Origin: Modicisalibacter xianhensis
Lineage (GTDB): Bacteria; Pseudomonadota; Gammaproteobacteria; Pseudomonadales; Halomonadaceae
Direction: 5' to 3'
DNA: 64,000 nt
NCBI RefSeq assembly: GCF_900113605.1
Contig: NZ_FOPY01000015.1
Location: 62,001-126,000, forward strand
Of the stretch, positions 1 to 64,000 are shown piece by piece. The notes beneath the pieces are model-generated. The model had not been told where the DNA came from, searched no databases, and worked only from the letters and a program-made list of their open reading frames with translations. Positions within the stretch are counted from its first letter, which is position 1, and each line of letters begins with the position of its first letter. A program made the translations under genes and the position numbers.

Positions 1-857
1 ACCGCCACCTCACAGACCAGCCGGTGACGCTCGGCACCCAGGGTGAATTGGCGACGCGCCCGGGTGCGCAGGATCAATTGCGGATGCTCGGTATCGTTTT
101 CTTCCATGGCCTGCACGGCATTGCGCGCCACATTGAGTACCGCCTGGATCAGTTGGGCGTCGTCGCCACGCAGCTCGGGCAGGCTGGGGTCGTAGTCGCG
201 CACGTAGTCCACGCGCGGGTGTTCCGCCTCGAGCAACGCCCGGACACGCTCGAGCACCTGGTGGATGTTGAGCGGCTCGTGATGCACGAGGTTGTTGGGC
301 CCCAGCATACGGTCGACCAGATCGCGCAGCCGGTCGGCTTCCTCGACGATGATGCGGGTAAACTCCGCCAGTTGCGGGTTGGGCAGGTCGCGCTCGAGCA
401 GTTGCGCCGCGCCACGAATACCACCTAGAGGATTCTTGATTTCGTGAGCCAGGCCACGGGACAGTACCTTGATGGTTTCCTGGCGGGCGATCAGCGCTTC
501 CTCGCGGGAAATTCGCATCAGGCGATCGCGTGGCTCGATCTCCAGCAGCAGCTCGTTCTCGTCCAGTGGTGTCACGGTAAAGTCCACCGTGGTTGCCTCG
601 CCACCGGGCAGAATCAGTACCGCTTCGCGCTGGGTAAAAGGATGCTGCTCGCTCAGGGCCTTGCCCAACAGTTCGGCGACGGCGCCGTTCTCACCATCCA
701 GGCTGTCGAGCCTGGTCCCTTGCACGCGGCTCAGGCTAACGGCCAGCAACGCCTCGGCTGCCGGGTTCAACCAGTTCACGCGTAACGCCCCGTCCAGCGT
801 CACTACGGCGGTGGTCAGATGTTCCAGCAAGCGTTGATACATGGCCTTGTTCCGCAT
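1..857 (-). CDS. glnL: Nitrogen sensor histidine kinase NtrB (partial, C-terminus outside window)
   Basis: This is the N-terminal 285 residues of NtrB, the cytoplasmic kinase/phosphatase that controls NtrC in response to the PII protein. Residues 1-110 form a PAS-type sensor region; the phospho-acceptor motif GLAHEIKNPLGG follows with His138, then the dimerisation helices and the start of the ATPase domain. The kinase N, G1 and G2 boxes would lie beyond base 1. The start is the first ATG at 857; a second in-frame ATG is at 842. It sits downstream of glnA and a DUF4124 gene on the same strand, and ntrC would be expected next. The NtrC site at 951-967 lies in its promoter region. Confidence 0.92.
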   Translation of the reverse strand, partial: MRNKAMYQRLLEHLTTAVVTLDGALRVNWLNPAAEALLAVSLSRVQGTRLDSLDGENGAVAELLGKALSEQHPFTQREAVLILPGGEATTVDFTVTPLDENELLLEIEPRDRLMRISREEALIARQETIKVLSRGLAHEIKNPLGGIRGAAQLLERDLPNPQLAEFTRIIVEEADRLRDLVDRMLGPNNLVHHEPLNIHQVLERVRALLEAEHPRVDYVRDYDPSLPELRGDDAQLIQAVLNVARNAVQAMEENDTEHPQLILRTRARRQFTLGAERHRLVCEVA

Positions 858-950
858 AATGGCTTCCCTTCGGATTAGTCATTGCAAGAAGCGCGCCATC
901 TGGAAATGCAGCGTGTTTTACGGGATTGGCGAGATGGCACGCGACCACAA

Positions 951-967
951 TGCACCACGATGGTGCA
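951..967 (-). promoter_or_regulatory. NtrC-binding site upstream of ntrB
   Basis: The sequence TGCACCACGATGGTGCA is an inverted repeat that matches the enteric NtrC consensus (TGCACY-N5-RGTGCA). It lies about 95 bases upstream of the ntrB start and downstream of the DUF4124 gene. In E. coli an NtrC site at the glnL promoter gives repression by NtrC-phosphate; the same autoregulation is inferred here. Confidence 0.8.
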
Positions 968-1043
968 CAAGGAAACTGGCCTTGCCCCACGACGCAACCT
1001 GCGATTCCGCCGCTTGCGACAAAAGCGGGCAGAGCCCGACGGC

Positions 1044-1664
1044 TCAGTTGCTGGAATCGTTCAGTGGCAAGCCGCTCAGGTTGCCCGGATTGGCCGGTGA
1101 ATTGACGCTGGCGCGATGCACGTAGAGGGTTACCGGCGCACTACGATGACGCACCTGGCCCGAGGCATCCAGCAGCTCGGCTTGCAGGATGTGCTCGCCG
1201 CGATCCAGATTGGTGAGCATGAACGCCTTGGTATGCATCGCCGACTGACTGATCTCGCCATCGACCAGGAGACGGACCCGATGGTCCTGGCGCAGATCGG
1301 GATCGATATCCAATTCGACCTGGACGTTACCGCCGTAGCCGGTCTGCAGGGTCGCTTCGTCCTGCGGGGACGCTATCCGAAAGGAGGAGTACGGCATGAA
1401 GGGCGCACCGGGACGGCTCTCCCCCGTACGCCGGCGCGGTACCTGTTCGGCCTGATCGCTCGGCGTCGTACTGGCTGCCGGCGCCTTGACGTCGAGCGAA
1501 GGCACCACGGTCAGCGGCTCGAGCTTGATGCGCTCGCTGTTGGCTCGGGGGCGATCGGAAAAGACAACGTTGCCCTGCTCGTCGACATAACGGTAGACCG
1601 TTGCCGCCTCGAGACCGGCCCAAGGCAACAGGGCTCCCAGCAGCAGGCAGGACAATCGTCTCAT
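1044..1664 (-). CDS. DUF4124 domain-containing secreted protein
   Basis: A 206-residue envelope protein of unknown function. Residues 1-21 are a signal peptide ending near GLEAATVYR; the DUF4124 motif (YRYVDEQGNVVFSDRP) follows directly, then a linker and a beta-rich C-terminal half (about 95-190) that looks like a cohesin/Ig-type fold. A ribosome site GAGGAGAAGG precedes the ATG. Its position between glnA and ntrB is one I recognise from other gammaproteobacteria, but no role in nitrogen control can be read from the sequence. It may be cotranscribed with ntrB or have its own terminator-bounded unit after glnA. Confidence 0.8.
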   Translation of the reverse strand: MRRLSCLLLGALLPWAGLEAATVYRYVDEQGNVVFSDRPRANSERIKLEPLTVVPSLDVKAPAASTTPSDQAEQVPRRRTGESRPGAPFMPYSSFRIASPQDEATLQTGYGGNVQVELDIDPDLRQDHRVRLLVDGEISQSAMHTKAFMLTNLDRGEHILQAELLDASGQVRHRSAPVTLYVHRASVNSPANPGNLSGLPLNDSSN

Positions 1665-1728
1665 GGCCTTCTCCTCGATGGCGGCAAGTCAAAGATGGGT
1701 AACCGGCGAACGTCACCGTAGTGTAACG

Positions 1729-1760
1729 CAAAAAAGGGGCCCCGCATCGCGGGGCCCCTT
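1729..1760 (-). terminator. Rho-independent terminator of glnA
   Basis: Bases 1734-1745 and 1749-1760 form a perfect 12-bp stem (AAGGGGCCCCGC) around a 3-base loop. Read on the minus strand it is followed by a T-run, and it lies 40 bases after the glnA stop codon. Confidence 0.9.
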
Positions 1761-1798
1761 GGTTCACGCCGTCCCGGCGGGACGCGCGATGGCGCTGA

Positions 1799-3205
1799 TT
1801 AGCAGCTGTAGTACAGATCGAACTCGACCGGGTGAGTGGTCATGCGCAGGCGCTCGACGTCCTCGCCCTTGAGTTCGATGTAGGCATCGATCATGTCGTC
1901 GGTGAACACGCCACCTTCGGTCAGGAACGCGCGGTCCTTGTCGAGGGCTTCCAGTGCCTGGTCGAGGCTGTTGGCCACGGTCGGCACCTTCTTGCCTTCT
2001 TCCGGCGGCAAGTCATACAGGTTCTTGTCCATCGCGTCGCCGGGATGGATCTTGTTCTTGATGCCGTCGATACCCGCCATCAACATCGCCGCGAACGCCA
2101 AGTACGGGTTGGCGGTCGGGTCGGGGAAGCGACACTCGACACGCTTGCCCTTCGGGCTGGCGGTGTACGGAATACGGATGGACGCTGAACGGTTACGGGC
2201 CGAGTAGGCCAGCATGACCGGCGCCTCGAAGCCCGGCACCAGGCGCTTGTACGAGTTGGTGGACGCGTTGGTGAAGGCATTCAGGGCACGTGCGTGCTTG
2301 ATAACGCCGCCGATGTAGTAAAGCGCCATCTCGGAAAGGCCCGCGTACTCGTCGCCCGCGAACTGGTTCTGACCATCCTTCCAGAAAGACTGGTGGATGT
2401 GCATGCCAGAGCCATTGTCGCCGACCAGCGGCTTGGGCATGAAGGTCGCGGTCTTGCCGTAGGCATGAGCCACGTTGTGGACCACGTACTTGAGTTCCTG
2501 GACCTCGTCGGCTTTCTTGACCAGGGTGTTGAACTTCACACCGATCTCGTTCTGGCCGGCGTTTGCCACTTCGTGGTGATGCACTTCCACCGACTGGCCG
2601 ATGGCCTCCAGGGTGTTACACATCGCGCTACGGATGTCATGGAAACTGTCGACCGGCGGAACCGGGAAGTAGCCACCCTTGACGCGCGGACGGTGGGCCA
2701 GGTTGCCACCCTCGAGCTTGCGGTCGGTAGACCATGCGCCCTCTTCGGAGGTGATCTTGTACATGGCGCCTTCGATGTCGGCTTTCCAGTGCACCTCGTC
2801 GAAGATGAAGAATTCCGGCTCGGGGCCGAAGAACGCCACGTCACCCAGGCCGGTGGTGTTCAGATAGGCTTCGGCGCGCTTGGCGATGGAGCGCGGGTCG
2901 CGATCGTAGCCCTGCATGGTTGCCGGCTCGATGATGTCGCAACGCAGAATCAGGGTAGCGTCTTCGGTGAACGGATCGAGGAACCCGGTGCCGTCTTCGG
3001 GGCGCAGAATCATGTCGGATTCGTTGATGCCCTTCCAGCCTTCGATGGAGGAGCCGTCGAACATCTGGCCGTTCTCGAAGAACTCTTCGTCGACGGCGGC
3101 AGCCGGAATCGTCACATGCTGCTCTTTACCCTTGGTATCGGTGAAGCGCAGGTCAACCCACTTGACGTCGTGTTCCTCAATCAGGGCGAGTGTCTTCTCA
3201 GACAT
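1799..3205 (-). CDS. glnA: Glutamine synthetase, type I
   Basis: Converts glutamate, ammonia and ATP to glutamine; the cytoplasmic dodecameric GSI enzyme. The 468-residue length matches GSI-beta. Visible motifs are [10 protein letters not shown] (49-58), the ATP-binding motif with [14 protein letters not shown] (258-271), and the adenylylation site NLYDLPPEE with Tyr397, so activity should be controlled by GlnE adenylylation. The start at 3205 (MSEKTL) is chosen over an in-frame ATG 12 bases upstream because GGAGG lies at the right distance from it. The sigma-54 promoter at 3320-3335 and NtrC sites further upstream explain nitrogen-responsive transcription. The next genes downstream are the DUF4124 gene and ntrB. 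Confidence 0.98.
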
Positions 3206-3319
3206 GATGTCCTCCACTAATGAGCCCAGGGCTCGAATCGATGGCTTGCGTGTCCAGCGTCACTTTGTAGCATGCCGGGGCCAATATTGCCCATGGCATG
3301 TCCAATCTGGCCATTGAAA

Positions 3320-3335
3320 TGCAGAAGGCGTGCCA
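3320..3335 (-). promoter_or_regulatory. Sigma-54 promoter of glnA
   Basis: On the minus strand the sequence TGGCACGCCTTCTGCA matches the -24/-12 consensus with the required GG-N10-GC spacing. It lies about 115 bases upstream of the glnA start. No competing strong sigma-70 box was picked, although glnA genes often have one as well. Confidence 0.85.
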
Positions 3336-3436
3336 AACTGGAGCACCCGCTTCCATAGAAAAACTCAAGCCATTGATTTTCTTTTAAATTAAATCCACGA
3401 CACTAATTCGTGCGTGGGACCGCAAATGCGCCACTT

Positions 3437-3514
3437 CGCTCCATTCCAGTGCAAGAGCCCTTGAGGCGCACCAACTTGGAACATCACGCCATACTTTTGC
3501 ACCGTTATGGTGCT
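3437..3514 (-). promoter_or_regulatory. NtrC enhancer region of glnA
   Basis: The best site, TGCACCGTTATGGTGCT at 3498-3514, closely resembles the strong NtrC enhancer site of E. coli glnA. Two weaker candidates lie between it and the promoter: 3437-3453 (minus strand TGCACTGGAATGGAGCG) and 3468-3482 (GCACCAACTTGGAAC). They lie about 100-195 bases upstream of the sigma-54 promoter, the usual enhancer distance. The remainder of the gap between glnA and the next gene is AT-rich with no further gene. Confidence 0.78.
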
Positions 3515-3688
3515 CGAGCCATGCCGCCGCACAACTTTTGTGGGAGAAAAGGCCCACAAGTGCCTCAAATCGACGATAATTACCTCACTCAGCCGACGAC
3601 ACATAAAAAAACCATTCTGCAAATTTTTAAAATTCAGTCGCCCGTACATTGAAACCCTTTGAAACCAACGACTACCCTTCCATTACAT

Positions 3689-3718
3689 AACCTCGGGGAC
3701 AGGAATCCCAACGAGGTT
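3689..3718 (+). promoter_or_regulatory. 5'-leader hairpin with GGA loop, possible CsrA site
   Basis: Bases 3689-3695 (AACCTCG) pair with 3712-3718, and inside that GGGA (3696-3699) pairs with TCCC (3706-3709), leaving the loop CAGGAA. CsrA/RsmA proteins bind GGA in such loops. A second GGA sits in the ribosome site AAGGAA (3727-3732) just before the ATG at 3739, which is the geometry of CsrA-repressed mRNAs. Binding is inference. Confidence 0.5.
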
Positions 3719-3738
3719 GAGGACGTAAGGAAACGTCT

Positions 3739-4374
3739 ATGACTATCGTGACCCAAAGGCGGCCTGTGCCCATGTCACGGCAGCCGGCCCAATACCGGAC
3801 TCCAGGTCGCCAAGCAATGAAACACTTTTGCGTCATTATCGACACGCGTCGCGGTTACTCGCGCCTCGGCCGGTGCCTGCGTGCGGTAGCCAAGGCCGTT
3901 GCCAACGTACGGGGATCCGTCGACATCATCCTGATTGCCGACCGGGTACGCTCACGCCTGGTCACTCTCGCCGAGCAGCATGCGGCGCGTATCGTCAAGC
4001 TGCCTTCCGGCCCACGCGGGCAGCGCTACAACACCATTGCCAACAGCGTGCAGGCTGAGGTCCTGGTCTTCATCGATGCCACAGCGGAAATTCCCCCCGG
4101 CTGGTTCGTGCACGTCGAGGATGCGCTGCACGATCACTGGAACGCCGTGACCCTGACCGCCGAGAGTCGCGTACCAGCGTGGCTGGCCCACTTCTATCAC
4201 CCTACGGGGCGCACCATGGCGCTGGCCATCAGACGCACATGGTTCGAGCGTGTTGGCGGCTTCGATCCCGACCTGGACCATACCGCCGAGCGCGACCTGG
4301 CTGGCCGGCTCCTGGCCTGCCATGCCCGCGTGATGCAGCATCATCCAACGGGGGATGCCCAGCGCGCCAGCTAG
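3739..4374 (+). CDS. Glycosyltransferase family 2-like protein
   Basis: A 211-residue protein with a GT-A-like layout: a nucleotide-binding start around residues 30-60 (FCVIIDTRRG, then VDIILIADRV), the acidic segment LVFIDATAEIPPGWF around 110-125 where family members carry a DxD motif, and the acceptor-side motif WFERVGGFDPDLDHTAERDLAGRLL near 170-195. The canonical DxD is not intact (IDAT), so it may be a degenerate or metal-independent member. The ATG at 3739 has the ribosome site AAGGAA; an internal Met (MKHF) at 3817 is an alternative start. The deacetylase gene follows 100 bases downstream, suggesting a two-gene surface polysaccharide unit. Confidence 0.65.
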   Translation: MTIVTQRRPVPMSRQPAQYRTPGRQAMKHFCVIIDTRRGYSRLGRCLRAVAKAVANVRGSVDIILIADRVRSRLVTLAEQHAARIVKLPSGPRGQRYNTIANSVQAEVLVFIDATAEIPPGWFVHVEDALHDHWNAVTLTAESRVPAWLAHFYHPTGRTMALAIRRTWFERVGGFDPDLDHTAERDLAGRLLACHARVMQHHPTGDAQRAS

Positions 4375-4475
4375 GCGCACCGGGAAAAACCGGCATAAAC
4401 TGAAAGCAGGAAGCGTATCGCGCGCGACCGGGAGACTCCCATGCGGGACACGACTCCGGCTCAAGGAGAGAGCCC

Positions 4476-5465
4476 ATGAATGGCCTGGACCTTGCCCAGG
4501 ATCTGGCCCAGCGGTTGAGAGGCCACTGGCGTCGCAGTCTGGCCGAGCCCTTATGGGGACGCAGCGCCATCCTCGTACTGCACCGGGTACTGCCCAGCGA
4601 GCAGGATGCTCGCCTGCCCCATCGCGCCCCCTGGTGCCTGGGGCCTGAAAGCTTCGAGCGCCTGCTGGTCGCGCTTTGCGACGTGGCCCGCCTGGTCAGC
4701 CTGCCTACCGCCATGGCAACCCACCACGACCCCAAGGCACGCATCGCGCTGACCTTCGACGATGGCTGGCGCGACAATATCGAGACCGCCATTCCTCTTC
4801 TAGAGCACTACGCCATTCCGGCCAGCATTTTCGTCAATACCGCCTGGCTGGGACGACCTGGCGGTCACTGGCGCGAGGTGATCGGCGAAGGACTCTGGCA
4901 GGCTCACGCCGCGCCTCGCATCCGCGAGGCCATGGGAGACGTCGGCCTGCCCCTGCCACCCATGCCTCCGCTCAATCCGGACGATGCCTATAGTCGGGCC
5001 CTGCTGGCCTACTTCATGCAGCTCGGCCAGGCCAACCCGCAGCGTGTGGCGGACGTCGCCGCCCAGCTCTGTGATGAACCCGGTTTACCACATCATGGAA
5101 TCGACCCGTTCAGCATGCGCCGCCTGGAATCGGGCGGGCTGGTTCGCTTCGGTGCCCGCGGTGTCGATTTCACCGCCTTCGAGCCGCAGAGCGAGGAGCG
5201 GATACGCTGGCAAGTCCAGCGCTCACGTCGCACCCTGGCGCGCCTGTGCCACGAGCCGTTACCGGTGCTGGCCTATCCCGACGAACATCCCAGCGCCCGG
5301 GTTCAACAGATTGTTCAGCGCTGCGGTATCCAGGCGGCGCTGGCCGGTAGTGGTGGCTGGCTGAGTCACCGCAGCAACCCACTGGCCCTGCCGCGAATCG
5401 CCATCGCGCAGCCGGTTGCGCACAGCCCGGGCCGACTCTTCGATTACCTGCTCGGCCAGCTGTAA
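4476..5465 (+). CDS. Polysaccharide deacetylase family protein (CE4/NodB-like)
   Basis: A 329-residue protein with the NodB homology motif IALTFDDGWRDN around residue 90, the metal/catalytic Asp pair of carbohydrate esterase family 4, followed by AIPASIFVNTAWLG. It should remove acyl groups from an N-acetylated polysaccharide, substrate unknown. No signal peptide is evident, so it may act in the cytoplasm or on a lipid-linked intermediate. Ribosome site AAGGAG precedes the ATG. The adjacent glycosyltransferase supports a role in surface polysaccharide synthesis. Confidence 0.8.
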   Translation: MNGLDLAQDLAQRLRGHWRRSLAEPLWGRSAILVLHRVLPSEQDARLPHRAPWCLGPESFERLLVALCDVARLVSLPTAMATHHDPKARIALTFDDGWRDNIETAIPLLEHYAIPASIFVNTAWLGRPGGHWREVIGEGLWQAHAAPRIREAMGDVGLPLPPMPPLNPDDAYSRALLAYFMQLGQANPQRVADVAAQLCDEPGLPHHGIDPFSMRRLESGGLVRFGARGVDFTAFEPQSEERIRWQVQRSRRTLARLCHEPLPVLAYPDEHPSARVQQIVQRCGIQAALAGSGGWLSHRSNPLALPRIAIAQPVAHSPGRLFDYLLGQL

Positions 5466-5695
5466 CGCATCTGTCGTACCCTCGAGATACAGTCAATGCC
5501 CGACACGGCCATGAACTTTATCGGTGCCGTCTTGTCCGAGTTGGCCAGTACCGCTCGCCTATCTCGTTTTCCCGGTGAATAGCGGCTTCGATGAAAGGAT
5601 GCAAAGGCGCACTCCGCCAGCGTTTTTGCCCCCGATAGGCGACTTTTCCCCGCAACGATTCGCTATTAGAGTGGCAGCGGCCATCGCTCAGCCAC

Positions 5696-5701
5696 TATAA
5701 T
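5696..5701 (+). promoter_or_regulatory. -10 element of typA promoter
   Basis: A perfect TATAAT lies 31 bases upstream of the typA start codon, giving a leader of about 25 bases. The -35 region is weak (TGGCAG at 5672-5677 with an 18-base spacer is the best candidate). Confidence 0.55.
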
Positions 5702-5731
5702 GCGCCCCCTATTTCCCAGCAGGATCGCGTC

Positions 5732-7558
5732 GTGATCGAGAATCTTCGCAACATTGCCATTATCGCCCACGTCGACCACGGCAAAACCACGTTGGTCGAC
5801 AAGCTGCTCCAGCAGTCCGGGACCCTGGACCGCAAGGCCGAGGGCCAGGAGCGCATCATGGACTCCAACGACCAGGAAAAGGAACGCGGCATCACCATCC
5901 TGGCCAAGAACACCGCGATCCGCTGGCAGGCGCCCGATGAGCGCGTCTATCACATCAACATCGTCGACACTCCCGGGCACGCCGACTTCGGTGGCGAGGT
6001 CGAACGCGTCATGTCCATGGTCGACTCGGTACTGCTGCTGGTCGACGCGGTCGACGGCCCGATGCCGCAGACCCGCTTCGTGACCCAGAAAGCCTTCGAC
6101 CAGGGCCTCAAGCCGATCGTCGTGGTCAACAAGATCGACCGCCCCGGTGCACGTCCGGACTGGGTCATCGACCAGATCTTCGACCTGTTCGACAACCTCG
6201 GCGCCTCCGACGAGCAGCTCGACTTCCCGATCATCTACTGCTCGGCGCTCAACGGCATTGCCGGCCCCGAGCCGGACCAGCTCGCCGACGACATGGCACC
6301 GATGTTCCAGTCCATCGTGGACATCGTCGAGCCGCCCAAGGTCGAACTCGATGCCCCGTTCCAGATGCAGATCTCGGCACTGGACTATAACAGCTACGTC
6401 GGCGTCATCGGCCTGGGCCGTATCAAGCGTGGCAGCGTGCGTCCCAACCAGCAGGTCACGGTAATCACCAAGGAAGGCAACAGCCGCCGCGGCAAGATCG
6501 GCCAGGTGATGACCCACATGGGCCTCGAGCGCGTGCAGACCGAGGAAGCCACCGCCGGCGACATCATCTGCATCACCGGCATCGAGGACCTGGCGATCTC
6601 CGACACGCTGTGCGACCCCAACGCCGTCGAGGCGCTGCCGGCACTGACCGTCGATGAACCGACCGTGTCAATGACCTTCCAGGTCAACGACTCGCCGTTT
6701 GCCGGCAAGGACGGCAAGTTCGTCACCAGCCGCAACATCCGCGATCGCCTGGATCAGGAGCTGATCCACAACGTCGCGCTGCGCGTCGAGCAGGGCGACT
6801 CACCGGAGAAGTTCAAGGTCTCCGGGCGTGGCGAACTGCACCTGTCGGTATTGATCGAGACCATGCGCCGCGAAGGCTTCGAGCTTGCCGTAGGCCGCCC
6901 CGAGGTCATCATCAAGGAGATCGATGGTGTCAAGCAGGAGCCCTATGAAGAAGTCATCATCGACGTCGAGGAGCAGCACCAGGGCGCAGTGATGGAGGAG
7001 CTCGGCTACCGCAAGGGCGAGCTGACCAACATGAACCCCGACGGCAAGGGCCGTGTGCGCCTGGACTTCATCATCCCGGCACGCGGGCTGATCGGCTTCC
7101 GTGGCCAATTCCTGACCTTGACCTCGGGCACCGGGATCCTGACCAGCCGCTTCGACCATTATGGCCCGCTCAAGCCGGATGCCTCCATCGAGCGGCGTAA
7201 TGGCGTGCTGGTGTCGATGGTCTCGGGCAAGGCCCTGGCCTATGCCCTGTATGCCCTGCAGGATCGCGGCAAGCTGATCGTCGACCACGGCACCGAAGTC
7301 TACGAAGGCATGCTGGTGGGCATCCACAACCGTGCCAACGACCTGGTGGTCAACCCCACCAAGGCCAAGAAGCTCGACAACATGCGTGCCTCCGGCAATG
7401 ACGAGAACATCGTGTTGACGCCGCCGGTCAAGTTCACGCTGGAGCAGGCCATCGAGTTCCTGGACGACGACGAACTGGTCGAGGTCACGCCCAACCACAT
7501 CCGCCTGCGCAAGAAGCACCTCACCGAGAACGAGCGCAAGCGCGCCAGCAAGAAATAA
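5732..7558 (+). CDS. typA: Ribosome-associated GTPase TypA/BipA
   Basis: A translational GTPase that binds the 70S ribosome and helps large-subunit assembly and stress adaptation. The 608-residue protein shows G1 AHVDHGKTT (12-20), G3 DTPGHADF, G4 NKID, then EF-G-like domains and the BipA-specific C-terminal domain ([18 protein letters not shown]). The start is a GTG at 5732, directly giving [20 protein letters not shown]; no better start exists because the P-loop begins a few residues later. It is transcribed alone, with a TATAAT upstream and a terminator 20 bases after the stop. Confidence 0.97.
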
Positions 7559-7576
7559 GCGCTGGCACGGCATAAT

Positions 7577-7612
7577 GAAGGGGCCCCTCACCGGGCCCCT
7601 TCTTCGTTTCCG
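7577..7612 (+). terminator. Terminator after typA
   Basis: GAAGGGGCCC (7577-7586) pairs with GGGCCCCTTC (7593-7602) around a 6-base loop, followed by TTCGTTTC. Confidence 0.85.
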
Positions 7613-7741
7613 GACGCTTGATGGCCCTTGGCTTGATCCTTGGGCGTGCAGGTATCGCCTGCATGGCAGGTCCCGCACTTTCCCTCAGCCCCTACGCCCG
7701 GCTAAGCTGAGAGAGTCCACGTTCATCACCAAGGAGGGAGC

Positions 7742-8053
7742 ATGCACAAACACGTCGAGTGGGACACACCGGGAACGCAGAGTGTCCAGTCCCACTATGC
7801 CAATGACCCCAACGACTATGGCGAGCCCCACCAAGGCAGCATCGTCAGTGGCCGTTATCGGGGTGCGAACGTGCGTGTGCGCGTCGAGGCCTACCGCGAC
7901 GCCACCAGCATCGGCGAGGTCGTCGCCCTGATCGATGGCAACAGCGGCGAGCGCCTGAAGCAACTGGGCGATCTGTCGCTGGGTGATATCGTTCGCCTGC
8001 CCGACGACAAGCGGGCCTTCGAGTCCAGTCAGGCCGGCGGCGACGAGGACTGA
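7742..8053 (+). CDS. Hypothetical protein, 103 residues
   Basis: I do not recognise this family. It is a soluble, acidic protein without signal peptide or membrane segment. A strong ribosome site (AAGGAGGGAGC) precedes the ATG, and codon use fits the neighbours, so it is very likely real. The middle (residues 30-95) has alternating hydrophobic residues such as ANVRVRVEAYRD and GEVVALIDGNSG, consistent with a small beta-barrel fold. It stands alone between typA and a convergent diguanylate cyclase gene. Confidence 0.7.
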   Translation: MHKHVEWDTPGTQSVQSHYANDPNDYGEPHQGSIVSGRYRGANVRVRVEAYRDATSIGEVVALIDGNSGERLKQLGDLSLGDIVRLPDDKRAFESSQAGGDED

Positions 8054-8066
8054 GTTCAGAGGCACT

Positions 8067-8109
8067 GCTGGCTCAGGCGTTTCGCCTTCAGGTCAGCGCC
8101 TGAGCCAGC
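8067..8109 (-). terminator. Inverted repeat at the 3' end of the diguanylate cyclase gene
   Basis: GCTGGCTCAGGCG (8067-8079) is perfectly complementary to 8097-8109 with a 17-base loop. The stop codon of the minus-strand gene lies in the loop, and the repeat is also just after the convergent plus-strand gene. No T-run follows, so it could be a Rho-independent-like terminator for either gene or an mRNA-stabilising hairpin. Confidence 0.45.
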
Positions 8110-9752
8110 CCATGGCTGTCGTGCAGGTAGACCCGCCCCTTGCCGGCCGCCTTCGCGGCATATAGCGCGGCATCGGCATGCGTCATCACCTCGCTGGCCG
8201 TCTCCGCCTGATCCGGCCACAATGCGACGCCAATACTGGCCCCGACGCTCACCTGCTGGCCATCGGCCAAGGTAACGGGGGTGGAGACGGCCTGAATGAT
8301 ACGTTGGCCCACCGCTTGAACCAGCCAGCGTGCTTTATCGCTTTCCACCTCGACGATGAGCACAAACTCGTCGCCTCCGAGACGAATGGCGATGTCCTCT
8401 CCCCGCAGACAAACACGCAGGCGTCTGGCCACCTCGATCAGCAGCCGGTCACCGGCGTGATGGCCATACGTATCGTTGACGCCCTTGAAGCCATCCAGAT
8501 CCAGGTAGAGGAACGCCACGCTGCGTTGTGACTGGCGGGCACTGACCAGACGCTGCTCCAATTGCGCGCCCAGGTAGGTGCGGTTGGGCAACCCCGTCAG
8601 TGGGTCGGCACTGGCCATATCCTGAAGTTCGTCGATGGCCTGTCGCTGATTGAGAATCTGGCTCACCATGCTGCGCAACGAGCGCGATAGCCGCGACAGC
8701 TCCGGAGAGCTGAGTTCCAGCGGTATCGTGCTGGCACCGGCCCCCTGCCTGACCTTGTCGGCCGCCCGGGAAAGCCTGGCCAACGGGGCCGAAAGCCGCG
8801 AATGCATCCCCCATCCGATCAAGGCCACGCACAGGGCGATGATCAGCCCGCCGATCAAGAGCTTCGTCTGCAGCCGGGTCACCGTTGCAAAGGCTGCCTC
8901 CACAGGGCGTCGCGCCAATACCGTCCAGCCCAGGCCGGGAAAGGCTCCCTCGCCGTCGCTCACGGCCCGCCCTGTCAGGTACTGCCTGCCATCCGGCCAG
9001 GTTTCGGTGGTCCAGGAAGGGCCGCTGTAGGCCGTCTCGTTCAACGACGCCAAAGAACCCAGCTGCGTTCCCAACAAGCCCCTCGGCCCGAGCACGACCG
9101 TGCCCTCGCTCGAGACGACGATGACGTCGATATCTTGCGCCTGTTCCCGAGGCGATAGCATCGATGCCTTGAGACGCTCGGCCCATTCCCAACTCAGATG
9201 AACGGCCAGCACGCCCATGAACCGTCCATCCTCGTCATATAGCGGCGCAGCGACATCGACGAACTTGACGTCTTCCCCTCCCGGGCTCGGCAGTAACTGC
9301 GCCAGCATTACCGCCTCGTGCACGTCCCCGACCCACAGCGCTTGCCGGCCATTAGTGAATACGGGCCGGTGGGCGATGCTCTTGCCCTCAAGCAGCCCAT
9401 CGGTGGCCGCTACCACCTCACCCTCGGAATTGGTGACACCGATCCACGACGCCACGTCATAGCTGGCCTGCAATTGCCCGATGAGCTCGCGCATGCGGGA
9501 CGGCTCCATTTGCGCCGTCAATGCATGAACGCCTTGGAGCAGTTGGACTTCCTTGACCCTGGCCGCCATGCTGCGGTCCAGCTTGTCCGCCATCTGGTAG
9601 CCGGTTTCGGCCAGTGAGGTGCCGATCATGTCATGTGCATAATTCTCGACCTCATGGGAGACCGCCCAGCCAAGCACGGCAATGGCAGCCAAGACCAGGC
9701 TTGCACTGGCCAGGGCCAGTCTGTTGCCCAAGGAAAGACGACGAAACAGCAT
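8088..9752 (-). CDS. Membrane diguanylate cyclase with periplasmic Cache-type sensor
   Basis: Makes cyclic di-GMP from two GTP. An N-terminal membrane helix is followed by a periplasmic dCache-like sensor of about 260 residues, a second membrane helix (LLIGGLIIALCVALIGW), a HAMP segment and a C-terminal GGDEF domain. The active-site motif LGGDEF is intact, and an RxxD product-inhibition site (RGED) lies five residues before it. The start used (MLFRRLSLG, 9752) has AGGG just upstream; an in-frame ATG at 9797 would add 15 residues but lacks a ribosome site. There is no EAL domain. Confidence 0.92.
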   Translation of the reverse strand: MLFRRLSLGNRLALASASLVLAAIAVLGWAVSHEVENYAHDMIGTSLAETGYQMADKLDRSMAARVKEVQLLQGVHALTAQMEPSRMRELIGQLQASYDVASWIGVTNSEGEVVAATDGLLEGKSIAHRPVFTNGRQALWVGDVHEAVMLAQLLPSPGGEDVKFVDVAAPLYDEDGRFMGVLAVHLSWEWAERLKASMLSPREQAQDIDVIVVSSEGTVVLGPRGLLGTQLGSLASLNETAYSGPSWTTETWPDGRQYLTGRAVSDGEGAFPGLGWTVLARRPVEAAFATVTRLQTKLLIGGLIIALCVALIGWGMHSRLSAPLARLSRAADKVRQGAGASTIPLELSSPELSRLSRSLRSMVSQILNQRQAIDELQDMASADPLTGLPNRTYLGAQLEQRLVSARQSQRSVAFLYLDLDGFKGVNDTYGHHAGDRLLIEVARRLRVCLRGEDIAIRLGGDEFVLIVEVESDKARWLVQAVGQRIIQAVSTPVTLADGQQVSVGASIGVALWPDQAETASEVMTHADAALYAAKAAGKGRVYLHDSHGLAQALT

Positions 9753-9989
9753 GAGCCCTACCAGCGGAAAGAATGAGAGGGGGTTAACAGCAGACACATT
9801 CTAACGAGAAAGAAACACGATCCACCAAGCGAAATAACCTAGATTAATCGGCTTGCATTTTCCTTGGGCCATTCGCAACTCATGGCTAGCCCCCAGCCAT
9901 TCGCCCATCGCTTCGCAACACAATTCCATCCTTTTCCAATTCCCCACTGGGCTTCTACGCTAAGACCATCAAGGAAAGGAGGAAACGCT

Positions 9990-10193
9990 ATGGCAGACAT
10001 GGGAACCTGCTCCTGCACGGGCTGCGAATACACCGTAACCGACGAGCAGGCTTCGATTTCCGAAGGTGAGGTTTACTGCTGTACCGCCTGCGCGGCCGGT
10101 CACCCGGAAGGCATGGATTGCGTTCATGAAGGTTGTGCCTGCACCGAGCTGAACCGGCCGGCAGCGGGCGACCTGCCCCACGAGCAATTCTGA
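9990..10193 (+). CDS. Bacterial metallothionein (SmtA/BmtA type)
   Basis: A 67-residue cytoplasmic metal-sequestering protein. Nine Cys (7, 9, 12, 30, 31, 34, 44, 49, 51) occur in the arrangement CxCxxC ... CCxxC ... C ... CxC, with His38 and His46 as extra ligands, which is the bacterial metallothionein pattern that binds Zn or Cd. The ATG at 9990 follows an excellent ribosome site (AAAGGAGGAAACGCT); a longer in-frame start upstream is not needed. A 58-residue gene follows at 10228. No metal-responsive operator was recognised in front of it. Confidence 0.9.
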   Translation: MADMGTCSCTGCEYTVTDEQASISEGEVYCCTACAAGHPEGMDCVHEGCACTELNRPAAGDLPHEQF

Positions 10194-10227
10194 ACGTTTC
10201 GACACTTAGCGACAGCAAGGAGGCATC

Positions 10228-10404
10228 ATGTCCAGACAAGCCCGTATCGAACCCGTTTTTGCAGCCAAGGACCTCAACGACAAGATTACTGGTTGGGTAG
10301 TGATTGACGAGTCACAGCCGGAAAACGAGAACGTCGTGTCCGAACATGAATCCCAGGCGGAAGCGATCCGTGCCGCGGAAGAGTTCGAGCAACGCGAGGA
10401 TTGA
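10228..10404 (+). CDS. Small hypothetical protein, 58 residues
   Basis: An acidic soluble protein that begins MSRQARIEPVFAAKDLND and ends in a helical acidic segment (EAIRAAEEFEQRED). The ribosome site GCAAGGAGGCATC is strong. The middle (GWVVIDESQ) followed by an Ala-rich helix resembles the layout of small DUF2188-like proteins, but I cannot assign a family. It lies 34 bases after the metallothionein gene on the same strand and shares its terminator, so the two are probably cotranscribed. Confidence 0.65.
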   Translation: MSRQARIEPVFAAKDLNDKITGWVVIDESQPENENVVSEHESQAEAIRAAEEFEQRED

Positions 10405-10432
10405 AGCCGACATATCGACTGGTTGGCGTGAA

Positions 10433-10458
10433 AAGGCGCGGCCCAACGGCCGCGCCTT
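10433..10458 (+). terminator. Terminator after the metallothionein unit
   Basis: AAGGCGCGGCC (10433-10443) pairs with GGCCGCGCCTT (10448-10458) across a CAAC loop. It lies between convergent genes and can serve either strand; read on minus it is followed by TTTTC. Confidence 0.7.
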
Positions 10459-10496
10459 GAATGTATATGTCCTTCATGACTGGCTGTGGGCAAGAC

Positions 10497-11279
10497 TCAC
10501 GAATTTCCACCACCACTCGTCGAGCCACTGCCGGTAGAGCTTCCACTGCCACCAGACGAGCCGCTACCGGTTGTCCCTCCACTACCGCCGGACGAGTCAC
10601 TCCCACTCCCCATGGAGTCCGAACCGCTACTGCTACCGCCTGAAGTACCGGCGCTACCACTGGACGAGCCACTGCCACTCATGCTGCCGGACTCGCTTCC
10701 ACCGGACGAGCCGCTACCGCCGCTCATCGAGCCCGAGTCACCACTACCCATCGAGCCCGAGTCACTACCACCGGCCTCCGACAATACGGTCTCGCTATCG
10801 ACGGACTGATAATCTTCCTCGTTATAATCCTCGGCTGATTGCTTCAGTTCATCCTCGCTACGACTGGTCTGGAGTACCAACTGGTCTTGCTGCAGGTCCA
10901 TTTCCTGAATCGGCAAGGCGACACTCTTGTCGCCGATCCCCAGGAAGCCCCCGACCGAGATAACGGCATAGACCTGATTGTCCTGGGTGCTCACGGCGAC
11001 ACGCTCGATCTCTCCCAGCTCCTGGCCGTCCTGATTGACGACCTGCATGCCCTCGAGATCCCCCGCCGTCATGGACATGAGGCTACCCTGCTGACCTTGC
11101 TGTTGAGTACCACTCTGCTCCTGCTGACTCATCGACTCCTGTTGCTGGGCCTGCTGTCCTTCCGCCTGTCCCATCTGGCCCTGATCCGGCTCCGTCTGGC
11201 CGCTCTCCTGGGCCAGGATACCTGTCGACAGGCTGCCGCACAGTGCGCCAATGGCAATGGCTAAAGCTGTCCTTTTCAT
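10497..11279 (-). CDS. Secreted PRC-barrel protein with Ser/Gly-rich tail
   Basis: A 260-residue exported protein in three parts: a signal peptide (1-23, ending GILAQ), a Gln-rich linker (about 25-65), one PRC-barrel domain (about 66-150, including LEGMQVVNQDGQELGEIERV and FLGIGDKSVALP), and a C-terminal tail of roughly 88 residues made almost only of Ser and Gly. PRC-barrel domains bind partners or small ligands; the tail may be a flexible spacer or surface extension. The start (MKRTALA) is chosen for its signal peptide and the ribosome site GAAGGAGC. The function is unknown. Confidence 0.75.
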   Translation of the reverse strand: MKRTALAIAIGALCGSLSTGILAQESGQTEPDQGQMGQAEGQQAQQQESMSQQEQSGTQQQGQQGSLMSMTAGDLEGMQVVNQDGQELGEIERVAVSTQDNQVYAVISVGGFLGIGDKSVALPIQEMDLQQDQLVLQTSRSEDELKQSAEDYNEEDYQSVDSETVLSEAGGSDSGSMGSGDSGSMSGGSGSSGGSESGSMSGSGSSSGSAGTSGGSSSGSDSMGSGSDSSGGSGGTTGSGSSGGSGSSTGSGSTSGGGNS

Positions 11280-11357
11280 GACGTGCTCCTTCGTGCAGAA
11301 ATACAGGTCATCCTGCTTGTAACAAGCTAGACCACGCCTGATGGCCTGCACAGCCAA

Positions 11358-11567
11358 AAAAGATACGCCAACTTACTGAAACATTGAAATAATATACTTA
11401 AATACAAAAAAACAACCTATAGAGACAAGCCAGCAACGAATAATCTTTTCCCGTTGTTCCACCACGGCATGACTCGCAAAATAAATCGTTGTCGGTAGCT
11501 ACCGGACTATTCCCGTTTCACCCTACACTGCGCGAAGGGCACTCCTTCCACATCAGAGTTCATCGCC
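11358..11567. other. AT-rich intergenic region
   Basis: About 210 bases, clearly more AT-rich than the surroundings (for example around 11380-11420). It should hold the promoter of the minus-strand PRC-barrel gene. I see no gene or clear operator in it. Confidence 0.5.
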
Positions 11568-11753
11568 ATGCTCAAGGGCATTGTGTTCTGCTTTGTCTTC
11601 CTTGCTGCACAACTACTCCTGCTCGCTCATATCGACCATCGCCTCAACCGCTCACGCAGCGAGATTACCTATCAGAACCATAACTTGCCGGTGCAGAATC
11701 GGCAGCGCTTGCCCAGCGATAAGACGTCTCCTGATGAGACAGTATCCGGCTGA
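11568..11753 (+). CDS. Possible small membrane-anchored protein, 61 residues
   Basis: Starts MLKGIVFCFVFLAAQLLLLA, one hydrophobic helix of about 18 residues, followed by a polar tail of 40 residues. It resembles a short inner-membrane-anchored peptide, but the upstream region has no convincing ribosome site, so it is a weak call. It stands alone between two minus-strand genes. Confidence 0.35.
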   Translation: MLKGIVFCFVFLAAQLLLLAHIDHRLNRSRSEITYQNHNLPVQNRQRLPSDKTSPDETVSG

Positions 11754-11820
11754 GAAACCTGATCTGGTTATCGAGACAGATACTCTGACCGGCTCACGCG
11801 CACATAACGCCTTTGTAACG

Positions 11821-11856
11821 AAAACAGCGCCGCCCGCCTCCAGGCGAACGGCGCTG
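11821..11856 (-). terminator. Terminator of betT
   Basis: CAGCGCCG (11825-11832) pairs with CGGCGCTG (11849-11856), with an inner CGCCT/AGGCG pairing; on the minus strand it is followed by TTTTCG. It lies 20 bases past the betT stop. Confidence 0.75.
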
Positions 11857-11875
11857 ATGCGCGGCTAGTTCCCGC

Positions 11876-13933
11876 TCAGGCGGGTGGCTGCGTGGTGCTG
11901 TCGGGCATGTTGACATTGCCCGGCGCCTCGCGGTTGAGATGCAGGTAGTGCATGTGCCGCTCGTACTGGTCGAGGATGTCCTCGATCACCTGCTCCCGGG
12001 TGTAGCCCATCAGGTCGTAGCCTTGGCTCCCCTCCAACAGGTACACCTCCAGACGGTAATAACGCTTTGAGGCCTGCGGCGTATGCATGGCAAAGCCCGG
12101 CGTGGTGAAGCCCTGGCTCCAGACCTGGTAGGTGAAGTTCTGTTCGTCGCCGAAATCGACGTTGAGCGAGAGATAGTCGTCACCGTTCTGGGTGCCCTCA
12201 TGGATCGCCACTTCGACATTCTCCTCACGCAGGGAGTCGTGCACAGCTTCCATGGCCGGCTTGCATACGCTATCCATGAAACGCTGAGCCTCCTTGCGGG
12301 AGGGAAAGCTCATCGCCCGCTTCAGGCGTTGCTGCCAGCTCTGCGTGCCGCGACCGCCACTGGTACGCCCCGAAAGCTGGCCTGCCAGACTCGCCTGCCG
12401 GCTATCTTCCTTGAAGGCTTCTACCTTGAGCGCCTGGTACAGCCCCGCCATCATGAAGAACAGCACGACCGAGAACGGCAAACCGGTAATCACCACCGCG
12501 CTTTGCAGGGTAGTCAGCCCACCAGCGATCAACAGCGCCAGTGTTAGGATACCAATGACGGCAGACCACAGGATACGCATCCAGATCGGCGCATCATGAT
12601 TGACGTCGGTAAGAATGGTGGTGAAGTTCGAGAGCACCAGCGCACCTGAGTCGCCGGAGGTCACGAAGAACACGATGGCCAGGATACTCACGGCGATCGT
12701 GGTGAAGATCGGCCACGGGTACTGCTCAAGGAACAGGTAAATACCGGACGGCGGATTATCCATGACACGCTGGCCGAATTCGGTCGCCCCGTTCATGGCC
12801 ATGTCGATCGCACTGTTCCCCAGCAATGACATCCACAGCATCATGAAAATGATCGGCAATGTCAGGGTGCCGAGCACGAAGGTACGGATCGTGCGCCCGC
12901 GCGAGATACGCGCCAGGAACAGCCCGACGAACGGCCCCCAGGCAATCCACCAGGCCCAGAAGAACAGCGTCCAGCCGTTGAGCCAGGCCGTGGGCGGGTC
13001 GAAGGCGTAGGTGTTGAACGAAAGACTGATGAAGTCGGACAGGTAGTCGCCGATGTTCATGACCAGCGCATTGAGCAGGAAGATGGTCTTGCCGGCGAAC
13101 AACACGAATAGCAGCAGTGCCACCGCCAGCAGGATATTGAACTCGGAGAGCCGGCGAATGCCGCGCTCCACCCCGGTCACCGCAGAGATGGTCGCGAACA
13201 GCACGATACACAGAACCAGCACCGCCTGGGTCCAGACGCTCTCGGGAATGCCGAACATGTAGTCGAGCCCGAAGTTGAGCTGGATGATGCCGATGCCCAG
13301 GCTGGCGGCAATGCCGAAGACCGTGCCGAGTACCGCGGCGGTATCGACGACGTGACCGATGGTACCGTAGATGCGATCACCGAAGACCGGGTAGAGCGAA
13401 CTGCGGATGGTCAGTGGCAGATTATGCCGGTAGCTGAAGAACGCCAGCGACATGCCCACCAGCGTATAGATGCCCCAGCCAGACAGCCCCCAGTGAAGAA
13501 AGGTAATCTTCATGGCATGGCGTGCCGCGGCAATCTCGTCCTCGGGCGCGTTGGGTGCGTTGTAGAACTGGGTCAACGGTTCGGCCAGGGCAAAGAAGAT
13601 CACCCCGATGCCGATCCCCGCCGAAAACAGCATCGCCGCCCACGAGAAGATGTTGAAGTCGGGCCGCGCATGCTCAGGCCCTAGGCGTATCTTGCCGAAG
13701 CGTGACAGCCCCAGCCCGATCACGAAGACCAGGTAGATCACTACGGTAAGAAAGTAGTACCAGCCGAAGGTGTTGGCGATCCAGCCGAGAATGGCATTGA
13801 TGATGCTGTTGGCCTGCTCGGTGGCGACCATGGTCCATAACGAGAAGACCACGATGCCGATGACCGAGCTGTAGAAGACCACCGGGTTCAGACGGTCCCG
13901 CGATAGCGTTTCGCTACTGTCTTGGGGTCTCAT
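11876..13933 (-). CDS. betT: BCCT-family choline/betaine transporter BetT
   Basis: A 12-helix secondary transporter that imports choline or betaine with sodium or protons, used for osmoprotection. At 685 residues it has the long cytoplasmic C-terminal domain (about residues 510-685) typical of osmoregulated BetT, rather than the short tail of other BCCT members. Family signatures include FSAGIGIGVIFFALAEPL and the tryptophan-rich segment WTLFFWAWWIAWGPFVG. The ribosome site AGGGA precedes the ATG. No bet biosynthetic genes lie next to it, so transport of betaine itself or a distant betIBA locus are both possible. Substrate is inferred from family only. Confidence 0.92.
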   Translation of the reverse strand: MRPQDSSETLSRDRLNPVVFYSSVIGIVVFSLWTMVATEQANSIINAILGWIANTFGWYYFLTVVIYLVFVIGLGLSRFGKIRLGPEHARPDFNIFSWAAMLFSAGIGIGVIFFALAEPLTQFYNAPNAPEDEIAAARHAMKITFLHWGLSGWGIYTLVGMSLAFFSYRHNLPLTIRSSLYPVFGDRIYGTIGHVVDTAAVLGTVFGIAASLGIGIIQLNFGLDYMFGIPESVWTQAVLVLCIVLFATISAVTGVERGIRRLSEFNILLAVALLLFVLFAGKTIFLLNALVMNIGDYLSDFISLSFNTYAFDPPTAWLNGWTLFFWAWWIAWGPFVGLFLARISRGRTIRTFVLGTLTLPIIFMMLWMSLLGNSAIDMAMNGATEFGQRVMDNPPSGIYLFLEQYPWPIFTTIAVSILAIVFFVTSGDSGALVLSNFTTILTDVNHDAPIWMRILWSAVIGILTLALLIAGGLTTLQSAVVITGLPFSVVLFFMMAGLYQALKVEAFKEDSRQASLAGQLSGRTSGGRGTQSWQQRLKRAMSFPSRKEAQRFMDSVCKPAMEAVHDSLREENVEVAIHEGTQNGDDYLSLNVDFGDEQNFTYQVWSQGFTTPGFAMHTPQASKRYYRLEVYLLEGSQGYDLMGYTREQVIEDILDQYERHMHYLHLNREAPGNVNMPDSTTQPPA

Positions 13934-14115
13934 GTTGGTGTCCCTGATGGGTCGGAGGATGGAGGTAGGAAAATTTCATGACGCGCTTGCGCTGCGTCTC
14001 GATAGCTTAGAGCATGAGCCAGCGTTGACTCGCTCGGGTGGCGCAGCCTACCAGACGACACGGAATCTTCTACACTTGCCAGCGTTCCTACCTTTTTGAT
14101 ATCCAGGAGCCGTCG

Positions 14116-14790
14116 ATGCCTTCCCTGCGCCCCCTGCTGGCCGTTGTCACCCTCACGTTGTTCGCGACGGCCGCTCAGGGCCAGCCTCGAGCCACCCCGC
14201 AAGAGGAATGGCAGGCCTATAGCGAGGCCCTGAACCGGGGCGCAACCCAAGGCGAGATATGGCGCTACGGCTGGAGCAGCGTGTATGCCGTGAGTCTGGG
14301 CCTCAATGCCTACCAGGCCAGCGAAGCGGATGACAGCGACGAGCGCTTCGACGCCCGGGTGGGAACCGTGAAATCGGCGTTGGCGTTGGGGGGTACCCTG
14401 TTCGATGTCCAGCCGCACGTGCCGGCACAGCGTGAACTGGCTGACCTGCGCAGGACCGATGACACGAACGAAGCCCGAGAACTCATGCAACGCGTCGCCG
14501 CTGAAGAGCGCGAACGACGTGCCTGGCGAGCCAGGCTGGACTCGCTGATCGTCAACACCCTGGGTGGGCTGGCGATCGGCCTGGGTGATGACCGCCCCGG
14601 CGATGGTGCGCTCAGCTTCGCCACCGGCATGCTGGTCAGCGAACTGCAGATCCGTACCCAGCCGACCCAGGCAGGCAGCGTCATCAACCGCTTCCAACCA
14701 GCCCGCCTGACGTTGGGCGACGTGAATCTCGATTACCAGTACGCCTGGATCATGACACCCAGTCAGGTGGGCATCGACATTCGTTATTGA
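14116..14790 (+). CDS. Exported hypothetical protein, 224 residues
   Basis: Begins with a clear signal peptide (MPSLRPLLAVVTLTLFATAA, cleavage near QGQP). The mature part is mixed charged with the repeated theme of short helices and glycine-rich stretches (VNTLGGLAIGLGDDRPGDGALSFATGML), which could lie against a membrane. I do not recognise the family. The start is the ATG at 14116 with ribosome site CAGGAG, rather than an upstream in-frame ATG. It is divergent from betT with about 180 bases between them, and precedes the zinc operon without an evident terminator. Confidence 0.75.
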   Translation: MPSLRPLLAVVTLTLFATAAQGQPRATPQEEWQAYSEALNRGATQGEIWRYGWSSVYAVSLGLNAYQASEADDSDERFDARVGTVKSALALGGTLFDVQPHVPAQRELADLRRTDDTNEARELMQRVAAEERERRAWRARLDSLIVNTLGGLAIGLGDDRPGDGALSFATGMLVSELQIRTQPTQAGSVINRFQPARLTLGDVNLDYQYAWIMTPSQVGIDIRY

Positions 14791-14844
14791 GCATTGCCAG
14801 GAAGTCAGCGAACCTTGCCAGGCCTCTCTAGCCGACGCCATTTT

Positions 14845-14857
14845 GTTATGTTATAAC
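14845..14857 (+). promoter_or_regulatory. Zur box of the znu operon
   Basis: GTTATGTTATAAC matches the core of the gammaproteobacterial Zur operator (GTTATAWTATAAC) with one central difference. It lies 27 bases upstream of the first gene of the zinc operon, over the expected promoter, so zinc-loaded Zur should repress it. Confidence 0.8.
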
Positions 14858-14883
14858 CTCCGCCTCGTTTTGGAGAGTCCACC

Positions 14884-15030
14884 ATGGCGCATCGTCACCA
14901 TCACCGGCCCGATGGGCCGTGCCATTTTTCATTGATGTCATTGTCGACTTACCGTCGTCTACTGATGGCCGCGGCACCGCTGGCCCTGCTGTGGCTGGCG
15001 GTGGCTTGGGCCATGGGAGCCTGGCGCTGA
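14884..15030 (+). CDS. Small His-rich membrane peptide leading the znu operon (48 residues)
   Basis: An ORF starting MAHRHHHRPDG at 14884 with ribosome site GGAG six bases upstream. The first 14 residues hold five His and one Cys, and residues 28-45 form a hydrophobic helix (MAAAPLALLWLAVAWAM), so it looks like a single-pass inner-membrane peptide with a metal-binding N-terminus. Its TGA stop overlaps the znuC ATG (TGATG), indicating translational coupling. It lies directly behind the Zur box. Function is unknown; a leader peptide, zinc-handling accessory subunit or regulator of ZnuB are all possible. Confidence 0.6.
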   Translation: MAHRHHHRPDGPCHFSLMSLSTYRRLLMAAAPLALLWLAVAWAMGAWR

Positions 15031-15767
15031 TGTCACGCTTGCATCTTGATGGCCTGGCCTTGGCGCAGGGAGCGCGAACGGTGCTCGAAGGGCTGTCGGG
15101 CAGCTTTCCTGACGGCGCGATCACTGCATTGATCGGCGCCAACGGCGCCGGCAAGAGCACCCTGATCCAGGGCATCATGGGAATTCTGCCGCCGTTGGCT
15201 GGCCGCATCGACTGCGACGTACCCAAGGAGCGCCGCGCCTGGCTGCCCCAGCAACTGGCCCTGGACCTGAGTTTTCCGATGAGTGTCGAGGAACTGGTGA
15301 TGACCGGTAGCTGGCCGACTCGCGGCGCGCTCAGGGGCTACCGTCCCGCACAGTATCGACAGGCGCGTAGCGTGATGCAGCGCCTGGGCATCACCCACCT
15401 GGCCCATCGTCCGCTTGGCGAGCTGTCCGGCGGCCAGCGCCAGCGCGCCCTGCTCGGCCGCACCCTGATGCAGGAAGCCGAATTGCTGTTGCTCGACGAA
15501 CCGTTCGCCAACGTCGACAGCGACACCGTCAACGTGCTCATCCAGGTGCTGCGCGACATGGCCGACCAGGGCACTACCATCATCGTGGTACTTCACGATC
15601 TGGAGCACTTGGCGCGCCTGGCCGATTGCGTGCTGATGCTCGCCGGCGGGCATGCCCAGTGGACGACGCCTCACGCCGTGCTCGAACGCCATGGTGTCAC
15701 GGACCTGGCGAGCCAGGCGCCCTTCGTTTCCCTGACCTTTCCGGATTCCTCGTCATGCTCGACCTGA
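15030..15767 (+). CDS. znuC: Zinc ABC transporter ATP-binding protein ZnuC
   Basis: The ATPase of the high-affinity zinc importer. In 245 residues: Walker A GANGAGKST, signature LSGGQRQRALLGR, Walker B LLLLDEPFANVD and the switch His in VVLHD. The start MSRLHLDGLAL at 15030 overlaps the stop of the upstream small gene; a longer in-frame start at 14919 lies inside that gene and is rejected. The 3' end overlaps znuB by 13 bases, so the three membrane-complex genes are tightly coupled. Confidence 0.95.
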   Translation: MSRLHLDGLALAQGARTVLEGLSGSFPDGAITALIGANGAGKSTLIQGIMGILPPLAGRIDCDVPKERRAWLPQQLALDLSFPMSVEELVMTGSWPTRGALRGYRPAQYRQARSVMQRLGITHLAHRPLGELSGGQRQRALLGRTLMQEAELLLLDEPFANVDSDTVNVLIQVLRDMADQGTTIIVVLHDLEHLARLADCVLMLAGGHAQWTTPHAVLERHGVTDLASQAPFVSLTFPDSSSCST

Positions 15768-16645
15768 TCGCCCCCTTGGCCGACTACGGTTTCATGCGCC
15801 GGGCGCTGATTGCCGGCCTGGCCCTGTCGCTGGCCGCCCCGCCGCTGGGCGTGTTCCTGATGCTGCGCGGCATGAGCCTGATCGGCGATGCCATGGCACA
15901 TGCCATATTGCCCGGCGTGGCGTTGGGCTTTCTGATGGCGGGTTTCTCACTGCCGGCGATGAGCCTGGGCGGCATTCTCTCGGGGCTGGTAGTCGCCGGC
16001 CTGGCCGGCGGCGTGTCGCAGATGACCGGCCATCGCGAGGACTCGGCGATGGCCAGCTTCTATCTGATCTCGCTGGCCGCTGGGGTGATGCTCGTGTCGT
16101 TGGGCGGCAGCAGCGTGGACCTGACCCATGTGCTGTTCGGCTCGATCCTCGCTGTGGATACCACCGCCCTGCTGCTGATCGCCGCAGTGAGCACCGTCAC
16201 CGTGCTGCTGCTCGCCACGATGTTCCGCGCCCTGGTCATGGAGTGCCTCGATCCGCTGTTCCTGCGTGGCCAGGGGGTGCGCCCCGGCCTAATCCAGGGC
16301 ATGTTCCTGGGCCTGGTGGTGATCAATCTGACTGCCGGCTTCCAGACCCTGGGCACATTGATGGCCGTAGGTCTGATGATGCTGCCTGCCACCGCCGCGC
16401 GCTTCTGGTCCAAACGCCTGGAAGGCCTGATGGGGCTGGCCATTGCCATCGCCATGCTCGCCAGTACCGGCGGACTGCTGATTTCCTACCACCTCGATAT
16501 GCCGTCGGGGCCAAGCATCATTCTGCTGGCCGGCATCGTCTATCTGCTGTCAGCGCTGTTCGGCCGCTACAACAGCCTGTTCGCGCGCCTGCGGCGACGT
16601 GCCGCTCCGCTGGATGCGCCGCGCAACGGCACCTCATCGGCGTGA
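15755..16645 (+). CDS. znuB: Zinc ABC transporter permease ZnuB
   Basis: The 296-residue inner-membrane permease of the ABC-3 family, with about eight hydrophobic segments. The family motif around the second segment (RGMSLIGDAMAHAILPGVALGF) is clear. It starts inside the end of znuC and is followed by znuA 28 bases downstream. It moves Zn(II) delivered by ZnuA into the cytoplasm. Confidence 0.94.
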   Translation: MLDLIAPLADYGFMRRALIAGLALSLAAPPLGVFLMLRGMSLIGDAMAHAILPGVALGFLMAGFSLPAMSLGGILSGLVVAGLAGGVSQMTGHREDSAMASFYLISLAAGVMLVSLGGSSVDLTHVLFGSILAVDTTALLLIAAVSTVTVLLLATMFRALVMECLDPLFLRGQGVRPGLIQGMFLGLVVINLTAGFQTLGTLMAVGLMMLPATAARFWSKRLEGLMGLAIAIAMLASTGGLLISYHLDMPSGPSIILLAGIVYLLSALFGRYNSLFARLRRRAAPLDAPRNGTSSA

Positions 16646-16673
16646 CCTGCCCCCTCACGAAAGGAAACCACTC

Positions 16674-17702
16674 ATGCGTAGACTGCTAGCCCTTGGCCTG
16701 ATCGCCGGCACCACCGGCCTTGCCCTGCCTGCCTGGGCGGATCCGCTGCGTGTCGTCACCAGCTTCAGTGTACTGACCGACATGGTCGAGCAGGTCGGCG
16801 GCGAGCAGGTCGAGGTCACGTCGCTGGTCGGCCGCGATAGCGACACCCATGCCTTCTCGCCCAGCCCCGGCGATGCCCGCCGCATTGCCGAGGCCGATCT
16901 GGTGGTGTTCAACGGCCTGCAACTGGAAGGCTGGATGGAACGCCTGATCGAGGCCAGCAGTTATCAGGGCCCCTTGGTGGTTGCCAGCCGTGGCATCACG
17001 CCACTGGGCGGTGATGAAGCCCACGCCGACGGCCATGCTCAGGAAGGTGATGCTCACGGGTCCCATGACGCCGATGCGCACGGCCACGAGGACCACGGAC
17101 ACGGCCATGATGAGCCTTCGCATGACCATGAGCACGAAGCAGAGGGGCATGAAGATCACGACCATGGCGGCATGGACCCGCACGCCTGGCTCGACGTGAC
17201 GCGGGCCCAGCAGTACGTGGCCAACATCCGCGATGGCCTGATCGAGGCCGACCCGGACCATGCCGAGACCTATCGCCGGAATGCCGCAGGCTATCTCGAC
17301 GAACTCGCCGCACTCGACGAGGAGATTCATGCCCTGATGACGGATATTCCCGCTGAAAACCGCCTGGTCGTCACCGGGCATGATTCTTTCAACTACTTTG
17401 CCGATGCCTATGACGTGCGCTTTCTCTCTCCGGTGGGCCTGAGTACCGTCAATGAACCGTCTGCCGCACTGATGGCCCACCTGATTGACACGCTCGAGGA
17501 GCAGCAGGTCAAGGCGCTGTTCTACGAAAACATCACCAATCCGGCGCTGATCGAGCAGCTCGCCGAAGAGGCCGACCTGCCGATTGCCGGCACGCTCTAC
17601 TCCGGTGCCCTGGCCGCCGACGGCGAGGCCAGTACCTATGCCGGCATGATGCGCCACAACGCCACGCGGATTCACGATGCGCTGGCCGATGGTGCCAACT
17701 AG
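16674..17702 (+). CDS. znuA: Periplasmic zinc-binding protein ZnuA
   Basis: The 342-residue cluster A-I substrate-binding protein of the importer. Signal peptide 1-22 (ends AWA). Expected zinc ligands are His59 (DTHAF), His170 (DPHAWLD) and the His in TGHDSFNYF. A loop at residues 117-164 has about 20 His plus many Asp/Glu, the charged flexible loop typical of ZnuA and not of manganese binders. Ribosome site AAAGGAA lies ahead of the ATG at 16674. Here znuA is the last gene of the same operon rather than divergent as in E. coli. Confidence 0.95.
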   Translation: MRRLLALGLIAGTTGLALPAWADPLRVVTSFSVLTDMVEQVGGEQVEVTSLVGRDSDTHAFSPSPGDARRIAEADLVVFNGLQLEGWMERLIEASSYQGPLVVASRGITPLGGDEAHADGHAQEGDAHGSHDADAHGHEDHGHGHDEPSHDHEHEAEGHEDHDHGGMDPHAWLDVTRAQQYVANIRDGLIEADPDHAETYRRNAAGYLDELAALDEEIHALMTDIPAENRLVVTGHDSFNYFADAYDVRFLSPVGLSTVNEPSAALMAHLIDTLEEQQVKALFYENITNPALIEQLAEEADLPIAGTLYSGALAADGEASTYAGMMRHNATRIHDALADGAN

Positions 17703-17763
17703 GCGTTGCCGGGATGAATCCATGTTGCGCTGGATCCTGCGCAACACCTAATTGAATGCCCAA

Positions 17764-17790
17764 GGCCGCCCAACCGGGCGGCCCTCGCGT
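17764..17790 (+). terminator. Terminator of the znu operon
   Basis: GGCCGCCC (17764-17771) pairs with GGGCGGCC (17776-17783) across AACC, followed by TCGCGTTTTC. It lies 60 bases after znuA. Confidence 0.7.
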
Positions 17791-17851
17791 TTTCGGGATG
17801 TCCGGTCTTCCGCTACCATGCGCAGGGACACGCTCGCGCTCAGGCCGTCCT

Positions 17852-18517
17852 ATGCTGCAATTGATAAACCTTACCAAGACCTACCCCACACCGCAGGGGC
17901 CGTTGCATGTGCTGGACGGCATCGACCTTCATCTGGCGCCCGGCGAGAGCCTGGCACTGATGGGTGAATCGGGCAGTGGCAAGTCCACCCTGCTGCATCT
18001 GGCTGCCGGCCTGGATACACCGGATCGCGGCGACGTCCTTCTCGAGGGGCAGTCGATCGCCGCCCTGAGTGAGCCACGTCGCGCCGAGTTGCGCCGCCAG
18101 CGCCTGGGGCTGGTGTTTCAGCAGTTCCATCTGGTGCCCAGCCTGTCGGTGGCCGACAACCTGACCCTGCAGGCCCGCCTGGCCGGCCGAGAGGATGTCG
18201 ACTGGGCTCAGCACCTGCTGGCTCGACTGGGCCTGGCCGGGCTCAACGACCGCTATCCTGAGCAGCTCTCCGGCGGCCAGCAGCAGCGTCTGGCGATCGG
18301 TCGTGCCCTGGCTGCCCGGCCGCGTCTGCTGCTCGCCGACGAGCCCACCGGTAACCTCGACGAGGCGGCCGCCGACCAGGTACTCGATCTGTTGCGGGAA
18401 TTGATCGAGGAGAGCGGCTGCGCCCTGCTGCTGGTTACCCACAGCGTCCGCGTTGCCGGCCCTCTCGACCGTTGCCTGCACCTGCAGCGCGGGCGCCTGG
18501 CCGAGGCCGGGCCATGA
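17852..18517 (+). CDS. ABC transporter ATP-binding protein (LolD/YbbA-like)
   Basis: A 221-residue ATPase of the MacB/LolD class. Walker A GESGSGKST, signature LSGGQQQRLAIGRAL, Walker B LLLADEPTGNLDE and H-loop LVTHS are all intact. The NLD after Walker B is typical for mechanotransmission-type ABC systems. It starts at 17852; its stop overlaps the next start (ATGA), coupling it to the large FtsX-like permease. Role is inferred from that partner: lipid or lipoprotein handling at the inner membrane rather than import. Confidence 0.88.
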   Translation: MLQLINLTKTYPTPQGPLHVLDGIDLHLAPGESLALMGESGSGKSTLLHLAAGLDTPDRGDVLLEGQSIAALSEPRRAELRRQRLGLVFQQFHLVPSLSVADNLTLQARLAGREDVDWAQHLLARLGLAGLNDRYPEQLSGGQQQRLAIGRALAARPRLLLADEPTGNLDEAAADQVLDLLRELIEESGCALLLVTHSVRVAGPLDRCLHLQRGRLAEAGP

Positions 18518-21000
18518 TGCCCGGTATCGGCAATACCGGCCTGCTGCGCACCACCTGGCTGACACTGTTCAGCCATTACCGTCGCCACCCCGGCCAGCTC
18601 GCCATGCTGTTGCTCGGTTTATGGGTCGCCAGTGCGTTGTGGAGCGGCGTGCAGGCGATCAATGCCTCGGCCCGCGACAGTTACGCGCGCGCCGAGGCGC
18701 TATTCAGCGCCAGCCTCGACAGTGTCACACGTCGCGACAACCAGCCCCTCTCCCTCGAGGACTACCTGGCGTTGCGCCGCGCCGGCATGCCGGTGTCACC
18801 GCTGGTCGAAGGGGAGCTGTCCCTGAGCGGAGAAACGACCTTACGCGTGATCGGCATCGACCCGCTGACGCTGCCCGGTGAGTCGAGCCTGGCCCGCCAG
18901 CAAAGCGATGCCTCGGCACTGCGCGACTGGATCCTGCCGCCATATCGCGCCCGCATCGCGCCGGAGCAAGCCAAGGCCGCCCGCGACGACCCACGCCTGC
19001 CACCGCTGGAGGCCGATCCCAACCTGCCCCCGGGCACACTGGTCACCGATATCGGCGTGGCTCAGCGCCTGCTTAACGTGGAGACACTGAGCCGGCTGGT
19101 CGTGGCCCCCGGCCGTGCTCTCGACCTGCCACCTTACCTGGTTCGTCAGTTGGCCGCCGCCCTGGCCTCGCCCGGGCAGCTCACCGACAGTTTTCACCTC
19201 AACCTCACCGCCATGGGGTTGCTGGCGCTGATCGTCGGGCTGTTCATCGTGCATGCCGCGCTGGGTCTGGCCCTGGAGCAACGCCTGGGCATGTTGCGCA
19301 CGCTACGCGCCCTGGGCGTGCCGGGTCGCACCCTGGTCATCGCCCTTGCGCTGGAACTGCTGGCGTTCGGCCTGCTCGGCGCCGTGCTGGGCATCGTCAG
19401 CGGTGTCGGGCTGGCGCGCCTGCTGTTGCCCGACGTGGCCGCCAGCCTGGATGCCCTCTACGACACGGATGTGGCCAGCAACCTGGCGCTGCCTTGGTAT
19501 TACTGGCTGGGCGGCCTGGCGGTAACCCTCGGCGGCCTGTTCTCGGCTGGTCTCGGCATGCTGTGGCGGGCTTCGCGTCTCGATATCCTGGCGCTGGGCA
19601 AGGCCCAGGCCTGGCGCGCCCGACTGCACCGGCAGCTCCGCCTGCAGGTCGCGGTCGGCGCTGTCCTGCTGGGTATCGCCGCCTGGCTCGGCTGGCGCCT
19701 GGGCCATCAGCCGGCCCCGCAGGAACTGGCGTTGGGCTTTGCCATGGTCGCCGCGCTGCTGCTGGGTGCGTCACTGTGGTTGCCGTCATTGCTGGCCGGC
19801 GGGCTGGGCCTGCTTTCCCGGCGCCTGCACTCGCGCCCGCACCTGCAGTGGGCGCTGGCCGACCTGCAATTGCAGCTTCCCCGCTTGCAGTTGCCGATGA
19901 TGGCACTGCTGCTGGCACTCTCTGCCAATCTCGGTGTGGGCAGCATGGTCGGTGGGTTTCGCCTGACCTTTCTCGACTGGCTCGATCAGCGCCTGCTGGC
20001 CGATCTGTATGTACGACCCTCGGAGGTGCAACACGCCGATGTCGTCGCCTGGCTGGAAGGCCAGGACGAAGTGCAGGTACTGCTGGAAGCCCGCCACGCC
20101 GAGGCCCCGCTGCTCAATGTCGAGGGGCAGGATACCGGGCGGTCGCTCGCACTGTTCGGCATCACGCCAGCACCGGTGATGCGCCAGTCCTGGCCGCTGC
20201 TCGAAAGCGCGACGGACCGAGAAGCGGCATGGCAGGCACTGGCTGCAGGCGACGCCGTCTTCATCAACGAGCAACTCGCTCGCCGTGACGGACTGGCCCC
20301 CGGCGATACGCTGCGTCTGCGTGGCCCGCAGGGCGTCGTGACGCCGACCATCGCCGCGATCTATCCCGATTACGGTAATCCGCGTGGCGAGGCCGTACTG
20401 CCGGCCTCGCGCCTGGCGGATCAATTTGCCGCACCGCCGGGGTCGCTGGGTGTTGTGCTCAGTCCGCTCCCCTCACGCGACGTAACACGGATCCAGGCAG
20501 CACTTGGCGAACGCTTCGGCCTCTCCGGCGACGCCGTGGTCGACCAGCGTGCCGTGAAGCACACCGCCACCGAGGTCTTCGAGCGCACCTTCGCCATCAC
20601 CCAGGCACTCAACGCCCTGACCCTGGCCGTGGCCGGGCTGGCCCTGCTCACCACCCTGCTGGCCCAGGCCGGGGCACGGCGTGCTCAGTTGGCGCCGCTA
20701 TGGGCATTGGGCGTCTCGCGCCGACAACTGGTCGGGCTACAGTTCGGGCAACTGGTTTCCGCTGCCGCCGGCACCGCCCTGCTGGCCGTTCCGCTGGGCA
20801 TCGGCCTGGCCTGGGCGCTGGTGTCCGTCATCAATGTCGCCGCTTTCGGCTGGCGGCTGCCGCTGCACGTCTTTCCCGGTCAGGTCGCCATGACGATCGT
20901 ACTGGCCGTGGTGGTGGCCGGCCTTGCCGCACTGCTGCCGGCGTGGCGCCTGTGGCGCGTGCCGCCACGCCAGTTGCTACAGGAGTTCGCCGCTGCATGA
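18514..21000 (+). CDS. FtsX-like ABC permease (YbbP-like, 828 residues)
   Basis: A large permease with two FtsX-type four-helix modules and large periplasmic parts. An N-terminal helix (AMLLLGLWVASALW) is followed by a periplasmic domain, helices near residues 230-380, further central helices, a second periplasmic domain and the C-terminal FtsX module (ITQALNALTLAVAGLALLTTLLAQAG onward). It starts at 18514 overlapping the ATPase stop and ends overlapping the AttH-like gene. The gene order matches AttE-F/G-H-like systems in other proteobacteria, with F and G fused into one polypeptide here. Substrate unknown. Confidence 0.85.
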   Translation: MMPGIGNTGLLRTTWLTLFSHYRRHPGQLAMLLLGLWVASALWSGVQAINASARDSYARAEALFSASLDSVTRRDNQPLSLEDYLALRRAGMPVSPLVEGELSLSGETTLRVIGIDPLTLPGESSLARQQSDASALRDWILPPYRARIAPEQAKAARDDPRLPPLEADPNLPPGTLVTDIGVAQRLLNVETLSRLVVAPGRALDLPPYLVRQLAAALASPGQLTDSFHLNLTAMGLLALIVGLFIVHAALGLALEQRLGMLRTLRALGVPGRTLVIALALELLAFGLLGAVLGIVSGVGLARLLLPDVAASLDALYDTDVASNLALPWYYWLGGLAVTLGGLFSAGLGMLWRASRLDILALGKAQAWRARLHRQLRLQVAVGAVLLGIAAWLGWRLGHQPAPQELALGFAMVAALLLGASLWLPSLLAGGLGLLSRRLHSRPHLQWALADLQLQLPRLQLPMMALLLALSANLGVGSMVGGFRLTFLDWLDQRLLADLYVRPSEVQHADVVAWLEGQDEVQVLLEARHAEAPLLNVEGQDTGRSLALFGITPAPVMRQSWPLLESATDREAAWQALAAGDAVFINEQLARRDGLAPGDTLRLRGPQGVVTPTIAAIYPDYGNPRGEAVLPASRLADQFAAPPGSLGVVLSPLPSRDVTRIQAALGERFGLSGDAVVDQRAVKHTATEVFERTFAITQALNALTLAVAGLALLTTLLAQAGARRAQLAPLWALGVSRRQLVGLQFGQLVSAAAGTALLAVPLGIGLAWALVSVINVAAFGWRLPLHVFPGQVAMTIVLAVVVAGLAALLPAWRLWRVPPRQLLQEFAAA

Positions 21001-22127
21001 AACGCTCCACGCTGCTGTTGCTGCTGGCATTAGTGATCGTGGCCGGCCTCGCCAAGGTGTACTGGCCGACCGACGCATCGACGCAAGCCGGTTACGCCGG
21101 CCTCGGTGAACAGGCGAGCGGTTTTGCCCAGGCAGGGCCTGGCCAGACGCTGCACTTTCCCGAGGATCATGGCCCGCATCCCGACTATCGCATCGAGTGG
21201 TGGTATCTGACCGCCAATCTGGAAAGTGCCGATGGGCGCCCGTTCGGCGTGCAGTGGACCCTGTTTCGCCAGGCGCTGGCACCCAAGGCAGGCAACCGCG
21301 AAGCGTCCGGCGCTTCGCCTTGGCAGGACAGGCAGCTGTGGATGGCGCATGCCGCCGTCTCGACGCCGCAGGGGCACCGCTTCGCCGAGAAGTTCGCGCG
21401 CGGCATGGCCCTGCCCGCCGGCCAGGGGCAGGCCGGCGTGACGGCGGCCCCGTTTGCCGCCTGGATCGATGACTGGACCCTGATCGCCGAGGAGGCCGAG
21501 TCGGGCCTCGACCGGTTGACGGTCCACGCCCAGGCCGACGATTTCGCCTACCGTCTTGCGCTGACCGCCCAAGGCCCCCTGGTTCGCCATGGCGAGGGCG
21601 GCTTCAGTCAGAAGTCCGCCGATGGCCAGGGCTCGATGTACTACAGTCAGCCGTTCTATCGGGTCGAGGGCACGCTTCGCCTCGATGGCGAGCCGCTCAG
21701 TGTGACGGGCCGGGCCTGGCTGGACCGCGAATGGAGCAGCCAGTTGCTGGGCAGGGCCCAACATGGCTGGGACTGGTTCTCGCTGCACCTGGGCAATGGC
21801 GCCAAGCTGATGGCTTTCCGCCTGCGCGGCGGCGGTGAAGATGATACAGAAGACTACTTGTCCGGTAGCTGGATCACGCCCCAAGGCGAAGTCTCAGCGC
21901 TGGCCAAAGGCGGTCTGCGCCTGACACCTGTCGAGACACGTGACGTGGCCGGCCGGGAATTGCCGACGACGTGGCGTGTCGAGGTTCCCGACCGGCGCCT
22001 CGATGTTACCGTCAGCGCGATCCACCCCGACCAGTGGATGGGAACCTCGTTTCCCTACTGGGAAGGCATGGTCACGGTACGAGGCAGCCACACCGGCAAG
22101 GGCTATCTGGAAATGACCGGGTATTGA
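20997..22127 (+). CDS. Secreted AttH/CrtC-like lipocalin-fold protein
   Basis: A 376-residue protein with an N-terminal signal or membrane anchor (MKRSTLLLLLALVIVAGLA) and the AttH/CrtC motif set: FPEDHGPHPDYRIEWWYLTANL near residue 55 and RAWLDREWSSQLL near 240. The family is often annotated carotenoid 1,2-hydratase, but AttH-type members beside ABC genes are not known to act on carotenoids, and no carotenoid genes are near. The ATG overlaps the permease stop (ATGA). It is likely the periplasmic partner of the ABC system. Confidence 0.82.
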   Translation: MKRSTLLLLLALVIVAGLAKVYWPTDASTQAGYAGLGEQASGFAQAGPGQTLHFPEDHGPHPDYRIEWWYLTANLESADGRPFGVQWTLFRQALAPKAGNREASGASPWQDRQLWMAHAAVSTPQGHRFAEKFARGMALPAGQGQAGVTAAPFAAWIDDWTLIAEEAESGLDRLTVHAQADDFAYRLALTAQGPLVRHGEGGFSQKSADGQGSMYYSQPFYRVEGTLRLDGEPLSVTGRAWLDREWSSQLLGRAQHGWDWFSLHLGNGAKLMAFRLRGGGEDDTEDYLSGSWITPQGEVSALAKGGLRLTPVETRDVAGRELPTTWRVEVPDRRLDVTVSAIHPDQWMGTSFPYWEGMVTVRGSHTGKGYLEMTGY

Positions 22128-22145
22128 CCCCGTGCGCAAAGAATT

Positions 22146-22174
22146 TTCAAAAAGTTTAACCAGGTTAATTTAAT
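22146..22174 (+). promoter_or_regulatory. Promoter of the CsrB-like RNA
   Basis: TTCAAA (22146-22151) and TTTAAT (22169-22174) are separated by exactly 17 bases, so transcription should start near 22181. No GacA box (TGTAAG-N-CTTACA) was found upstream. Confidence 0.5.
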
Positions 22175-22180
22175 TGGCGC

Positions 22181-22335
22181 CTAAGCTTGAGACCATGCGC
22201 GCCATCGAGCAGGGAGGCTCGACAGGGAAGACCGAGCACACGGAAGGCTCACCAACCAAGGATGCATGGGCAGGATGCCCGTGATGATGCAGGGAACAGC
22301 AACGCTAGCAGCCCGGCCGTCAGGCCGGGCTTTTT
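22181..22335 (+). ncRNA. CsrB/RsmZ-type small RNA (CsrA antagonist), predicted
   Basis: About 155 bases without a credible ORF, between a sigma-70-like promoter and a strong terminator. Six GGA motifs fall within 83 bases (22213, 22226, 22242, 22260, 22273, 22293). Two sit in the loops of clear hairpins: TCGAGC/GCTCGA (22205-22210 with 22217-22222) around AGGGAG, and CATGGGC (22265-22271) pairing with GCCCGTG (22277-22283, one G-U) around AGGAT. A third lies in a weaker 4-bp hairpin (22234-22250). Repeated GGA in hairpin loops is the hallmark of RNAs that sequester CsrA/RsmA. The exact 5' end is inferred. Confidence 0.7.
22310..22335 (+). terminator. Terminator of the CsrB-like RNA
   Basis: AGCCCGGCC (22310-22318) pairs perfectly with GGCCGGGCT (22323-22331) across GTCA, then TTTTT. 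It ends three bases before the stop of the convergent regulator gene. Confidence 0.9.
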
Positions 22336-22338
22336 GTA

Positions 22339-23163
22339 TTACAGATTCAGGGTTTCTTCAGACAAATGCATATACCGGGGATCGAAGTCACCAAACGCCT
22401 TCAATCCTTCCCAATCCAGTATGGTCAGTAACTTGTTGTCGTAACTGATCAATCCATCGCTACGCAGCTTCTGCATCACCCGGTTGGTATGCACCACGGT
22501 GATTCCCATGGCATCGGCCAGGTCTTGCTGGACCAGAGGGAAGTCGATGCAATTGGTTCGCGTCAGCCCAGCGGCCCGGTGGCGCATCTGCAATTCGCAG
22601 AGCAGATGCGCCAGCCGCTTGTCGGCCGGCCGGCCGGTATTGTTGACGAACCACTCGCGTTGCACGGATTCCTCGACCAACGACGCCCAGAACAGCGCGT
22701 AGGCCAGTGAGATGTTGTTCTCGAAGATATGGTTGACCGTCTCGCGGGAAATCAGAGCAAAGCTGGCCGGCGTCAGCGTACTGACGGCATGATCCATGTG
22801 ATCGAGCAGCGCGATATGTACATCGCACACGTCTCCGGGAATGAGGTAGCCCAAAATGGCCCGCCGCCCGTCGGCCAGGTACTTGTAGCGGCAGGCCCAG
22901 CCGTCGATGACGATATGCACGTAATCGGGCCGTTCATTCTCGCAGATGACGTCCTTGCCCTTGCCGACCCTCACTTCACGCACGATCGACTCGCGGAACT
23001 GCAGCTGGTCTGCCTCGGCCAGCTCCATGAAATTACCCAGCCGAAAGAGCAGCGGATCGATCGCGTGGGCGCCTGCCTTTCGAATACCGGCACCGCCATG
23101 GCTCGTTTCCGTCCCGGGCGCCATCAGCTTGTCCCGCTTATGAATCCGACGCGTCATCGGCAT
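22339..23163 (-). CDS. Crp/Fnr-family transcriptional regulator
   Basis: A 274-residue regulator with a cyclic-nucleotide-type sensor barrel (about residues 45-165) and a C-terminal winged helix (DLADAMGITVVHTNRVMQKLRSDGLI). It lacks the N-terminal Cys cluster of FNR and the usual cAMP-binding residues are not evident, so the signal is unknown. The start is set at 23163 (MPMTRR) with GGGAG upstream; ATG 23157 is nearly as good. Its 5' end overlaps the 3' end of the DUF1264 gene by about 25 bases, so translation is probably coupled. Confidence 0.88.
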   Translation of the reverse strand: MPMTRRIHKRDKLMAPGTETSHGGAGIRKAGAHAIDPLLFRLGNFMELAEADQLQFRESIVREVRVGKGKDVICENERPDYVHIVIDGWACRYKYLADGRRAILGYLIPGDVCDVHIALLDHMDHAVSTLTPASFALISRETVNHIFENNISLAYALFWASLVEESVQREWFVNNTGRPADKRLAHLLCELQMRHRAAGLTRTNCIDFPLVQQDLADAMGITVVHTNRVMQKLRSDGLISYDNKLLTILDWEGLKAFGDFDPRYMHLSEETLNL

Positions 23164-23872
23164 CCTCGACTCCCGGCTGTGGCTCTGTGTGGCTGAACGC
23201 ATTGGCCAAGGCATTTACCCCGCGCTGGGGATGCGCTAACTCCACATAAGTCTGGCGGTCGCGGGCCTTCTTGTCGATATCGACCTGCATGGCCTGATTG
23301 CGATTGCGCTTGAGCGTCTCGTCGCACTCCCCCTGGCGATTGAACGACCACATCAGCCTGGCCTCGCCCATGGGCAGGGAATCGCCGGGCTCGCCATCAT
23401 GGCGACCGGTATGCCAGGTGTGCCATGTCTTGCCGTAGCTGTTCACCAGCCGCTTCATGAACGCCTTTTCGGCGGCCTCGGGTAACCCTGGAGCAATCAA
23501 CTCGCCTGAGAACACTTCGTAGTTATGGGGGTGCCAGTAGGCCTGCTCTTCCTCCGGCAAGGTCTCGAACAGCGCCTCGGAAATGATGTATTCGAGCCCG
23601 ATCAGGTTGGCATCGGGAGTATTGCCATCGAATATCAGGCACTGCAGAAAGTCGTCGTTGACCACCTTGCAATAGTGGTGAGCCTCCATCTGCATCTGCG
23701 GATCGCACTTGGCACAATGAAAACCGACGACATAGGCATCGAAGCCTTTCATTGGCGTCTTGTCCTGAAGCAGTCTGGCCCCCTGCTCGAGCACGGTCAG
23801 CCAGGCGCCCTTGCTTTCTCCGGGGGGATGCACCGGGCTATGGCGCCGATTGACGGTCGGTCTGTGTTTCAT
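23138..23872 (-). CDS. DUF1264 (OBAP-like) protein
   Basis: A 244-residue protein of the DUF1264 family, known in plants as oil-body-associated protein and common but uncharacterised in bacteria. The conserved core is residues 50-150 with FHCAKCDPQMQMEAHHYC, CLIFDGNTPDANLIGLEYI and WHPHNYEVFSGELIAPGLP; the His/Cys-rich first block could bind metal. No signal peptide. The start at 23872 has an ideal AAGGAGG. It is followed, with overlap, by a Crp/Fnr regulator. Confidence 0.85.
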   Translation of the reverse strand: MKHRPTVNRRHSPVHPPGESKGAWLTVLEQGARLLQDKTPMKGFDAYVVGFHCAKCDPQMQMEAHHYCKVVNDDFLQCLIFDGNTPDANLIGLEYIISEALFETLPEEEQAYWHPHNYEVFSGELIAPGLPEAAEKAFMKRLVNSYGKTWHTWHTGRHDGEPGDSLPMGEARLMWSFNRQGECDETLKRNRNQAMQVDIDKKARDRQTYVELAHPQRGVNALANAFSHTEPQPGVEDADDASDS

Positions 23873-24016
23873 GGGGCCTCCTTGGCGTACGAACTCCATA
23901 ACTGTCTAACACTAGCCAAGAGCGTGGGTCGCGCCAAGCCGGCGGGGCGGGATGAGAGATTGCCCCAAGGTGCGCTAAGCTTTCGCCATCGCAATGAAAA
24001 AACGGGAGACGCGACA

Positions 24017-24553
24017 ATGACCCTGTTCACTGAAAAACATCCGAGTATCGAGGCGCATGTTCCGCCGGAAACCTCCGGCTTCCGGCTCAATCACACCATG
24101 CTGCGCATCAAGGACCCTCAACGCTCGCTGGCCTTTTACAGCCATGTGTTCGGGATGCGCCTGCTGCGCAAGCTGGATTTTCCCGAAATGCAGTTCACCC
24201 TCTATTTTCTGGCCCGGCTGGAGGAAGAGGACAAGGTGCCCGAGGACCCGGGCGAGCGTACGCTATGGACCTTCAGCCAGCGCAGCATCCTCGAACTGAC
24301 CCACAACTGGGGAACCGAAGACCAGGCCGACTTCGCCTATCACGATGGCAACGCCGAGCCCCAAGGCTTTGGGCATATCTGTTTCGCGGTGCCCGACCTG
24401 TCCACGGCCGTGCACTGGCTGGACAACAACGACGTGGAATTCATCAAGCGCCCCGACCAGGGCAAGATGAAGGATGTCGCGTTCGTGAAGGACCCCGACG
24501 GCTACTGGATCGAGATCGTCGAGCCGGCGCTGATGACCCAGGCAGGCCGGTGA
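24017..24553 (+). CDS. gloA: Lactoylglutathione lyase (glyoxalase I)
   Basis: Isomerises the hemithioacetal of methylglyoxal and glutathione to S-lactoylglutathione. The 178-residue length matches the long (eukaryote-like, often zinc-dependent) glyoxalase I class, with family motifs LNHTMLRIKDPQRSLAFYS near residue 25, the Glu in ILELTHNWG, the His in GFGHICFAVPD and the final Glu in GYWIEIVEP. The ATG at 24017 has GGGAG upstream. Transcribed alone with a hairpin after the stop. Confidence 0.93.
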   Translation: MTLFTEKHPSIEAHVPPETSGFRLNHTMLRIKDPQRSLAFYSHVFGMRLLRKLDFPEMQFTLYFLARLEEEDKVPEDPGERTLWTFSQRSILELTHNWGTEDQADFAYHDGNAEPQGFGHICFAVPDLSTAVHWLDNNDVEFIKRPDQGKMKDVAFVKDPDGYWIEIVEPALMTQAGR

Positions 24554-24561
24554 CGAGCCGA

Positions 24562-24587
24562 TACCCGGCCTTCGACGAGGCCGGGTA
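24562..24587 (+). terminator. Hairpin after gloA
   Basis: TACCCGGCC (24562-24570) pairs with GGCCGGGTA (24579-24587); only a weak T-rich tail (ATTCATTGTT) follows. Confidence 0.5.
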
Positions 24588-24713
24588 GCGATTCATTGTT
24601 ATGGAGAGGCTTGGGACGGGACGATGACCTGTCGAACCACCGGCTACACGATCTATAATGGCCTGGCCTTGGTCGCGAAACGGTGCGGTAGGCACCGGCT
24701 TTGTGGAATCAGA

Positions 24714-25208
24714 ATGCTCAACGCTCCCCGCGCTTACACCCTGCTGTTTACCTTGTTCCTGCTGTCATTGCTGGCCGGGTGCGCCAGCGGACCGCGCATG
24801 CAGGAGACTATTGCGCCAACGCCTTCAGCGGCTCAAGCCCTGTCCATCGAGCGCGCCATGATCCTGGCAAATGCCCGCCAGGCCTTGGGCACGCCTTACC
24901 GCTATGGCGGCGCCAGCATTGATGGCGTGGATTGCTCGGGGCTGGTGCAGATGACCTATGGCGCGGCCGGCATTGCCGTGCCCCGTACGGCGAATCAGCA
25001 GTTCTCTCGGCTACCGGGCCGGGAACAGGCTCGGCCCGGCGATCTGCTGTTCTTCGGCTCGGGCAGCACCGCCACGCATGTCGGCATCTACCTCGGACAA
25101 CACCAGATGATTCATGCGCCCGGTGAAGGCCGTGAAGTGACCCTGACATCGCTGGATCTGGATTACTGGCAGAATCGCTTCCTGGGAGCCTCCGGACCGG
25201 CACCGTAA
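24714..25208 (+). CDS. NlpC/P60-family lipoprotein peptidase
   Basis: A 164-residue outer-envelope lipoprotein with a probable role in cutting murein cross-links or stems. The N-terminus is a lipoprotein signal (LSLLAGC lipobox). The NlpC/P60 domain covers about residues 45-160 with catalytic Cys in VDCSGLVQ, His in ATHVGIYLG and a third polar residue in IHAPGEG, matching the C-H-H triad. It is the short Spr/MepS-like type with no other domain. The start (MLNAPRAY) is chosen because it directly yields the signal; a longer in-frame start at 24624 is less likely. Confidence 0.88.
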   Translation: MLNAPRAYTLLFTLFLLSLLAGCASGPRMQETIAPTPSAAQALSIERAMILANARQALGTPYRYGGASIDGVDCSGLVQMTYGAAGIAVPRTANQQFSRLPGREQARPGDLLFFGSGSTATHVGIYLGQHQMIHAPGEGREVTLTSLDLDYWQNRFLGASGPAP

Positions 25209-25278
25209 GACGTCTTTGCGCCAGGCCGGCAGCTATGTTCTACGCTTGGAGAGCCGAAACCGACAAGGAGGCCCCAAC

Positions 25279-25836
25279 GTGACCAGCCAGCCATTTCTGA
25301 CCGACATCCAGACCATTCGCGAGCGTGCACGCCAGCACATCGAGAATGGCGCCGTGACCGAAGGCTACCGGGCCGATCGCGAAAACGTCATCCGTCTGCT
25401 CAACGAGGCGCTGGCTACCGAGATCGTCTGTACGCTGCGCTACAAGCGCCATCAGTACATGGCCAGCGGACTCAGTGCCAGCGTGGCGGCGGACGAGTTT
25501 CAGGAGCATGCCGAGCAGGAGCAACAGCATGCCGACTGGCTCGCCGAGCGCATCGTCCAGTTGGGTGGTGAACCCAACTTCTCGCCGGAAGGCCTGCAGA
25601 CCCGAGCGCACGCCGAGTATGTTGCCGGCGAGACACTACGCGACATGATCAAGGAAGACCTGATCGCCGAGCGTATCGCCATCGACAGCTACCGCGAGAT
25701 CGCGGCCTATTTCGGTGAACAGGACCCGACATCGCGACGCATCATGGAGGATATTCTCGCTCAGGAGGAAGAGCATGCCGACGACATGCAGGGCCTGCTC
25801 GAAGGTCTTGATGCCCTGCAACGCAACGATGCTTAA
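25279..25836 (+). CDS. Ferritin-like/bacterioferritin-type protein
   Basis: A 185-residue four-helix bundle of the ferritin-like class, likely storing or oxidising iron. Metal-ligand motifs are EALATEIVCTLRYKRH in helix 1, EHAEQEQQHADW in helix 2, and AERIAIDSYREI and QEEEHADDM in helices 3 and 4. It is longer at the N-terminus than bacterioferritin, and no haem-ligand Met is obvious. The start is the GTG at 25279 with ribosome site AAGGAGG; there is no ATG close by. The downstream genes are a peroxiredoxin and Mn catalase. Confidence 0.8.
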   Translation: MTSQPFLTDIQTIRERARQHIENGAVTEGYRADRENVIRLLNEALATEIVCTLRYKRHQYMASGLSASVAADEFQEHAEQEQQHADWLAERIVQLGGEPNFSPEGLQTRAHAEYVAGETLRDMIKEDLIAERIAIDSYREIAAYFGEQDPTSRRIMEDILAQEEEHADDMQGLLEGLDALQRNDA

Positions 25837-25870
25837 CACCTGCGGGTCTTCACGACCTGGCGACAGAGTG

Positions 25871-25925
25871 GAAGGAAATAGCCCATGCCTCTTTGCTTAT
25901 CCATAGGCGTTATTTCCTTCTCTCC
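25871..25925 (+). terminator. Inverted repeat after the ferritin-like gene
   Basis: GAAGGAAATA (25871-25880) is complementary to TATTTCCTTC (25911-25920), with a 30-base loop that has partial inner pairing. It ends TTCCTTCTC. A possible terminator or mRNA-stability element ahead of the peroxiredoxin gene. Confidence 0.4.
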
Positions 25926-25996
25926 CAGCATGCTGTCATGCTCAAGTATCCATGAAATCGCTGTTTTCAGCGCCCATTCGTTATAAGGAGTGAACC

Positions 25997-26635
25997 ATGT
26001 CTTTGAGACTCGGCGATATTGCCCCGGACTTCACCCAGGAAAGTACCGAAGGCCCGATCAACTTTCACGAATGGGCCGGTGACAGCTGGGTGATCCTGTT
26101 TTCGCACCCCAAGGACTTCACCCCCGTCTGCACGACCGAACTGGGCGAGGTGTCACGCCTCAAGCCGGAATTCGACAAGCGCAACGTGAAGGCCATTGGT
26201 CTGTCGGTCGACCCGGTCGAAGAGCACGTGGCCTGGGCCGGCGACATTCAGGAAACCCAGGGGTACGGCCTCAATTTTCCGCTGCTGGCGGATGCCGATC
26301 GCAAGGTCAGCGACCTGTACGACATGATCCACCCCAACGCCAGCGACTCGACGACGGTGCGCTCGGTATTCATCATCGATCCCGCCAAGAAGGTGCGTCT
26401 GACCATCACCTACCCGGCCAGCACCGGGCGCAACTTTCCCGAAATCCTGCGCGTCATCGACAGCCTGCAACTGACGGATGACTACAAGGTGGCCACGCCG
26501 GTCAACTGGACCGATGGCGGCGATTGCATCATCGTGCCCTCCGTCAGCAACGAACAGGCTGCGGAACTCTTCCCGCAGGGATGGGACGAGAAGAAGCCCT
26601 ACCTGCGTATGGTCAAGCAACCCAACAAGTCCTGA
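25997..26635 (+). CDS. 1-Cys peroxiredoxin (Prx6 type)
   Basis: Reduces peroxides in the cytoplasm. The 212-residue protein has the peroxidatic motif PVCTTE with Cys45 and the preceding HPKDFTP, and the extended C-terminal dimerisation region of the Prx6 subfamily (GDCIIVP, KPYLRMVKQP). No resolving Cys is found at the usual 2-Cys place. Ribosome site AAGGAG precedes the ATG at 25997. It follows the ferritin-like gene and precedes Mn catalase, a plausible peroxide-defence group. Confidence 0.93.
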   Translation: MSLRLGDIAPDFTQESTEGPINFHEWAGDSWVILFSHPKDFTPVCTTELGEVSRLKPEFDKRNVKAIGLSVDPVEEHVAWAGDIQETQGYGLNFPLLADADRKVSDLYDMIHPNASDSTTVRSVFIIDPAKKVRLTITYPASTGRNFPEILRVIDSLQLTDDYKVATPVNWTDGGDCIIVPSVSNEQAAELFPQGWDEKKPYLRMVKQPNKS

Positions 26636-26678
26636 ATGACCGACCCGTCAGGCCCAGGACCGTAAAGAACCTGGATCC

Positions 26679-26716
26679 AACGACTTCGCCCCGCCTCCGC
26701 GCGGGGCGAAGTCGTT
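26679..26716 (+). terminator. Long hairpin after the peroxiredoxin gene
   Basis: A perfect 16-bp stem (26679-26694 with 26701-26716) around a 6-base loop. No T-run follows directly, so termination is likely but not certain. Confidence 0.6.
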
Positions 26717-27126
26717 GATGAAGGCCAAGTGATAATGAAAGATCAGGTAATTTGGCCTTTCTCGTTTTAAAAAGGTTAGTTTTTATATTGGTATAGTTGT
26801 TATTCCCCAGCCACTAACGCTCCCTAGACTTCGTGCCTGAAAATCTTTCTTAGCGCTTATTCGGCGAGCACACCCTTGAAGTAAAAATCGACAACTTGTA
26901 ACGCTCCATTACGCAAAGAATCTTTAACCCATCGGCTTTAAAAACATTACATTACTATAAATAAAATATAGAAATTTAATTATTTGCCGTTTGGAAAGTT
27001 TTGCGAATCACTTCTACCGTGAACTTCGTATAAGAACGATTCGCTTATTTTTTACCTAGCGGGATTTCAGGGGTGGACGATTAAAGTCAATGTCGTTAAT
27101 GACATTCAACCGTAAAGGATTACGCT
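26717..27126. other. AT-rich promoter region of the Mn catalase gene
   Basis: About 410 bases with markedly lower GC than the flanking genes and no credible ORF. The ribosome site AAGGATTAC lies at its end. It should hold the promoter of the catalase gene, but I could not pick a unique -10/-35 pair. The AT bias could mark transcriptional control or past insertion. Confidence 0.5.
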
Positions 27127-27951
27127 ATGTTTCACCATTCTTCGAAATTGCAGTATCACGTCAAGGTCGACAAGCCGGATCCCCAGTTCGCCAAGCTGCT
27201 CCAACAGGCTATCGGTGGCATAGAAGGTGAGATTCGTGTCGCCATGCAATATTTCTTCCAGGCCATGGGCGCACGTGGTGACGATCGTATCCGCGACATG
27301 CTGATGTCGACGGCCACCGAAGAGCTCTCGCACATCGAGATTCTCGGCCATGCCGTCGCGCTCAACCTGGAGGGAGCACCGGTATCATTGCAGGAAGAGT
27401 CAGCCAAGGACCCAGTGGTCAATGCCATCCTGGGTGGGGCCAACCCCCGTCACCTGCTCTCTTCAGGGCTGTCGGCCATGCCGGTCAACGCCAATGGCGT
27501 CCCCTTCGACATGAGTCATGTCTACGCCACCGGCAACATCGGAGCAGACATGCTGGCCAACGTGACGGCAGAAGCCGGTGGGCGTACCTTGGCGTCGCGT
27601 CTCTACAACTGGACGGACGACAAGGGCATGAAAGACATGCTGGCCTTCCTGATTGCCCGTGATACCTATCACCAGGAACAGTGGTTGGCCGTGATCGAGG
27701 AACTGGGCGGCATGAAGGCGGCACTACCGATCCCCAACTCCACCCCGGAAGAACACGAGGCCATGGAGCATTCCTACTACTACCTCAACACGCTGATGGA
27801 CAAGGAGGCCCCCGAGGGTCGCTGGTCCAGCGGTCCGTCACTGGATGGGCGTGGCGAATACACGGTCAAGCAGCAGCCGGAGCCGCTCGGTGAGGAGCCC
27901 AAGCTGGGCCGTGCCAAGGAAAAGTCCGGCGCCCAGAAAGAACAGATGTAA
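27127..27951 (+). CDS. Manganese catalase
   Basis: A 274-residue dimanganese catalase that breaks down hydrogen peroxide. Ligand motifs are the Glu in GEIRVAMQYFFQ, EELSHIEIL in helix 2 (Glu and His), then the later Glu and His of TAEAGGRT and IARDTYHQEQW. The C-terminal tail (EEPKLGRAKEKSGAQKEQM) is charged and disordered, as in other members. It stands alone after a long AT-rich gap and is followed by a terminator. Confidence 0.94.
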   Translation: MFHHSSKLQYHVKVDKPDPQFAKLLQQAIGGIEGEIRVAMQYFFQAMGARGDDRIRDMLMSTATEELSHIEILGHAVALNLEGAPVSLQEESAKDPVVNAILGGANPRHLLSSGLSAMPVNANGVPFDMSHVYATGNIGADMLANVTAEAGGRTLASRLYNWTDDKGMKDMLAFLIARDTYHQEQWLAVIEELGGMKAALPIPNSTPEEHEAMEHSYYYLNTLMDKEAPEGRWSSGPSLDGRGEYTVKQQPEPLGEEPKLGRAKEKSGAQKEQM

Positions 27952-27977
27952 GCTTTCCGGATCGCTCCGACGCAAAT

Positions 27978-28010
27978 AGCCCCGGCTGCAGTTCAGCATG
28001 CCGGGGCTTC
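27978..28010 (+). terminator. Terminator after Mn catalase
   Basis: AGCCCCGGC (27978-27986) pairs with GCCGGGGCT (28000-28008), followed by TCTCG. It lies between convergent genes and may serve both. Confidence 0.7.
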
Positions 28011-28032
28011 TCGTACTCGCTTACGGACAAGC

Positions 28033-28914
28033 TCAAGCCGACGTGGTCGGCCGCGCCTTGATCGCCACCCGCCGCTCGTGAACGGCAATGGCCAGTCCGC
28101 TGGCAATGATCACACCGCTGCCCACGTAAACCCACACATCGGGTATCTCACCCCAGAACCACCAGCCCAGGATCACTGCCCAGACCATGGCCGTGTAATC
28201 GAAGGGTGCCGCCAGCGAGGCCGGGGCATGGCGAAACGCCAGGGTGATGAAGGTCATTGCGCCTACCCCCAGGATGCCGGCCCCGACAAATCCGAACCAG
28301 TGTACGGGCTGCGGCGGTAGCCAGAAGAACGGCAACAAGGCGGTACTGACCAGCCACGGCACCAGCGTGACGTAGAAGACCATCGCCCAGAGGTTCTCGT
28401 GGGAGCCGTAGCGCCGAGCCGTGATCATCAGCAGTGCGTAGCACACGGCAGCGCCGACCACGATCAGCCCGCCGAGCTGGAACCCTTCCGCACCCGGGCG
28501 CACCACGATCAGTACCCCGGCGAAGCCGATCAGTGAAGCAATGAACGGCAGGCGCGCGACGCGTTCGTTGAGCATCGGGCCCGACAGCAACGTCACGAAC
28601 AGCGGCGCGGCGAAGGCGATGGCGGTGGCCGTGGCCAGCGGCAACAGGGTCAGCCCCATCACGAAGCAGTACATGGTGCCGGTCGCGATCAGGCCCCGCA
28701 GTAGGTGCACCTTGGGTCGGGTTGTCGCCAGGGTGCGCAGGCCGCCATTGAGGCTGGCAATCAAGGCAATCAACGGCAGCGAGACCAGGGTACGGAAGAA
28801 GATGATCTGCACCGGCGCAAAGCTTTGCCCCAGCCACTTGGCCACCGCATCGCCCAGCGCCAGACACAGGACACCGAGACACATGTAGGCAATGCCGACC
28901 AACGACGATGACAT
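28033..28914 (-). CDS. EamA-family (DMT superfamily) membrane transporter
   Basis: A 293-residue inner-membrane protein with ten hydrophobic segments in two EamA repeats (about 5-140 and 150-280). Such carriers mostly export metabolites or amino acids; the substrate cannot be read. Ribosome site AGGAGG precedes the ATG at 28914. It follows lhgO on the same strand with 85 bases between, so it could be the last gene of the glaH-lhgO unit. Confidence 0.85.
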   Translation of the reverse strand: MSSSLVGIAYMCLGVLCLALGDAVAKWLGQSFAPVQIIFFRTLVSLPLIALIASLNGGLRTLATTRPKVHLLRGLIATGTMYCFVMGLTLLPLATATAIAFAAPLFVTLLSGPMLNERVARLPFIASLIGFAGVLIVVRPGAEGFQLGGLIVVGAAVCYALLMITARRYGSHENLWAMVFYVTLVPWLVSTALLPFFWLPPQPVHWFGFVGAGILGVGAMTFITLAFRHAPASLAAPFDYTAMVWAVILGWWFWGEIPDVWVYVGSGVIIASGLAIAVHERRVAIKARPTTSA

Positions 28915-28998
28915 GAACGCCTCCTGAGCGATTCGTTAACGGGGCAAGGCAAGCCAGCATAGCTGATTCGCACCATTGTGGTGCGCCTACTGGCAGCC

Positions 28999-30195
28999 TC
29001 AGCCTTCCACCAGCGCCCTGACCTGCGCGACGATATGCGCCCCGATGGGAATCGCCGAGGTCGCCGCCGGTGACGGCGCGTTGCACACGTTGACCGTGCG
29101 CTGGGTGTTCACGAACAGGAAGTCGTCGACCAGCTTGCCGGCGTTGGAGACCGCCTGGGCACGCACCCCCGCCGGATAGGGCTCGAGATCGTCCAGCGTC
29201 AGGCTCGGACAGTACTTGCGCACCTCTTCCAGGTAGCCTTTCTTGTACAGCGAGTTCTTCAGCTCGATCAGCCCCGGGCGCAGGTTGCTCTTGAGCACCT
29301 TGCGGATCCCCGGATGGCGAAGCATGGCCAGGCTATCCGCCAAGGAAATATCGCTCTTCTGGTAACCCTCGCGCTTCCAGGCCAGCACCGCATTGGGGCC
29401 GACCGTGACGCTGCCGTCGATCATGCGCGTCAGATGCACACCCAGAAACGGCATCGACGGGTCGGGAATCGGGTAGATCAGGTGGTTGACGATGCGGTCG
29501 TGCCGAGCCGGCAGCCGGTAGTACTCGCCGCGGAACGGGCAGATGGTGAAGTCCGGCTCGATGCCCAGCATGCGCACCACGCGATCAGCCATCAACCCCG
29601 AGCAGGACACCAGGTGGCGGGCAGTGAACTCGCCCCGGCCGGTGGTCACCACGACCTCGCCGCTGCGTTCCTGCAGGCCGGTGACCGGCGTGGCGTAGCG
29701 GATCTCGCCGCCGGCGTCCTCGAACTCGCGGCCCATGGCGGCAGCGACCTCGGCGTAGCTGACGATGCCGCTGGAGGGCACGAAGATGCCGCCCACGCCG
29801 GTGATGTTGGGCTCGCGCTCGCGCAGCTCCCCTGCCGTGAGCCAGGTGCGCTCCAGGCCGTTAGCCTCGGTGCGCTCCCACAGCGCCTGCATGCGCTGCA
29901 GTTCGAGGTCGTTGGTGGCGACCAGCAGCTTGCCGCACGTGTCGTAGGCGATGCCGTGCTCGTCGCAGAAGGCCTTGGTGGCGCGGTTGCCTTCCAGGCA
30001 GAAGCGCGCCTTGAGGCTGCCCGGGGTGTAATAGACGCCGGCGTGGATCACGCCGCTGTTGTGGCCGGTCTGGTGGCGGGCCGGGCCGTCTTCCTTCTCG
30101 ACCAGCAGCATCTTCCTGTCGGGGTAGGCCCGGATGAGCTGCATGGCGGTGGACAGGCCCAGGATGCCGCCGCCGATGATGATGAAGTCGTACAC
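28999..30195 (-). CDS. lhgO: L-2-hydroxyglutarate oxidase/dehydrogenase LhgO
   Basis: A 398-residue FAD enzyme of the DAO family that oxidises L-2-hydroxyglutarate to 2-oxoglutarate, passing electrons to the quinone pool. FAD-binding GGGILGL is at residues 8-14; the family motif HQTGHNSGVIHAGVYY follows, and the C-terminus has AGVRAQAV. The start is a GTG at 30195 with AGCGAGG upstream. Its neighbour glaH makes its substrate, so the pair converts glutarate to 2-oxoglutarate. Confidence 0.95.
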   Translation of the reverse strand: MYDFIIIGGGILGLSTAMQLIRAYPDRKMLLVEKEDGPARHQTGHNSGVIHAGVYYTPGSLKARFCLEGNRATKAFCDEHGIAYDTCGKLLVATNDLELQRMQALWERTEANGLERTWLTAGELREREPNITGVGGIFVPSSGIVSYAEVAAAMGREFEDAGGEIRYATPVTGLQERSGEVVVTTGRGEFTARHLVSCSGLMADRVVRMLGIEPDFTICPFRGEYYRLPARHDRIVNHLIYPIPDPSMPFLGVHLTRMIDGSVTVGPNAVLAWKREGYQKSDISLADSLAMLRHPGIRKVLKSNLRPGLIELKNSLYKKGYLEEVRKYCPSLTLDDLEPYPAGVRAQAVSNAGKLVDDFLFVNTQRTVNVCNAPSPAATSAIPIGAHIVAQVRALVEG

Positions 30196-30254
30196 GTGCG
30201 CCTCGCTGTCAGGAAAACGCCTTCGGCCACCCTGATGGCGGCCGAGTTATCGGT

Positions 30255-31235
30255 TCATAGCTGGCGCGGCTGGCGCAGTGTCTTGGCATGGGTGAAATAG
30301 CCACGCTGACGCATCAGCTCGCGACGCAGTTCGGGGTGCGGCGTGAAGCGGTCGCGGCCATGCAGCCAGAAATGATTGTTGATCAACAGGAAGCTGCCGG
30401 TCGGCACGGGAACCGATAGCTTGTGCGCGCTTCCCTCCAGGGAGTCGGAAAGCTCGGCCAGCCAGTTGCCTTCCTCGAAGTTCTTCGGCTGCACGAACTG
30501 GTCGATATAGGCCATGATCGGGCGCCCCTCGGTATCCACGTCGAAGACGGGATGAAAGATGTCACGGTCGACCTTCTTGCTAGGTGGTGCCGTCCAGCGC
30601 ATCTCGCGACGGGCCAGCGGGTGGTGGTAGAACGTCTCGAGCTCCTCCCAGTCGTCCAGGTGCAGCAACAACGAGTTGCCTCCCTGCATGTTCTGCTCGT
30701 CGACCTTCATCATCAGCACGTAGTCGGTGTCCTGCTCGACGAACGTGCCGTCGTTGTGCAGCTCCATGACCCGGTGCGGCTGGCGCAGGTAGCTGTCCGA
30801 GTCGTCGACGTTCTTCACCACGAAGCGGGCATAATACTGGCCACTCATGGCATCGAAGTTGGAACGCCCCATCAGGTGGGCCACTGCCGTGGCGAACTTC
30901 ACCATCTCCTCGGCCTGCTCGACCCGGTCCAGCCCCTCCGGCGTGACCAGCAGCGCCCCCGTGTCCCGGTCCACCAGCGTATTGATCAACACTGGCTGCA
31001 AGGTGTTGCGACACAGGTCGTCGAGAATCTTCGCCACCCGGAACCGCAGAAATGACTTGTACTCCAGCGCCTGAACCGGCCAGTGCGCCACGGCATCGGT
31101 AAACGCCTGCACCGTCTCGGCCGGGAAGTGCAGGTTCAGCAGTCGTGGCGAGGGCGATGACGCCTCGAGACGGAAGCCGTGAAGAGTCTGGGGTATCGGC
31201 ATGGCGGCAGCCGGCAAACGGGTCAGGGCGGTCAT
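30255..31235 (-). CDS. glaH: Glutarate 2-hydroxylase GlaH (CsiD)
   Basis: A 326-residue Fe(II)/2-oxoglutarate dioxygenase that hydroxylates glutarate to L-2-hydroxyglutarate. The iron ligands His160 and Asp162 (ELHNDGTF) and His292 (WLHGRDRF) are present, with an Arg-rich 2-oxoglutarate-binding stretch just after. Ribosome site AAGGAGACC precedes the ATG at 31235. It is divergent from a CsiR/GlaR-like repressor, and a perfect inverted repeat lies in the shared promoter region. Confidence 0.95.
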
Positions 31236-31262
31236 GGCAGGTCTCCTTGTGAATATCGAGCG

Positions 31263-31290
31263 TTTATAAAAATATCTACATTTTTATAAA
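31263..31290. promoter_or_regulatory. Inverted-repeat operator between glaH and its regulator
   Basis: TTTATAAAAAT (31263-31273) is a perfect inverted repeat of 31280-31290 with a 6-base spacer, in an AT-rich stretch 28 bases upstream of glaH. It is a good candidate for the target of the divergent FCD-type regulator. The AT-rich core could also contain the -10 of glaH. Confidence 0.6.
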
Positions 31291-31376
31291 ACGTCAAAAA
31301 TAAACAACGCCGCTGTTTCGTCCACCTGGCCCGCTTTCGGTATGATGGCCGGCGTCATCGTTTTGGATATGCCCCC

Positions 31377-32063
31377 ATGGACACCCCTCCCCGCCAGAAC
31401 CTGGGAATGAGCGCCTACGCTTGGCTCAAGCGCGACATCATCCGTGGTATCCACCCACCCGGCACCAAGCTGTTGATGAGTGGACTGAAAACGCGTTACG
31501 GACTGGGCATCGGCCCGCTGCGGGAGGCGCTTTCACAACTGGTGGCCGAGCGTCTGGTCACGGCCGTGAGCCAGCGCGGCTATCGTGTCGCTCCAATGTC
31601 GGTCGATGAGCTGGAAGATATCTACGATGCCCGGGCGCAGCTCGAGGGGCTGGTCGTGCAGTTGGCGATCGAACGTGGCGACGACGCCTGGGAGGCGGAG
31701 ATCCTGGCCCGGGCGCACACCTTGAACAAGGTGGTCGACGTCAGTGGACCGGAGGAGGTACTGGCGATATGGGATCAGAGGCACAAGGCCTTTCACGGCG
31801 CCATTGCCGCCGGCTGTGGCTCGCATCATCTGCTGCAGGTGCGTGAGGCACTGTTCGACCAGGCAGAGCGTTACCGCCACCTGTGGCTCTGCGAGACCGT
31901 CTTCTCCGGCGCGGCGATCGAGCAGAAACGTCGCGAGCACGAAGCGCTGGTCGAGACCATCCTGGCGCGCGACGTGGCACGTGCCGTCCCCCTGATGCGT
32001 GAGCATCTCATGACCCCGGTACCGGTCATTGCCGAGGTCATGCGCGCTCGTGGCCTGGCCTGA
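31377..32063 (+). CDS. GntR/FCD-family regulator, CsiR/GlaR-like
   Basis: A 228-residue repressor with an N-terminal winged helix (SAYAWLKRDIIRGIHPPGTKLLMS to ALSQLVAERLV) and an all-helical FCD sensor domain with metal-binding-type residues (DLYDARAQLE-like DIYDARAQLEG, then His in DQRHKAFHGAI and GSHHLL). Divergent position to glaH-lhgO and resemblance to CsiR suggest it represses glutarate catabolism and is released by glutarate. This is inference from context. Confidence 0.88.
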   Translation: MDTPPRQNLGMSAYAWLKRDIIRGIHPPGTKLLMSGLKTRYGLGIGPLREALSQLVAERLVTAVSQRGYRVAPMSVDELEDIYDARAQLEGLVVQLAIERGDDAWEAEILARAHTLNKVVDVSGPEEVLAIWDQRHKAFHGAIAAGCGSHHLLQVREALFDQAERYRHLWLCETVFSGAAIEQKRREHEALVETILARDVARAVPLMREHLMTPVPVIAEVMRARGLA

Positions 32064-32270
32064 GCCCGCTGGCAATCGCTGCAAGATTTCCCGACGCGTC
32101 ACATTCTGTCATGGTGCCGCCGCGCTATACTTGAAAAGATTTCACAAAATGCGCTCCGGCGCCGCATGATGCTTGTTCCAGGCATCCCGGTAAATTATAT
32201 TGGCCGCCTGTTAGTTATATAAAACAATTACTTAACCTCCTAACAATTCAACCACAACAGGAAAACCACA
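32064..32270 (+). promoter_or_regulatory. Promoter region of the amino-acid permease gene
   Basis: A 207-base gap that becomes AT-rich toward its end (around 32195-32240). It lacks a terminator for the regulator gene, so read-through from it is possible. The ribosome site CAGGAAAACC lies just before the permease ATG. Confidence 0.4.
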
Positions 32271-33710
32271 ATGGCCAATCCGAATTCGACGAGCCAGTTG
32301 TCGCGTGTGCTGGCACGCAAGGACGTTCTCGCCCTGGCCTTCGGGGCAATGATCGGCTGGGGATGGATCGTCATGACTGGCAGCTGGATCGAGTCAGCAG
32401 GCAGTCTGGGCGCCATCACGGCATTTCTGGTCGGCGGTATCGCGATCATCCTGGTCGGCCTGACCTACGCCGAGCTGGCCTCCGCCATGCCGCAGGTGGG
32501 TGGCGAGCATGTCTACAGCTACCGCGCCCTCGGGCACTTCGCATCGTTCGTCTGTACCTGGAGCATCGTGCTGGGTTACATGAGCGTCGTCTCCTTTGAA
32601 GCCGTCGCCTTGCCCACGGTGATCGACCATCTCTTCCCGGGATACTCGGTCGGTTACTTGTGGACCGTAGCCGGCTGGGACGTGGAGGCTACCTGGGTGG
32701 CGGTCGGAGTACTCGGCTCGCTGGTGATGATGGGCATCAACTACGTCGGCATCCGCACCGCCGCGCTGGTACAGAAGCTGGTGACACTGCTGATCCTGGT
32801 GGTGGGAATCATGTTCATCACCGGTGCCCTGTTCACCGGCGACGTTGCCACCATGGATCCGCTGTTCAACGTCGACAACGGCGTGATCGGCGGCATCATG
32901 ATCGTGATGATCATGGTGCCGTTCATGTTCGTCGGCTTTGACGTCATCCCGCAGGCCGCCGAGGAGATCAACCTGCCATTCCGCGAGATCGGTCGCGTAC
33001 TGATGTTCTCGGTGCTCCTCGCCGTGGTCTGGTATGCCCTGATCATTCTGGGCACCTCGCTGATGCTCGATCCCCAGGCCCTCTCGGCCAGCTCGCTGGC
33101 GGTGCCGGATGCCATGCAGGCAGTGTTCGCCGCACCGTGGGCCGGCAAGCTGATGGTACTGGCCGGTGTCGCCGGGATCATCACCAGCTGGAACGCCTTC
33201 TACATCGGCGGCTCGCGGGCCATCTACGCCCTGGCCGAGGCCGGCATGCTGCCTGCCTTCCTGGCCAAGCTGCACCCGCGTCACAAGACGCCCGTCAACG
33301 CCATCCTGATGATCGGCATCGTCTCCAGCCTGGCGCCCTTCTTCGGCCGTCCGGCCCTGGTCTGGCTGGTCGATGCCGGCGGCCTGGGCATCGTCACCGC
33401 CTACCTGTTCGTGGCGCTCTCCTTCCTGGTCCTGCGCCGTCGTGAACCCAACCTCGAGCGCCCCTTCAAGGTCCGCCACGGCATGCTGGTCGGCGGCCTG
33501 GCCGTGATCCTGTCACTGGGCATGATCTTCCTGTACCTGCCGGGCAGCCCGTCTGCACTGCTGCCGGTGGAGTGGGTGGTGTTCGGTGGTTGGATGTTCC
33601 TGGGCCTGGCCATGTACGCCTGGGCGCGTGGCCGTTACGGCGTGGCCTACACCGCCAAGGCCATGCAGCGCGAGCTGGCCGGCCACTCCCCGGTCGACAA
33701 CGTGCGCTGA
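32271..33710 (+). CDS. APC-family amino acid permease
   Basis: A 479-residue transporter with about 12 membrane helices. The family's first-helix motif appears as AFGAMIGWGWIVMTG, and helix 6 carries GFDVIPQAAEE, typical for APC amino-acid or polyamine carriers. Substrate is not determinable from the sequence. Context (glutarate genes upstream, a piperideine-2-carboxylate reductase-like gene downstream) makes lysine or a related amino acid a reasonable guess. A terminator follows the stop. Confidence 0.87.
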   Translation: MANPNSTSQLSRVLARKDVLALAFGAMIGWGWIVMTGSWIESAGSLGAITAFLVGGIAIILVGLTYAELASAMPQVGGEHVYSYRALGHFASFVCTWSIVLGYMSVVSFEAVALPTVIDHLFPGYSVGYLWTVAGWDVEATWVAVGVLGSLVMMGINYVGIRTAALVQKLVTLLILVVGIMFITGALFTGDVATMDPLFNVDNGVIGGIMIVMIMVPFMFVGFDVIPQAAEEINLPFREIGRVLMFSVLLAVVWYALIILGTSLMLDPQALSASSLAVPDAMQAVFAAPWAGKLMVLAGVAGIITSWNAFYIGGSRAIYALAEAGMLPAFLAKLHPRHKTPVNAILMIGIVSSLAPFFGRPALVWLVDAGGLGIVTAYLFVALSFLVLRRREPNLERPFKVRHGMLVGGLAVILSLGMIFLYLPGSPSALLPVEWVVFGGWMFLGLAMYAWARGRYGVAYTAKAMQRELAGHSPVDNVR

Positions 33711-33738
33711 CATCGCTTCTGCTGCATAGTCTCCAAGG

Positions 33739-33763
33739 ACCCCGGCCACGTGCCGGGGTTTTT
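33739..33763 (+). terminator. Terminator after the APC permease
   Basis: ACCCCGGC (33739-33746) pairs with GCCGGGGT (33752-33759), then a T-run. Confidence 0.9.
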
Positions 33764-33895
33764 CGTTGGGCCAGACTCGCCAGCCGTAAGTCGAACGTCG
33801 AATGTCGAGACAGGCACACCGCTTTAGATACTATGTAGTACGAATACGAACGGACACTTTGGCGAGTTGTTCATATCGAACGTCAGGAGAACACC

Positions 33896-34915
33896 ATGGC
33901 CCAGGAAATCACTCTCTCGCTGGCGGATGCCGAGGCATTGAGCCACCGGGTCCTCTCGAACAACGGCTTCAATCAGGCCCATGCCGAGGCGATCACCCGC
34001 AGCGTGCTGGCAGCCCAGCGTGACGAATGCCATTCCCACGGGCTTTACCGGCTGATCGGATGCGTGCAGACGGCCCGGTACCGCGGCCTCGACCCTGACG
34101 CCGAACCACAGGTCATCGACCAGGCACCAAGCGTTGTGAAAGTCGATGCCCGGCGCGGCTCATCACTGCTGGCATTCGAGCGGGGGCTGCCGCACCTGGT
34201 GGAAAAAGCCAGTCGCAGCGGCATGGCCGCCCTGGCCATCAATAACGGCTTTCATTTCTCGGCGCTCTGGCAGGAGGTCGAGGCCTTGTCGGAACAGGGC
34301 CTGGCAGGTATCGCGATGACGCCGAGCCATGCCTATGTGGCCCCGGCGGGCGGCAGGTCGCCGCTGTTCGGCACCAATCCCTTCGCCTTTTCCTGGCCAC
34401 GTCCCGGCAAGACGCCGTACACCTTCGACTTCGCCACCAGCGTAGTGGCCCGCGGCGAGATCGAGCTGCACCAACGTGCCGGAAAAGCGCTGCCGGCGGG
34501 CTGGGCCATCGACCGCGAGGGTAACCCGACGACCGACCCGCAAGCTGCGCTCGATGGCGCACTGCTACCCTTCGGCGGCTACAAGGGATCAGCGCTGTCG
34601 ACCATGATCGAGCTATTGGCGGGCCCGCTGATCGGCGACCTGCTGGGCCACGAAACTCAGGCCGCCACGCCCGACGGCAAGGGCCAGCCCCACCACGGCG
34701 AACTGATCCTCGCATTCTCGCTCGAGGCATTTCTGGGCAGTGACAAGGCCAGGCATCAGCAGCATGCCGAGACGCTGTTCGAGGCGATCCTCGATCAAGG
34801 CGCGCGTTTGCCCTCACAGCGACGTTTCGAGGCTCGGGAGCGAAGCCGGGCACATGGCGTGATCATTCCCCAAACGCTCTACGACGAGCTCACCGCCTTG
34901 GCCTCGCCGGCCTGA
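33896..34915 (+). CDS. Ldh-family oxidoreductase, probable delta1-piperideine/pyrroline-2-carboxylate reductase
   Basis: A 339-residue NAD(P)H-dependent enzyme of the malate/L-lactate dehydrogenase-2 superfamily. The conserved SHG (His48) and the motifs LFGTNPFAFSWP and LLPFGGYKGSALSTMIE are present. The RGEIELH and KALPAGWAID segments resemble DpkA-type reductases, which reduce cyclic imines of D-lysine or D-proline pathways; a ureidoglycolate or lactate dehydrogenase role is less likely. It ends 37 bases inside the 3' end of a convergent MocR gene. Confidence 0.78.
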   Translation: MAQEITLSLADAEALSHRVLSNNGFNQAHAEAITRSVLAAQRDECHSHGLYRLIGCVQTARYRGLDPDAEPQVIDQAPSVVKVDARRGSSLLAFERGLPHLVEKASRSGMAALAINNGFHFSALWQEVEALSEQGLAGIAMTPSHAYVAPAGGRSPLFGTNPFAFSWPRPGKTPYTFDFATSVVARGEIELHQRAGKALPAGWAIDREGNPTTDPQAALDGALLPFGGYKGSALSTMIELLAGPLIGDLLGHETQAATPDGKGQPHHGELILAFSLEAFLGSDKARHQQHAETLFEAILDQGARLPSQRRFEARERSRAHGVIIPQTLYDELTALASPA

Positions 34916-36402
34916 GCCGAGGCTTGCCTTGCCGCCAGCCAGGCTTGGCTCAGCCAGGTGCCGGCGCGGTCAATCTCGACCTCGTCGGCCCCGGCGTATC
35001 CCAGCACCAGGCCGGGCTGGCCGGGCCCCTGCAGGTAATAGCGCGACAGCGGAGACAGCACGATGCCCTGCGCCCGTGCCGCCTCGACCAGTTGGCTCTC
35101 CGTGGCATGCGAATCCAGCCGGGCCACCAGATGCATCCCGGCCTGGCCTTGGGACAGCACGAGCCCTTGCGCCACGGCCGGTGCCAGGGCATCGCGCAGG
35201 GCAGCCTGACGTTGACGGTAGCAGGTGCGCATGCGAGCCACATGACGCGCGAAATGGCCCTCGACAATGAACTCGGCCAGCGCCGACTGGACGACATATT
35301 GGCCTTCCCGGTGCAGGCGGGCGTTGGCCCGCCGGAAGCCGTCGACCAGGGCGTCGGGCAGCACCAGATAGCCGAGCCGCAGCCCCGGATAGAGCACCTT
35401 GCTGAACGTGCCGACGTAGATCACCGGCGTATGCACTGCCAGGCCCTGCAACGAGGCCACCGGCGCCGTGGTATAGCGAAATTCGCTGTCGTAATCGTCC
35501 TCGACAATCCACGCCCCGTGCCGCTCGGCGGCAGCCAACAATGCCAGACGCCGCGCCTGGGGCATGGTCACGCCACTGGGGTACTGGTGCGACGGGGTGA
35601 CGTAGATCAGCCGCGGCGCTGGCGACCCGGCCGGCACGGCCTCGGGTTGCAGGCCATCGTCGTCCACCGCCACGGGGACGATATTCAGGCCCGCCGCCGT
35701 AAAGCACGCCTGGGCGCCGCCATAACCGGGCTCCTCGATCCATGCCGTGTCGCCAGGGTCGGCCAGCATTCGGGCAATCAGCTCGAAGCCCTGCTGGGCA
35801 CCCTGGGTGATCAAAATCTGTTCGGGGCGGCAGTTCACCGAACGCGACAGGCGCAGGTAGTCGCAAAGCGCCTCGCGCAGCGCCGGCAGGCCACCCTGGG
35901 ATTGGTAGTCGAACCAGCGCGTCTCGGCACGGTGCTGATGACGACGCAACAGGCGCTGCCAGCGCTCGCGGGGGAACTGGTCCAACGCCGGCACGCCGGG
36001 GGCAAAGGCGCAGTGTCCCGTACTCAGCGTGGCGCAGAAATCCAGCAGTCGCTGCCCGCGTCGCGATAGCCGCATTGCCGCCGTCGGCAAGGGCGCGTCG
36101 CGCAGCGCCTTTGGCGGCGCGGGCAACTCGGCCACGAACAGCCCGGCGCCCTGGCGCGTCTCGACGAAGCCCTCCGCCACCAGGCGATCCGTGGCAGCCA
36201 GTACCGTATTGCGCCCCAGCCCCAGTGAACGGGCCAGTCGCCGTGATGAAGGTAATGCGCTTCCCGAGGCCAGCTCGCCGTCCTGGATCCAACTGCGCAG
36301 GGCTTCGTACAGACATTGCGCCCGAGGCTGTGCCGTGGATTTTGTCAGGCACGTGGCCAGCGCCTCGACGATCCAGTCACTACGTGCCCGTATTGTGCCC
36401 AC
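34879..36402 (-). CDS. MocR-family (GntR plus aminotransferase) regulator
   Basis: A 507-residue MocR/PdxR-type regulator with an N-terminal GntR winged helix (about 28-95) and a C-terminal fold-type I aminotransferase domain whose PLP Lys lies in GTFSKVLYPGLRLGY. Such proteins bind PLP and an amine or vitamer as signal. The start is a GTG at 36402 with GAGGGG upstream. It is divergent from rhodanese, GNAT and PaiB-like genes, and a repeat-containing operator covers its ribosome site. It overlaps the reductase gene tail to tail. Confidence 0.9.
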   Translation of the reverse strand: MGTIRARSDWIVEALATCLTKSTAQPRAQCLYEALRSWIQDGELASGSALPSSRRLARSLGLGRNTVLAATDRLVAEGFVETRQGAGLFVAELPAPPKALRDAPLPTAAMRLSRRGQRLLDFCATLSTGHCAFAPGVPALDQFPRERWQRLLRRHQHRAETRWFDYQSQGGLPALREALCDYLRLSRSVNCRPEQILITQGAQQGFELIARMLADPGDTAWIEEPGYGGAQACFTAAGLNIVPVAVDDDGLQPEAVPAGSPAPRLIYVTPSHQYPSGVTMPQARRLALLAAAERHGAWIVEDDYDSEFRYTTAPVASLQGLAVHTPVIYVGTFSKVLYPGLRLGYLVLPDALVDGFRRANARLHREGQYVVQSALAEFIVEGHFARHVARMRTCYRQRQAALRDALAPAVAQGLVLSQGQAGMHLVARLDSHATESQLVEAARAQGIVLSPLSRYYLQGPGQPGLVLGYAGADEVEIDRAGTWLSQAWLAARQASAQAGEAKAVSSS

Positions 36403-36446
36403 TGGTTCCCCTCAATTGACATTAACTGGCCCTTACTGGGGAACCA
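36401..36446. promoter_or_regulatory. MocR operator candidate
   Basis: TGGTTCCCC (36403-36411) and GGGGAACCA (36438-36446) form a 9-bp inverted repeat with a 26-base spacer. The element also contains ACTGG three times (36401, 36425, 36435), a direct-repeat pattern like PdxR-type operators. It overlaps the mocR ribosome site, implying autoregulation. Confidence 0.5.
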
Positions 36447-36502
36447 CTATGCCGCCAGACTGAGCCGACTGCCACTCGCTATCGATCAACTGGAGACCTG
36501 AC

Positions 36503-36958
36503 ATGCCGTCACCGACATCCGCCGTGCTTGCCTTCCCGCCGGATACGCCCGAAGCGACCGCTGCCGCCATGGCCGACAAGCTGAGTCATCACACCGATGC
36601 CTGGGATCTGGCCGAGGATCTGGCTAATGGCATCCAGGATATCGTGGTCATCGATACCCGCAGTTCGGCGAAGTATCTGGCAGGCCACATTCCCGGCGCC
36701 ATCAGCCTGCCGCATCGAGACATGACACCGGATCGCCTGGGCGTGCTGGCGATGGATCGTGTCTACATCACTTACTGCGACGGCATCGGCTGCAATGCCT
36801 CGACCAAGGGCGCCTGGAAGCTTGCTCGTCACGGGCTGCGGGTCAAGGAGCTGCTCGGCGGGCTCGATTTCTGGCAACGCGATGGCCACCCCATCGCCAG
36901 CGGCGAAGCGCCCGGATGTCTGGTCGGCTACATGCCGAACGATTGCGGCTGTGATTGA
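36503..36958 (+). CDS. Rhodanese-like domain protein
   Basis: A 151-residue single-domain rhodanese-type protein (about residues 35-140: VVIDTRSSAKYLAGHIPGAISLPH, then YITYCDGIGCNAST). The active-site Cys is in YCDGIGC, a loop unlike the classic CRxGxR of thiosulfate sulfurtransferases, so its sulfur substrate is uncertain. Ribosome site GGAG precedes the ATG. First gene of a three-gene set divergent from mocR. Confidence 0.85.
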   Translation: MPSPTSAVLAFPPDTPEATAAAMADKLSHHTDAWDLAEDLANGIQDIVVIDTRSSAKYLAGHIPGAISLPHRDMTPDRLGVLAMDRVYITYCDGIGCNASTKGAWKLARHGLRVKELLGGLDFWQRDGHPIASGEAPGCLVGYMPNDCGCD

Positions 36959-36967
36959 GGCTTGCCC

Positions 36968-37729
36968 ATGACCACGACGACCAACCGATTCGGTCAGCCA
37001 GTCGGCCATCCGGTGCCCGACTGGCAACCGCCAATACTACCGGGCGATCTCATGCTGCAGGGTCGCTACTGCCGCCTCGAACCGCTATCTGCCGAGCAGC
37101 ACGGCAACACACTGTGGGAGGCCTGGCGGCAGCCCGATCCGGCGATCCCCGACTATATACACGGCGAAGCGCGCTGGACCTACCTGGGCGGCAGGCCTTT
37201 TGCCGACACAGCAGGCTGTCACACCTGGTTACGACAGTGCGGTGCGGGACACGACCCACGTTTCATGGCGGTGATCGAGGCCGCGAGCGGCAGTGCCCTG
37301 GGAGTGGCGGCCTGGCTCAATATCCAACCGGCGCACGGTAGTGTTGAGTTGGGTCATCTCAATTTCTCGCCCCGCCTGGCTCGAACCCCCGCGGCTACCG
37401 AAGCGCTGGTGCTGATGATGCGTCATGCCTTCGACCTGGGCTTTCGGCGCCTGGAGTGGAAATGCGATGCCCTGAACGCCCCGTCACGTCGGGCGGCGCA
37501 ACGTCTCGGCCTGCGCTTCGAGGGCATCTTCCACCAACACCGTGTCGTCAACGGCAGAAACCGCGACAGCGCCTGGTACTCCCTGCTCGATCGCGAGTGG
37601 CGTCAGCTCATGCCGGTCTTCGAACGCTGGCTGTCGCCAGACAACTTCGATGCCCACGGCCGGCAGCACCGGGCGCTGTCGGTGCTGACCGCGGCGGCAG
37701 AGCTGCCGCCGCGCGCCGCCGCAACCTGA
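36968..37729 (+). CDS. GNAT-family N-acetyltransferase
   Basis: A 253-residue RimJ/RimL-like acetyltransferase with the acetyl-CoA motif around ELGHLNFSPRLARTPAATEALVLMMRHAF and the RRLEWKCDALNAPSRRAAQRLGLRFEG stretch near residue 160-190. Starts at the ATG 36968, 9 bases after the rhodanese stop. The substrate is unknown; with PaiB-like and MocR neighbours a polyamine or amine is a fair guess. Confidence 0.87.
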   Translation: MTTTTNRFGQPVGHPVPDWQPPILPGDLMLQGRYCRLEPLSAEQHGNTLWEAWRQPDPAIPDYIHGEARWTYLGGRPFADTAGCHTWLRQCGAGHDPRFMAVIEAASGSALGVAAWLNIQPAHGSVELGHLNFSPRLARTPAATEALVLMMRHAFDLGFRRLEWKCDALNAPSRRAAQRLGLRFEGIFHQHRVVNGRNRDSAWYSLLDREWRQLMPVFERWLSPDNFDAHGRQHRALSVLTAAAELPPRAAAT

Positions 37730-37752
37730 CTCACCGACCCTCGAGGCCCCCC

Positions 37753-38391
37753 ATGTACCTGCCCCGCCACTTTGCCATGACCGAGACCAGTGCCCTGCGG
37801 GACATCATCGACCGGTATCCCTTTGCCACGCTGGCCCTCGCCTCGGATCGTGGCGTCATGGCAGATCACCTACCGTTGATCTTCGATGCCACCGCAAGTG
37901 AACACGGCGTGTTGCGCGGTCATGTCGCCCGTGCCAACCCCCTCTGGCACCAAGGCGACATTGAGGCACTGGCGATCTTTCACGGCCCGCAGGCCTATAT
38001 CACGCCCAACTGGTACCCGGACAAGCGCGAGCACGGTCGGGTGGTGCCGACCTGGAATTACCACATCGTTCACGCACACGGTCGACTTCGCTTCATCCAC
38101 GACCCCGCCTGGCTCCTGAATGTCGTGAGCGATCTGAGCGAGCGCTTCGAGCGCTTCGAGCGCTCGCGGGCCACGCCCTGGTCGGTAGCAGATGCTCCGG
38201 CCGACTACATCGAGAACATGTGCCGGGCGATTGTCGGGGTCGAGCTGACCATCAAGCGACTGACCGGCAAGCACAAGGCCAGCCAGCACAAGCCCGATGC
38301 CGAGCGCGAGGCGATCTACCGGGGGCTTCAAGCGGAGGACGGTATTGCGGCAGAAGCAGCGGCGAGCCTGAGCGGCAGATCGTCACGCTAG
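37753..38391 (+). CDS. PaiB-like FMN-binding regulator/oxidoreductase
   Basis: A 212-residue split-barrel flavoprotein of the PaiB family (MYLPRHFAM start, [35 protein letters not shown]). Bacillus PaiB represses sporulation and degradative enzyme genes, and members bind FMN or haem. The start at 37753 has GAGG upstream. It follows the GNAT gene by 23 bases, the same pairing as PaiA (an acetyltransferase) and PaiB in Bacillus. Confidence 0.88.
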
Positions 38392-38510
38392 CGCCACCGG
38401 GCATCGCCCGGGCGGTTACGGTATCATGCCCCGCTTCTCGCCCCGTGGCGCCATGGCGTCGTGGGGCGATGCGTTGTTTCCTCCGCCATACAAGCCATTC
38501 AGGAATACCG

Positions 38511-39875
38511 ATGAATGCAATCGTTCTGGCCATCCTGGTGATGGTCGCCTTGAGTCTTGCCCGCGTTTCCGTGGTCTTCGCCCTGATCGTTGCCGCCCTG
38601 GTCGGCGGCCTGGTCAGCGGCATGAGCGTTTCCGACGTGCTCGTCGCCTTCAACGACGGTCTCGGCAACGGTGCCACCATCGCCCTGGCCTATGCCACGC
38701 TGGGCGCCTTTGCCGTGGCCCTGTCACGCTCGGGCATTACCGAACTGCTCTCCGCCAAGGCCATCGACCGGCTGCAGCTGGACCGCGGCACCCCGCACCG
38801 CACCCGAATCTACTTCGCCCTGCTGGGCATTCTGCTGATCGCCGCGATCTTCTCGCAGAACCTGATTCCCGTGCACATTGCCTTCATCCCCATTCTGGTG
38901 CCGCCGCTGCTCAAGCTGATGAACCACCTGCACATGGATCGTCGCGCCGCGGCCTGTGCCATCACCTTCGGCATCACCGCGCCCTACATGCTGTTGCCAG
39001 TCGGGTTCGGGGCCATCTTTCTCAACGACATCCTGCTGAGCAACGTCAATGACGCCGGCGCCGCCATGGGGTTGAACGTGACGCCCGACATCGTGCCGCT
39101 GGCCATGCTGCTGCCCATTGGCGGCATGGCACTGGGTCTGGTCGTGGCGCTGACCCTGAGCTACCGGCGTCGGCGCGACTACGAGGACCGCGACCTGTCG
39201 CACAGCGACCAGCGTCATGCCCAGGTCGCCGCCAAGGTCGAGACCGCCAAGCGCCTCGCCCCGTGGCAGAAGGCCGTGCTGGTGATCGCCATTGTCGGCG
39301 CCCTGGTTACCCAGCTGGTCTTCGACTCCATGGTGCTGGGCGGCATCCTCGGCTTCGCCATCCTTTCGGTCAGCGGGGTGTTTCGCTGGCGTGAGCAGGA
39401 CGACATTTTCACCGAGGGCATGCGCATGCTGGCCCTGGTGGGATTCATCATGATCACCGCGTCCGGCTTCGCCGGCGTGATGCAGGCCACCGGCGAGGTC
39501 GAGACACTCGTGCAGAGTTCGGTGGAGGTGATCGGTGACAACCGAGGTCTGGCCGCCCTGATCATGCTGCTGGTGGGCCTGTTCATTACCATGGGCATCG
39601 GCTCGTCGTTCTCGACCATTCCCATCATTGCCTCGCTGTATGTGCCATTGGCGCTCAGCTTCGGCTTCTCGCCGATGGCCACGGTCGCGCTGGTCGGTAC
39701 AGCAGCAGCACTCGGCGATGCGGGCTCCCCCGCCTCGGACTCGACGCTGGGCCCCACAGCCGGACTCAACGCCGATGGCCAGCACGATCACATCTGGGAA
39801 ACCTGTGTGCCGACCTTCCTGCACTACAACCTGCCATTGATCGCCTTCGGCTGGGTTGCAGCGATGATCCTCTAG
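38511..39875 (+). CDS. NhaC-family Na+/H+ antiporter-like transporter
   Basis: A 454-residue membrane protein with about 11 helices. The sequence [36 protein letters not shown] near the C-terminus is the family signature. Members exchange Na+ for H+ or move amino acids; for a halophile sodium extrusion is likely. Start at 38511 (MNAIVL) with AGGA upstream. Transcribed alone, with a terminator after it. Confidence 0.85.
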
Positions 39876-39891
39876 CCGCGCTCACGACATG

Positions 39892-39914
39892 CCCGGCCCT
39901 GGAAGGCCGGGTTT
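39892..39914 (+). terminator. Terminator after the NhaC-like gene
   Basis: CCCGGCC (39892-39898) pairs with GGCCGGG (39905-39911), then TTTG. Confidence 0.65.
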
Positions 39915-39974
39915 GCCTCACAGTGCAACGGCACTACAGTGAAAGGGACGCATTCATTCAGGGAGGAAACGTCC

Positions 39975-40292
39975 ATGCAACGTCATTGGCTTACGCTCAT
40001 GGCAGGATCGGCGCTGGTCATGTCGATGGCTGCCACGACCCATGCCCAGGAAAGCGATGAAAGCGACTTCGCCTTCTGGGACACCGATGCTTCGGGTGAC
40101 ATCAGTCGAGAAGAATGGGATGGTGGCATTGCCAACATCCGTACCGGAATGCAGGCCGAGGATGGCGGCAACGAGGACGACCGGGCGCTCTACAACACCT
40201 ACCGGGACTACAACGAGGTCGACCTGAACGACGACGAGCGCATCGACTCAGACGAGTTCGAGCGCTTCCAGGACAGCCTGGAGAACCAGTGA
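39975..40292 (+). CDS. Exported EF-hand protein, 105 residues
   Basis: A small periplasmic protein with a signal peptide (1-25, ending THAQ) and two EF-hand loops: DTDASGDISREEW is canonical, and DLNDDERIDSDEF fits with one changed position. Probably binds calcium; the very acidic composition fits a halophile. Start at 39975 with GGGAGGAAAC. An imperfect GC-rich hairpin (40300-40324) follows, shared with the convergent permease gene. Confidence 0.82.
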   Translation: MQRHWLTLMAGSALVMSMAATTHAQESDESDFAFWDTDASGDISREEWDGGIANIRTGMQAEDGGNEDDRALYNTYRDYNEVDLNDDERIDSDEFERFQDSLENQ

Positions 40293-40346
40293 TGGCTTTG
40301 CCGGGACGGCTCGCCCGCCCCGGCATTCCCGCCGTCTGCCTCGCTG

Positions 40347-41702
40347 TTACTCGCTCAGCTTGATCTCGATCTGGCGACGCTCTTCCTCTTCGTCGGCCAG
40401 CGACTTTCTGGGCAGGATCAGGTTGAGACCGAACGCCACCGCTGCCGCCACCACGATGGGCGACCCGCCAAGCACCAGTTGCAGTGTCTCGGGAAACCGG
40501 GCAATGGCTTCGGGCATGGCGTAGATGCCCATGCTCAATGCCAGCGACAGACTGGCGATGGTCAGGTTACGCGCGGACAACTCATCCTTGATGATCAACT
40601 GGATGCCGGTCATGGTGATCATGCCGAACACCAGCACCGTCGCCCCGCCCAGCACCGGAAAGGGAATGGTGGTCATTAGGGCGCCGAACTTGGGAATGAA
40701 TCCCGCCACCAGCATGAACACCGCCGCCAGGGCCAGCACGACGCGGCTGATCACCTTGGTCATGGCGACGATCCCCACGTTCTGACTGTACGACGAGGTC
40801 GGCAGGGCACCGAAGAACGAGCCAATGATGGTGCTGAAGCCATTACCCAGCAGCCCGCCTGACAACTCCCGGGTATCCAATTCACGGTTCATGCCGCCGA
40901 CCGTGGTCGCCGACAGGTCGCCAATGGTCTGTACGGAGTTGACCACGCAGATGATCACCATCGAGACGATGGCTGCCGTGTGGAACTCGAGCCCGAAGGC
41001 CAGCGGACGCGGCGCGGTGAACCAGGGCGCCTCGTCGATGGGACTCAGGTCGACCAGGCCGGCGTTCATCGACACCAGGTATCCCGCACCGATGCCGCAG
41101 ATGATCGAGGCCAGCTTGAGAAACCCGCTGCAGAACTGCGAGACGAACAGCACCACCAGCAGCGTACCCAGGGCGATGCCCCAGTTGAGCGGCGCGCCGA
41201 ACGACGGGCTGCCGATACCCCCCGCCATGTAACCGATGGCAATGTCATAGAGCGACAGGCCGATGACCAGTACCACGCTGCCGGCGACCACCGGGGGGAA
41301 CAGGTTGCGGATGCGCTTGGTGAACAGACCGACCAGCATCATGGCGACACCGCCCGCGACCTGGGCACCCAATATGCCACTGAGCCCGTACTGGCTACCG
41401 ATCGCGGTCAGGGTCGGTACATAGGCGAATCCCACACCAAAGATCGCCGGCAGACGCGCACCCAACCTGCCGATGGCATAGAGCTGGATGAGCGTCGAGA
41501 TCCCGGAAAAGATCAACGAGATCTGGATCAGGGCCATCTTGTCCTCGAGCGGCGCGTCGACGGCGCCAACGACAATGATGGGCACGGTCACCGTACCCAT
41601 GATCATGGCCAGGATATGCTGGAGCGAGAGCGGCAGTGCCTTGGTCAGGGGCGGCTTGCCGTAGAAGTCGAAAACCGACGTGCAGGACTTGGTTGTGGAC
41701 AT
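40347..41702 (-). CDS. NCS2-family purine permease (urate/xanthine type)
   Basis: A 451-residue nucleobase:cation symporter with about 14 helices. The NCS2 signature with QNVG (SSYSQNVGIVAMTKVISR) follows the conserved Gly/Thr region GDLSATTVGGMN. The PbuX/UacT-type layout and its position opposite gcl suggest uptake of urate or xanthine, whose breakdown gives glyoxylate. An operator-like TTTGTATACC lies 80 bases ahead of the start. Confidence 0.85.
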   Translation of the reverse strand: MSTTKSCTSVFDFYGKPPLTKALPLSLQHILAMIMGTVTVPIIVVGAVDAPLEDKMALIQISLIFSGISTLIQLYAIGRLGARLPAIFGVGFAYVPTLTAIGSQYGLSGILGAQVAGGVAMMLVGLFTKRIRNLFPPVVAGSVVLVIGLSLYDIAIGYMAGGIGSPSFGAPLNWGIALGTLLVVLFVSQFCSGFLKLASIICGIGAGYLVSMNAGLVDLSPIDEAPWFTAPRPLAFGLEFHTAAIVSMVIICVVNSVQTIGDLSATTVGGMNRELDTRELSGGLLGNGFSTIIGSFFGALPTSSYSQNVGIVAMTKVISRVVLALAAVFMLVAGFIPKFGALMTTIPFPVLGGATVLVFGMITMTGIQLIIKDELSARNLTIASLSLALSMGIYAMPEAIARFPETLQLVLGGSPIVVAAAVAFGLNLILPRKSLADEEEERRQIEIKLSE

Positions 41703-42228
41703 GGTATTGGGTCCGGCTTGTTAATTGTGTACTCGGATCAACTCAAAGCGTATTCACAATAAACGACCATATCCACAAATCTTTGTATACCAAATGGTCA
41801 AAAAGAAAAAACCAGCCAACCGGTCACGCGCAGCTATCGCTCATCGAACGCGCCCCGGTCGGCCGGGCATGATTACGCCGACGCCTTGTTTCAAGCGGCT
41901 TCCAGAATGATTCACGACATTACTCCCCTTGCCTTTTACCAAGCGGATATTGCGTCTGCGGGATGCCACTGAAGGCGCACGTACTTAGACCAAAGAATGA
42001 CCACTGGCGACAAGCAACCGACCACTGTCGCCACTTCCACATTAAAATAATAATTTCCATTTTATGAAAAATGACTAACAGGCTAGCGATAACTCGGCAA
42101 ACGACAGGTCATCGTAGATAAATTTTAAAAAATCCTTTTTAAACATAAGGATAAATTCAAGCTTCCAAAGCATTTCAGCCTATGCCATGCTGGCCATGAA
42201 AATTATTTGGAAATATTTTCCATAAATA
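41703..42228. other. Intergenic region between the purine permease and gcl
   Basis: About 530 bases without a credible gene, AT-rich from 42030 onward. It carries the permease promoter on the minus strand with the 41782-41794 operator, and leads into the gcl promoter. Nothing else recognised. Confidence 0.5.
41782..41794 (-). promoter_or_regulatory. Operator-like TTTGTATACCAAA upstream of the purine permease
   Basis: A near-perfect palindrome (TTTGTATACCAAA) about 80 bases before the permease start. Almost the same sequence lies on the gcl promoter, suggesting one regulator, probably of GntR/FCD type, for both units. Confidence 0.55.
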
Positions 42229-42267
42229 TTGACAGGCAAGAAGAGGCCGCCTAGCTTTTGTATACAA
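42229..42267 (+). promoter_or_regulatory. gcl promoter with TTGTATACAA operator
   Basis: TTGACA (42229-42234) and TAGCTT (42252-42257) are spaced 17 bases. The perfect palindrome TTGTATACAA (42258-42267) covers the expected start site, the position of a repressor site. It matches the element near the purine permease. Confidence 0.65.
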
Positions 42268-42295
42268 CAACAAACGTATCCAGGAGGATTCGGTC

Positions 42296-44074
<1,779 letters not shown>

Positions 44075-44107
44075 CAACGACACAGCGCAATAATTAAGGA
44101 GACCGAC

Positions 44108-44884
44108 ATGCCCAAGTTTGCCGCCAACCTCAGCATGCTGTTCACCGAGGAGGATTTTCTCGACCGGTTCCAGGCCGCCGCGGAGGCCGGCTATCGCGGC
44201 GTGGAGTACCTGTTTCCCTACGACTATCGCCCGGAGCAGCTCAAGGAGCGCCTGGAGGCCAATGACCTGACCCAGGTGCTGCACAACCTGCCGGCAGGCG
44301 ACTGGGGCGCCGGCGAGCGCGGCATCGCCTGTCACCCCGACCGGATCGTGGAGTTCCGCGAGGGCGTCGACCGGGCCATCGAATACGCCACGGCGCTGGG
44401 CTGTCGACAGGTCAACTGCCTGGCCGGCATCAAGCCCGACGGGGTGAGCGATGCCGATGCCCGCCAGACGCTGATCGACAACCTGCGCTTCGCCGCGCAC
44501 AAGCTCGAGGCGGCAGGCATTCTGCTGCTCGCCGAGCCGATCAACACCCGCGATATTCCGGGTTTCTTCCTCAACCGCACCGAGCAGGCGCTGGCCCTGT
44601 TCGACGAGGTCGGCTCGGACAACCTCAAGCTGCAGTACGACATCTACCACATGCAGGTCATGGAGGGGAATCTGGCCGCCACGCTCGAAAAGTACCTGCC
44701 GCGTATCGCGCATATCCAGTTGGCCGACAACCCGGGGCGCAACGAGCCAGGCACCGGCGAGATCAATTACCCTTTCCTGTTCCGGCATCTGGAGCGGCTG
44801 GGCTACGACGGCTGGATCGGCTGCGAGTACAAGCCAGCGACCACGACACGGGAAGGACTGGGCTGGATGGAAGGCATTCACTGA
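44108..44884 (+). CDS. hyi: Hydroxypyruvate isomerase
   Basis: A 258-residue TIM-barrel isomerase interconverting hydroxypyruvate and tartronate semialdehyde. Family motifs include MPKFAANLSMLF at the start, LLAEPINTRDIPGFFL (metal ligand Glu) and YDIYHMQVMEG, ending GWIGCEYKP. Ribosome site AAGGAGACC; 33 bases after gcl and 99 bases before glxR, so it is in the same operon. Confidence 0.95.
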   Translation: MPKFAANLSMLFTEEDFLDRFQAAAEAGYRGVEYLFPYDYRPEQLKERLEANDLTQVLHNLPAGDWGAGERGIACHPDRIVEFREGVDRAIEYATALGCRQVNCLAGIKPDGVSDADARQTLIDNLRFAAHKLEAAGILLLAEPINTRDIPGFFLNRTEQALALFDEVGSDNLKLQYDIYHMQVMEGNLAATLEKYLPRIAHIQLADNPGRNEPGTGEINYPFLFRHLERLGYDGWIGCEYKPATTTREGLGWMEGIH

Positions 44885-44983
44885 GCGAGACCAGAATTGT
44901 GCTCACCCTTCGCTCAGGGGCGCCGGGCTACCCCGACGCCAAGAGCAAGGGTGGCCAAGCGACTGTTTGAAAGGAGAACAATC

Positions 44984-45871
44984 ATGAGCAAGATCGGATT
45001 CATCGGTTTGGGCATCATGGGCCGCCCCATGGCCGGCCACCTGCTGGATGCTGGCCACGAGCTGGTCACCGTCAAGCGCGACAAGCCGCTGGCCAGCGAG
45101 CTGGCCGACAAGGGCATGCGTGAACTCGACTCGCCGGCGGCCGTGGCCGAGGCCAGCGAGGTGGTCATTACCATGGTGCCGGACACGCCCGACGTCGAGC
45201 AGGTGCTGTTCGGTGAGGGCGGCGTCATCGAGGGGCTTCAGCCCGGCACGCTGGTCATCGACATGAGCTCCATCGCCCCGCTGGCCACCCAGCAGTTCGC
45301 CCAGCGCATCCATGAGGCCGGCGGCGAATACGTCGACGCCCCGGTGTCCGGCGGTGAGGGCGGCGCCATCAATGCTGCGCTGACCATCATGGTGGGCGCC
45401 ACCGAGGAAGGTTTTTCCCGCGCCAAGCCGCTGCTCGACATCATGGGCAAGACCATCACCCACATCGGTGGCCACGGTGCCGGCCAGACCTGCAAGGTGG
45501 CCAACCAGATCGTCGTCGCCCTGACCATCGAGGCGGTGTCCGAGGGTCTGCTGTTCGCCTCGCGGGCCGGTGCCGATGTCGCCAAGGTTCGCGAGTCGCT
45601 GCTCGGCGGCCTGGCCCAGTCGAAGATTCTCGACGTGCATGGCGAGCGCATGATCCAGCGCACCTTCGATCCGGGCTTCAAGATCCGGCTGCACCAGAAG
45701 GATCTCAACCTGGCCCTGGAGGGCGCGCGCAGCCTCAACCTGGCATTGCCGGGCACGGCCAATGCCCAGCAACTGTTCCAGGCCTGTGTCGCCCATGGCG
45801 GGGCCGACTGGGATCACGCCGGCCTGGTCCGTGCCCTGGAGGCCCTCGCCGACCACGAGATCGCCAAGTAA
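44984..45871 (+). CDS. glxR: 2-Hydroxy-3-oxopropionate (tartronate semialdehyde) reductase
   Basis: Reduces tartronate semialdehyde to D-glycerate with NAD(P)H. The 295-residue protein has the Rossmann motif GFIGLGIMGRPMAGHL, the substrate motif DAPVSGGEGGA and the catalytic Lys in GQTCKVANQ. The start at 44984 is favoured by AAGGAG; an in-frame ATG at 44897 is rejected. A terminator follows, separating it from gckA. Confidence 0.95.
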   Translation: MSKIGFIGLGIMGRPMAGHLLDAGHELVTVKRDKPLASELADKGMRELDSPAAVAEASEVVITMVPDTPDVEQVLFGEGGVIEGLQPGTLVIDMSSIAPLATQQFAQRIHEAGGEYVDAPVSGGEGGAINAALTIMVGATEEGFSRAKPLLDIMGKTITHIGGHGAGQTCKVANQIVVALTIEAVSEGLLFASRAGADVAKVRESLLGGLAQSKILDVHGERMIQRTFDPGFKIRLHQKDLNLALEGARSLNLALPGTANAQQLFQACVAHGGADWDHAGLVRALEALADHEIAK

Positions 45872-45918
45872 CCCATTCCTGAGCGCTGCATCGCCGGCGA
45901 ATGCCGACCCGGCGAGTT

Positions 45919-45956
45919 CCGGTAGCCGCCATCTCCTGCGTGGCTACCGGTTTTTT
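45919..45956 (+). terminator. Terminator after glxR
   Basis: CCGGTAGCC (45919-45927) pairs perfectly with GGCTACCGG (45942-45950), followed by six T. Confidence 0.9.
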
Positions 45957-45994
45957 ACGCATGTCATCGTCGCTGTTTGCCGAGAGGTCATGTC

Positions 45995-47305
45995 ATGAAT
46001 GCCTTCACGCCCTTTGCCAGCCGCGATACCACGCGGACCTGGCTGCTGGACCTTGCTCATTCCGCCATTTCGGCGGTCCACCCGGCCAGCCTGCTTGCCG
46101 AACGCATTCCCGAGCCCCCCGTCGGACGCACCGTGGTGGTGGGCGCCGGCAAGGCGGCCGCGGCCATGGCGCAGGCCCTGGAGACGGCCTGGCAGTCCGC
46201 GTATCCCGATTCGCCGTTGTCCGGTCTCGTGGTGACCCGCTACGGACATGCCGAAACCTGCCGGCACATCGAGGTGCTGGAAGCGGCGCACCCCATGCCC
46301 GACGATCTCGGCGAGCGGGCCGCCCGGCGCATGCTGGAAGCCGTACGTGACCTGAACGAGCACGACCTGGTGATTGCCCTGGTCTCGGGCGGCGGCTCTT
46401 CGCTGATGTCGTTGCCGGCGCCAGGCCTGACCCTGCGCCAGAAACAGGCGCTCACCAAGGCACTGCTGCGTAGCGGCGCGCCGATTCGCGAGATCAATAC
46501 CGTGCGCCGCCACCTCTCGGCCATCAAGGGCGGACGCCTGGCCGCCGCCGCGCATCCGGCCCGGGTGGTCACCTACCTGATTTCCGACGTGCCGGGCGAT
46601 GAACCCAGCCTCGTCGCCTCGGGGCCAACCCTGCCCGACAATTCCACACCCGCCGACGCCCTGGCCATTCTTGAGGCCCGCCATATCGAGGTGCCCGACA
46701 GCGTGCGCCGCCACCTGGTTGCTGACACCAGCGCCCCGCAACGCGGCGATGCCGGCTTCGCACGCGACGAGTGCTGCGTGCTGGCCCGCGCCGCCGATGC
46801 CCTGCACGCCGCGCGTGAGCGTGCCGAACGCGCCGGTATCGAGGTGCGAATACTGGGTGACGACCTGGAAGGCGAGGCGCGCGATCTGGGCCACGCCCAG
46901 GGGCGCCTCGCCCTGCGCTTGCAGAGCGAGCGTGAGCGCCCATTACTGTTGCTGTCGGGGGGCGAAACCAGCGTCACCGTGCAGGGCGAGGGGCGTGGCG
47001 GGCGCAACGTCGAATACCTGCTGGGCCTGTTCGAGACGCTCAAGGGCAGCGAAGGCATCCACGCCCTGGCCATCGATACCGATGGCATCGACGGCTCCGA
47101 GGATAATGCCGGCGCGATTATCTCCCCTGACGACTGGCAACGGGCCAAGGCCGCCCGACTCTCGGTGGCAGATTACCTGACCCGCAACGACGCCTACACC
47201 TTCTTTGCCGCCCTGAGCGACCTGGTCGTCACCGGCCCCACCCGCACCAACGTCAACGACTTCCGCGCCATCCTGATCCTGCCCCAGGCCAGCCCGCTAG
47301 TTTAG
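45995..47305 (+). CDS. gckA: Glycerate 2-kinase (GckA/TtuD, MOFRL family)
   Basis: Phosphorylates D-glycerate to 2-phosphoglycerate. A 436-residue two-domain protein: GckA N-terminal domain with VGAGKAAAAMAQALE and VSGGGSSLMSLP, and the MOFRL domain with SGGETSVTVQGEGRGGRN and DTDGIDGSEDNAGA. Start at ATG 45995, with GAGAGG upstream (an in-frame TTG lies 18 bases earlier). With gcl, hyi and glxR it completes the glycerate pathway, although the intervening terminator suggests partial independence. Confidence 0.94.
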   Translation: MNAFTPFASRDTTRTWLLDLAHSAISAVHPASLLAERIPEPPVGRTVVVGAGKAAAAMAQALETAWQSAYPDSPLSGLVVTRYGHAETCRHIEVLEAAHPMPDDLGERAARRMLEAVRDLNEHDLVIALVSGGGSSLMSLPAPGLTLRQKQALTKALLRSGAPIREINTVRRHLSAIKGGRLAAAAHPARVVTYLISDVPGDEPSLVASGPTLPDNSTPADALAILEARHIEVPDSVRRHLVADTSAPQRGDAGFARDECCVLARAADALHAARERAERAGIEVRILGDDLEGEARDLGHAQGRLALRLQSERERPLLLLSGGETSVTVQGEGRGGRNVEYLLGLFETLKGSEGIHALAIDTDGIDGSEDNAGAIISPDDWQRAKAARLSVADYLTRNDAYTFFAALSDLVVTGPTRTNVNDFRAILILPQASPLV

Positions 47306-47313
47306 GCCACCGT

Positions 47314-47340
47314 GAGCTTCGCCACGGCGAAGCTCCTTCA
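47314..47340 (+). terminator. Terminator after gckA
   Basis: GAGCTTCGC (47314-47322) pairs with GCGAAGCTC (47327-47335) across CACG, followed by CTTCATC. Confidence 0.65.
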
Positions 47341-47548
47341 TCGCCTGGTCACGTGACCGTGCGATACTCCTCTCTATACGGCTGATGCGTATTGACCAGA
47401 ACGAGTCATACCCTTTCCTGAGGGGAATTTCGCTTGAGCCCCTGCGTTCGGCGGTCTACGTTTAAGTCACCAACATTAACCAAACGTTACCTGGCAGGTG
47501 TGTAGACTCGCACGCCGATACAACGATGGAACCCAAGGAGAGGACCGC

Positions 47549-47815
47549 ATGGATCGCAGTCTGACCATCAACGAGGCGTTGGATTACGCTCGCAAGACCT
47601 TCGCCCCCTACCCGGTGGCCACCCTGATCAACGAAAAGGACGCGGTGGAAGTCACGGTACAGGTGGACGGCTATGCCGTGCGCGTAGCACATCTGGACAG
47701 CGGCTCGACCCCGACCCGTGAAGCCTACCTCGACGCCATCCGCACGGTGCGCACGCACATGCACGTCATCGGCGCCCGCTTCGAAGGCGGCGACACCGGC
47801 CTGGACGAGCACTGA
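47549..47815 (+). CDS. Hypothetical protein, 88 residues
   Basis: A soluble protein of unknown function with good codon use and ribosome site AAGGAG. Sequence alternates helix (LTINEALDYARKTF) and strand (VEVTVQVDGYAVRVAHLD), an alpha/beta layout. Not recognised. It ends in a bidirectional terminator shared with the CAP-domain gene. The 243 bases ahead of it hold only the gckA terminator and its own promoter. Confidence 0.65.
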   Translation: MDRSLTINEALDYARKTFAPYPVATLINEKDAVEVTVQVDGYAVRVAHLDSGSTPTREAYLDAIRTVRTHMHVIGARFEGGDTGLDEH

Positions 47816-47846
47816 CCTGGGCATCGACAAGAAAGAGCCAAACAAC

Positions 47847-47880
47847 AAGGCCTGTACCGTTCTATCGATACAGGCCTTTT
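47847..47880. terminator. Bidirectional terminator
   Basis: AAGGCCTGTA (47847-47856) pairs with TACAGGCCTT (47869-47878), then TT; it lies between convergent genes. Confidence 0.85.
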
Positions 47881-47900
47881 CTTAAGGGTTAAGGGGCTTT

Positions 47901-48467
47901 TCAGCGTGGCTGGGCCAATACCTGCGTCCAGTAGGGTGAGTACATCGATCCCGGATCGTCGGCCCTGGCCATGCCCATTTCGGTAAAGGCCGAATTCATG
48001 ATATTGCTGCAATGCCCCGGGCTGTCCAGCCAGCCCTCGACGACGGCGGCAATCGACGCCTGCCCCGCAGCGATGTTCTCGCCTACCGCCCGCCATACGT
48101 AGCCTCGATCGCTGACGCGCTGCTGGATGCCCACGCCATCGGGGCCGGTGTGGCTGAAGTAATCGTTCTTCGCCATGTCCAAGGAATGCGCCTCGGCAGC
48201 GGCTTCAAGAGTACAATTCCAAGTCAGCGGTTCTACCGCCGCGAAACGTTCGTCACCGCATTGGCGGGACTGACCGCGTGCCTCGTTGATACGCGACAGC
48301 ATCTCGCGCTTGCGCTCGGTCAGTTCGCAGGCACCCCGTTCGCTCGCGTCATCACCCGCTGTGTCCTCGCTGGCCCATGCCCCGCTGAACGACAAGAGCC
48401 CCAGCAAACCCGCCAGGGCCCAGGGGGCGGAGCGAGTCCGCACGACGTCACCCCCCGAATTTTTCAT
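47901..48467 (-). CDS. CAP/SCP-domain secreted protein
   Basis: A 188-residue exported protein with a CAP (SCP/PR-1, YkwD-like) domain: INEARGQSRQCGD at the start, then EAHSLDMAKNDYFSHTGPDG, RAVGENIAAG and WLDSPGHCSNIMN, containing the conserved His and Glu residues. The Cys residues probably form disulfides. It begins inside the end of the upstream flavin-protein gene (20-base overlap); a signal peptide (ALAGLLGLLSFSGAWA) follows. An in-frame GTG shortly downstream is an alternative start. Confidence 0.82.
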   Translation of the reverse strand: MKNSGGDVVRTRSAPWALAGLLGLLSFSGAWASEDTAGDDASERGACELTERKREMLSRINEARGQSRQCGDERFAAVEPLTWNCTLEAAAEAHSLDMAKNDYFSHTGPDGVGIQQRVSDRGYVWRAVGENIAAGQASIAAVVEGWLDSPGHCSNIMNSAFTEMGMARADDPGSMYSPYWTQVLAQPR

Positions 48468-48936
48468 TCTCGCCCATGTCCGGCGTGGCATCCTTCTTGA
48501 TATTGGCCTTGGCGATCTCGTAAAGCTGGAACGTCTTGCTCTCCTTGGCCTTCCAGTGCTCGCCCATCTGTACCTTGACTTCCAGCAGCGCCACGTCCGG
48601 GTCGTCCTTGCCTTCGGGGAACCAGGCCGCAATGAAGGGGTTCCAATATTTTTCGATCAGCTCGCGGTTATCGGTCAGGTTGGCCTTGCCCGAGAGCGAT
48701 ACATACACACCCTCTTCCTGATCGGAGAAGCTCAGGCAAACGTCGTGATCGCTGGCGGTTTCAAAGACCTTCTCGGCACTACGGCGAGTGTAAAACCACA
48801 AGGTGCCGTCGTACTCGTCCTGCACCAGATGCATCGGCCGGGCACGGGGCATGTCGCCGTCCAGCGTGACCAGCATGCCGACCTTGATATCCTTGATCAT
48901 CTTCCAGATCTTCTGCTTGTGCTCGGGGCTGGACAT
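48448..48936 (-). CDS. Pyridoxamine 5'-phosphate oxidase-family protein (general stress protein 26-like)
   Basis: A 162-residue split-barrel flavin-binding protein: KIWKMIKDIKVGMLVTLDGDMPRARPMHLV, SDHDVCLSFSD and EKYWNPFIAAWFPEGKDDPDVALLEV. Members are FMN-binding stress proteins rather than true PdxH. Start at 48936 with AGGAGG. The CAP gene overlaps its 3' end. Confidence 0.85.
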   Translation of the reverse strand: MSSPEHKQKIWKMIKDIKVGMLVTLDGDMPRARPMHLVQDEYDGTLWFYTRRSAEKVFETASDHDVCLSFSDQEEGVYVSLSGKANLTDNRELIEKYWNPFIAAWFPEGKDDPDVALLEVKVQMGEHWKAKESKTFQLYEIAKANIKKDATPDMGENEKFGG

Positions 48937-49118
48937 CGTTTCAACCTCCTGTCGAAAACCTACGGCGAAATGACATGGCGACGCCAATGCATCGCCACAT
49001 GGCCAGAATCAGCCTAGCTACCCACCTCGACCTCGGCAAACGCATATCGGCATGTCATGCCTCGACATCCGGCCGGACCTGGCCCAAGGTGTCGCTTCTT
49101 TTCATTCAGGAACGATTC

Positions 49119-49745
49119 ATGGCTCTTTCGACCTGGTTGCTCTTCGTCACCGTGGCTGCGGTCAGCATCCTCAGCCCCGGCCCGGCCTTTCTGATGGCAG
49201 TGCGCAACGGCATGGCAGGCGGTGTGCGTCGCGTGGCGCTCTCATCGCTGGGCAACATCAGCGGCCTGCTGGTGATTGCCAGTGCCGCCGTGCTCGGCCT
49301 GGGGGTCGTGCTGACCACCTCCGAAATGCTGTTCATGATTCTCAAGCTGTGCGGTGCCGGTTACCTGCTCTATCTCGGCGTACGCCAATGGCGCAATCCG
49401 GCCAGCCTGGTCGTGGCACGCCCCGACACGTCGACGCGAGGCCGCGCGCGTGTCTTCAGCGAAGGTGTACTGGTCGCTCTCAGCAACCCCAAGGCGATCC
49501 TGTTTTTCACCGCGCTGTTCCCGCAGTTTCTGGATCCCCGGCTGCCACTCGCTCCGCAGTTCACGATCATGGTCGGCACGTTCATGGTCTTGTCGTTCAC
49601 CACCCTGATGGCGTACGGCAGCCTGGCCAGACAGATCGCCCGCTGGCTCGGCTCCGCCAGACGGACTCGCTGGTTCAATCGCCTGGTGGGCAGTGCCTTT
49701 ATCGGCCTGGGTGTCTCGCTGCTGCGCCTGCGCCAACCCGTGTAA
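49119..49745 (+). CDS. LysE/RhtB-family amino-acid exporter
   Basis: A 208-residue, six-helix translocator. Family motifs: ILSPGPAFLMAVRNGMAGG near residue 20, LKLCGAGYLLYLGVRQWR and ALSNPKAILFFTALFPQFL. Such proteins export amino acids or homoserine lactones. Start at 49119 with CAGGAAC; longer in-frame starts are less likely because they add a non-hydrophobic extension. Confidence 0.88.
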   Translation: MALSTWLLFVTVAAVSILSPGPAFLMAVRNGMAGGVRRVALSSLGNISGLLVIASAAVLGLGVVLTTSEMLFMILKLCGAGYLLYLGVRQWRNPASLVVARPDTSTRGRARVFSEGVLVALSNPKAILFFTALFPQFLDPRLPLAPQFTIMVGTFMVLSFTTLMAYGSLARQIARWLGSARRTRWFNRLVGSAFIGLGVSLLRLRQPV

Positions 49746-49814
49746 ATCTCGCCGCGTTGCGCGGCTGTGCTCTACGCTGATAAAGGGATGACACGTCAGG
49801 CAAGGAGGCAAACC

Positions 49815-50045
49815 ATGCGTACCATGATGCTGGGCATAGTTATCGCACTGCTGCTCGGCCTGGCCGGCTGCGGCACGACTACCAAGGACAGAGCGCTGAG
49901 CGGCGCGGGCATTGGCGCCGCCGCCGGGGCGGGGGCCGCTGCCGTGACCGGCAACAGCATGACCAAGGGCGCCGTGCTAGGGGCGGGCGCCGGCGCGGCC
50001 GCGGGCGCCATGACCGACGAAGAGGATATCAACCTGGGCGATTGA
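49815..50045 (+). CDS. Small lipoprotein with glycine-zipper
   Basis: A 76-residue protein with a lipoprotein signal (lipobox LLGLAGC) and then two Gly/Ala-zipper stretches (GAGIGAAAGAGAAAV and GAVLGAGAGAAAGAM), like YMGG/OsmB-type outer-membrane lipoproteins. Ribosome site AAGGAGG. It may be osmotically or envelope-stress regulated, which is inference from family. Confidence 0.8.
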   Translation: MRTMMLGIVIALLLGLAGCGTTTKDRALSGAGIGAAAGAGAAAVTGNSMTKGAVLGAGAGAAAGAMTDEEDINLGD

Positions 50046-50077
50046 GGCCCCGGGTTGGCAAGGAGCTTCATAAGACG

Positions 50078-51115
50078 CTACGTACTGTCCCGTACCATCA
50101 GTTCGAAGCCGATATCGCAGCGTAGCGCCTCCCCCTTCTCACCATCCAGGCGCGCCAGCAGGAACCTGGCCGCCTGGACACCCATCTCGAAGCGCGGCAC
50201 CGAAACCGTGGTCAGCGCAGGCGTCAGGCATTCGCTGAGCGGCAGGCCCAGATAACCGGCAACGGCGATATCATCGGGCACGCGAATACCCCGCCGGTTG
50301 GCCTCGAGAATGGCGCCAGCCGCCAGGTTGTCATTGGTGAAATGGATGGCGTCGAGATCCGGATAGCGCTGCAGGGCCTCCATGAACAGCCGACCTCCGG
50401 TCTGGTAGGACGCTGCCTCGTCGTTCTGCAGCAGGCGGCTGCCATCGATGCCGGCCGATTCCAGTATTTCGCGATGGCCTTCGTAACGCTGCAAGGTCCG
50501 GTAGTCCCGGTCCATGCGCGACCCCACGTAGGCGATGCGACGATAGCCTTGCTCGACGAGATGCCGGGCCATGCAGCGCCCCACTTCGGCGTTGTCGACA
50601 CCGACATTGCTGTCGATGCAGGACGCGCCGTATTCCATGATCTCCACCACCGGGCGCTGGCACGCCTCGAGACGCTGGACCGCGCGCTCGCGATGCCGCA
50701 GCCCGGCAATGATGATGCCTGACGGCGAATACCCCAGAACCGTATCGATCAGCGCCGCCTCGCGATCCAGATCGAAGTCGGTCGACCCCAGCAACAGTTG
50801 GTAGCCGGTGTCTTCCAGGGTTTGCTGGATACCATGGATTACATCAATGTAAGTCAGGATCGATAGTGAAGGCACGATGACCGGGATGACCCGGGTGCCG
50901 GCCGAGGCCAGGCCACCGGCAATCAGGTTGGGCACGTAGCCCAGCGCATCCACGGCCTGCTCGACACGCGTGCGCAGTTTCTCCGAGACCTGGTCGGGGT
51001 TGTTCATGACACGCGAGACGGTGATCGGCGCCACACCAGCATGCTTGGCAACGTCGCCAAGCGTCACACGCCCCACTCCCTTGTGGCGTCGGCGGCCGCG
51101 TTCTGTTTTTCCCAT
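50078..51115 (-). CDS. LacI/GalR-family repressor of the TRAP operon
   Basis: A 345-residue regulator with helix-turn-helix VTLGDVAKHAGVAPITVSRVMNNPDQVS and a periplasmic-binding-like sensor domain (residues 70-340). It resembles GntR of E. coli (gluconate), so a sugar acid inducer is plausible. The start is taken at 51115 (MGKTERG); an in-frame ATG at 51145 adds ten residues. It is divergent from the TRAP genes; the two palindromes at 51174-51207 are its likely operators. Confidence 0.88.
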   Translation of the reverse strand: MGKTERGRRRHKGVGRVTLGDVAKHAGVAPITVSRVMNNPDQVSEKLRTRVEQAVDALGYVPNLIAGGLASAGTRVIPVIVPSLSILTYIDVIHGIQQTLEDTGYQLLLGSTDFDLDREAALIDTVLGYSPSGIIIAGLRHRERAVQRLEACQRPVVEIMEYGASCIDSNVGVDNAEVGRCMARHLVEQGYRRIAYVGSRMDRDYRTLQRYEGHREILESAGIDGSRLLQNDEAASYQTGGRLFMEALQRYPDLDAIHFTNDNLAAGAILEANRRGIRVPDDIAVAGYLGLPLSECLTPALTTVSVPRFEMGVQAARFLLARLDGEKGEALRCDIGFELMVRDST

Positions 51116-51173
51116 GAGCTGTTTCGTCCTCGCTCGTCCGTGCATGTCGCAGTGTACCCTACGACTAAAGTTC

Positions 51174-51207
51174 TGGTAGCGCTACCATAGTTCTGGTAGC
51201 GCTACCA
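51174..51207. promoter_or_regulatory. Tandem LacI-family operators
   Basis: Two copies of the perfect palindrome TGGTAGCGCTACCA at 51174-51187 and 51194-51207, part of a 20-base direct repeat (both preceded by AGTTC), so they lie on the same DNA face, two turns apart. The CG centre is typical of LacI-family sites. Confidence 0.88.
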
Positions 51208-51283
51208 ATTTCGCACTGCTAGCTTTTCTCTAGTGCCGCTCCCAGTCGTCACCCATCACAACAACAAGAGACAGGAGGACGTC

Positions 51284-51367
51284 ATGCCAACCTGGATCTC
51301 CCTTCCCCGGCGCTCCCGGCGACACGCGTCGCCATCAACGCACCTCGCGTTCCATGCCAGCCCATGA
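51284..51367 (+). CDS. Possible 27-residue leader peptide
   Basis: A small ORF (MPTWISLPRRSRRHASPS...) with an excellent ribosome site (CAGGAGGACGTC) in the TRAP leader. It ends 20 bases before the dctP start. It is Arg/Ser/His-rich and could be a leader that couples translation, or a chance ORF. Confidence 0.35.
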   Translation: MPTWISLPRRSRRHASPSTHLAFHASP

Positions 51368-51386
51368 GTCCAAGGAGATGACCACC

Positions 51387-52364
51387 ATGAAACTAACAAC
51401 CACCCGTAGTTTCGTACTTGCCAGCGCGATGACGCTGGGCGTGTCCCTGCCCGTCGCCGCACAGGAACTCGCCATCGCCATTCACGTCGACCCGGCACAT
51501 GCCATGTTCAAGGTGGGCGAACGCCTGAAACAGACCATCGAGGAGCAGACCGACGGCGAGATGACCGTCACCTTGCTCGGTACCGAGGTCGGTGGCGAGC
51601 GTGACCACCTGGAAGGCGTCAGCTACGGGGAATACGACATCGCCCTTGGCGGCTCGATGCCCATGACGCTCTATGCGCCCAAGTTCGCCGCCGCCGACCT
51701 GCCCTTCGTCTACGACTCGAGCGACGAGGCCCGCCAGGTCTACGAAGGCGACACCGGGGACGCCATCAACAAGCAGCTCGTGGCCAACGGCAACATGCGC
51801 CTGGTGGGCCTGTCGGCACGCAACCCGCGCAATCTGACCTCCAACATGCCGGTGAAGTCGCCCGAGGATATCCAGGGCGTGCGCATGCGCGTCCCGGAAA
51901 TTGCCCCTTGGGTGAAGGTCTGGGAACAGGTCGGCGCCCTGCCCAGCCCCATCGCCTGGCCCGAGGTCTATACCTCGCTGCAGACAGGCGTGATCGAGAT
52001 GCAGGAAAACCCGGTCGACCTGATCTATGCCGGCAAGCTGTACGAGGTGCAGGACTACATCAACCGCACGGAGCATGTGTACTCCTTCTTCCACTGGCTG
52101 ATGAACGAGGATTTCTACCAGGGTCTGTCCGATGAGGACCGGGAGATGCTGCTGTCCGCCATCGACGAGGCCACCCAGTGGGGGGACGAACTCGTCGCCC
52201 AGGGACAGGAAGAGGTCTACCAGAAGCTGAAGGACGAAGGCATGGAAGTCGTCGAGCCGGATGTCGCGGCTTTCCGTGAAGCGGCCAAGCCGGCCGTCGA
52301 GGAGATCGCCCAGGGCTATGACCCTGCCGTCCGCGATTACGTCATGTCGCTGATCAACCAATAA
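51387..52364 (+). CDS. TRAP transporter substrate-binding protein DctP
   Basis: A 325-residue periplasmic receptor for a carboxylate. Signal peptide 1-25 (ends PVAAQE). The DctP signature region includes GVRMRVPEIAPWVKVW with the Arg that salt-bridges the ligand's carboxylate, then WPEVYTSLQTGVIEMQENPVDLI. The start at 51387 has AAGGAG nine bases upstream. First gene of a dctPQM set. Confidence 0.92.
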   Translation: MKLTTTRSFVLASAMTLGVSLPVAAQELAIAIHVDPAHAMFKVGERLKQTIEEQTDGEMTVTLLGTEVGGERDHLEGVSYGEYDIALGGSMPMTLYAPKFAAADLPFVYDSSDEARQVYEGDTGDAINKQLVANGNMRLVGLSARNPRNLTSNMPVKSPEDIQGVRMRVPEIAPWVKVWEQVGALPSPIAWPEVYTSLQTGVIEMQENPVDLIYAGKLYEVQDYINRTEHVYSFFHWLMNEDFYQGLSDEDREMLLSAIDEATQWGDELVAQGQEEVYQKLKDEGMEVVEPDVAAFREAAKPAVEEIAQGYDPAVRDYVMSLINQ

Positions 52365-52427
52365 GCGCATGCCGGCCCGCATCGCGACGCCGCGATGCGG
52401 GCCCTCCATCCTCGCCAGGAGGTGCTC

Positions 52428-52943
52428 GTGAGTCTTCGTTCCTTCGTCACCAGCGCATTGACCCTGTTCTGGTCGCTGCTGACCACCGTCGTGGTCACGG
52501 CCTTCTGCCTGATGCTCGTGGTCATGGCCATCCAGGTGATCTCACGCTACACGCTGGGCCTCGCCGTGCCATGGACCGATGAAGTCTCGCGTTACCTGTT
52601 CCTTGCCGAGATCTTCCTCGGCTCCGTGCTGGCGCTACGCTATCAGGAACATATCCGCGTGACGGTGGTGACCGACCTGCTGCCCGCCAGGGTGGCGCAC
52701 CTCGTCGCGGCCCTGGCCGACCTGATCGGCATCGTGGTGCTGCTCATGCTCATGGGGGGGGCCTGGAACATGATGGAACGTACCGCCGGTGTATTTGCCA
52801 GCACGTTCCGCATGAGCTTCTCGTACGTCTATTTGATGCAGTTCATCGCCGCCCTGCTGATGGTGATCCTGCTGGTCGATCAGTGCCAGCGCCACCTGCG
52901 TGGCAAGCCCGTCATCTCCCCCGCCAAGCCCTGGAGCGATTGA
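52428..52943 (+). CDS. TRAP transporter small permease DctQ
   Basis: A 171-residue four-helix membrane protein with the family motif VVMAIQVISRYTLGLAVPWTDEVSRYLF and later YQEHIRV. The start is a GTG at 52428 with AGGAGG. The last base lies 2 bases before dctM. Confidence 0.9.
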   Translation: MSLRSFVTSALTLFWSLLTTVVVTAFCLMLVVMAIQVISRYTLGLAVPWTDEVSRYLFLAEIFLGSVLALRYQEHIRVTVVTDLLPARVAHLVAALADLIGIVVLLMLMGGAWNMMERTAGVFASTFRMSFSYVYLMQFIAALLMVILLVDQCQRHLRGKPVISPAKPWSD

Positions 52944-52945
52944 GC

Positions 52946-54238
52946 ATGGAAGTCTTCGTCATCATGTTCGTGGGCCTGATCGGCCTGCTGATGCTGGGGC
53001 TGCCAGTGGCCTTCGCAATGATTGCCTCATCGGCGCTGGTGCTGGGCTATACCCGCGGCTTCGATGCCATCCCGCTCGAGATGATCGCCCAGCGCACCCT
53101 CTATGGCGTGAACAGCTTCACGCTACTGGCCATTCCGGCCTTCCTGTTGATTGGCCGGCTGATGAACGCCGCCGGCATTTCCGACCGGGTCTTCGATATC
53201 GCGCGCTGCACCGTAGGCCATCTCAAGGGCGGCCTCGGTCACGTCAACGTGCTGGCCAGCATGCTGTTTGCCGGCATGTCCGGCTCGGCCGTGGCCGATG
53301 CCGGCGGCCTGGGCGCCGTCGAGATCAAGGCCATGAAGGACGATGGGTTTCCCACCGATTTCAGTGCCGCCGTCACCGCCAGTTCGGCCACGATCGGGCC
53401 GATCATTCCCCCCAGCATTCCCGCAGTCATCTATGGCGCCCTGGCCAATGCCTCGATTGCCGCCATCTTCCTGGGCTCGATCCTGCCGGGCCTGTTCATG
53501 GGCCTGGGCCTGATGCTCATGGTCGGCGTGATTTCCCACCGGCGAGGCTACCCGACCCGGGCCCGTGCCACGCTGCAGGAGTTCGCCCGTGCCCTGGCAC
53601 GTGGCCTGCTGCCGATGCTGACCCCGCTGATCATCATCATCGGTATCCTGTCGGGCCTGTTCACGCCGACCGAAGCCTCGGTCGTGGCCCTGCTCTATTG
53701 CCTGATCATCTCGTTCGGCATCTATCGCTCGATCAGCGTGCGTGACTTCATCGGTATCCTGCGTGCCACTGCCATCGACACGGCCGTGCTGCTGCTGATC
53801 ATCGCCGGCAGTGCCCTCTACAGCTGGGTCCTGGCGCGCTACCAGGTCACGGCGCTGGTCGCCGATTTCCTGCTGGCCACGGTCACCGACCCGCTGATGC
53901 TGTTGCTGCTGCTGAGCCTGTTCATCCTGCTGATCGGGCTTTTCGTCGACTCCGTGCCGGCGCTGTTCCTGCTGACTCCCCTGCTGGTGCCGGTGGTCGT
54001 GCAGTACGGCATCGACCCGGTGCATTTCGGCGTGTTGATGATCTTCAACCTGATGATCGGCTTGATCACCCCTCCGGTAGGTACCGTGCTGTTCACGATC
54101 CAGAAGATCACCAACCTGCCGCTTTCGAGTCTGATCCGGGCCACGCTGCCCTTCTATATTCCGCTGCTGGCGGTCCTGATCCTGATCACCTGCTTCCCGT
54201 CGATCGTCATGTTCCTGCCGGATCTGGTGTTGCGATAG
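52946..54238 (+). CDS. TRAP transporter large permease DctM
   Basis: A 430-residue permease with about 12 helices that couples uptake to sodium. Family motifs include GMSGSAVADAGGLGAVEI, GPIIPPSIPAVIYGA and GLITPPVGTVLF. Directly follows dctQ. Confidence 0.93.
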   Translation: MEVFVIMFVGLIGLLMLGLPVAFAMIASSALVLGYTRGFDAIPLEMIAQRTLYGVNSFTLLAIPAFLLIGRLMNAAGISDRVFDIARCTVGHLKGGLGHVNVLASMLFAGMSGSAVADAGGLGAVEIKAMKDDGFPTDFSAAVTASSATIGPIIPPSIPAVIYGALANASIAAIFLGSILPGLFMGLGLMLMVGVISHRRGYPTRARATLQEFARALARGLLPMLTPLIIIIGILSGLFTPTEASVVALLYCLIISFGIYRSISVRDFIGILRATAIDTAVLLLIIAGSALYSWVLARYQVTALVADFLLATVTDPLMLLLLLSLFILLIGLFVDSVPALFLLTPLLVPVVVQYGIDPVHFGVLMIFNLMIGLITPPVGTVLFTIQKITNLPLSSLIRATLPFYIPLLAVLILITCFPSIVMFLPDLVLR

Positions 54239-54303
54239 CACGGGAGCCCAACCAGCCACGCAAGGCCAACGTCCTTCGGGACCTATCATGAAGGAGACAT
54301 ACC

Positions 54304-55254
54304 ATGGCGGTATTGATTACGGGCGGCCTGGGCCATGTCGGTTCCTGGGTGGCCCAGATGCTGGCCAGCCAGGGCAAGAAAGTCATCATCTGTGACATGG
54401 CGGCCAAGCATTTCGACACCCTGGGACTGGATTACCTGGAAGCGGTCCGTGACAAGCTGGTGCTGGAAGCGGTCGACGTGCTGGATTACCACACCCTGTT
54501 CGAGACGCTATTGACCTACCGCGACGAGCTCGAAGGGGTCATTCACGGCGTCTCTGTCATCGCCGGCCCCAGCTTCCAGCAACGTCCGTTCCGCAATATT
54601 TCGGTCAATACCCTGGGGACGCTCAACGTCTACGAGACTTGCCGCATCCTCGGCATCAACAAGGTCGTCAACATGAGTTCGGGCGCCGTCTATGGCGACG
54701 CCGCCGGTCCGCAGCATGAGACCACGCCCTACAAGGCCACCGACCTTTACGGTGCCACCAAGATCTCCGGCGAGCTGTTCGGTGACCAGTACACCGAGAC
54801 CTACGGCATGGACATTCGCCATGCCCGCCTGTTCTTCGTCTATGGTCCCGGCAAGCGACCGTCGCACATGCATCAGGTCTACCAGGCCCTGTTCGGGCCA
54901 CTCGAAGGCCTCAGTGACGTCCAGGCACCCAACGGGCGGGACCAGGCCCTGGACTGGACACACGTCCACGACACGGCACGAGGCATCGTGCTGCTGTTCG
55001 AGAAAGCCAGCGTCCAGGCGCGGCATTTCAATATCTCCTGCGGCGTGACCGTCGACCATCAGGCCATCGTCGACGAGGTCGAGCGGCTGCTGGGCAAGTC
55101 GAGCAACATGCAACTGGGACCGGGACCGTTCGTGGTGCGAGGGTCGCCGCTGGATATTTCGCTGGCCAGGGACGAGCTGGGCTTTACGCCCACCTACACA
55201 GATATCCGGCAAGGCCTGGAAAGCTACCGGGACTGGCTGGACCAGTCCCCCTGA
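54304..55254 (+). CDS. NAD-dependent epimerase/dehydratase-family (extended SDR) enzyme
   Basis: A 316-residue extended SDR. NAD motif GGLGHVG at residues 7-13, Ser125 (NMSSGAVYG), Tyr149 and Lys153 (YGATK) form the catalytic set. It probably oxidises or epimerises the substrate brought in by the TRAP transporter. A uronate or erythronate-type dehydrogenase is conceivable, but I cannot choose. Ribosome site AAGGAG; 65 bases after dctM. Confidence 0.82.
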   Translation: MAVLITGGLGHVGSWVAQMLASQGKKVIICDMAAKHFDTLGLDYLEAVRDKLVLEAVDVLDYHTLFETLLTYRDELEGVIHGVSVIAGPSFQQRPFRNISVNTLGTLNVYETCRILGINKVVNMSSGAVYGDAAGPQHETTPYKATDLYGATKISGELFGDQYTETYGMDIRHARLFFVYGPGKRPSHMHQVYQALFGPLEGLSDVQAPNGRDQALDWTHVHDTARGIVLLFEKASVQARHFNISCGVTVDHQAIVDEVERLLGKSSNMQLGPGPFVVRGSPLDISLARDELGFTPTYTDIRQGLESYRDWLDQSP

Positions 55255-55267
55255 GCAATCGCGAAGT

Positions 55268-56602
55268 CTACAGGCATAGACTCCCCCTGGAATGTAGTCT
55301 GGCGATCCCGCTTCTCGACATGCCTGGCCTGCCTTTCCGGTTGGCCAGGTAATCGGCGAGATGGGCACTGAGTTCGCGCGCATCGTCGTCGACCCCGTGG
55401 ATGAAGCTCGACTTGCGCCGGCGCATGAAAGGCAGCCCCATCACGTACAGCCCTGGGGCATCGACAATGCCGCCATCATGGCGCAGACGCCCCCGCGGGT
55501 CGAACACCGGGACGTGCAACCAGGCATGGTCGGGCTTGAAGCCGGTTGCCCACACGATCGTACGGATCTCGCCTCGCCCGAGGTCGAGACTCAGCTTCGG
55601 GGAGCGAGGAACGCGCGTGGGTGCCAGGCGCTCCGGCGCCGGGCATGATTCGTCCAGCCCATGCCGGCGGCACCAGTCGTCGATGGTCTCGAGCAACCGG
55701 CCGAGCTTGAGATCCGCCGATGCGCAATGGTTGGCCAGCGAGCCGGAAAACTGCAGTGTCCGGTCGCGCCGCCCAACCAGCCGCCCCACCAGCGCCACCC
55801 CCCGGTCGGTCAAGGTGTTCAGGTCGAGGGTCCTGTGCTCAGGGCTACCGATCAGTTGCGGTGACGGCACTTGCCGGGCTCGTACGATGTCGTCGACTTC
55901 ATCATGTCGTTGATCCAGGATACCCAGGGTATCGAGCCACCGGTGGATGTCACGGCCACGGTAACGGCGCGGCATACGGACGTGTTCACCGACCGCCAGC
56001 GTCACCGGACGGCCGGAGCGCTGAATCTCGTCGGCCAACTGCAGCCCTGTGGCGGAGGCCCCTACGACCAGTACGCCCCCCTCCGGCAACTGGCTTGGTC
56101 GGCGATACTCACGTGCACTCAGGGTGGCGACCGTGGCGGGAAGGTCCCGGGCCAGCGCGGGAATGAGTGGTCGACTGCAAGCGCCGCTGGCGATGACCAC
56201 CGCACGGCAACGCCAGGCACCGCCGTCCGTCATGACATGATATCCCCCTTCGACCGGATGCACCGATGTCACCGTCGTCCCGGTAAGCATCGGTGCCGTG
56301 AGTCGCTCGGCATAACGGCAGATAAAGTCGGCCACCTCCGGCATCGTCATGAACCCCTCGGGATCGGGGCCCGCATAGCGGACCCCGGGCAACCGGCACT
56401 GCCAGTTCGGTGTAAGCAGTCTCAGTGAATCCCAGCGCTCATTGCGCCATGAATGGGCAATCTCGCCGCGCTCCAGCACCACATGATCGATGGAACGCGC
56501 CTGAAGATAGTGACTCATGGCGAGTCCGGCCTGCCCTGCGCCGATCACCACGACAGTAGCCGCTCGGCACGAGGCGGCAGCCCGTCGAGACGCATTGCTC
56601 AT
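55268..56602 (-). CDS. FAD-dependent monooxygenase-like oxidoreductase
   Basis: A 444-residue flavin-containing monooxygenase-type protein: FAD motif GAGQAGLAMS near residue 19 and NADPH motif GASATGLQLADE near 180, with IVWATGFKPDHAWL near the C-terminus. The class FxGxxxHxxxY/F motif is not obvious, so substrate oxygenation versus quinone/thiol reduction is open. Its ATG overlaps the OsmC stop (ATGA), implying one mRNA. Confidence 0.85.
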   Translation of the reverse strand: MSNASRRAAASCRAATVVVIGAGQAGLAMSHYLQARSIDHVVLERGEIAHSWRNERWDSLRLLTPNWQCRLPGVRYAGPDPEGFMTMPEVADFICRYAERLTAPMLTGTTVTSVHPVEGGYHVMTDGGAWRCRAVVIASGACSRPLIPALARDLPATVATLSAREYRRPSQLPEGGVLVVGASATGLQLADEIQRSGRPVTLAVGEHVRMPRRYRGRDIHRWLDTLGILDQRHDEVDDIVRARQVPSPQLIGSPEHRTLDLNTLTDRGVALVGRLVGRRDRTLQFSGSLANHCASADLKLGRLLETIDDWCRRHGLDESCPAPERLAPTRVPRSPKLSLDLGRGEIRTIVWATGFKPDHAWLHVPVFDPRGRLRHDGGIVDAPGLYVMGLPFMRRRKSSFIHGVDDDARELSAHLADYLANRKGRPGMSRSGIARLHSRGSLCL

Positions 56603-57159
56603 TTCACGGTTACCGAAACGTTGGTGGGATTGGTCAGGATATCGTAGACCGCCGAGCGCTTCTGAGACTGGGCGACCAGCGCTTCGATCTCTTCCCGGGA
56701 GGCCTCGGCATCGATTTCGAAAGTGACCCTGACATCGTCGAAGCCGTTGCGGATCTCGCTGTCCATGCCCAGGATGCCCTGAATGTCCATGCTGCCTTCC
56801 AGCGTGGCATTGACGGCACGCAACTGAATGCCACGGTGCTGAGCAACGGCCGCAATGCCCGCACTGAGGCATCCGGCCAGGCCGACCAGCACATATTCCA
56901 CCGGCGTTGCGCCGTGGTCCTCCGAGGCGAAGACCTCAGGGTGATCCGTATCGAAGTGGAAACGCTGCTTGTGGCGCTGTTCGTCACCGAGCCCGTGATA
57001 GCCCTCCACGGTTGCCTGGCTATGCGTGCCATTGACCCAGCGTGACGTTGCCCGCCAGGTAAAACGTGCCGCCTCCGGGGCCTGTGCCAGTGCCTGTCGG
57101 GCTCCCAGCAGGGCATTGACGTTCACGCCGTTGTCAATCTGAAGGGTTTGGGTATGCAT
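56599..57159 (-). CDS. OsmC-family protein
   Basis: A 186-residue OsmC/Ohr-fold protein. The conserved LVGLAGCLSAGI carries Cys97, the only Cys of the protein; the second, resolving/peroxidatic Cys of OsmC and Ohr is absent (KRSAVYDILTNP replaces the CP motif). A peroxidase by the usual mechanism is therefore doubtful. The start at 57159 has AGGAG. It is translationally coupled to the flavin monooxygenase. Confidence 0.88.
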   Translation of the reverse strand: MHTQTLQIDNGVNVNALLGARQALAQAPEAARFTWRATSRWVNGTHSQATVEGYHGLGDEQRHKQRFHFDTDHPEVFASEDHGATPVEYVLVGLAGCLSAGIAAVAQHRGIQLRAVNATLEGSMDIQGILGMDSEIRNGFDDVRVTFEIDAEASREEIEALVAQSQKRSAVYDILTNPTNVSVTVK

Positions 57160-57279
57160 GACCGTGACTCCTGAAACTCTGTTCGTGATCCGGTGTGTAA
57201 CCGGTACGAACAGCCTGGAAGCGCGGCGTGGAACCCAGCGTGGAAACACACGTGGTATTTCAGGTCCAGCCCCGAATGG

Positions 57280-57816
57280 CTATGTCGTCGGGGGAAGAAT
57301 TGTCTGGAACGCCCAGACACGATCCATCGGCATGCCGATCTGGCGCTGAGCCTGACGCACCGACTCGGCATCGCCGGCACGATAAAGGCAGAGCATGCGT
57401 CGGGCATCACACGAGAAAAAGGTGCGCACGAAGCGTACCCGGTAATCGGACAGGCAGCCCACCCCGGCATCCTCCAGCGCCTGTATTCGGGCCAATTCCA
57501 CTGCCTGTGCAAAGCTGCGCTCCACCAGCACGTTGGCATTGGCCGGTCCCTCTGCCGTTTCTCCTGGCGCTTCATGAACCGTGCCTGGCCACAATCTGCT
57601 TGCATCGGCCTTGGCCTGACGCAACGCGATACGACACGACTCGACATCGGGTGCCTGGAACCGGCATACCAAGCGGCACCCATCACGGGAGAGCAGGCTG
57701 CCCCGCCAGGCAACCCGGTGCAGGGCAAAGCAGGGCAATGCCTCATGCGTCAGGGAGGCAATCACCTCGACCGTGAATGGCGCGGCAAAAGTGCGTTCGA
57801 GAAAGAGATCAATCAT
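57280..57816 (-). CDS. Tandem DUF4242 (nickel-binding-like) protein
   Basis: A 178-residue protein with two repeats of the DUF4242 fold (about residues 1-80 and 90-175), each beginning with a xLVERxF-type strand (MIDLFLERTF, NVLVERSF). Members include SCO4226-like nickel-binding proteins; here the metal-ligand pattern is not conserved with certainty. The ATG at 57816 overlaps the stop of the SARP-like regulator, so both come from one mRNA. Confidence 0.78.
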   Translation of the reverse strand: MIDLFLERTFAAPFTVEVIASLTHEALPCFALHRVAWRGSLLSRDGCRLVCRFQAPDVESCRIALRQAKADASRLWPGTVHEAPGETAEGPANANVLVERSFAQAVELARIQALEDAGVGCLSDYRVRFVRTFFSCDARRMLCLYRAGDAESVRQAQRQIGMPMDRVWAFQTILPPTT

Positions 57817-60784
57817 GCTCCATTCGCACCTCCGCCAGCAGTTCCTGCACCCGGCGCCAGGCCCACCGGGCAACCGGCGCCTGCCGAAAGCCATCCACGG
57901 CAGCCGCATGCTGCAGGCCGCCGGCCTCCTTTCCGGTCATGCAATTGGCCCGGGCAAGAACGCAGTGAGCCAGGGCCGCTTCCGTCGCCCTTTCCAGCGC
58001 CTGGGCATAGGTGAGCGCCTCATCGGCCCGCCTTGCCGCCATAGCCGCACGCCCACGCGCCAAGTCCAGCAGGGCAGCGCGAGTCAGCAGATAAGCCAAG
58101 CGGTACTTGGCATCGGCCTGACGCAAGGCATCCAGTGAAGCGACGAAAGCTGTCTCGTCATCGTCGATGGCATAACGACACAATCCCTGCGCCGCTTCTG
58201 CAAACGGGGCCTCGCTCCCATCGCGAAGCTTGTGAGCCAACTCGGTCAGCGCGACACAACGCTCCAGGGCGGCAGGAAAGTCATCACGCTCGATGTCCAG
58301 CATCAACAGGTATTCGTTGGCCTGAAACTCTCCCAGCCGATCCCCACTCGCCCGGTACAAGGTGCGCGCAGCCTGATAGTGTTCCTCGGCCTCTTCCAGG
58401 CGATCGGCATGGAAATGCAACAATCCAAGCGCCATGGGGATAGCAGGACAGTCGGTCAGGCGTCGCCCGGCCAGCGCCTGGACTTCCTTCAGCATGGCCT
58501 GCGCCTGGCCCAGGTTGCGCTCCAGCATGGCCAGGCACTTCGCCGTTTCGGCCAAGGCAATGATGTGTTCCTGGTCGGTGCCTCCGCGCGTGACACGTTC
58601 TGCCTGCAGTGCAGCCTCCCGAGCCACCCGCCATTCACCGTGGGCCCAGCGAACCGTGCTGGCCAGTTGGTAACCAAGCCGTGCATGAGCGAGTTCGCCG
58701 TGCTCCAGGGCCTGCTCCGCCAGGCTCACCAGCTCGCTGGCCCGGGTCTCCCAGTCCTCCGGTGTTTCGGCACTGAGCATGATCTCGTTCAGTTCAAGGG
58801 TCAGGCAGATTCTTCGTGCCTCGGGCAAGCGTGCCGCCAGGCCGATGCCGTTGCGCGCCAGCTTCAGGGCATCACCATTGGCAAAGAAACGCAGGCAAAG
58901 GCGTCCGGCACATACCATGGCCCGGGCTGCCAGATCGACATCACCCCCCTGCAGGGCATGGTGGGCAAGCCCAGCGGCACGCTCGAGATCAAGCGTGGTG
59001 TCCTGCTCAAGCAGTTCAGCGACCCGCCGATGCATCATCTGGCGCCTGGCGGGAGGCATGGACTGATAGACCCCTTGGGCGACCAGATCGTGGGAAAAGG
59101 CCAGGCCCTGTTCGTCGGTATGTAAAAGCCCCAGTCGTTCCGACGCCTCGAGCGCTGCATCGATGTGCTCGGTCGCCAGGCCAGTAACGCGGCGCAGGAC
59201 TGTCGGCTCGATACGTGGCGCCAGCAAGGCAGCCCAGCGCATGACCTCGGCAGCTTGCGGGTCAAGATGGTCGAGACGCTCCCGCACCAGCTCTTCGAGT
59301 GACAGCCCGCTGTCACCTGCGGCCTGGGCCCGTGCCAGTTCGATGGCAAGCAGCGGATTGCCGCGCGCGCCCATCGCGAGCCGGGCAATGTCGGCTTGTG
59401 GCGCCAGACGAGCGATCAGCATGCGCGCGGCGTCTTCTGGCAGCGGATCCAGTCTGAGCTCCTCGAGCAGCCCGTCATGACGCAATCCTCGCAGGGCGGG
59501 CAGCAAGGCGCTGCCCTGCAAGCCGGCATCGCGAGCCGCCAGTATGCCGAGCAGTGGCTTGTCGGGATTCATGCGGGCGACGTAATGCAATGCGGCAGCA
59601 CTGGATTCATCGCACCATTGCATGTCGTCGAAGAGAATGGCGACCGGACGCTGCTGGCAGGCCTCGACGAGTCGGCGGTTCAGGCTCGCGAACAATCGAT
59701 CACGGTTATCGTGTTCCGTGATCTCCTCGGCACCGGCTGCGTCGAGCCGGCGAAAGGCGTCGATCCACAAGGCATAGGGACGCAGCGTATCGGCTTCGAT
59801 CGCACTGGCCTCGATCAGGTAGGCACCCGATTCACGCAAGTGCTTGGCCACTATCGAAAGCAGGTGAGTCTTGCCGATTCCGGGCTCCCCTGAGAGCAAC
59901 ACGAAAGCGGCCCGAGGCTGTCTGCACACCTGGGCGAAGAGAGCGAGCAACCACTGCAGTTGCCCTTGCCGTCCGACTGGTTCGCGTTCCTCGGGTGGAC
60001 CGGTCGGGAGTGATGTCGCTGGCAGATTGGCAGGAGGCGACTCGCCAGGGCGACCCGGCGGCATGCTCCAGCCGACTCGCCGGGCTTGATGGAAGGTATC
60101 GGACGGCGTCACGCCCCCCTTGCGCAGCACCCCCACGCCAAGCCGGTACTGCTGCTCGGCCTCGTCGGGCCGGTTCACGGCCACGAGCAAACGGATCAGC
60201 GTGGACCAGGCTACCTCGTCGTAGGGGGCCAGGCGTGCCCATGCCCGAGCATAGGGCAGGGCTTGGGGGGGCTGCGCCGCCAGACGCTTGACCAAGGTAG
60301 CCAGCACACTGGCTTGCTGTCGCACGGCCTTCTCGCGCTCAGCCAGGCACCAGGCCTGGAAATCATGGCAACGCGACAGGTCGAGGTTTTCCAGTAGTTC
60401 GCCACGATAACGCTGGGCCACGGCCTCGAGCACCGGCGTCGAGGCTTGCTCGAGCCCCTCGCGAACAGCGTCATCCAGCGCCAGTGCATCGATGTCTGCC
60501 CCCGAGCTATCAAATCCGACATTCAGGCGGTCGGAGACGATTCGCGGCTGCCCCGGCTCATCGACCAGACGACGCAGCTTGGACAGGCTCCAACGCAACG
60601 CCCCGCGGGGATCATCGGGCACTTCCCAGAAGACCTCGCACAAGTGTTCCCGACCCAGAGGTCGGTGATGCAATGCCAGGTAGGCCAGTAGGGCACGTGT
60701 CTTGCGGGAGGGCGGAAGCGGCATGAGTCGTCCGTCACGAATCACTTCGAGACCACCCAGGAAATTGAGTGTCAACGCGCCCAT
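57809..60784 (-). CDS. SARP-like transcriptional activator with BTAD, ATPase and TPR regions
   Basis: A 991-residue regulator. N-terminal winged-helix-like part (1-95, TLNFLGGLEVIRDG and RKTRALLAYLALHH), BTAD domain (100-240), an AAA/STAND ATPase with Walker A GEPGIGKT (299-306) and Walker B AILFDDMQW (383-390), then a helical, TPR-rich half. No LuxR helix-turn-helix is at the end. The start is set at 60784 because TATAAT (60818-60813 on minus) lies between it and the in-frame start at 60826. It precedes the DUF4242 gene and diverges from the fusion gene. Confidence 0.85.
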   Translation of the reverse strand: MGALTLNFLGGLEVIRDGRLMPLPPSRKTRALLAYLALHHRPLGREHLCEVFWEVPDDPRGALRWSLSKLRRLVDEPGQPRIVSDRLNVGFDSSGADIDALALDDAVREGLEQASTPVLEAVAQRYRGELLENLDLSRCHDFQAWCLAEREKAVRQQASVLATLVKRLAAQPPQALPYARAWARLAPYDEVAWSTLIRLLVAVNRPDEAEQQYRLGVGVLRKGGVTPSDTFHQARRVGWSMPPGRPGESPPANLPATSLPTGPPEEREPVGRQGQLQWLLALFAQVCRQPRAAFVLLSGEPGIGKTHLLSIVAKHLRESGAYLIEASAIEADTLRPYALWIDAFRRLDAAGAEEITEHDNRDRLFASLNRRLVEACQQRPVAILFDDMQWCDESSAAALHYVARMNPDKPLLGILAARDAGLQGSALLPALRGLRHDGLLEELRLDPLPEDAARMLIARLAPQADIARLAMGARGNPLLAIELARAQAAGDSGLSLEELVRERLDHLDPQAAEVMRWAALLAPRIEPTVLRRVTGLATEHIDAALEASERLGLLHTDEQGLAFSHDLVAQGVYQSMPPARRQMMHRRVAELLEQDTTLDLERAAGLAHHALQGGDVDLAARAMVCAGRLCLRFFANGDALKLARNGIGLAARLPEARRICLTLELNEIMLSAETPEDWETRASELVSLAEQALEHGELAHARLGYQLASTVRWAHGEWRVAREAALQAERVTRGGTDQEHIIALAETAKCLAMLERNLGQAQAMLKEVQALAGRRLTDCPAIPMALGLLHFHADRLEEAEEHYQAARTLYRASGDRLGEFQANEYLLMLDIERDDFPAALERCVALTELAHKLRDGSEAPFAEAAQGLCRYAIDDDETAFVASLDALRQADAKYRLAYLLTRAALLDLARGRAAMAARRADEALTYAQALERATEAALAHCVLARANCMTGKEAGGLQHAAAVDGFRQAPVARWAWRRVQELLAEVRMEHD

Positions 60785-60812
60785 GTCGACGCCCCCCGCA
60801 CGCTCCCTCTCC

Positions 60813-60818
60813 ATTATA
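60813..60818 (-). promoter_or_regulatory. -10 element of the SARP-like regulator
   Basis: A perfect TATAAT on the minus strand, 29 bases upstream of the ATG at 60784. No good -35 box was found, as expected if an activator is needed. Confidence 0.5.
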
Positions 60819-60985
60819 GTGAGCATTTGCTAACTTCGGAGGCTTCATTATTCAGGGCCTCGGCATACCCGATTCCTGTCCCGCTTCTTCGCTGGAGAAA
60901 AACCACGCTGGTTCACACGTTGATTACCTCGCAGGCCGGCGAGGCTGATCGCTATCCAATGACGATGAGCGACAGGAGAGAGAAC

Positions 60986-62479
60986 ATGGCCCGCTACGAG
61001 AGCATTCTGGATACCATCGGCGATACCCCCTCGATTCGATTGGCTCGCCTCGCCCCTCCAGGTGTGAACGTCTACGTCAAGGTCGAAGCCTTCAATCCCA
61101 TGGGCTCGGTCAAGGACCGCATGGCGCTGGCTGTCATCGAGGATGCGGAGCAACGTGGCGAACTGCGCCCGGGTCAGACGGTCATCGAGGCCACGAGCGG
61201 CAACACGGGCATCGGCCTGGCCATGGTCTGTGCCCGCAAGGGCTACCCACTGGTGGTGACCATGGCAGAGAACTTCAGCGTGGAGCGGCGCAAGTTGCTG
61301 CGTTTCCTGGGGGCCCGCGTCGTACTGACCCCAGCAGCGGAAAAGGGTACTGGCATGCTCAACAAGGCCAGGGAACTGGCCGACCGGCATGGCTATTTCC
61401 TGTGCCGCCAGTTCGAAAACGAAGCCAATGCCGAGGCGCATACCCGCACGACGGCCCAGGAAATACTCGCCGATTTCGCCCGGGACCCCCTGCACTATTG
61501 GGTAACAGGCGCCGGCACGGGCGGCACGCTCAAGGGCGTGGCCCGAGTCCTTCGCCAGGAAAGCCCCGCGACCCGGATCATTGTCGCCGAACCGGACAAT
61601 GCCCAGGTGCTGGGCAGCGGCATTGCCCAGTTGCGTGACGCCGACGGCTATCCGGCGGCCAGCCATCCGCGCTTTCGCCCGCACCTGATGCAAGGCTGGA
61701 GCCCCGACTTCATTCCTCGGCTGACCGAGGATGCCCTGCTAGCCCAGCATGTGGATGAGGTGATCCCCGTCGCCGGTAGCGAAGCCTTGCGCCTTGCTCG
61801 CGAACTGGCACGTCAGGAGGGCATCTTCGTCGGCATTTCCAGCGGCGCCACGCTGGCTGCCGCGCTGGCAATCGCACGCCAGTCGGCACCAGGGACGAAT
61901 ATCCTGTGCATGCTGCCCGATACGGGTGAGCGCTACCTGTCCACACCGCTTTTCGAGGAGATCGGTGATGAGATGAACGAGGCGGAGCTTCTCCTGTCAC
62001 GCTCCACGCCGGGCTACCGTTTCGATACCGTGCCGGTGGCCTCCGCACCTGTCGCCTCGACGGTGCCGGTGACGCTGGATGCCGGAGCCGAGCGTTTCGT
62101 GGACGCGGTCATTTCTCGGGAACCGGTAGTGATGTTTGCCCTTGAGTGGTGCGAATTCTGCTGGTCGGCTCGCAAGCTGTTCGCTCGGCTCGGCATCGAA
62201 TACTACAGCGTCGACCTCGACTCGGTCGCATTCCAGGAAAACGATTTGGGCGGCAAGCTGCGCCCGGTACTGGCGGCACGCACCGGTGCCGCGACCATTC
62301 CACAGATCTTTGTCGGCGGGCAACTGATCGGTGGATGCACCGACCTGTTCGATGCCTGGCGCAGCGGAGAATTGCGCAAACGCCTCGACGAGTGCGGTAT
62401 CGCTTATGACACCGAACTCGAGGTCGATCCCTATTCCCTGCTTCCCAAGTGGCTGCACCCGCGGAAGACGGTTGCCTGA
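60986..62479 (+). CDS. Cysteine synthase-glutaredoxin fusion protein
   Basis: A 497-residue two-domain protein. Residues 1-335 are a CysK/CysM-type O-acetylserine (or O-phosphoserine) sulfhydrylase with PLP Lys43 (NPMGSVKDR), SGNTG (71-75) and the phosphate-loop GAGTGGT. Residues 366-475 are a glutaredoxin with active-site CEFC (389-392) and TIPQIFVGG (437-445, cis-Pro439). The 23-residue C-terminal extension is extra. The start at 60986 has AGGAGAG; an upstream in-frame TTG is rejected. Coupling sulfur transfer with thiol reduction is inferred from the fusion. Confidence 0.88.
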   Translation: MARYESILDTIGDTPSIRLARLAPPGVNVYVKVEAFNPMGSVKDRMALAVIEDAEQRGELRPGQTVIEATSGNTGIGLAMVCARKGYPLVVTMAENFSVERRKLLRFLGARVVLTPAAEKGTGMLNKARELADRHGYFLCRQFENEANAEAHTRTTAQEILADFARDPLHYWVTGAGTGGTLKGVARVLRQESPATRIIVAEPDNAQVLGSGIAQLRDADGYPAASHPRFRPHLMQGWSPDFIPRLTEDALLAQHVDEVIPVAGSEALRLARELARQEGIFVGISSGATLAAALAIARQSAPGTNILCMLPDTGERYLSTPLFEEIGDEMNEAELLLSRSTPGYRFDTVPVASAPVASTVPVTLDAGAERFVDAVISREPVVMFALEWCEFCWSARKLFARLGIEYYSVDLDSVAFQENDLGGKLRPVLAARTGAATIPQIFVGGQLIGGCTDLFDAWRSGELRKRLDECGIAYDTELEVDPYSLLPKWLHPRKTVA

Positions 62480-62512
62480 AACGTGTGTTCATTTGTCAGG
62501 AGGAACATGTCC

Positions 62513-63139
62513 ATGCCCTTCATCGACACCTTGGCCATGGAGCATCTACCGCAGGAAACGCGTGAAATGTATGCGCGTCAACAAGCCCACTTCGGCTATT
62601 TGCCAAACTACGCCACGGTATTTTGCTATCGCCCCGATGTCATGGCGAGTTGGGCAGCGCTGCTGGCCAGCATCCGTCGCCATGTGTCACCCAGACGCTT
62701 CGAACTCGCCACCCTGGCCGCCGCCCAGACGCTGGGCAACAGCTATTGCGCCCTGGCTCATGGCAGGGCGCTGGCCTCCCTGGTCAGTCCCGACGTTGTG
62801 CTGGACATCGCGGAAGGTCGCGAGCCGTCGGGCCTGACCGACGAGGAACGGGCAATCCTGCCATTTGCATGCCAGGTGGCCCGCGATGCCACACAAATCA
62901 CCCAAGACGATATAGACCGGCTACGCCATGCCGGACTCGACGATGCGGCCATCTTCGATATCGTCGCCGTCACGGCGGCACGCGCCTTCTTTACCAAGGT
63001 GCTCGATGGACTGGGCGTCCAGGCAGATAGCGCTTTTGCGGACATGGACGCTGGCCTGCGCCAGGCACTGACCGTGGGCAGGCCAATCGAACGTCCTGCA
63101 GAGGCACACCCGCCAGCATGGCGGGTCGATATGGAGTGA
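62513..63139 (+). CDS. AhpD/carboxymuconolactone decarboxylase-family protein
   Basis: A 208-residue AhpD-like helical protein. The motif GNSYCALAHGRAL holds one Cys and the His, but the first Cys of the CxxC of AhpD is missing, as in several uncharacterised relatives. Start at 62513 gives the right ribosome spacing to AGGAGG (ATG 62507 is too close). It follows the fusion gene by 33 bases and probably shares its mRNA. Confidence 0.82.
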   Translation: MPFIDTLAMEHLPQETREMYARQQAHFGYLPNYATVFCYRPDVMASWAALLASIRRHVSPRRFELATLAAAQTLGNSYCALAHGRALASLVSPDVVLDIAEGREPSGLTDEERAILPFACQVARDATQITQDDIDRLRHAGLDDAAIFDIVAVTAARAFFTKVLDGLGVQADSAFADMDAGLRQALTVGRPIERPAEAHPPAWRVDME

Positions 63140-63217
63140 ACGTCACATTTCTGTCATCGTGTAACGGCAAGCTGACACCAGAAAGCCAGCCACAAACGAC
63201 AATGACGGAGATCCCGC

Positions 63218-63958
63218 ATGCAAATGCTGGCCCTTTACAGCATCAAGGGCGGCGTGGGCAAGACCGCTTCCGCTGTCAATCTGGCGGCGGAGGCAGCGCT
63301 TGCCGGCAAGCGCGTTCTGCTCTGGGATCTCGACCCGCAAGCGGCGACTACGTTTTACCTGAAAAGCAAGGCCAAGGTCAGAGGCGGCATCGACAAGCTG
63401 GTCAAGGGCAAGGCAACGCTCGACAAGGTCATCCGTGCCACCGAGATCGAGCGTCTCGACCTGCTGCCTGCCTCGTTCGGCTCACGCGAGATGGATCGCC
63501 TGCTGGAAGGCCGCAAGCCGAGCCGGTTGCGCAAGATCCTCAAGCCGATCAACGACGACTACGATCTAGTGCTGCTGGACTGCCCGCCCAATCTGTCGGC
63601 CCTGTCCGACCAGGTCTTCTCCAGTATCGATGCGCTGCTGGTGCCTGTCGTACCGTCCACCCTGTCCATGCGCACCCTGACCCTGCTGCGTGAGCATCTC
63701 GATGGCCAGGACCAGCCCTGCCCGGTGTGGCCCTTCGCCACTCTGGTCGACCGACGCAAGCGGCTGCATCGCGATACGCTGGAAACGCTCCCTGAGCAGT
63801 GGCCGCTACGGCTCTCGGCCACGATCCCCTATGCCAGTGTCATCGAGCGCATGGGTGTGGAGCAGGCTCCGGTGGCCAGTTTCGCCCGGCGCACCCGGGC
63901 CGCCCAGGCCTACACCGCCTTGTGGGAAGAAGTGGCGGGGCGACTTGGCAACGCCTGA
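63218..63958 (+). CDS. ParA/MinD-family ATPase
   Basis: A 246-residue ATPase with the deviant Walker A KGGVGKT (10-16), the Asp in LWDLDPQAA and YDLVLLDCPPNLS. No ParB gene or parS is visible in the window, and the protein lacks the N-terminal helix-turn-helix of plasmid ParA, so it more likely positions a cytoplasmic protein or organelle (McdA/orphan ParA type) than a plasmid. Start at 63218 with GGAG upstream. Confidence 0.88.
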   Translation: MQMLALYSIKGGVGKTASAVNLAAEAALAGKRVLLWDLDPQAATTFYLKSKAKVRGGIDKLVKGKATLDKVIRATEIERLDLLPASFGSREMDRLLEGRKPSRLRKILKPINDDYDLVLLDCPPNLSALSDQVFSSIDALLVPVVPSTLSMRTLTLLREHLDGQDQPCPVWPFATLVDRRKRLHRDTLETLPEQWPLRLSATIPYASVIERMGVEQAPVASFARRTRAAQAYTALWEEVAGRLGNA

Positions 63959-63965
63959 GAGGGTG

Positions 63966-64000
63966 TTACAACAGGATCTTGATACCCACCAGAAGAATGA
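63966..64000 (-). CDS. Partial 3' end of a gene entering from beyond the window
   Basis: On the minus strand the last bases read ...ILLVGIKILL then TAA, a hydrophobic C-terminus like those of small membrane transporters. Only about 11 codons are in the window, so the call is tentative. Confidence 0.3.
   Translation of the reverse strand, partial: ILLVGIKILL

Follow-up and report, generated by a model that had tools for sequence, protein, structure and literature searches.

The intergenic DNA at positions 22204 to 22336 of the window, by which we mean the whole stretch of 64,000 nucleotides analyzed here, very probably encodes a regulatory RNA of about 133 nt that works like CsrB and RsmZ, as a sponge for CsrA. 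A CsrB/RsmZ-type RNA had already been called at this place in a preliminary description made from the letters alone, and the call is now supported by the conservation of GGA-bearing hairpins, by covariation, by csrA genes and a GacA-family match in the host, and by GacA-type boxes upstream of sister copies. The RNA belongs to a halomonad family that is apparently undescribed. The coordinates of its elements and of related features are collected in Table 1.

Table 1. Elements of the predicted RNA gene, its convergent neighbor, and family matches on plasmid pIGAnt2
Feature	Position	Strand	Details
Predicted CsrA-sponge RNA	22204..22336	+	About 133 nt, intergenic; covariance model match 22204-22337
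Palindrome TTAACC-A-GGTTAA	22156..22168	+	Perfect inverted repeat, near -41.5
Inferred -10 hexamer GACCAT	22191..22196	+	From 52 aligned copies; both key positions conserved at 85% (A and T, respectively)
Hairpin 1, TCGAGC-AGGGAG-GCTCGA, loop GGA	22205..22222	+	Perfect 6-nt inverted repeat; present in minimum free energy fold
Linker GGA (CAGGGAAG)	22226..22228	+	Sequence; LsLsLs pattern
Hairpin 2, GAGC-ACACGGAAG-GCTC, loop GGA	22234..22250	+	Script and fold; 4 bp
Linker GGA (CCAAGGATG)	22260..22262	+	Sequence; all three columns invariant in alignment A1
Hairpin 3, CATGGGC-AGGAT-GCCCGTG, loop GGA	22265..22283	+	Fold; 7 bp
Linker GGA (CAGGGAAC), ahead of terminator	22293..22295	+	Sequence
Intrinsic terminator, 9-bp stem and T run	22310..22335	+	Terminator scan; stem 22310-22331, then TTTT
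Crp/Fnr-type regulator gene, convergent with RNA gene	22339..23214	-	PF13545 67.1 bits, PF00027 44.3 bits, both above cut-off
pIGAnt2 R1 match	391-548		65.1 bits
pIGAnt2 R1 match	664-802		110.5 bits
pIGAnt2 R1 match	917-1037		44.7 bits

The gap that houses the RNA gene measures 211 nt, from the stop of a co-directional open reading frame (ORF; 20700-22127), which lies 76 nt before the RNA start, to the convergent regulator gene. Six GGA motifs (at 22213, 22226, 22242, 22260, 22273, and 22293) fall within 83 nt, as had been claimed, and their order is loop-linker-loop-linker-loop-linker (LsLsLs), with three hairpin loops. The two loop hairpins described earlier, of 6 bp around AGGGAG (hairpin 1) and 7 bp around AGGAT (hairpin 3), are both present, the former as a perfect inverted repeat and the latter in sequence and fold, but the 4-bp hairpin 2 between them had been overlooked; the terminator, also part of that description, was recovered by our scan. 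The fold of positions 22204 to 22337 (134 nt) surpasses those of dinucleotide shuffles (z = -2.79, 0 of 200 as good), as does that of a slightly longer piece, 22193 to 22336 (z = -2.31, 2 of 200 as good). The number of GGA alone is ordinary: 6 were observed vs 4.4 in dinucleotide shuffles (p = 0.23), which led us to reject the GGA count as stand-alone evidence, and the window, its two strands taken together, has eight clusters as dense as this (six GGA within 83 nt), the RNA gene's own included. The case for the RNA rests on comparison, and it is conservation that raises the predicted RNA above chance.

By blastn, the stretch matches seven places in its own genome at E ≤0.001, itself included, and a sample of 58 genomes of relatives (own included) contains 17 with a match at E ≤0.01, which in some of the 17 covers just the terminator or short pieces of unrelated sequence. 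Two congeners have an ortholog at the same locus, with the same Crp/Fnr neighbor and 83% identity; both orthologs keep all six GGA, their indels are non-triplet, and compensatory changes are present. Twenty-seven copies were picked, one was dropped for a mis-called terminator, and the MAFFT alignment of the remaining 26 (alignment A1), with 20 pairs, was used to build a covariance model, R1. Applied to the own genome, R1 recovers 14 matches at E ≤2.7e-14, 7 of them in the training alignment and 7 not, after which comes a gap to 2e-8; the window copy, which is in the training set, scores 120.3 bits (E = 1.3e-34), and two of the 14 copies appear degraded, with 3 and 5 GGA. The mean pairwise identity of own-genome copies is 62% (range, 49 to 91%; 13 copies, one having no separate row), and most of them are therefore not recent duplicates. 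Below the gap, several R1 matches are antisense or rest on the terminator; GGA-rich candidates also lie there, at C28:148165 (8 GGA), C30:124635 (6 GGA), C30:227902 (5 GGA), C21:58203, and C25:52174.

The family is widespread in the Halomonadaceae, with R1 matches in 137 of 201 genomes at E ≤0.01 and in 105 of the 201 at E ≤1e-10; copy counts per genome in this run are lower bounds, 16 candidates having been scored in each genome. A sample of 14 genomes of the genus yielded 72 matches at E ≤4e-12, with 14 in the own genome, 13 in G001, 19 in G005 (two overlapping pairs included), 7 in G009, 6 or fewer in seven genomes, and none in three; since counts run from 19 to none, a high copy number is not common to the whole genus. 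At the level of the order, 58 of 194 sampled genomes, some of which are Halomonadaceae, contain an R1 match at E ≤0.01; outside the Halomonadaceae, no R1 match in this sample is better than 2.5e-6.

Covarying pairs and the non-triplet indels among orthologs point to the conservation of structure rather than of coding sequence. Changes on both sides of a pair are found in 11 of the 20 predicted pairs of the 26-copy MAFFT alignment. A second alignment, of 116 matches (87 distinct rows), was fitted to the R1 structure, which favors covariation; there, both-side changes are seen in 19 of 20 pairs, the share of paired cells is 96.5%, and 0 of 500 shuffles have covariation as high, while sliding the partners by one column lowers the share of paired cells to 43 to 49%. 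Hairpins 2 and 3 of the window copy correspond to covarying helices 1 and 2 of alignment A2 (both-side changes in 4/4 and 7/7 pairs, respectively) and the terminator stem corresponds to helix 3 (8/9 pairs). Neither alignment registers hairpin 1 across copies, so hairpin 1 is unpaired in R1 and was counted by an independent script. Over 86 copies, hand-picked from the 116 matches by counting overlapping loci once and dropping one antisense match, this script placed 244 of 580 GGA (42%) in the loops of hairpins of at least 4 bp, compared with 12% for dinucleotide shuffles; in 66 of the 86 copies, a loop of this kind holds the first GGA, with 44 different stems among them. Conservation of the GGA hairpins in relatives, to which the preliminary description had tied the fate of its call, is thus borne out. 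These data also bear on whether the locus encodes a base-pairing (Hfq-type) small RNA, or an RNA derived from a 3' untranslated region, in which the richness in GGA would be incidental. We regard this as improbable: an intrinsic terminator, an unexceptional number of GGA, and the short distance of 76 nt that separates the start from the co-directional ORF before it would all suit it, but the placement of GGA in loops and linkers is kept while the stems change, whereas a pairing seed would persist as sequence, and the copies adjoin different genes and have promoter elements of their own.

Upstream of the copies, we searched for the GacA box TGTAAGNNATNNCTTACA, as worded in an excerpt of PMC9911603, with a threshold of at least 11 of its 14 positions. 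Such a box precedes 40 of the 86 copies vs 0.7% of base-composition shuffles, and it ends 54 to 56 nt before the RNA in 26 of these 40, 76 to 80 nt before it in 13, and 70 nt before it in one, the two preferred positions being about two helical turns apart. Among the copies with the box at 76 to 80 nt, such as L078, L079, and L003, several promoters appear by eye to have two GacA-type boxes 22 bp apart, again about two helical turns, the downstream one being degenerate. The own genome contains 13 GacA-box sites with at most 2 mismatches, five of them just upstream of copies, and its sole perfect box is upstream of a sponge copy; with up to 3 mismatches, the count is 59 vs 49 for a reversed control, and only the best sites cluster at copies. 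At the window copy, the best match reaches 8 of 14 positions, and 9 is reached at each of the two orthologs, so the earlier statement that no GacA box is visible was correct for this copy.

Additional GacA-box sites were rejected as pointers to further copies; nine were inspected, together with the place C25:52174. C25:52174 and C37:142890 each precede a GGA-rich stretch, a candidate RNA, the site C23:107632 has five GGA but looks coding-like by eye, and the rest have at most 4 GGA. At L177 (G000:C37:142500-143300), a palindromic GacA-like box precedes a GGA-rich stretch that adjoins a frame which we take to be enolase-like; this stretch may encode yet another sponge RNA, so diverged that R1 barely recognizes it.

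A second element, TAACC-NN-GGTTA (spacer of 1 to 3), matches at 8 or more of 10 positions in 57 of the 86 copies vs 14.5% of shuffles and ends 33 to 37 nt before the RNA in 49 of the 57. The window copy carries it as a palindrome one base shorter than the usual spacing. When 52 copies were aligned, of which 50 were chosen for the second element and two were placed by hand, a -10-like hexamer appeared 23 nt after the element, and its position puts the start of transcription near that of the model (22203/22204) and centers the second element near -41.5. The start so placed lies about 20 nt downstream of the 22181 given earlier. At the window RNA gene, then, the terminator is found and a consensus sigma-70 promoter is not, whereas a comparative -10 and an upstream element are present: the sigma-70-like promoter of the preliminary description was absent from a consensus scan of 22000 to 22450. 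TTTCAA-N17-TTTAAT, presumably the sequence then meant, is a less likely promoter, as it overlaps the conserved palindrome and the -10 lies about 23 nt after the palindrome; it was probably placed some 20 nt too far upstream.

Candidate partners of the RNA are encoded in the host. csrA was found in all 29 genomes examined, the own genome included, which has two (PF02599 matches above cut-off). A GacA-family match at G000:C21:313478 scores 290 bits for a curated cut-off of 280, and such a match above cut-off exists in 13 of 15 genomes examined. The second csrA is divergent to the copy C28:327897 and about 160 nt from it (L123 3010-3540, G000:C28:327509-328039), with a GacA-type box between the two, and two csrA genes in G001 and G005 have a copy no more than 0.8 kb away.

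Some copies lie on mobile DNA. The Halomonas plasmid pIGAnt2 (NZ_KP228014.1, 6,811 bp; L170) has three R1 matches in tandem between positions 391 and 1037; its gene table is silent on how these copies are annotated because it lists zero RNA genes. An annotated hypothetical coding sequence of this plasmid (573-857, minus strand) overlaps one of the sponge-like RNAs and may be spurious. Two own-genome copies are on a contig of 22.5 kb, next to an ORF that is presumably resolvase-like. No match to the window copy was found among plasmid and phage sequences, nor to the C28:66894 copy among plasmid sequences. The many copies per genome, those on the 22.5-kb contig with their supposedly resolvase-like neighbor, and the tandem array on pIGAnt2 would be in line with an RNA of no regulatory function that belongs to a dispersed repeat or a mobile element, but we give this little credence, less than a base-pairing RNA: the own-genome copies have diverged (mean identity of 62% over 13) with promoters and compensatory pairs kept, and an inert repeat would not be expected to show selection on structure. 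Least probable of all is that the stretch is no more than the upstream gene's 3' region with its terminator, with chance GGA and no separate RNA, which the eight GGA clusters on the two window strands and the empty consensus promoter scan would allow but which is already contradicted by conservation, namely, the six other blastn places in the own genome, the covariance model matches, the covariation, and the promoter elements at fixed distance.

The regulator gene beside the RNA gene is not an isolated case. Of the 72 genus copies, 21, the window copy included, have an HTH_Crp_2 gene no more than 1 kb away vs 0.49 expected from the number of such genes (119 that score 46 bits or more, weaker matches having been dropped); independent adjacency events are fewer than 21 because orthologous loci were counted once per genome, and the own genome has four separate Crp-adjacent loci (C31, C28, C30, and C21). 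The recognition helix reads V-H-x-N/S-R in most of the Crp/Fnr proteins inspected and P-E-T-M-S-R in two. V-H-x-N/S-R does not mark the neighbors, since it is shared by several proteins with no copy within 3 kb (for example, L150, L153, and L166). In its half-site spacing, the palindrome agrees with Crp/Fnr boxes already known, the PrfA box among them. A search of the sequences that precede 22 Crp/Fnr ORFs found it three times at 9 of 10 positions vs 0.2 expected (0.8% of shuffles); two of the three are the neighboring copies' own boxes, located inside the stretch searched, and one remains. Genome-wide, the palindrome is not enriched, with 47 sites at no more than 1 mismatch vs 64 for the reversed pattern. 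The link between Crp/Fnr regulators and sponge copies, which rests on adjacency and position, is circumstantial and should be viewed as a lead.

Other neighbors of the copies deserve mention. At L121 (5249-8341, G000:C30), a stretch of 3.1 kb contains four sponge copies, interleaved with one Crp/Fnr gene and one SRAP-like gene, and a second SRAP-like gene is located just upstream of the cluster. We take the SRAP-like gene to be YedK-like and the pair of genes just upstream to be umuDC-like, and genes that we likewise assume to be umuDC-like recur no more than 1.5 kb from copies in several of the genomes (L033, L079, L080, L088, L141, and L142); sponge copies may thus be linked to cassettes for SOS mutagenesis. 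L052 and L053 (G000:C30:227902 and C16:122385) are two mutually similar GGA-bearing RNAs whose layout is unlike that of the main family, and the RNA at C16:122385 starts 183 nt past a Crp/Fnr HTH stretch. Guanidine-II riboswitches (RF01068, above cut-off) are found no more than about 0.5 kb from copies in L074 (525-574) and L078 (1834-1884).

If the window RNA is a CsrA sponge, as we favor, its mechanism is most likely the titration of CsrA: CsrA dimers would each engage two GGA sites of the RNA, free CsrA would fall when the RNA is made, and CsrA-controlled mRNAs would in turn be released or destabilized. The RNA would be one of about 14 paralogous sponges in its genome. The window copy and its two orthologs, which have no GacA box, probably respond to a different activator, one that acts at TTAACC-N-GGTTAA near -41.5 and is possibly of the Crp/Fnr type, for example, the protein encoded next door. 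A broader scheme can be put forward tentatively, as one that we ourselves consider rather doubtful: some Halomonadaceae would possess an expanded sponge system in which a dozen or more paralogs split the inputs, some driven by GacA boxes and others connected through the -41.5 palindrome to adjacent Crp/Fnr regulators, and in which copies travel with csrA paralogs and on small plasmids such as pIGAnt2, whose tandem sponges would lower the free CsrA of the host. With CsrA proteins numbering two or three, one can ask what need a cell has for more than a dozen sponges so alike, and the second element suggests a non-GacA input, of the Crp/Fnr type, into CsrA control.

No Rfam family was found in the window at gathering scores, and none of the Csr/Rsm families reached its cut-off on 20 loci with sister copies. 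In the covariance-model check proposed in the preliminary description, PrrB_RsmZ (RF00166) scored 18.6 bits at the window RNA vs a gathering score of 44, and it exceeded its cut-off in 0 of 14 congeneric genomes. CC0196 and CRISPR-DR9, returned by a permissive Rfam search of the region, were rejected since both rest on the terminator stem. Subthreshold RF00166 matches of 23 to 28 bits occur at G006:C9:98257, G001:C11:1210173, and G010:C17:45234 (L173 to L175), where R1 scores 12 bits on the first and nothing at the other two; these loci are possibly a second type of Rsm RNA and possibly due to chance. As far as its sequence tells, the predicted window RNA is outside the Rfam RsmZ family, and the window copy is no GacA-box Rsm gene. 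Excerpts of the open-access literature on CsrA and small RNAs of Halomonas, on RsmX/Y/Z, on GacS/GacA, and on the GGA motif yielded no description of the family, and the available portions of PMC7366521, PMC12889724, PMC13414033, PMC9049629, and PMC4187203 do not describe its RNAs. A table in the excerpted 2020 review lists GacS-GacA for Halomonas anticariensis, with CsrA in brackets and the sponge RNA as "Unknown" (PMC7366521), an entry that the halomonad family is a candidate to fill. What appears to be new is the RNA family, its copy number, the second promoter element, and carriage on a plasmid; the kind of RNA, that of CsrB and RsmZ, is known.

The halomonad RNA resembles RsmX, RsmY, and RsmZ of Pseudomonas, which likewise have GGA in hairpin loops, and RsmZ1-7 and RsmY of Azotobacter vinelandii in being a short RNA with repeated GGA and paralogs in one genome; with RsmX/Y/Z it further shares the GacA-type box TGTAAGNNATNNCTTACA, here on sister copies. 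Unlike RsmX/Y/Z, it falls below the Rfam cut-off for RsmZ, reaches 14 or more copies in one genome, has no GacA box at the window copy, and displays a second palindromic promoter element and frequent Crp/Fnr neighbors. According to excerpts of the respective articles, A. vinelandii has RsmZ1-7 and RsmY (PMC4824345, PMC9049629), or RsmY1-2 in another account (PMC7366521), and P. syringae has up to seven such RNAs per genome (PMC7911923); within the open-access excerpts searched, no other genome has as many copies of CsrA sponges as the halomonad set. Compared by description only, the window copy is akin to RsmV and RsmW of Pseudomonas aeruginosa, sequestering RNAs transcribed independently of GacS-GacA, in the independence that we infer for it; RsmV and RsmW are seemingly specific to P. 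aeruginosa and probably of independent origin, as stated in part of PMC7366521. Also by description, in an excerpt of PMC5864184, Aln1a-c of Alteromonas are three CsrB/RsmZ-like RNAs of a marine gammaproteobacterium with a CsrA homolog, and all three are in one intergenic region, unlike the halomonad copies. Finally, pIGAnt2 recalls RsmQ, a CsrA-type (Rsm) protein encoded on a plasmid (excerpt of PMC9928087), in that a plasmid would act on the Csr/Rsm system of its host; unlike RsmQ, it has apparent antagonist RNAs rather than a protein, so that sponge RNAs on a small plasmid would be the mirror image of plasmid-encoded CsrA-type proteins.
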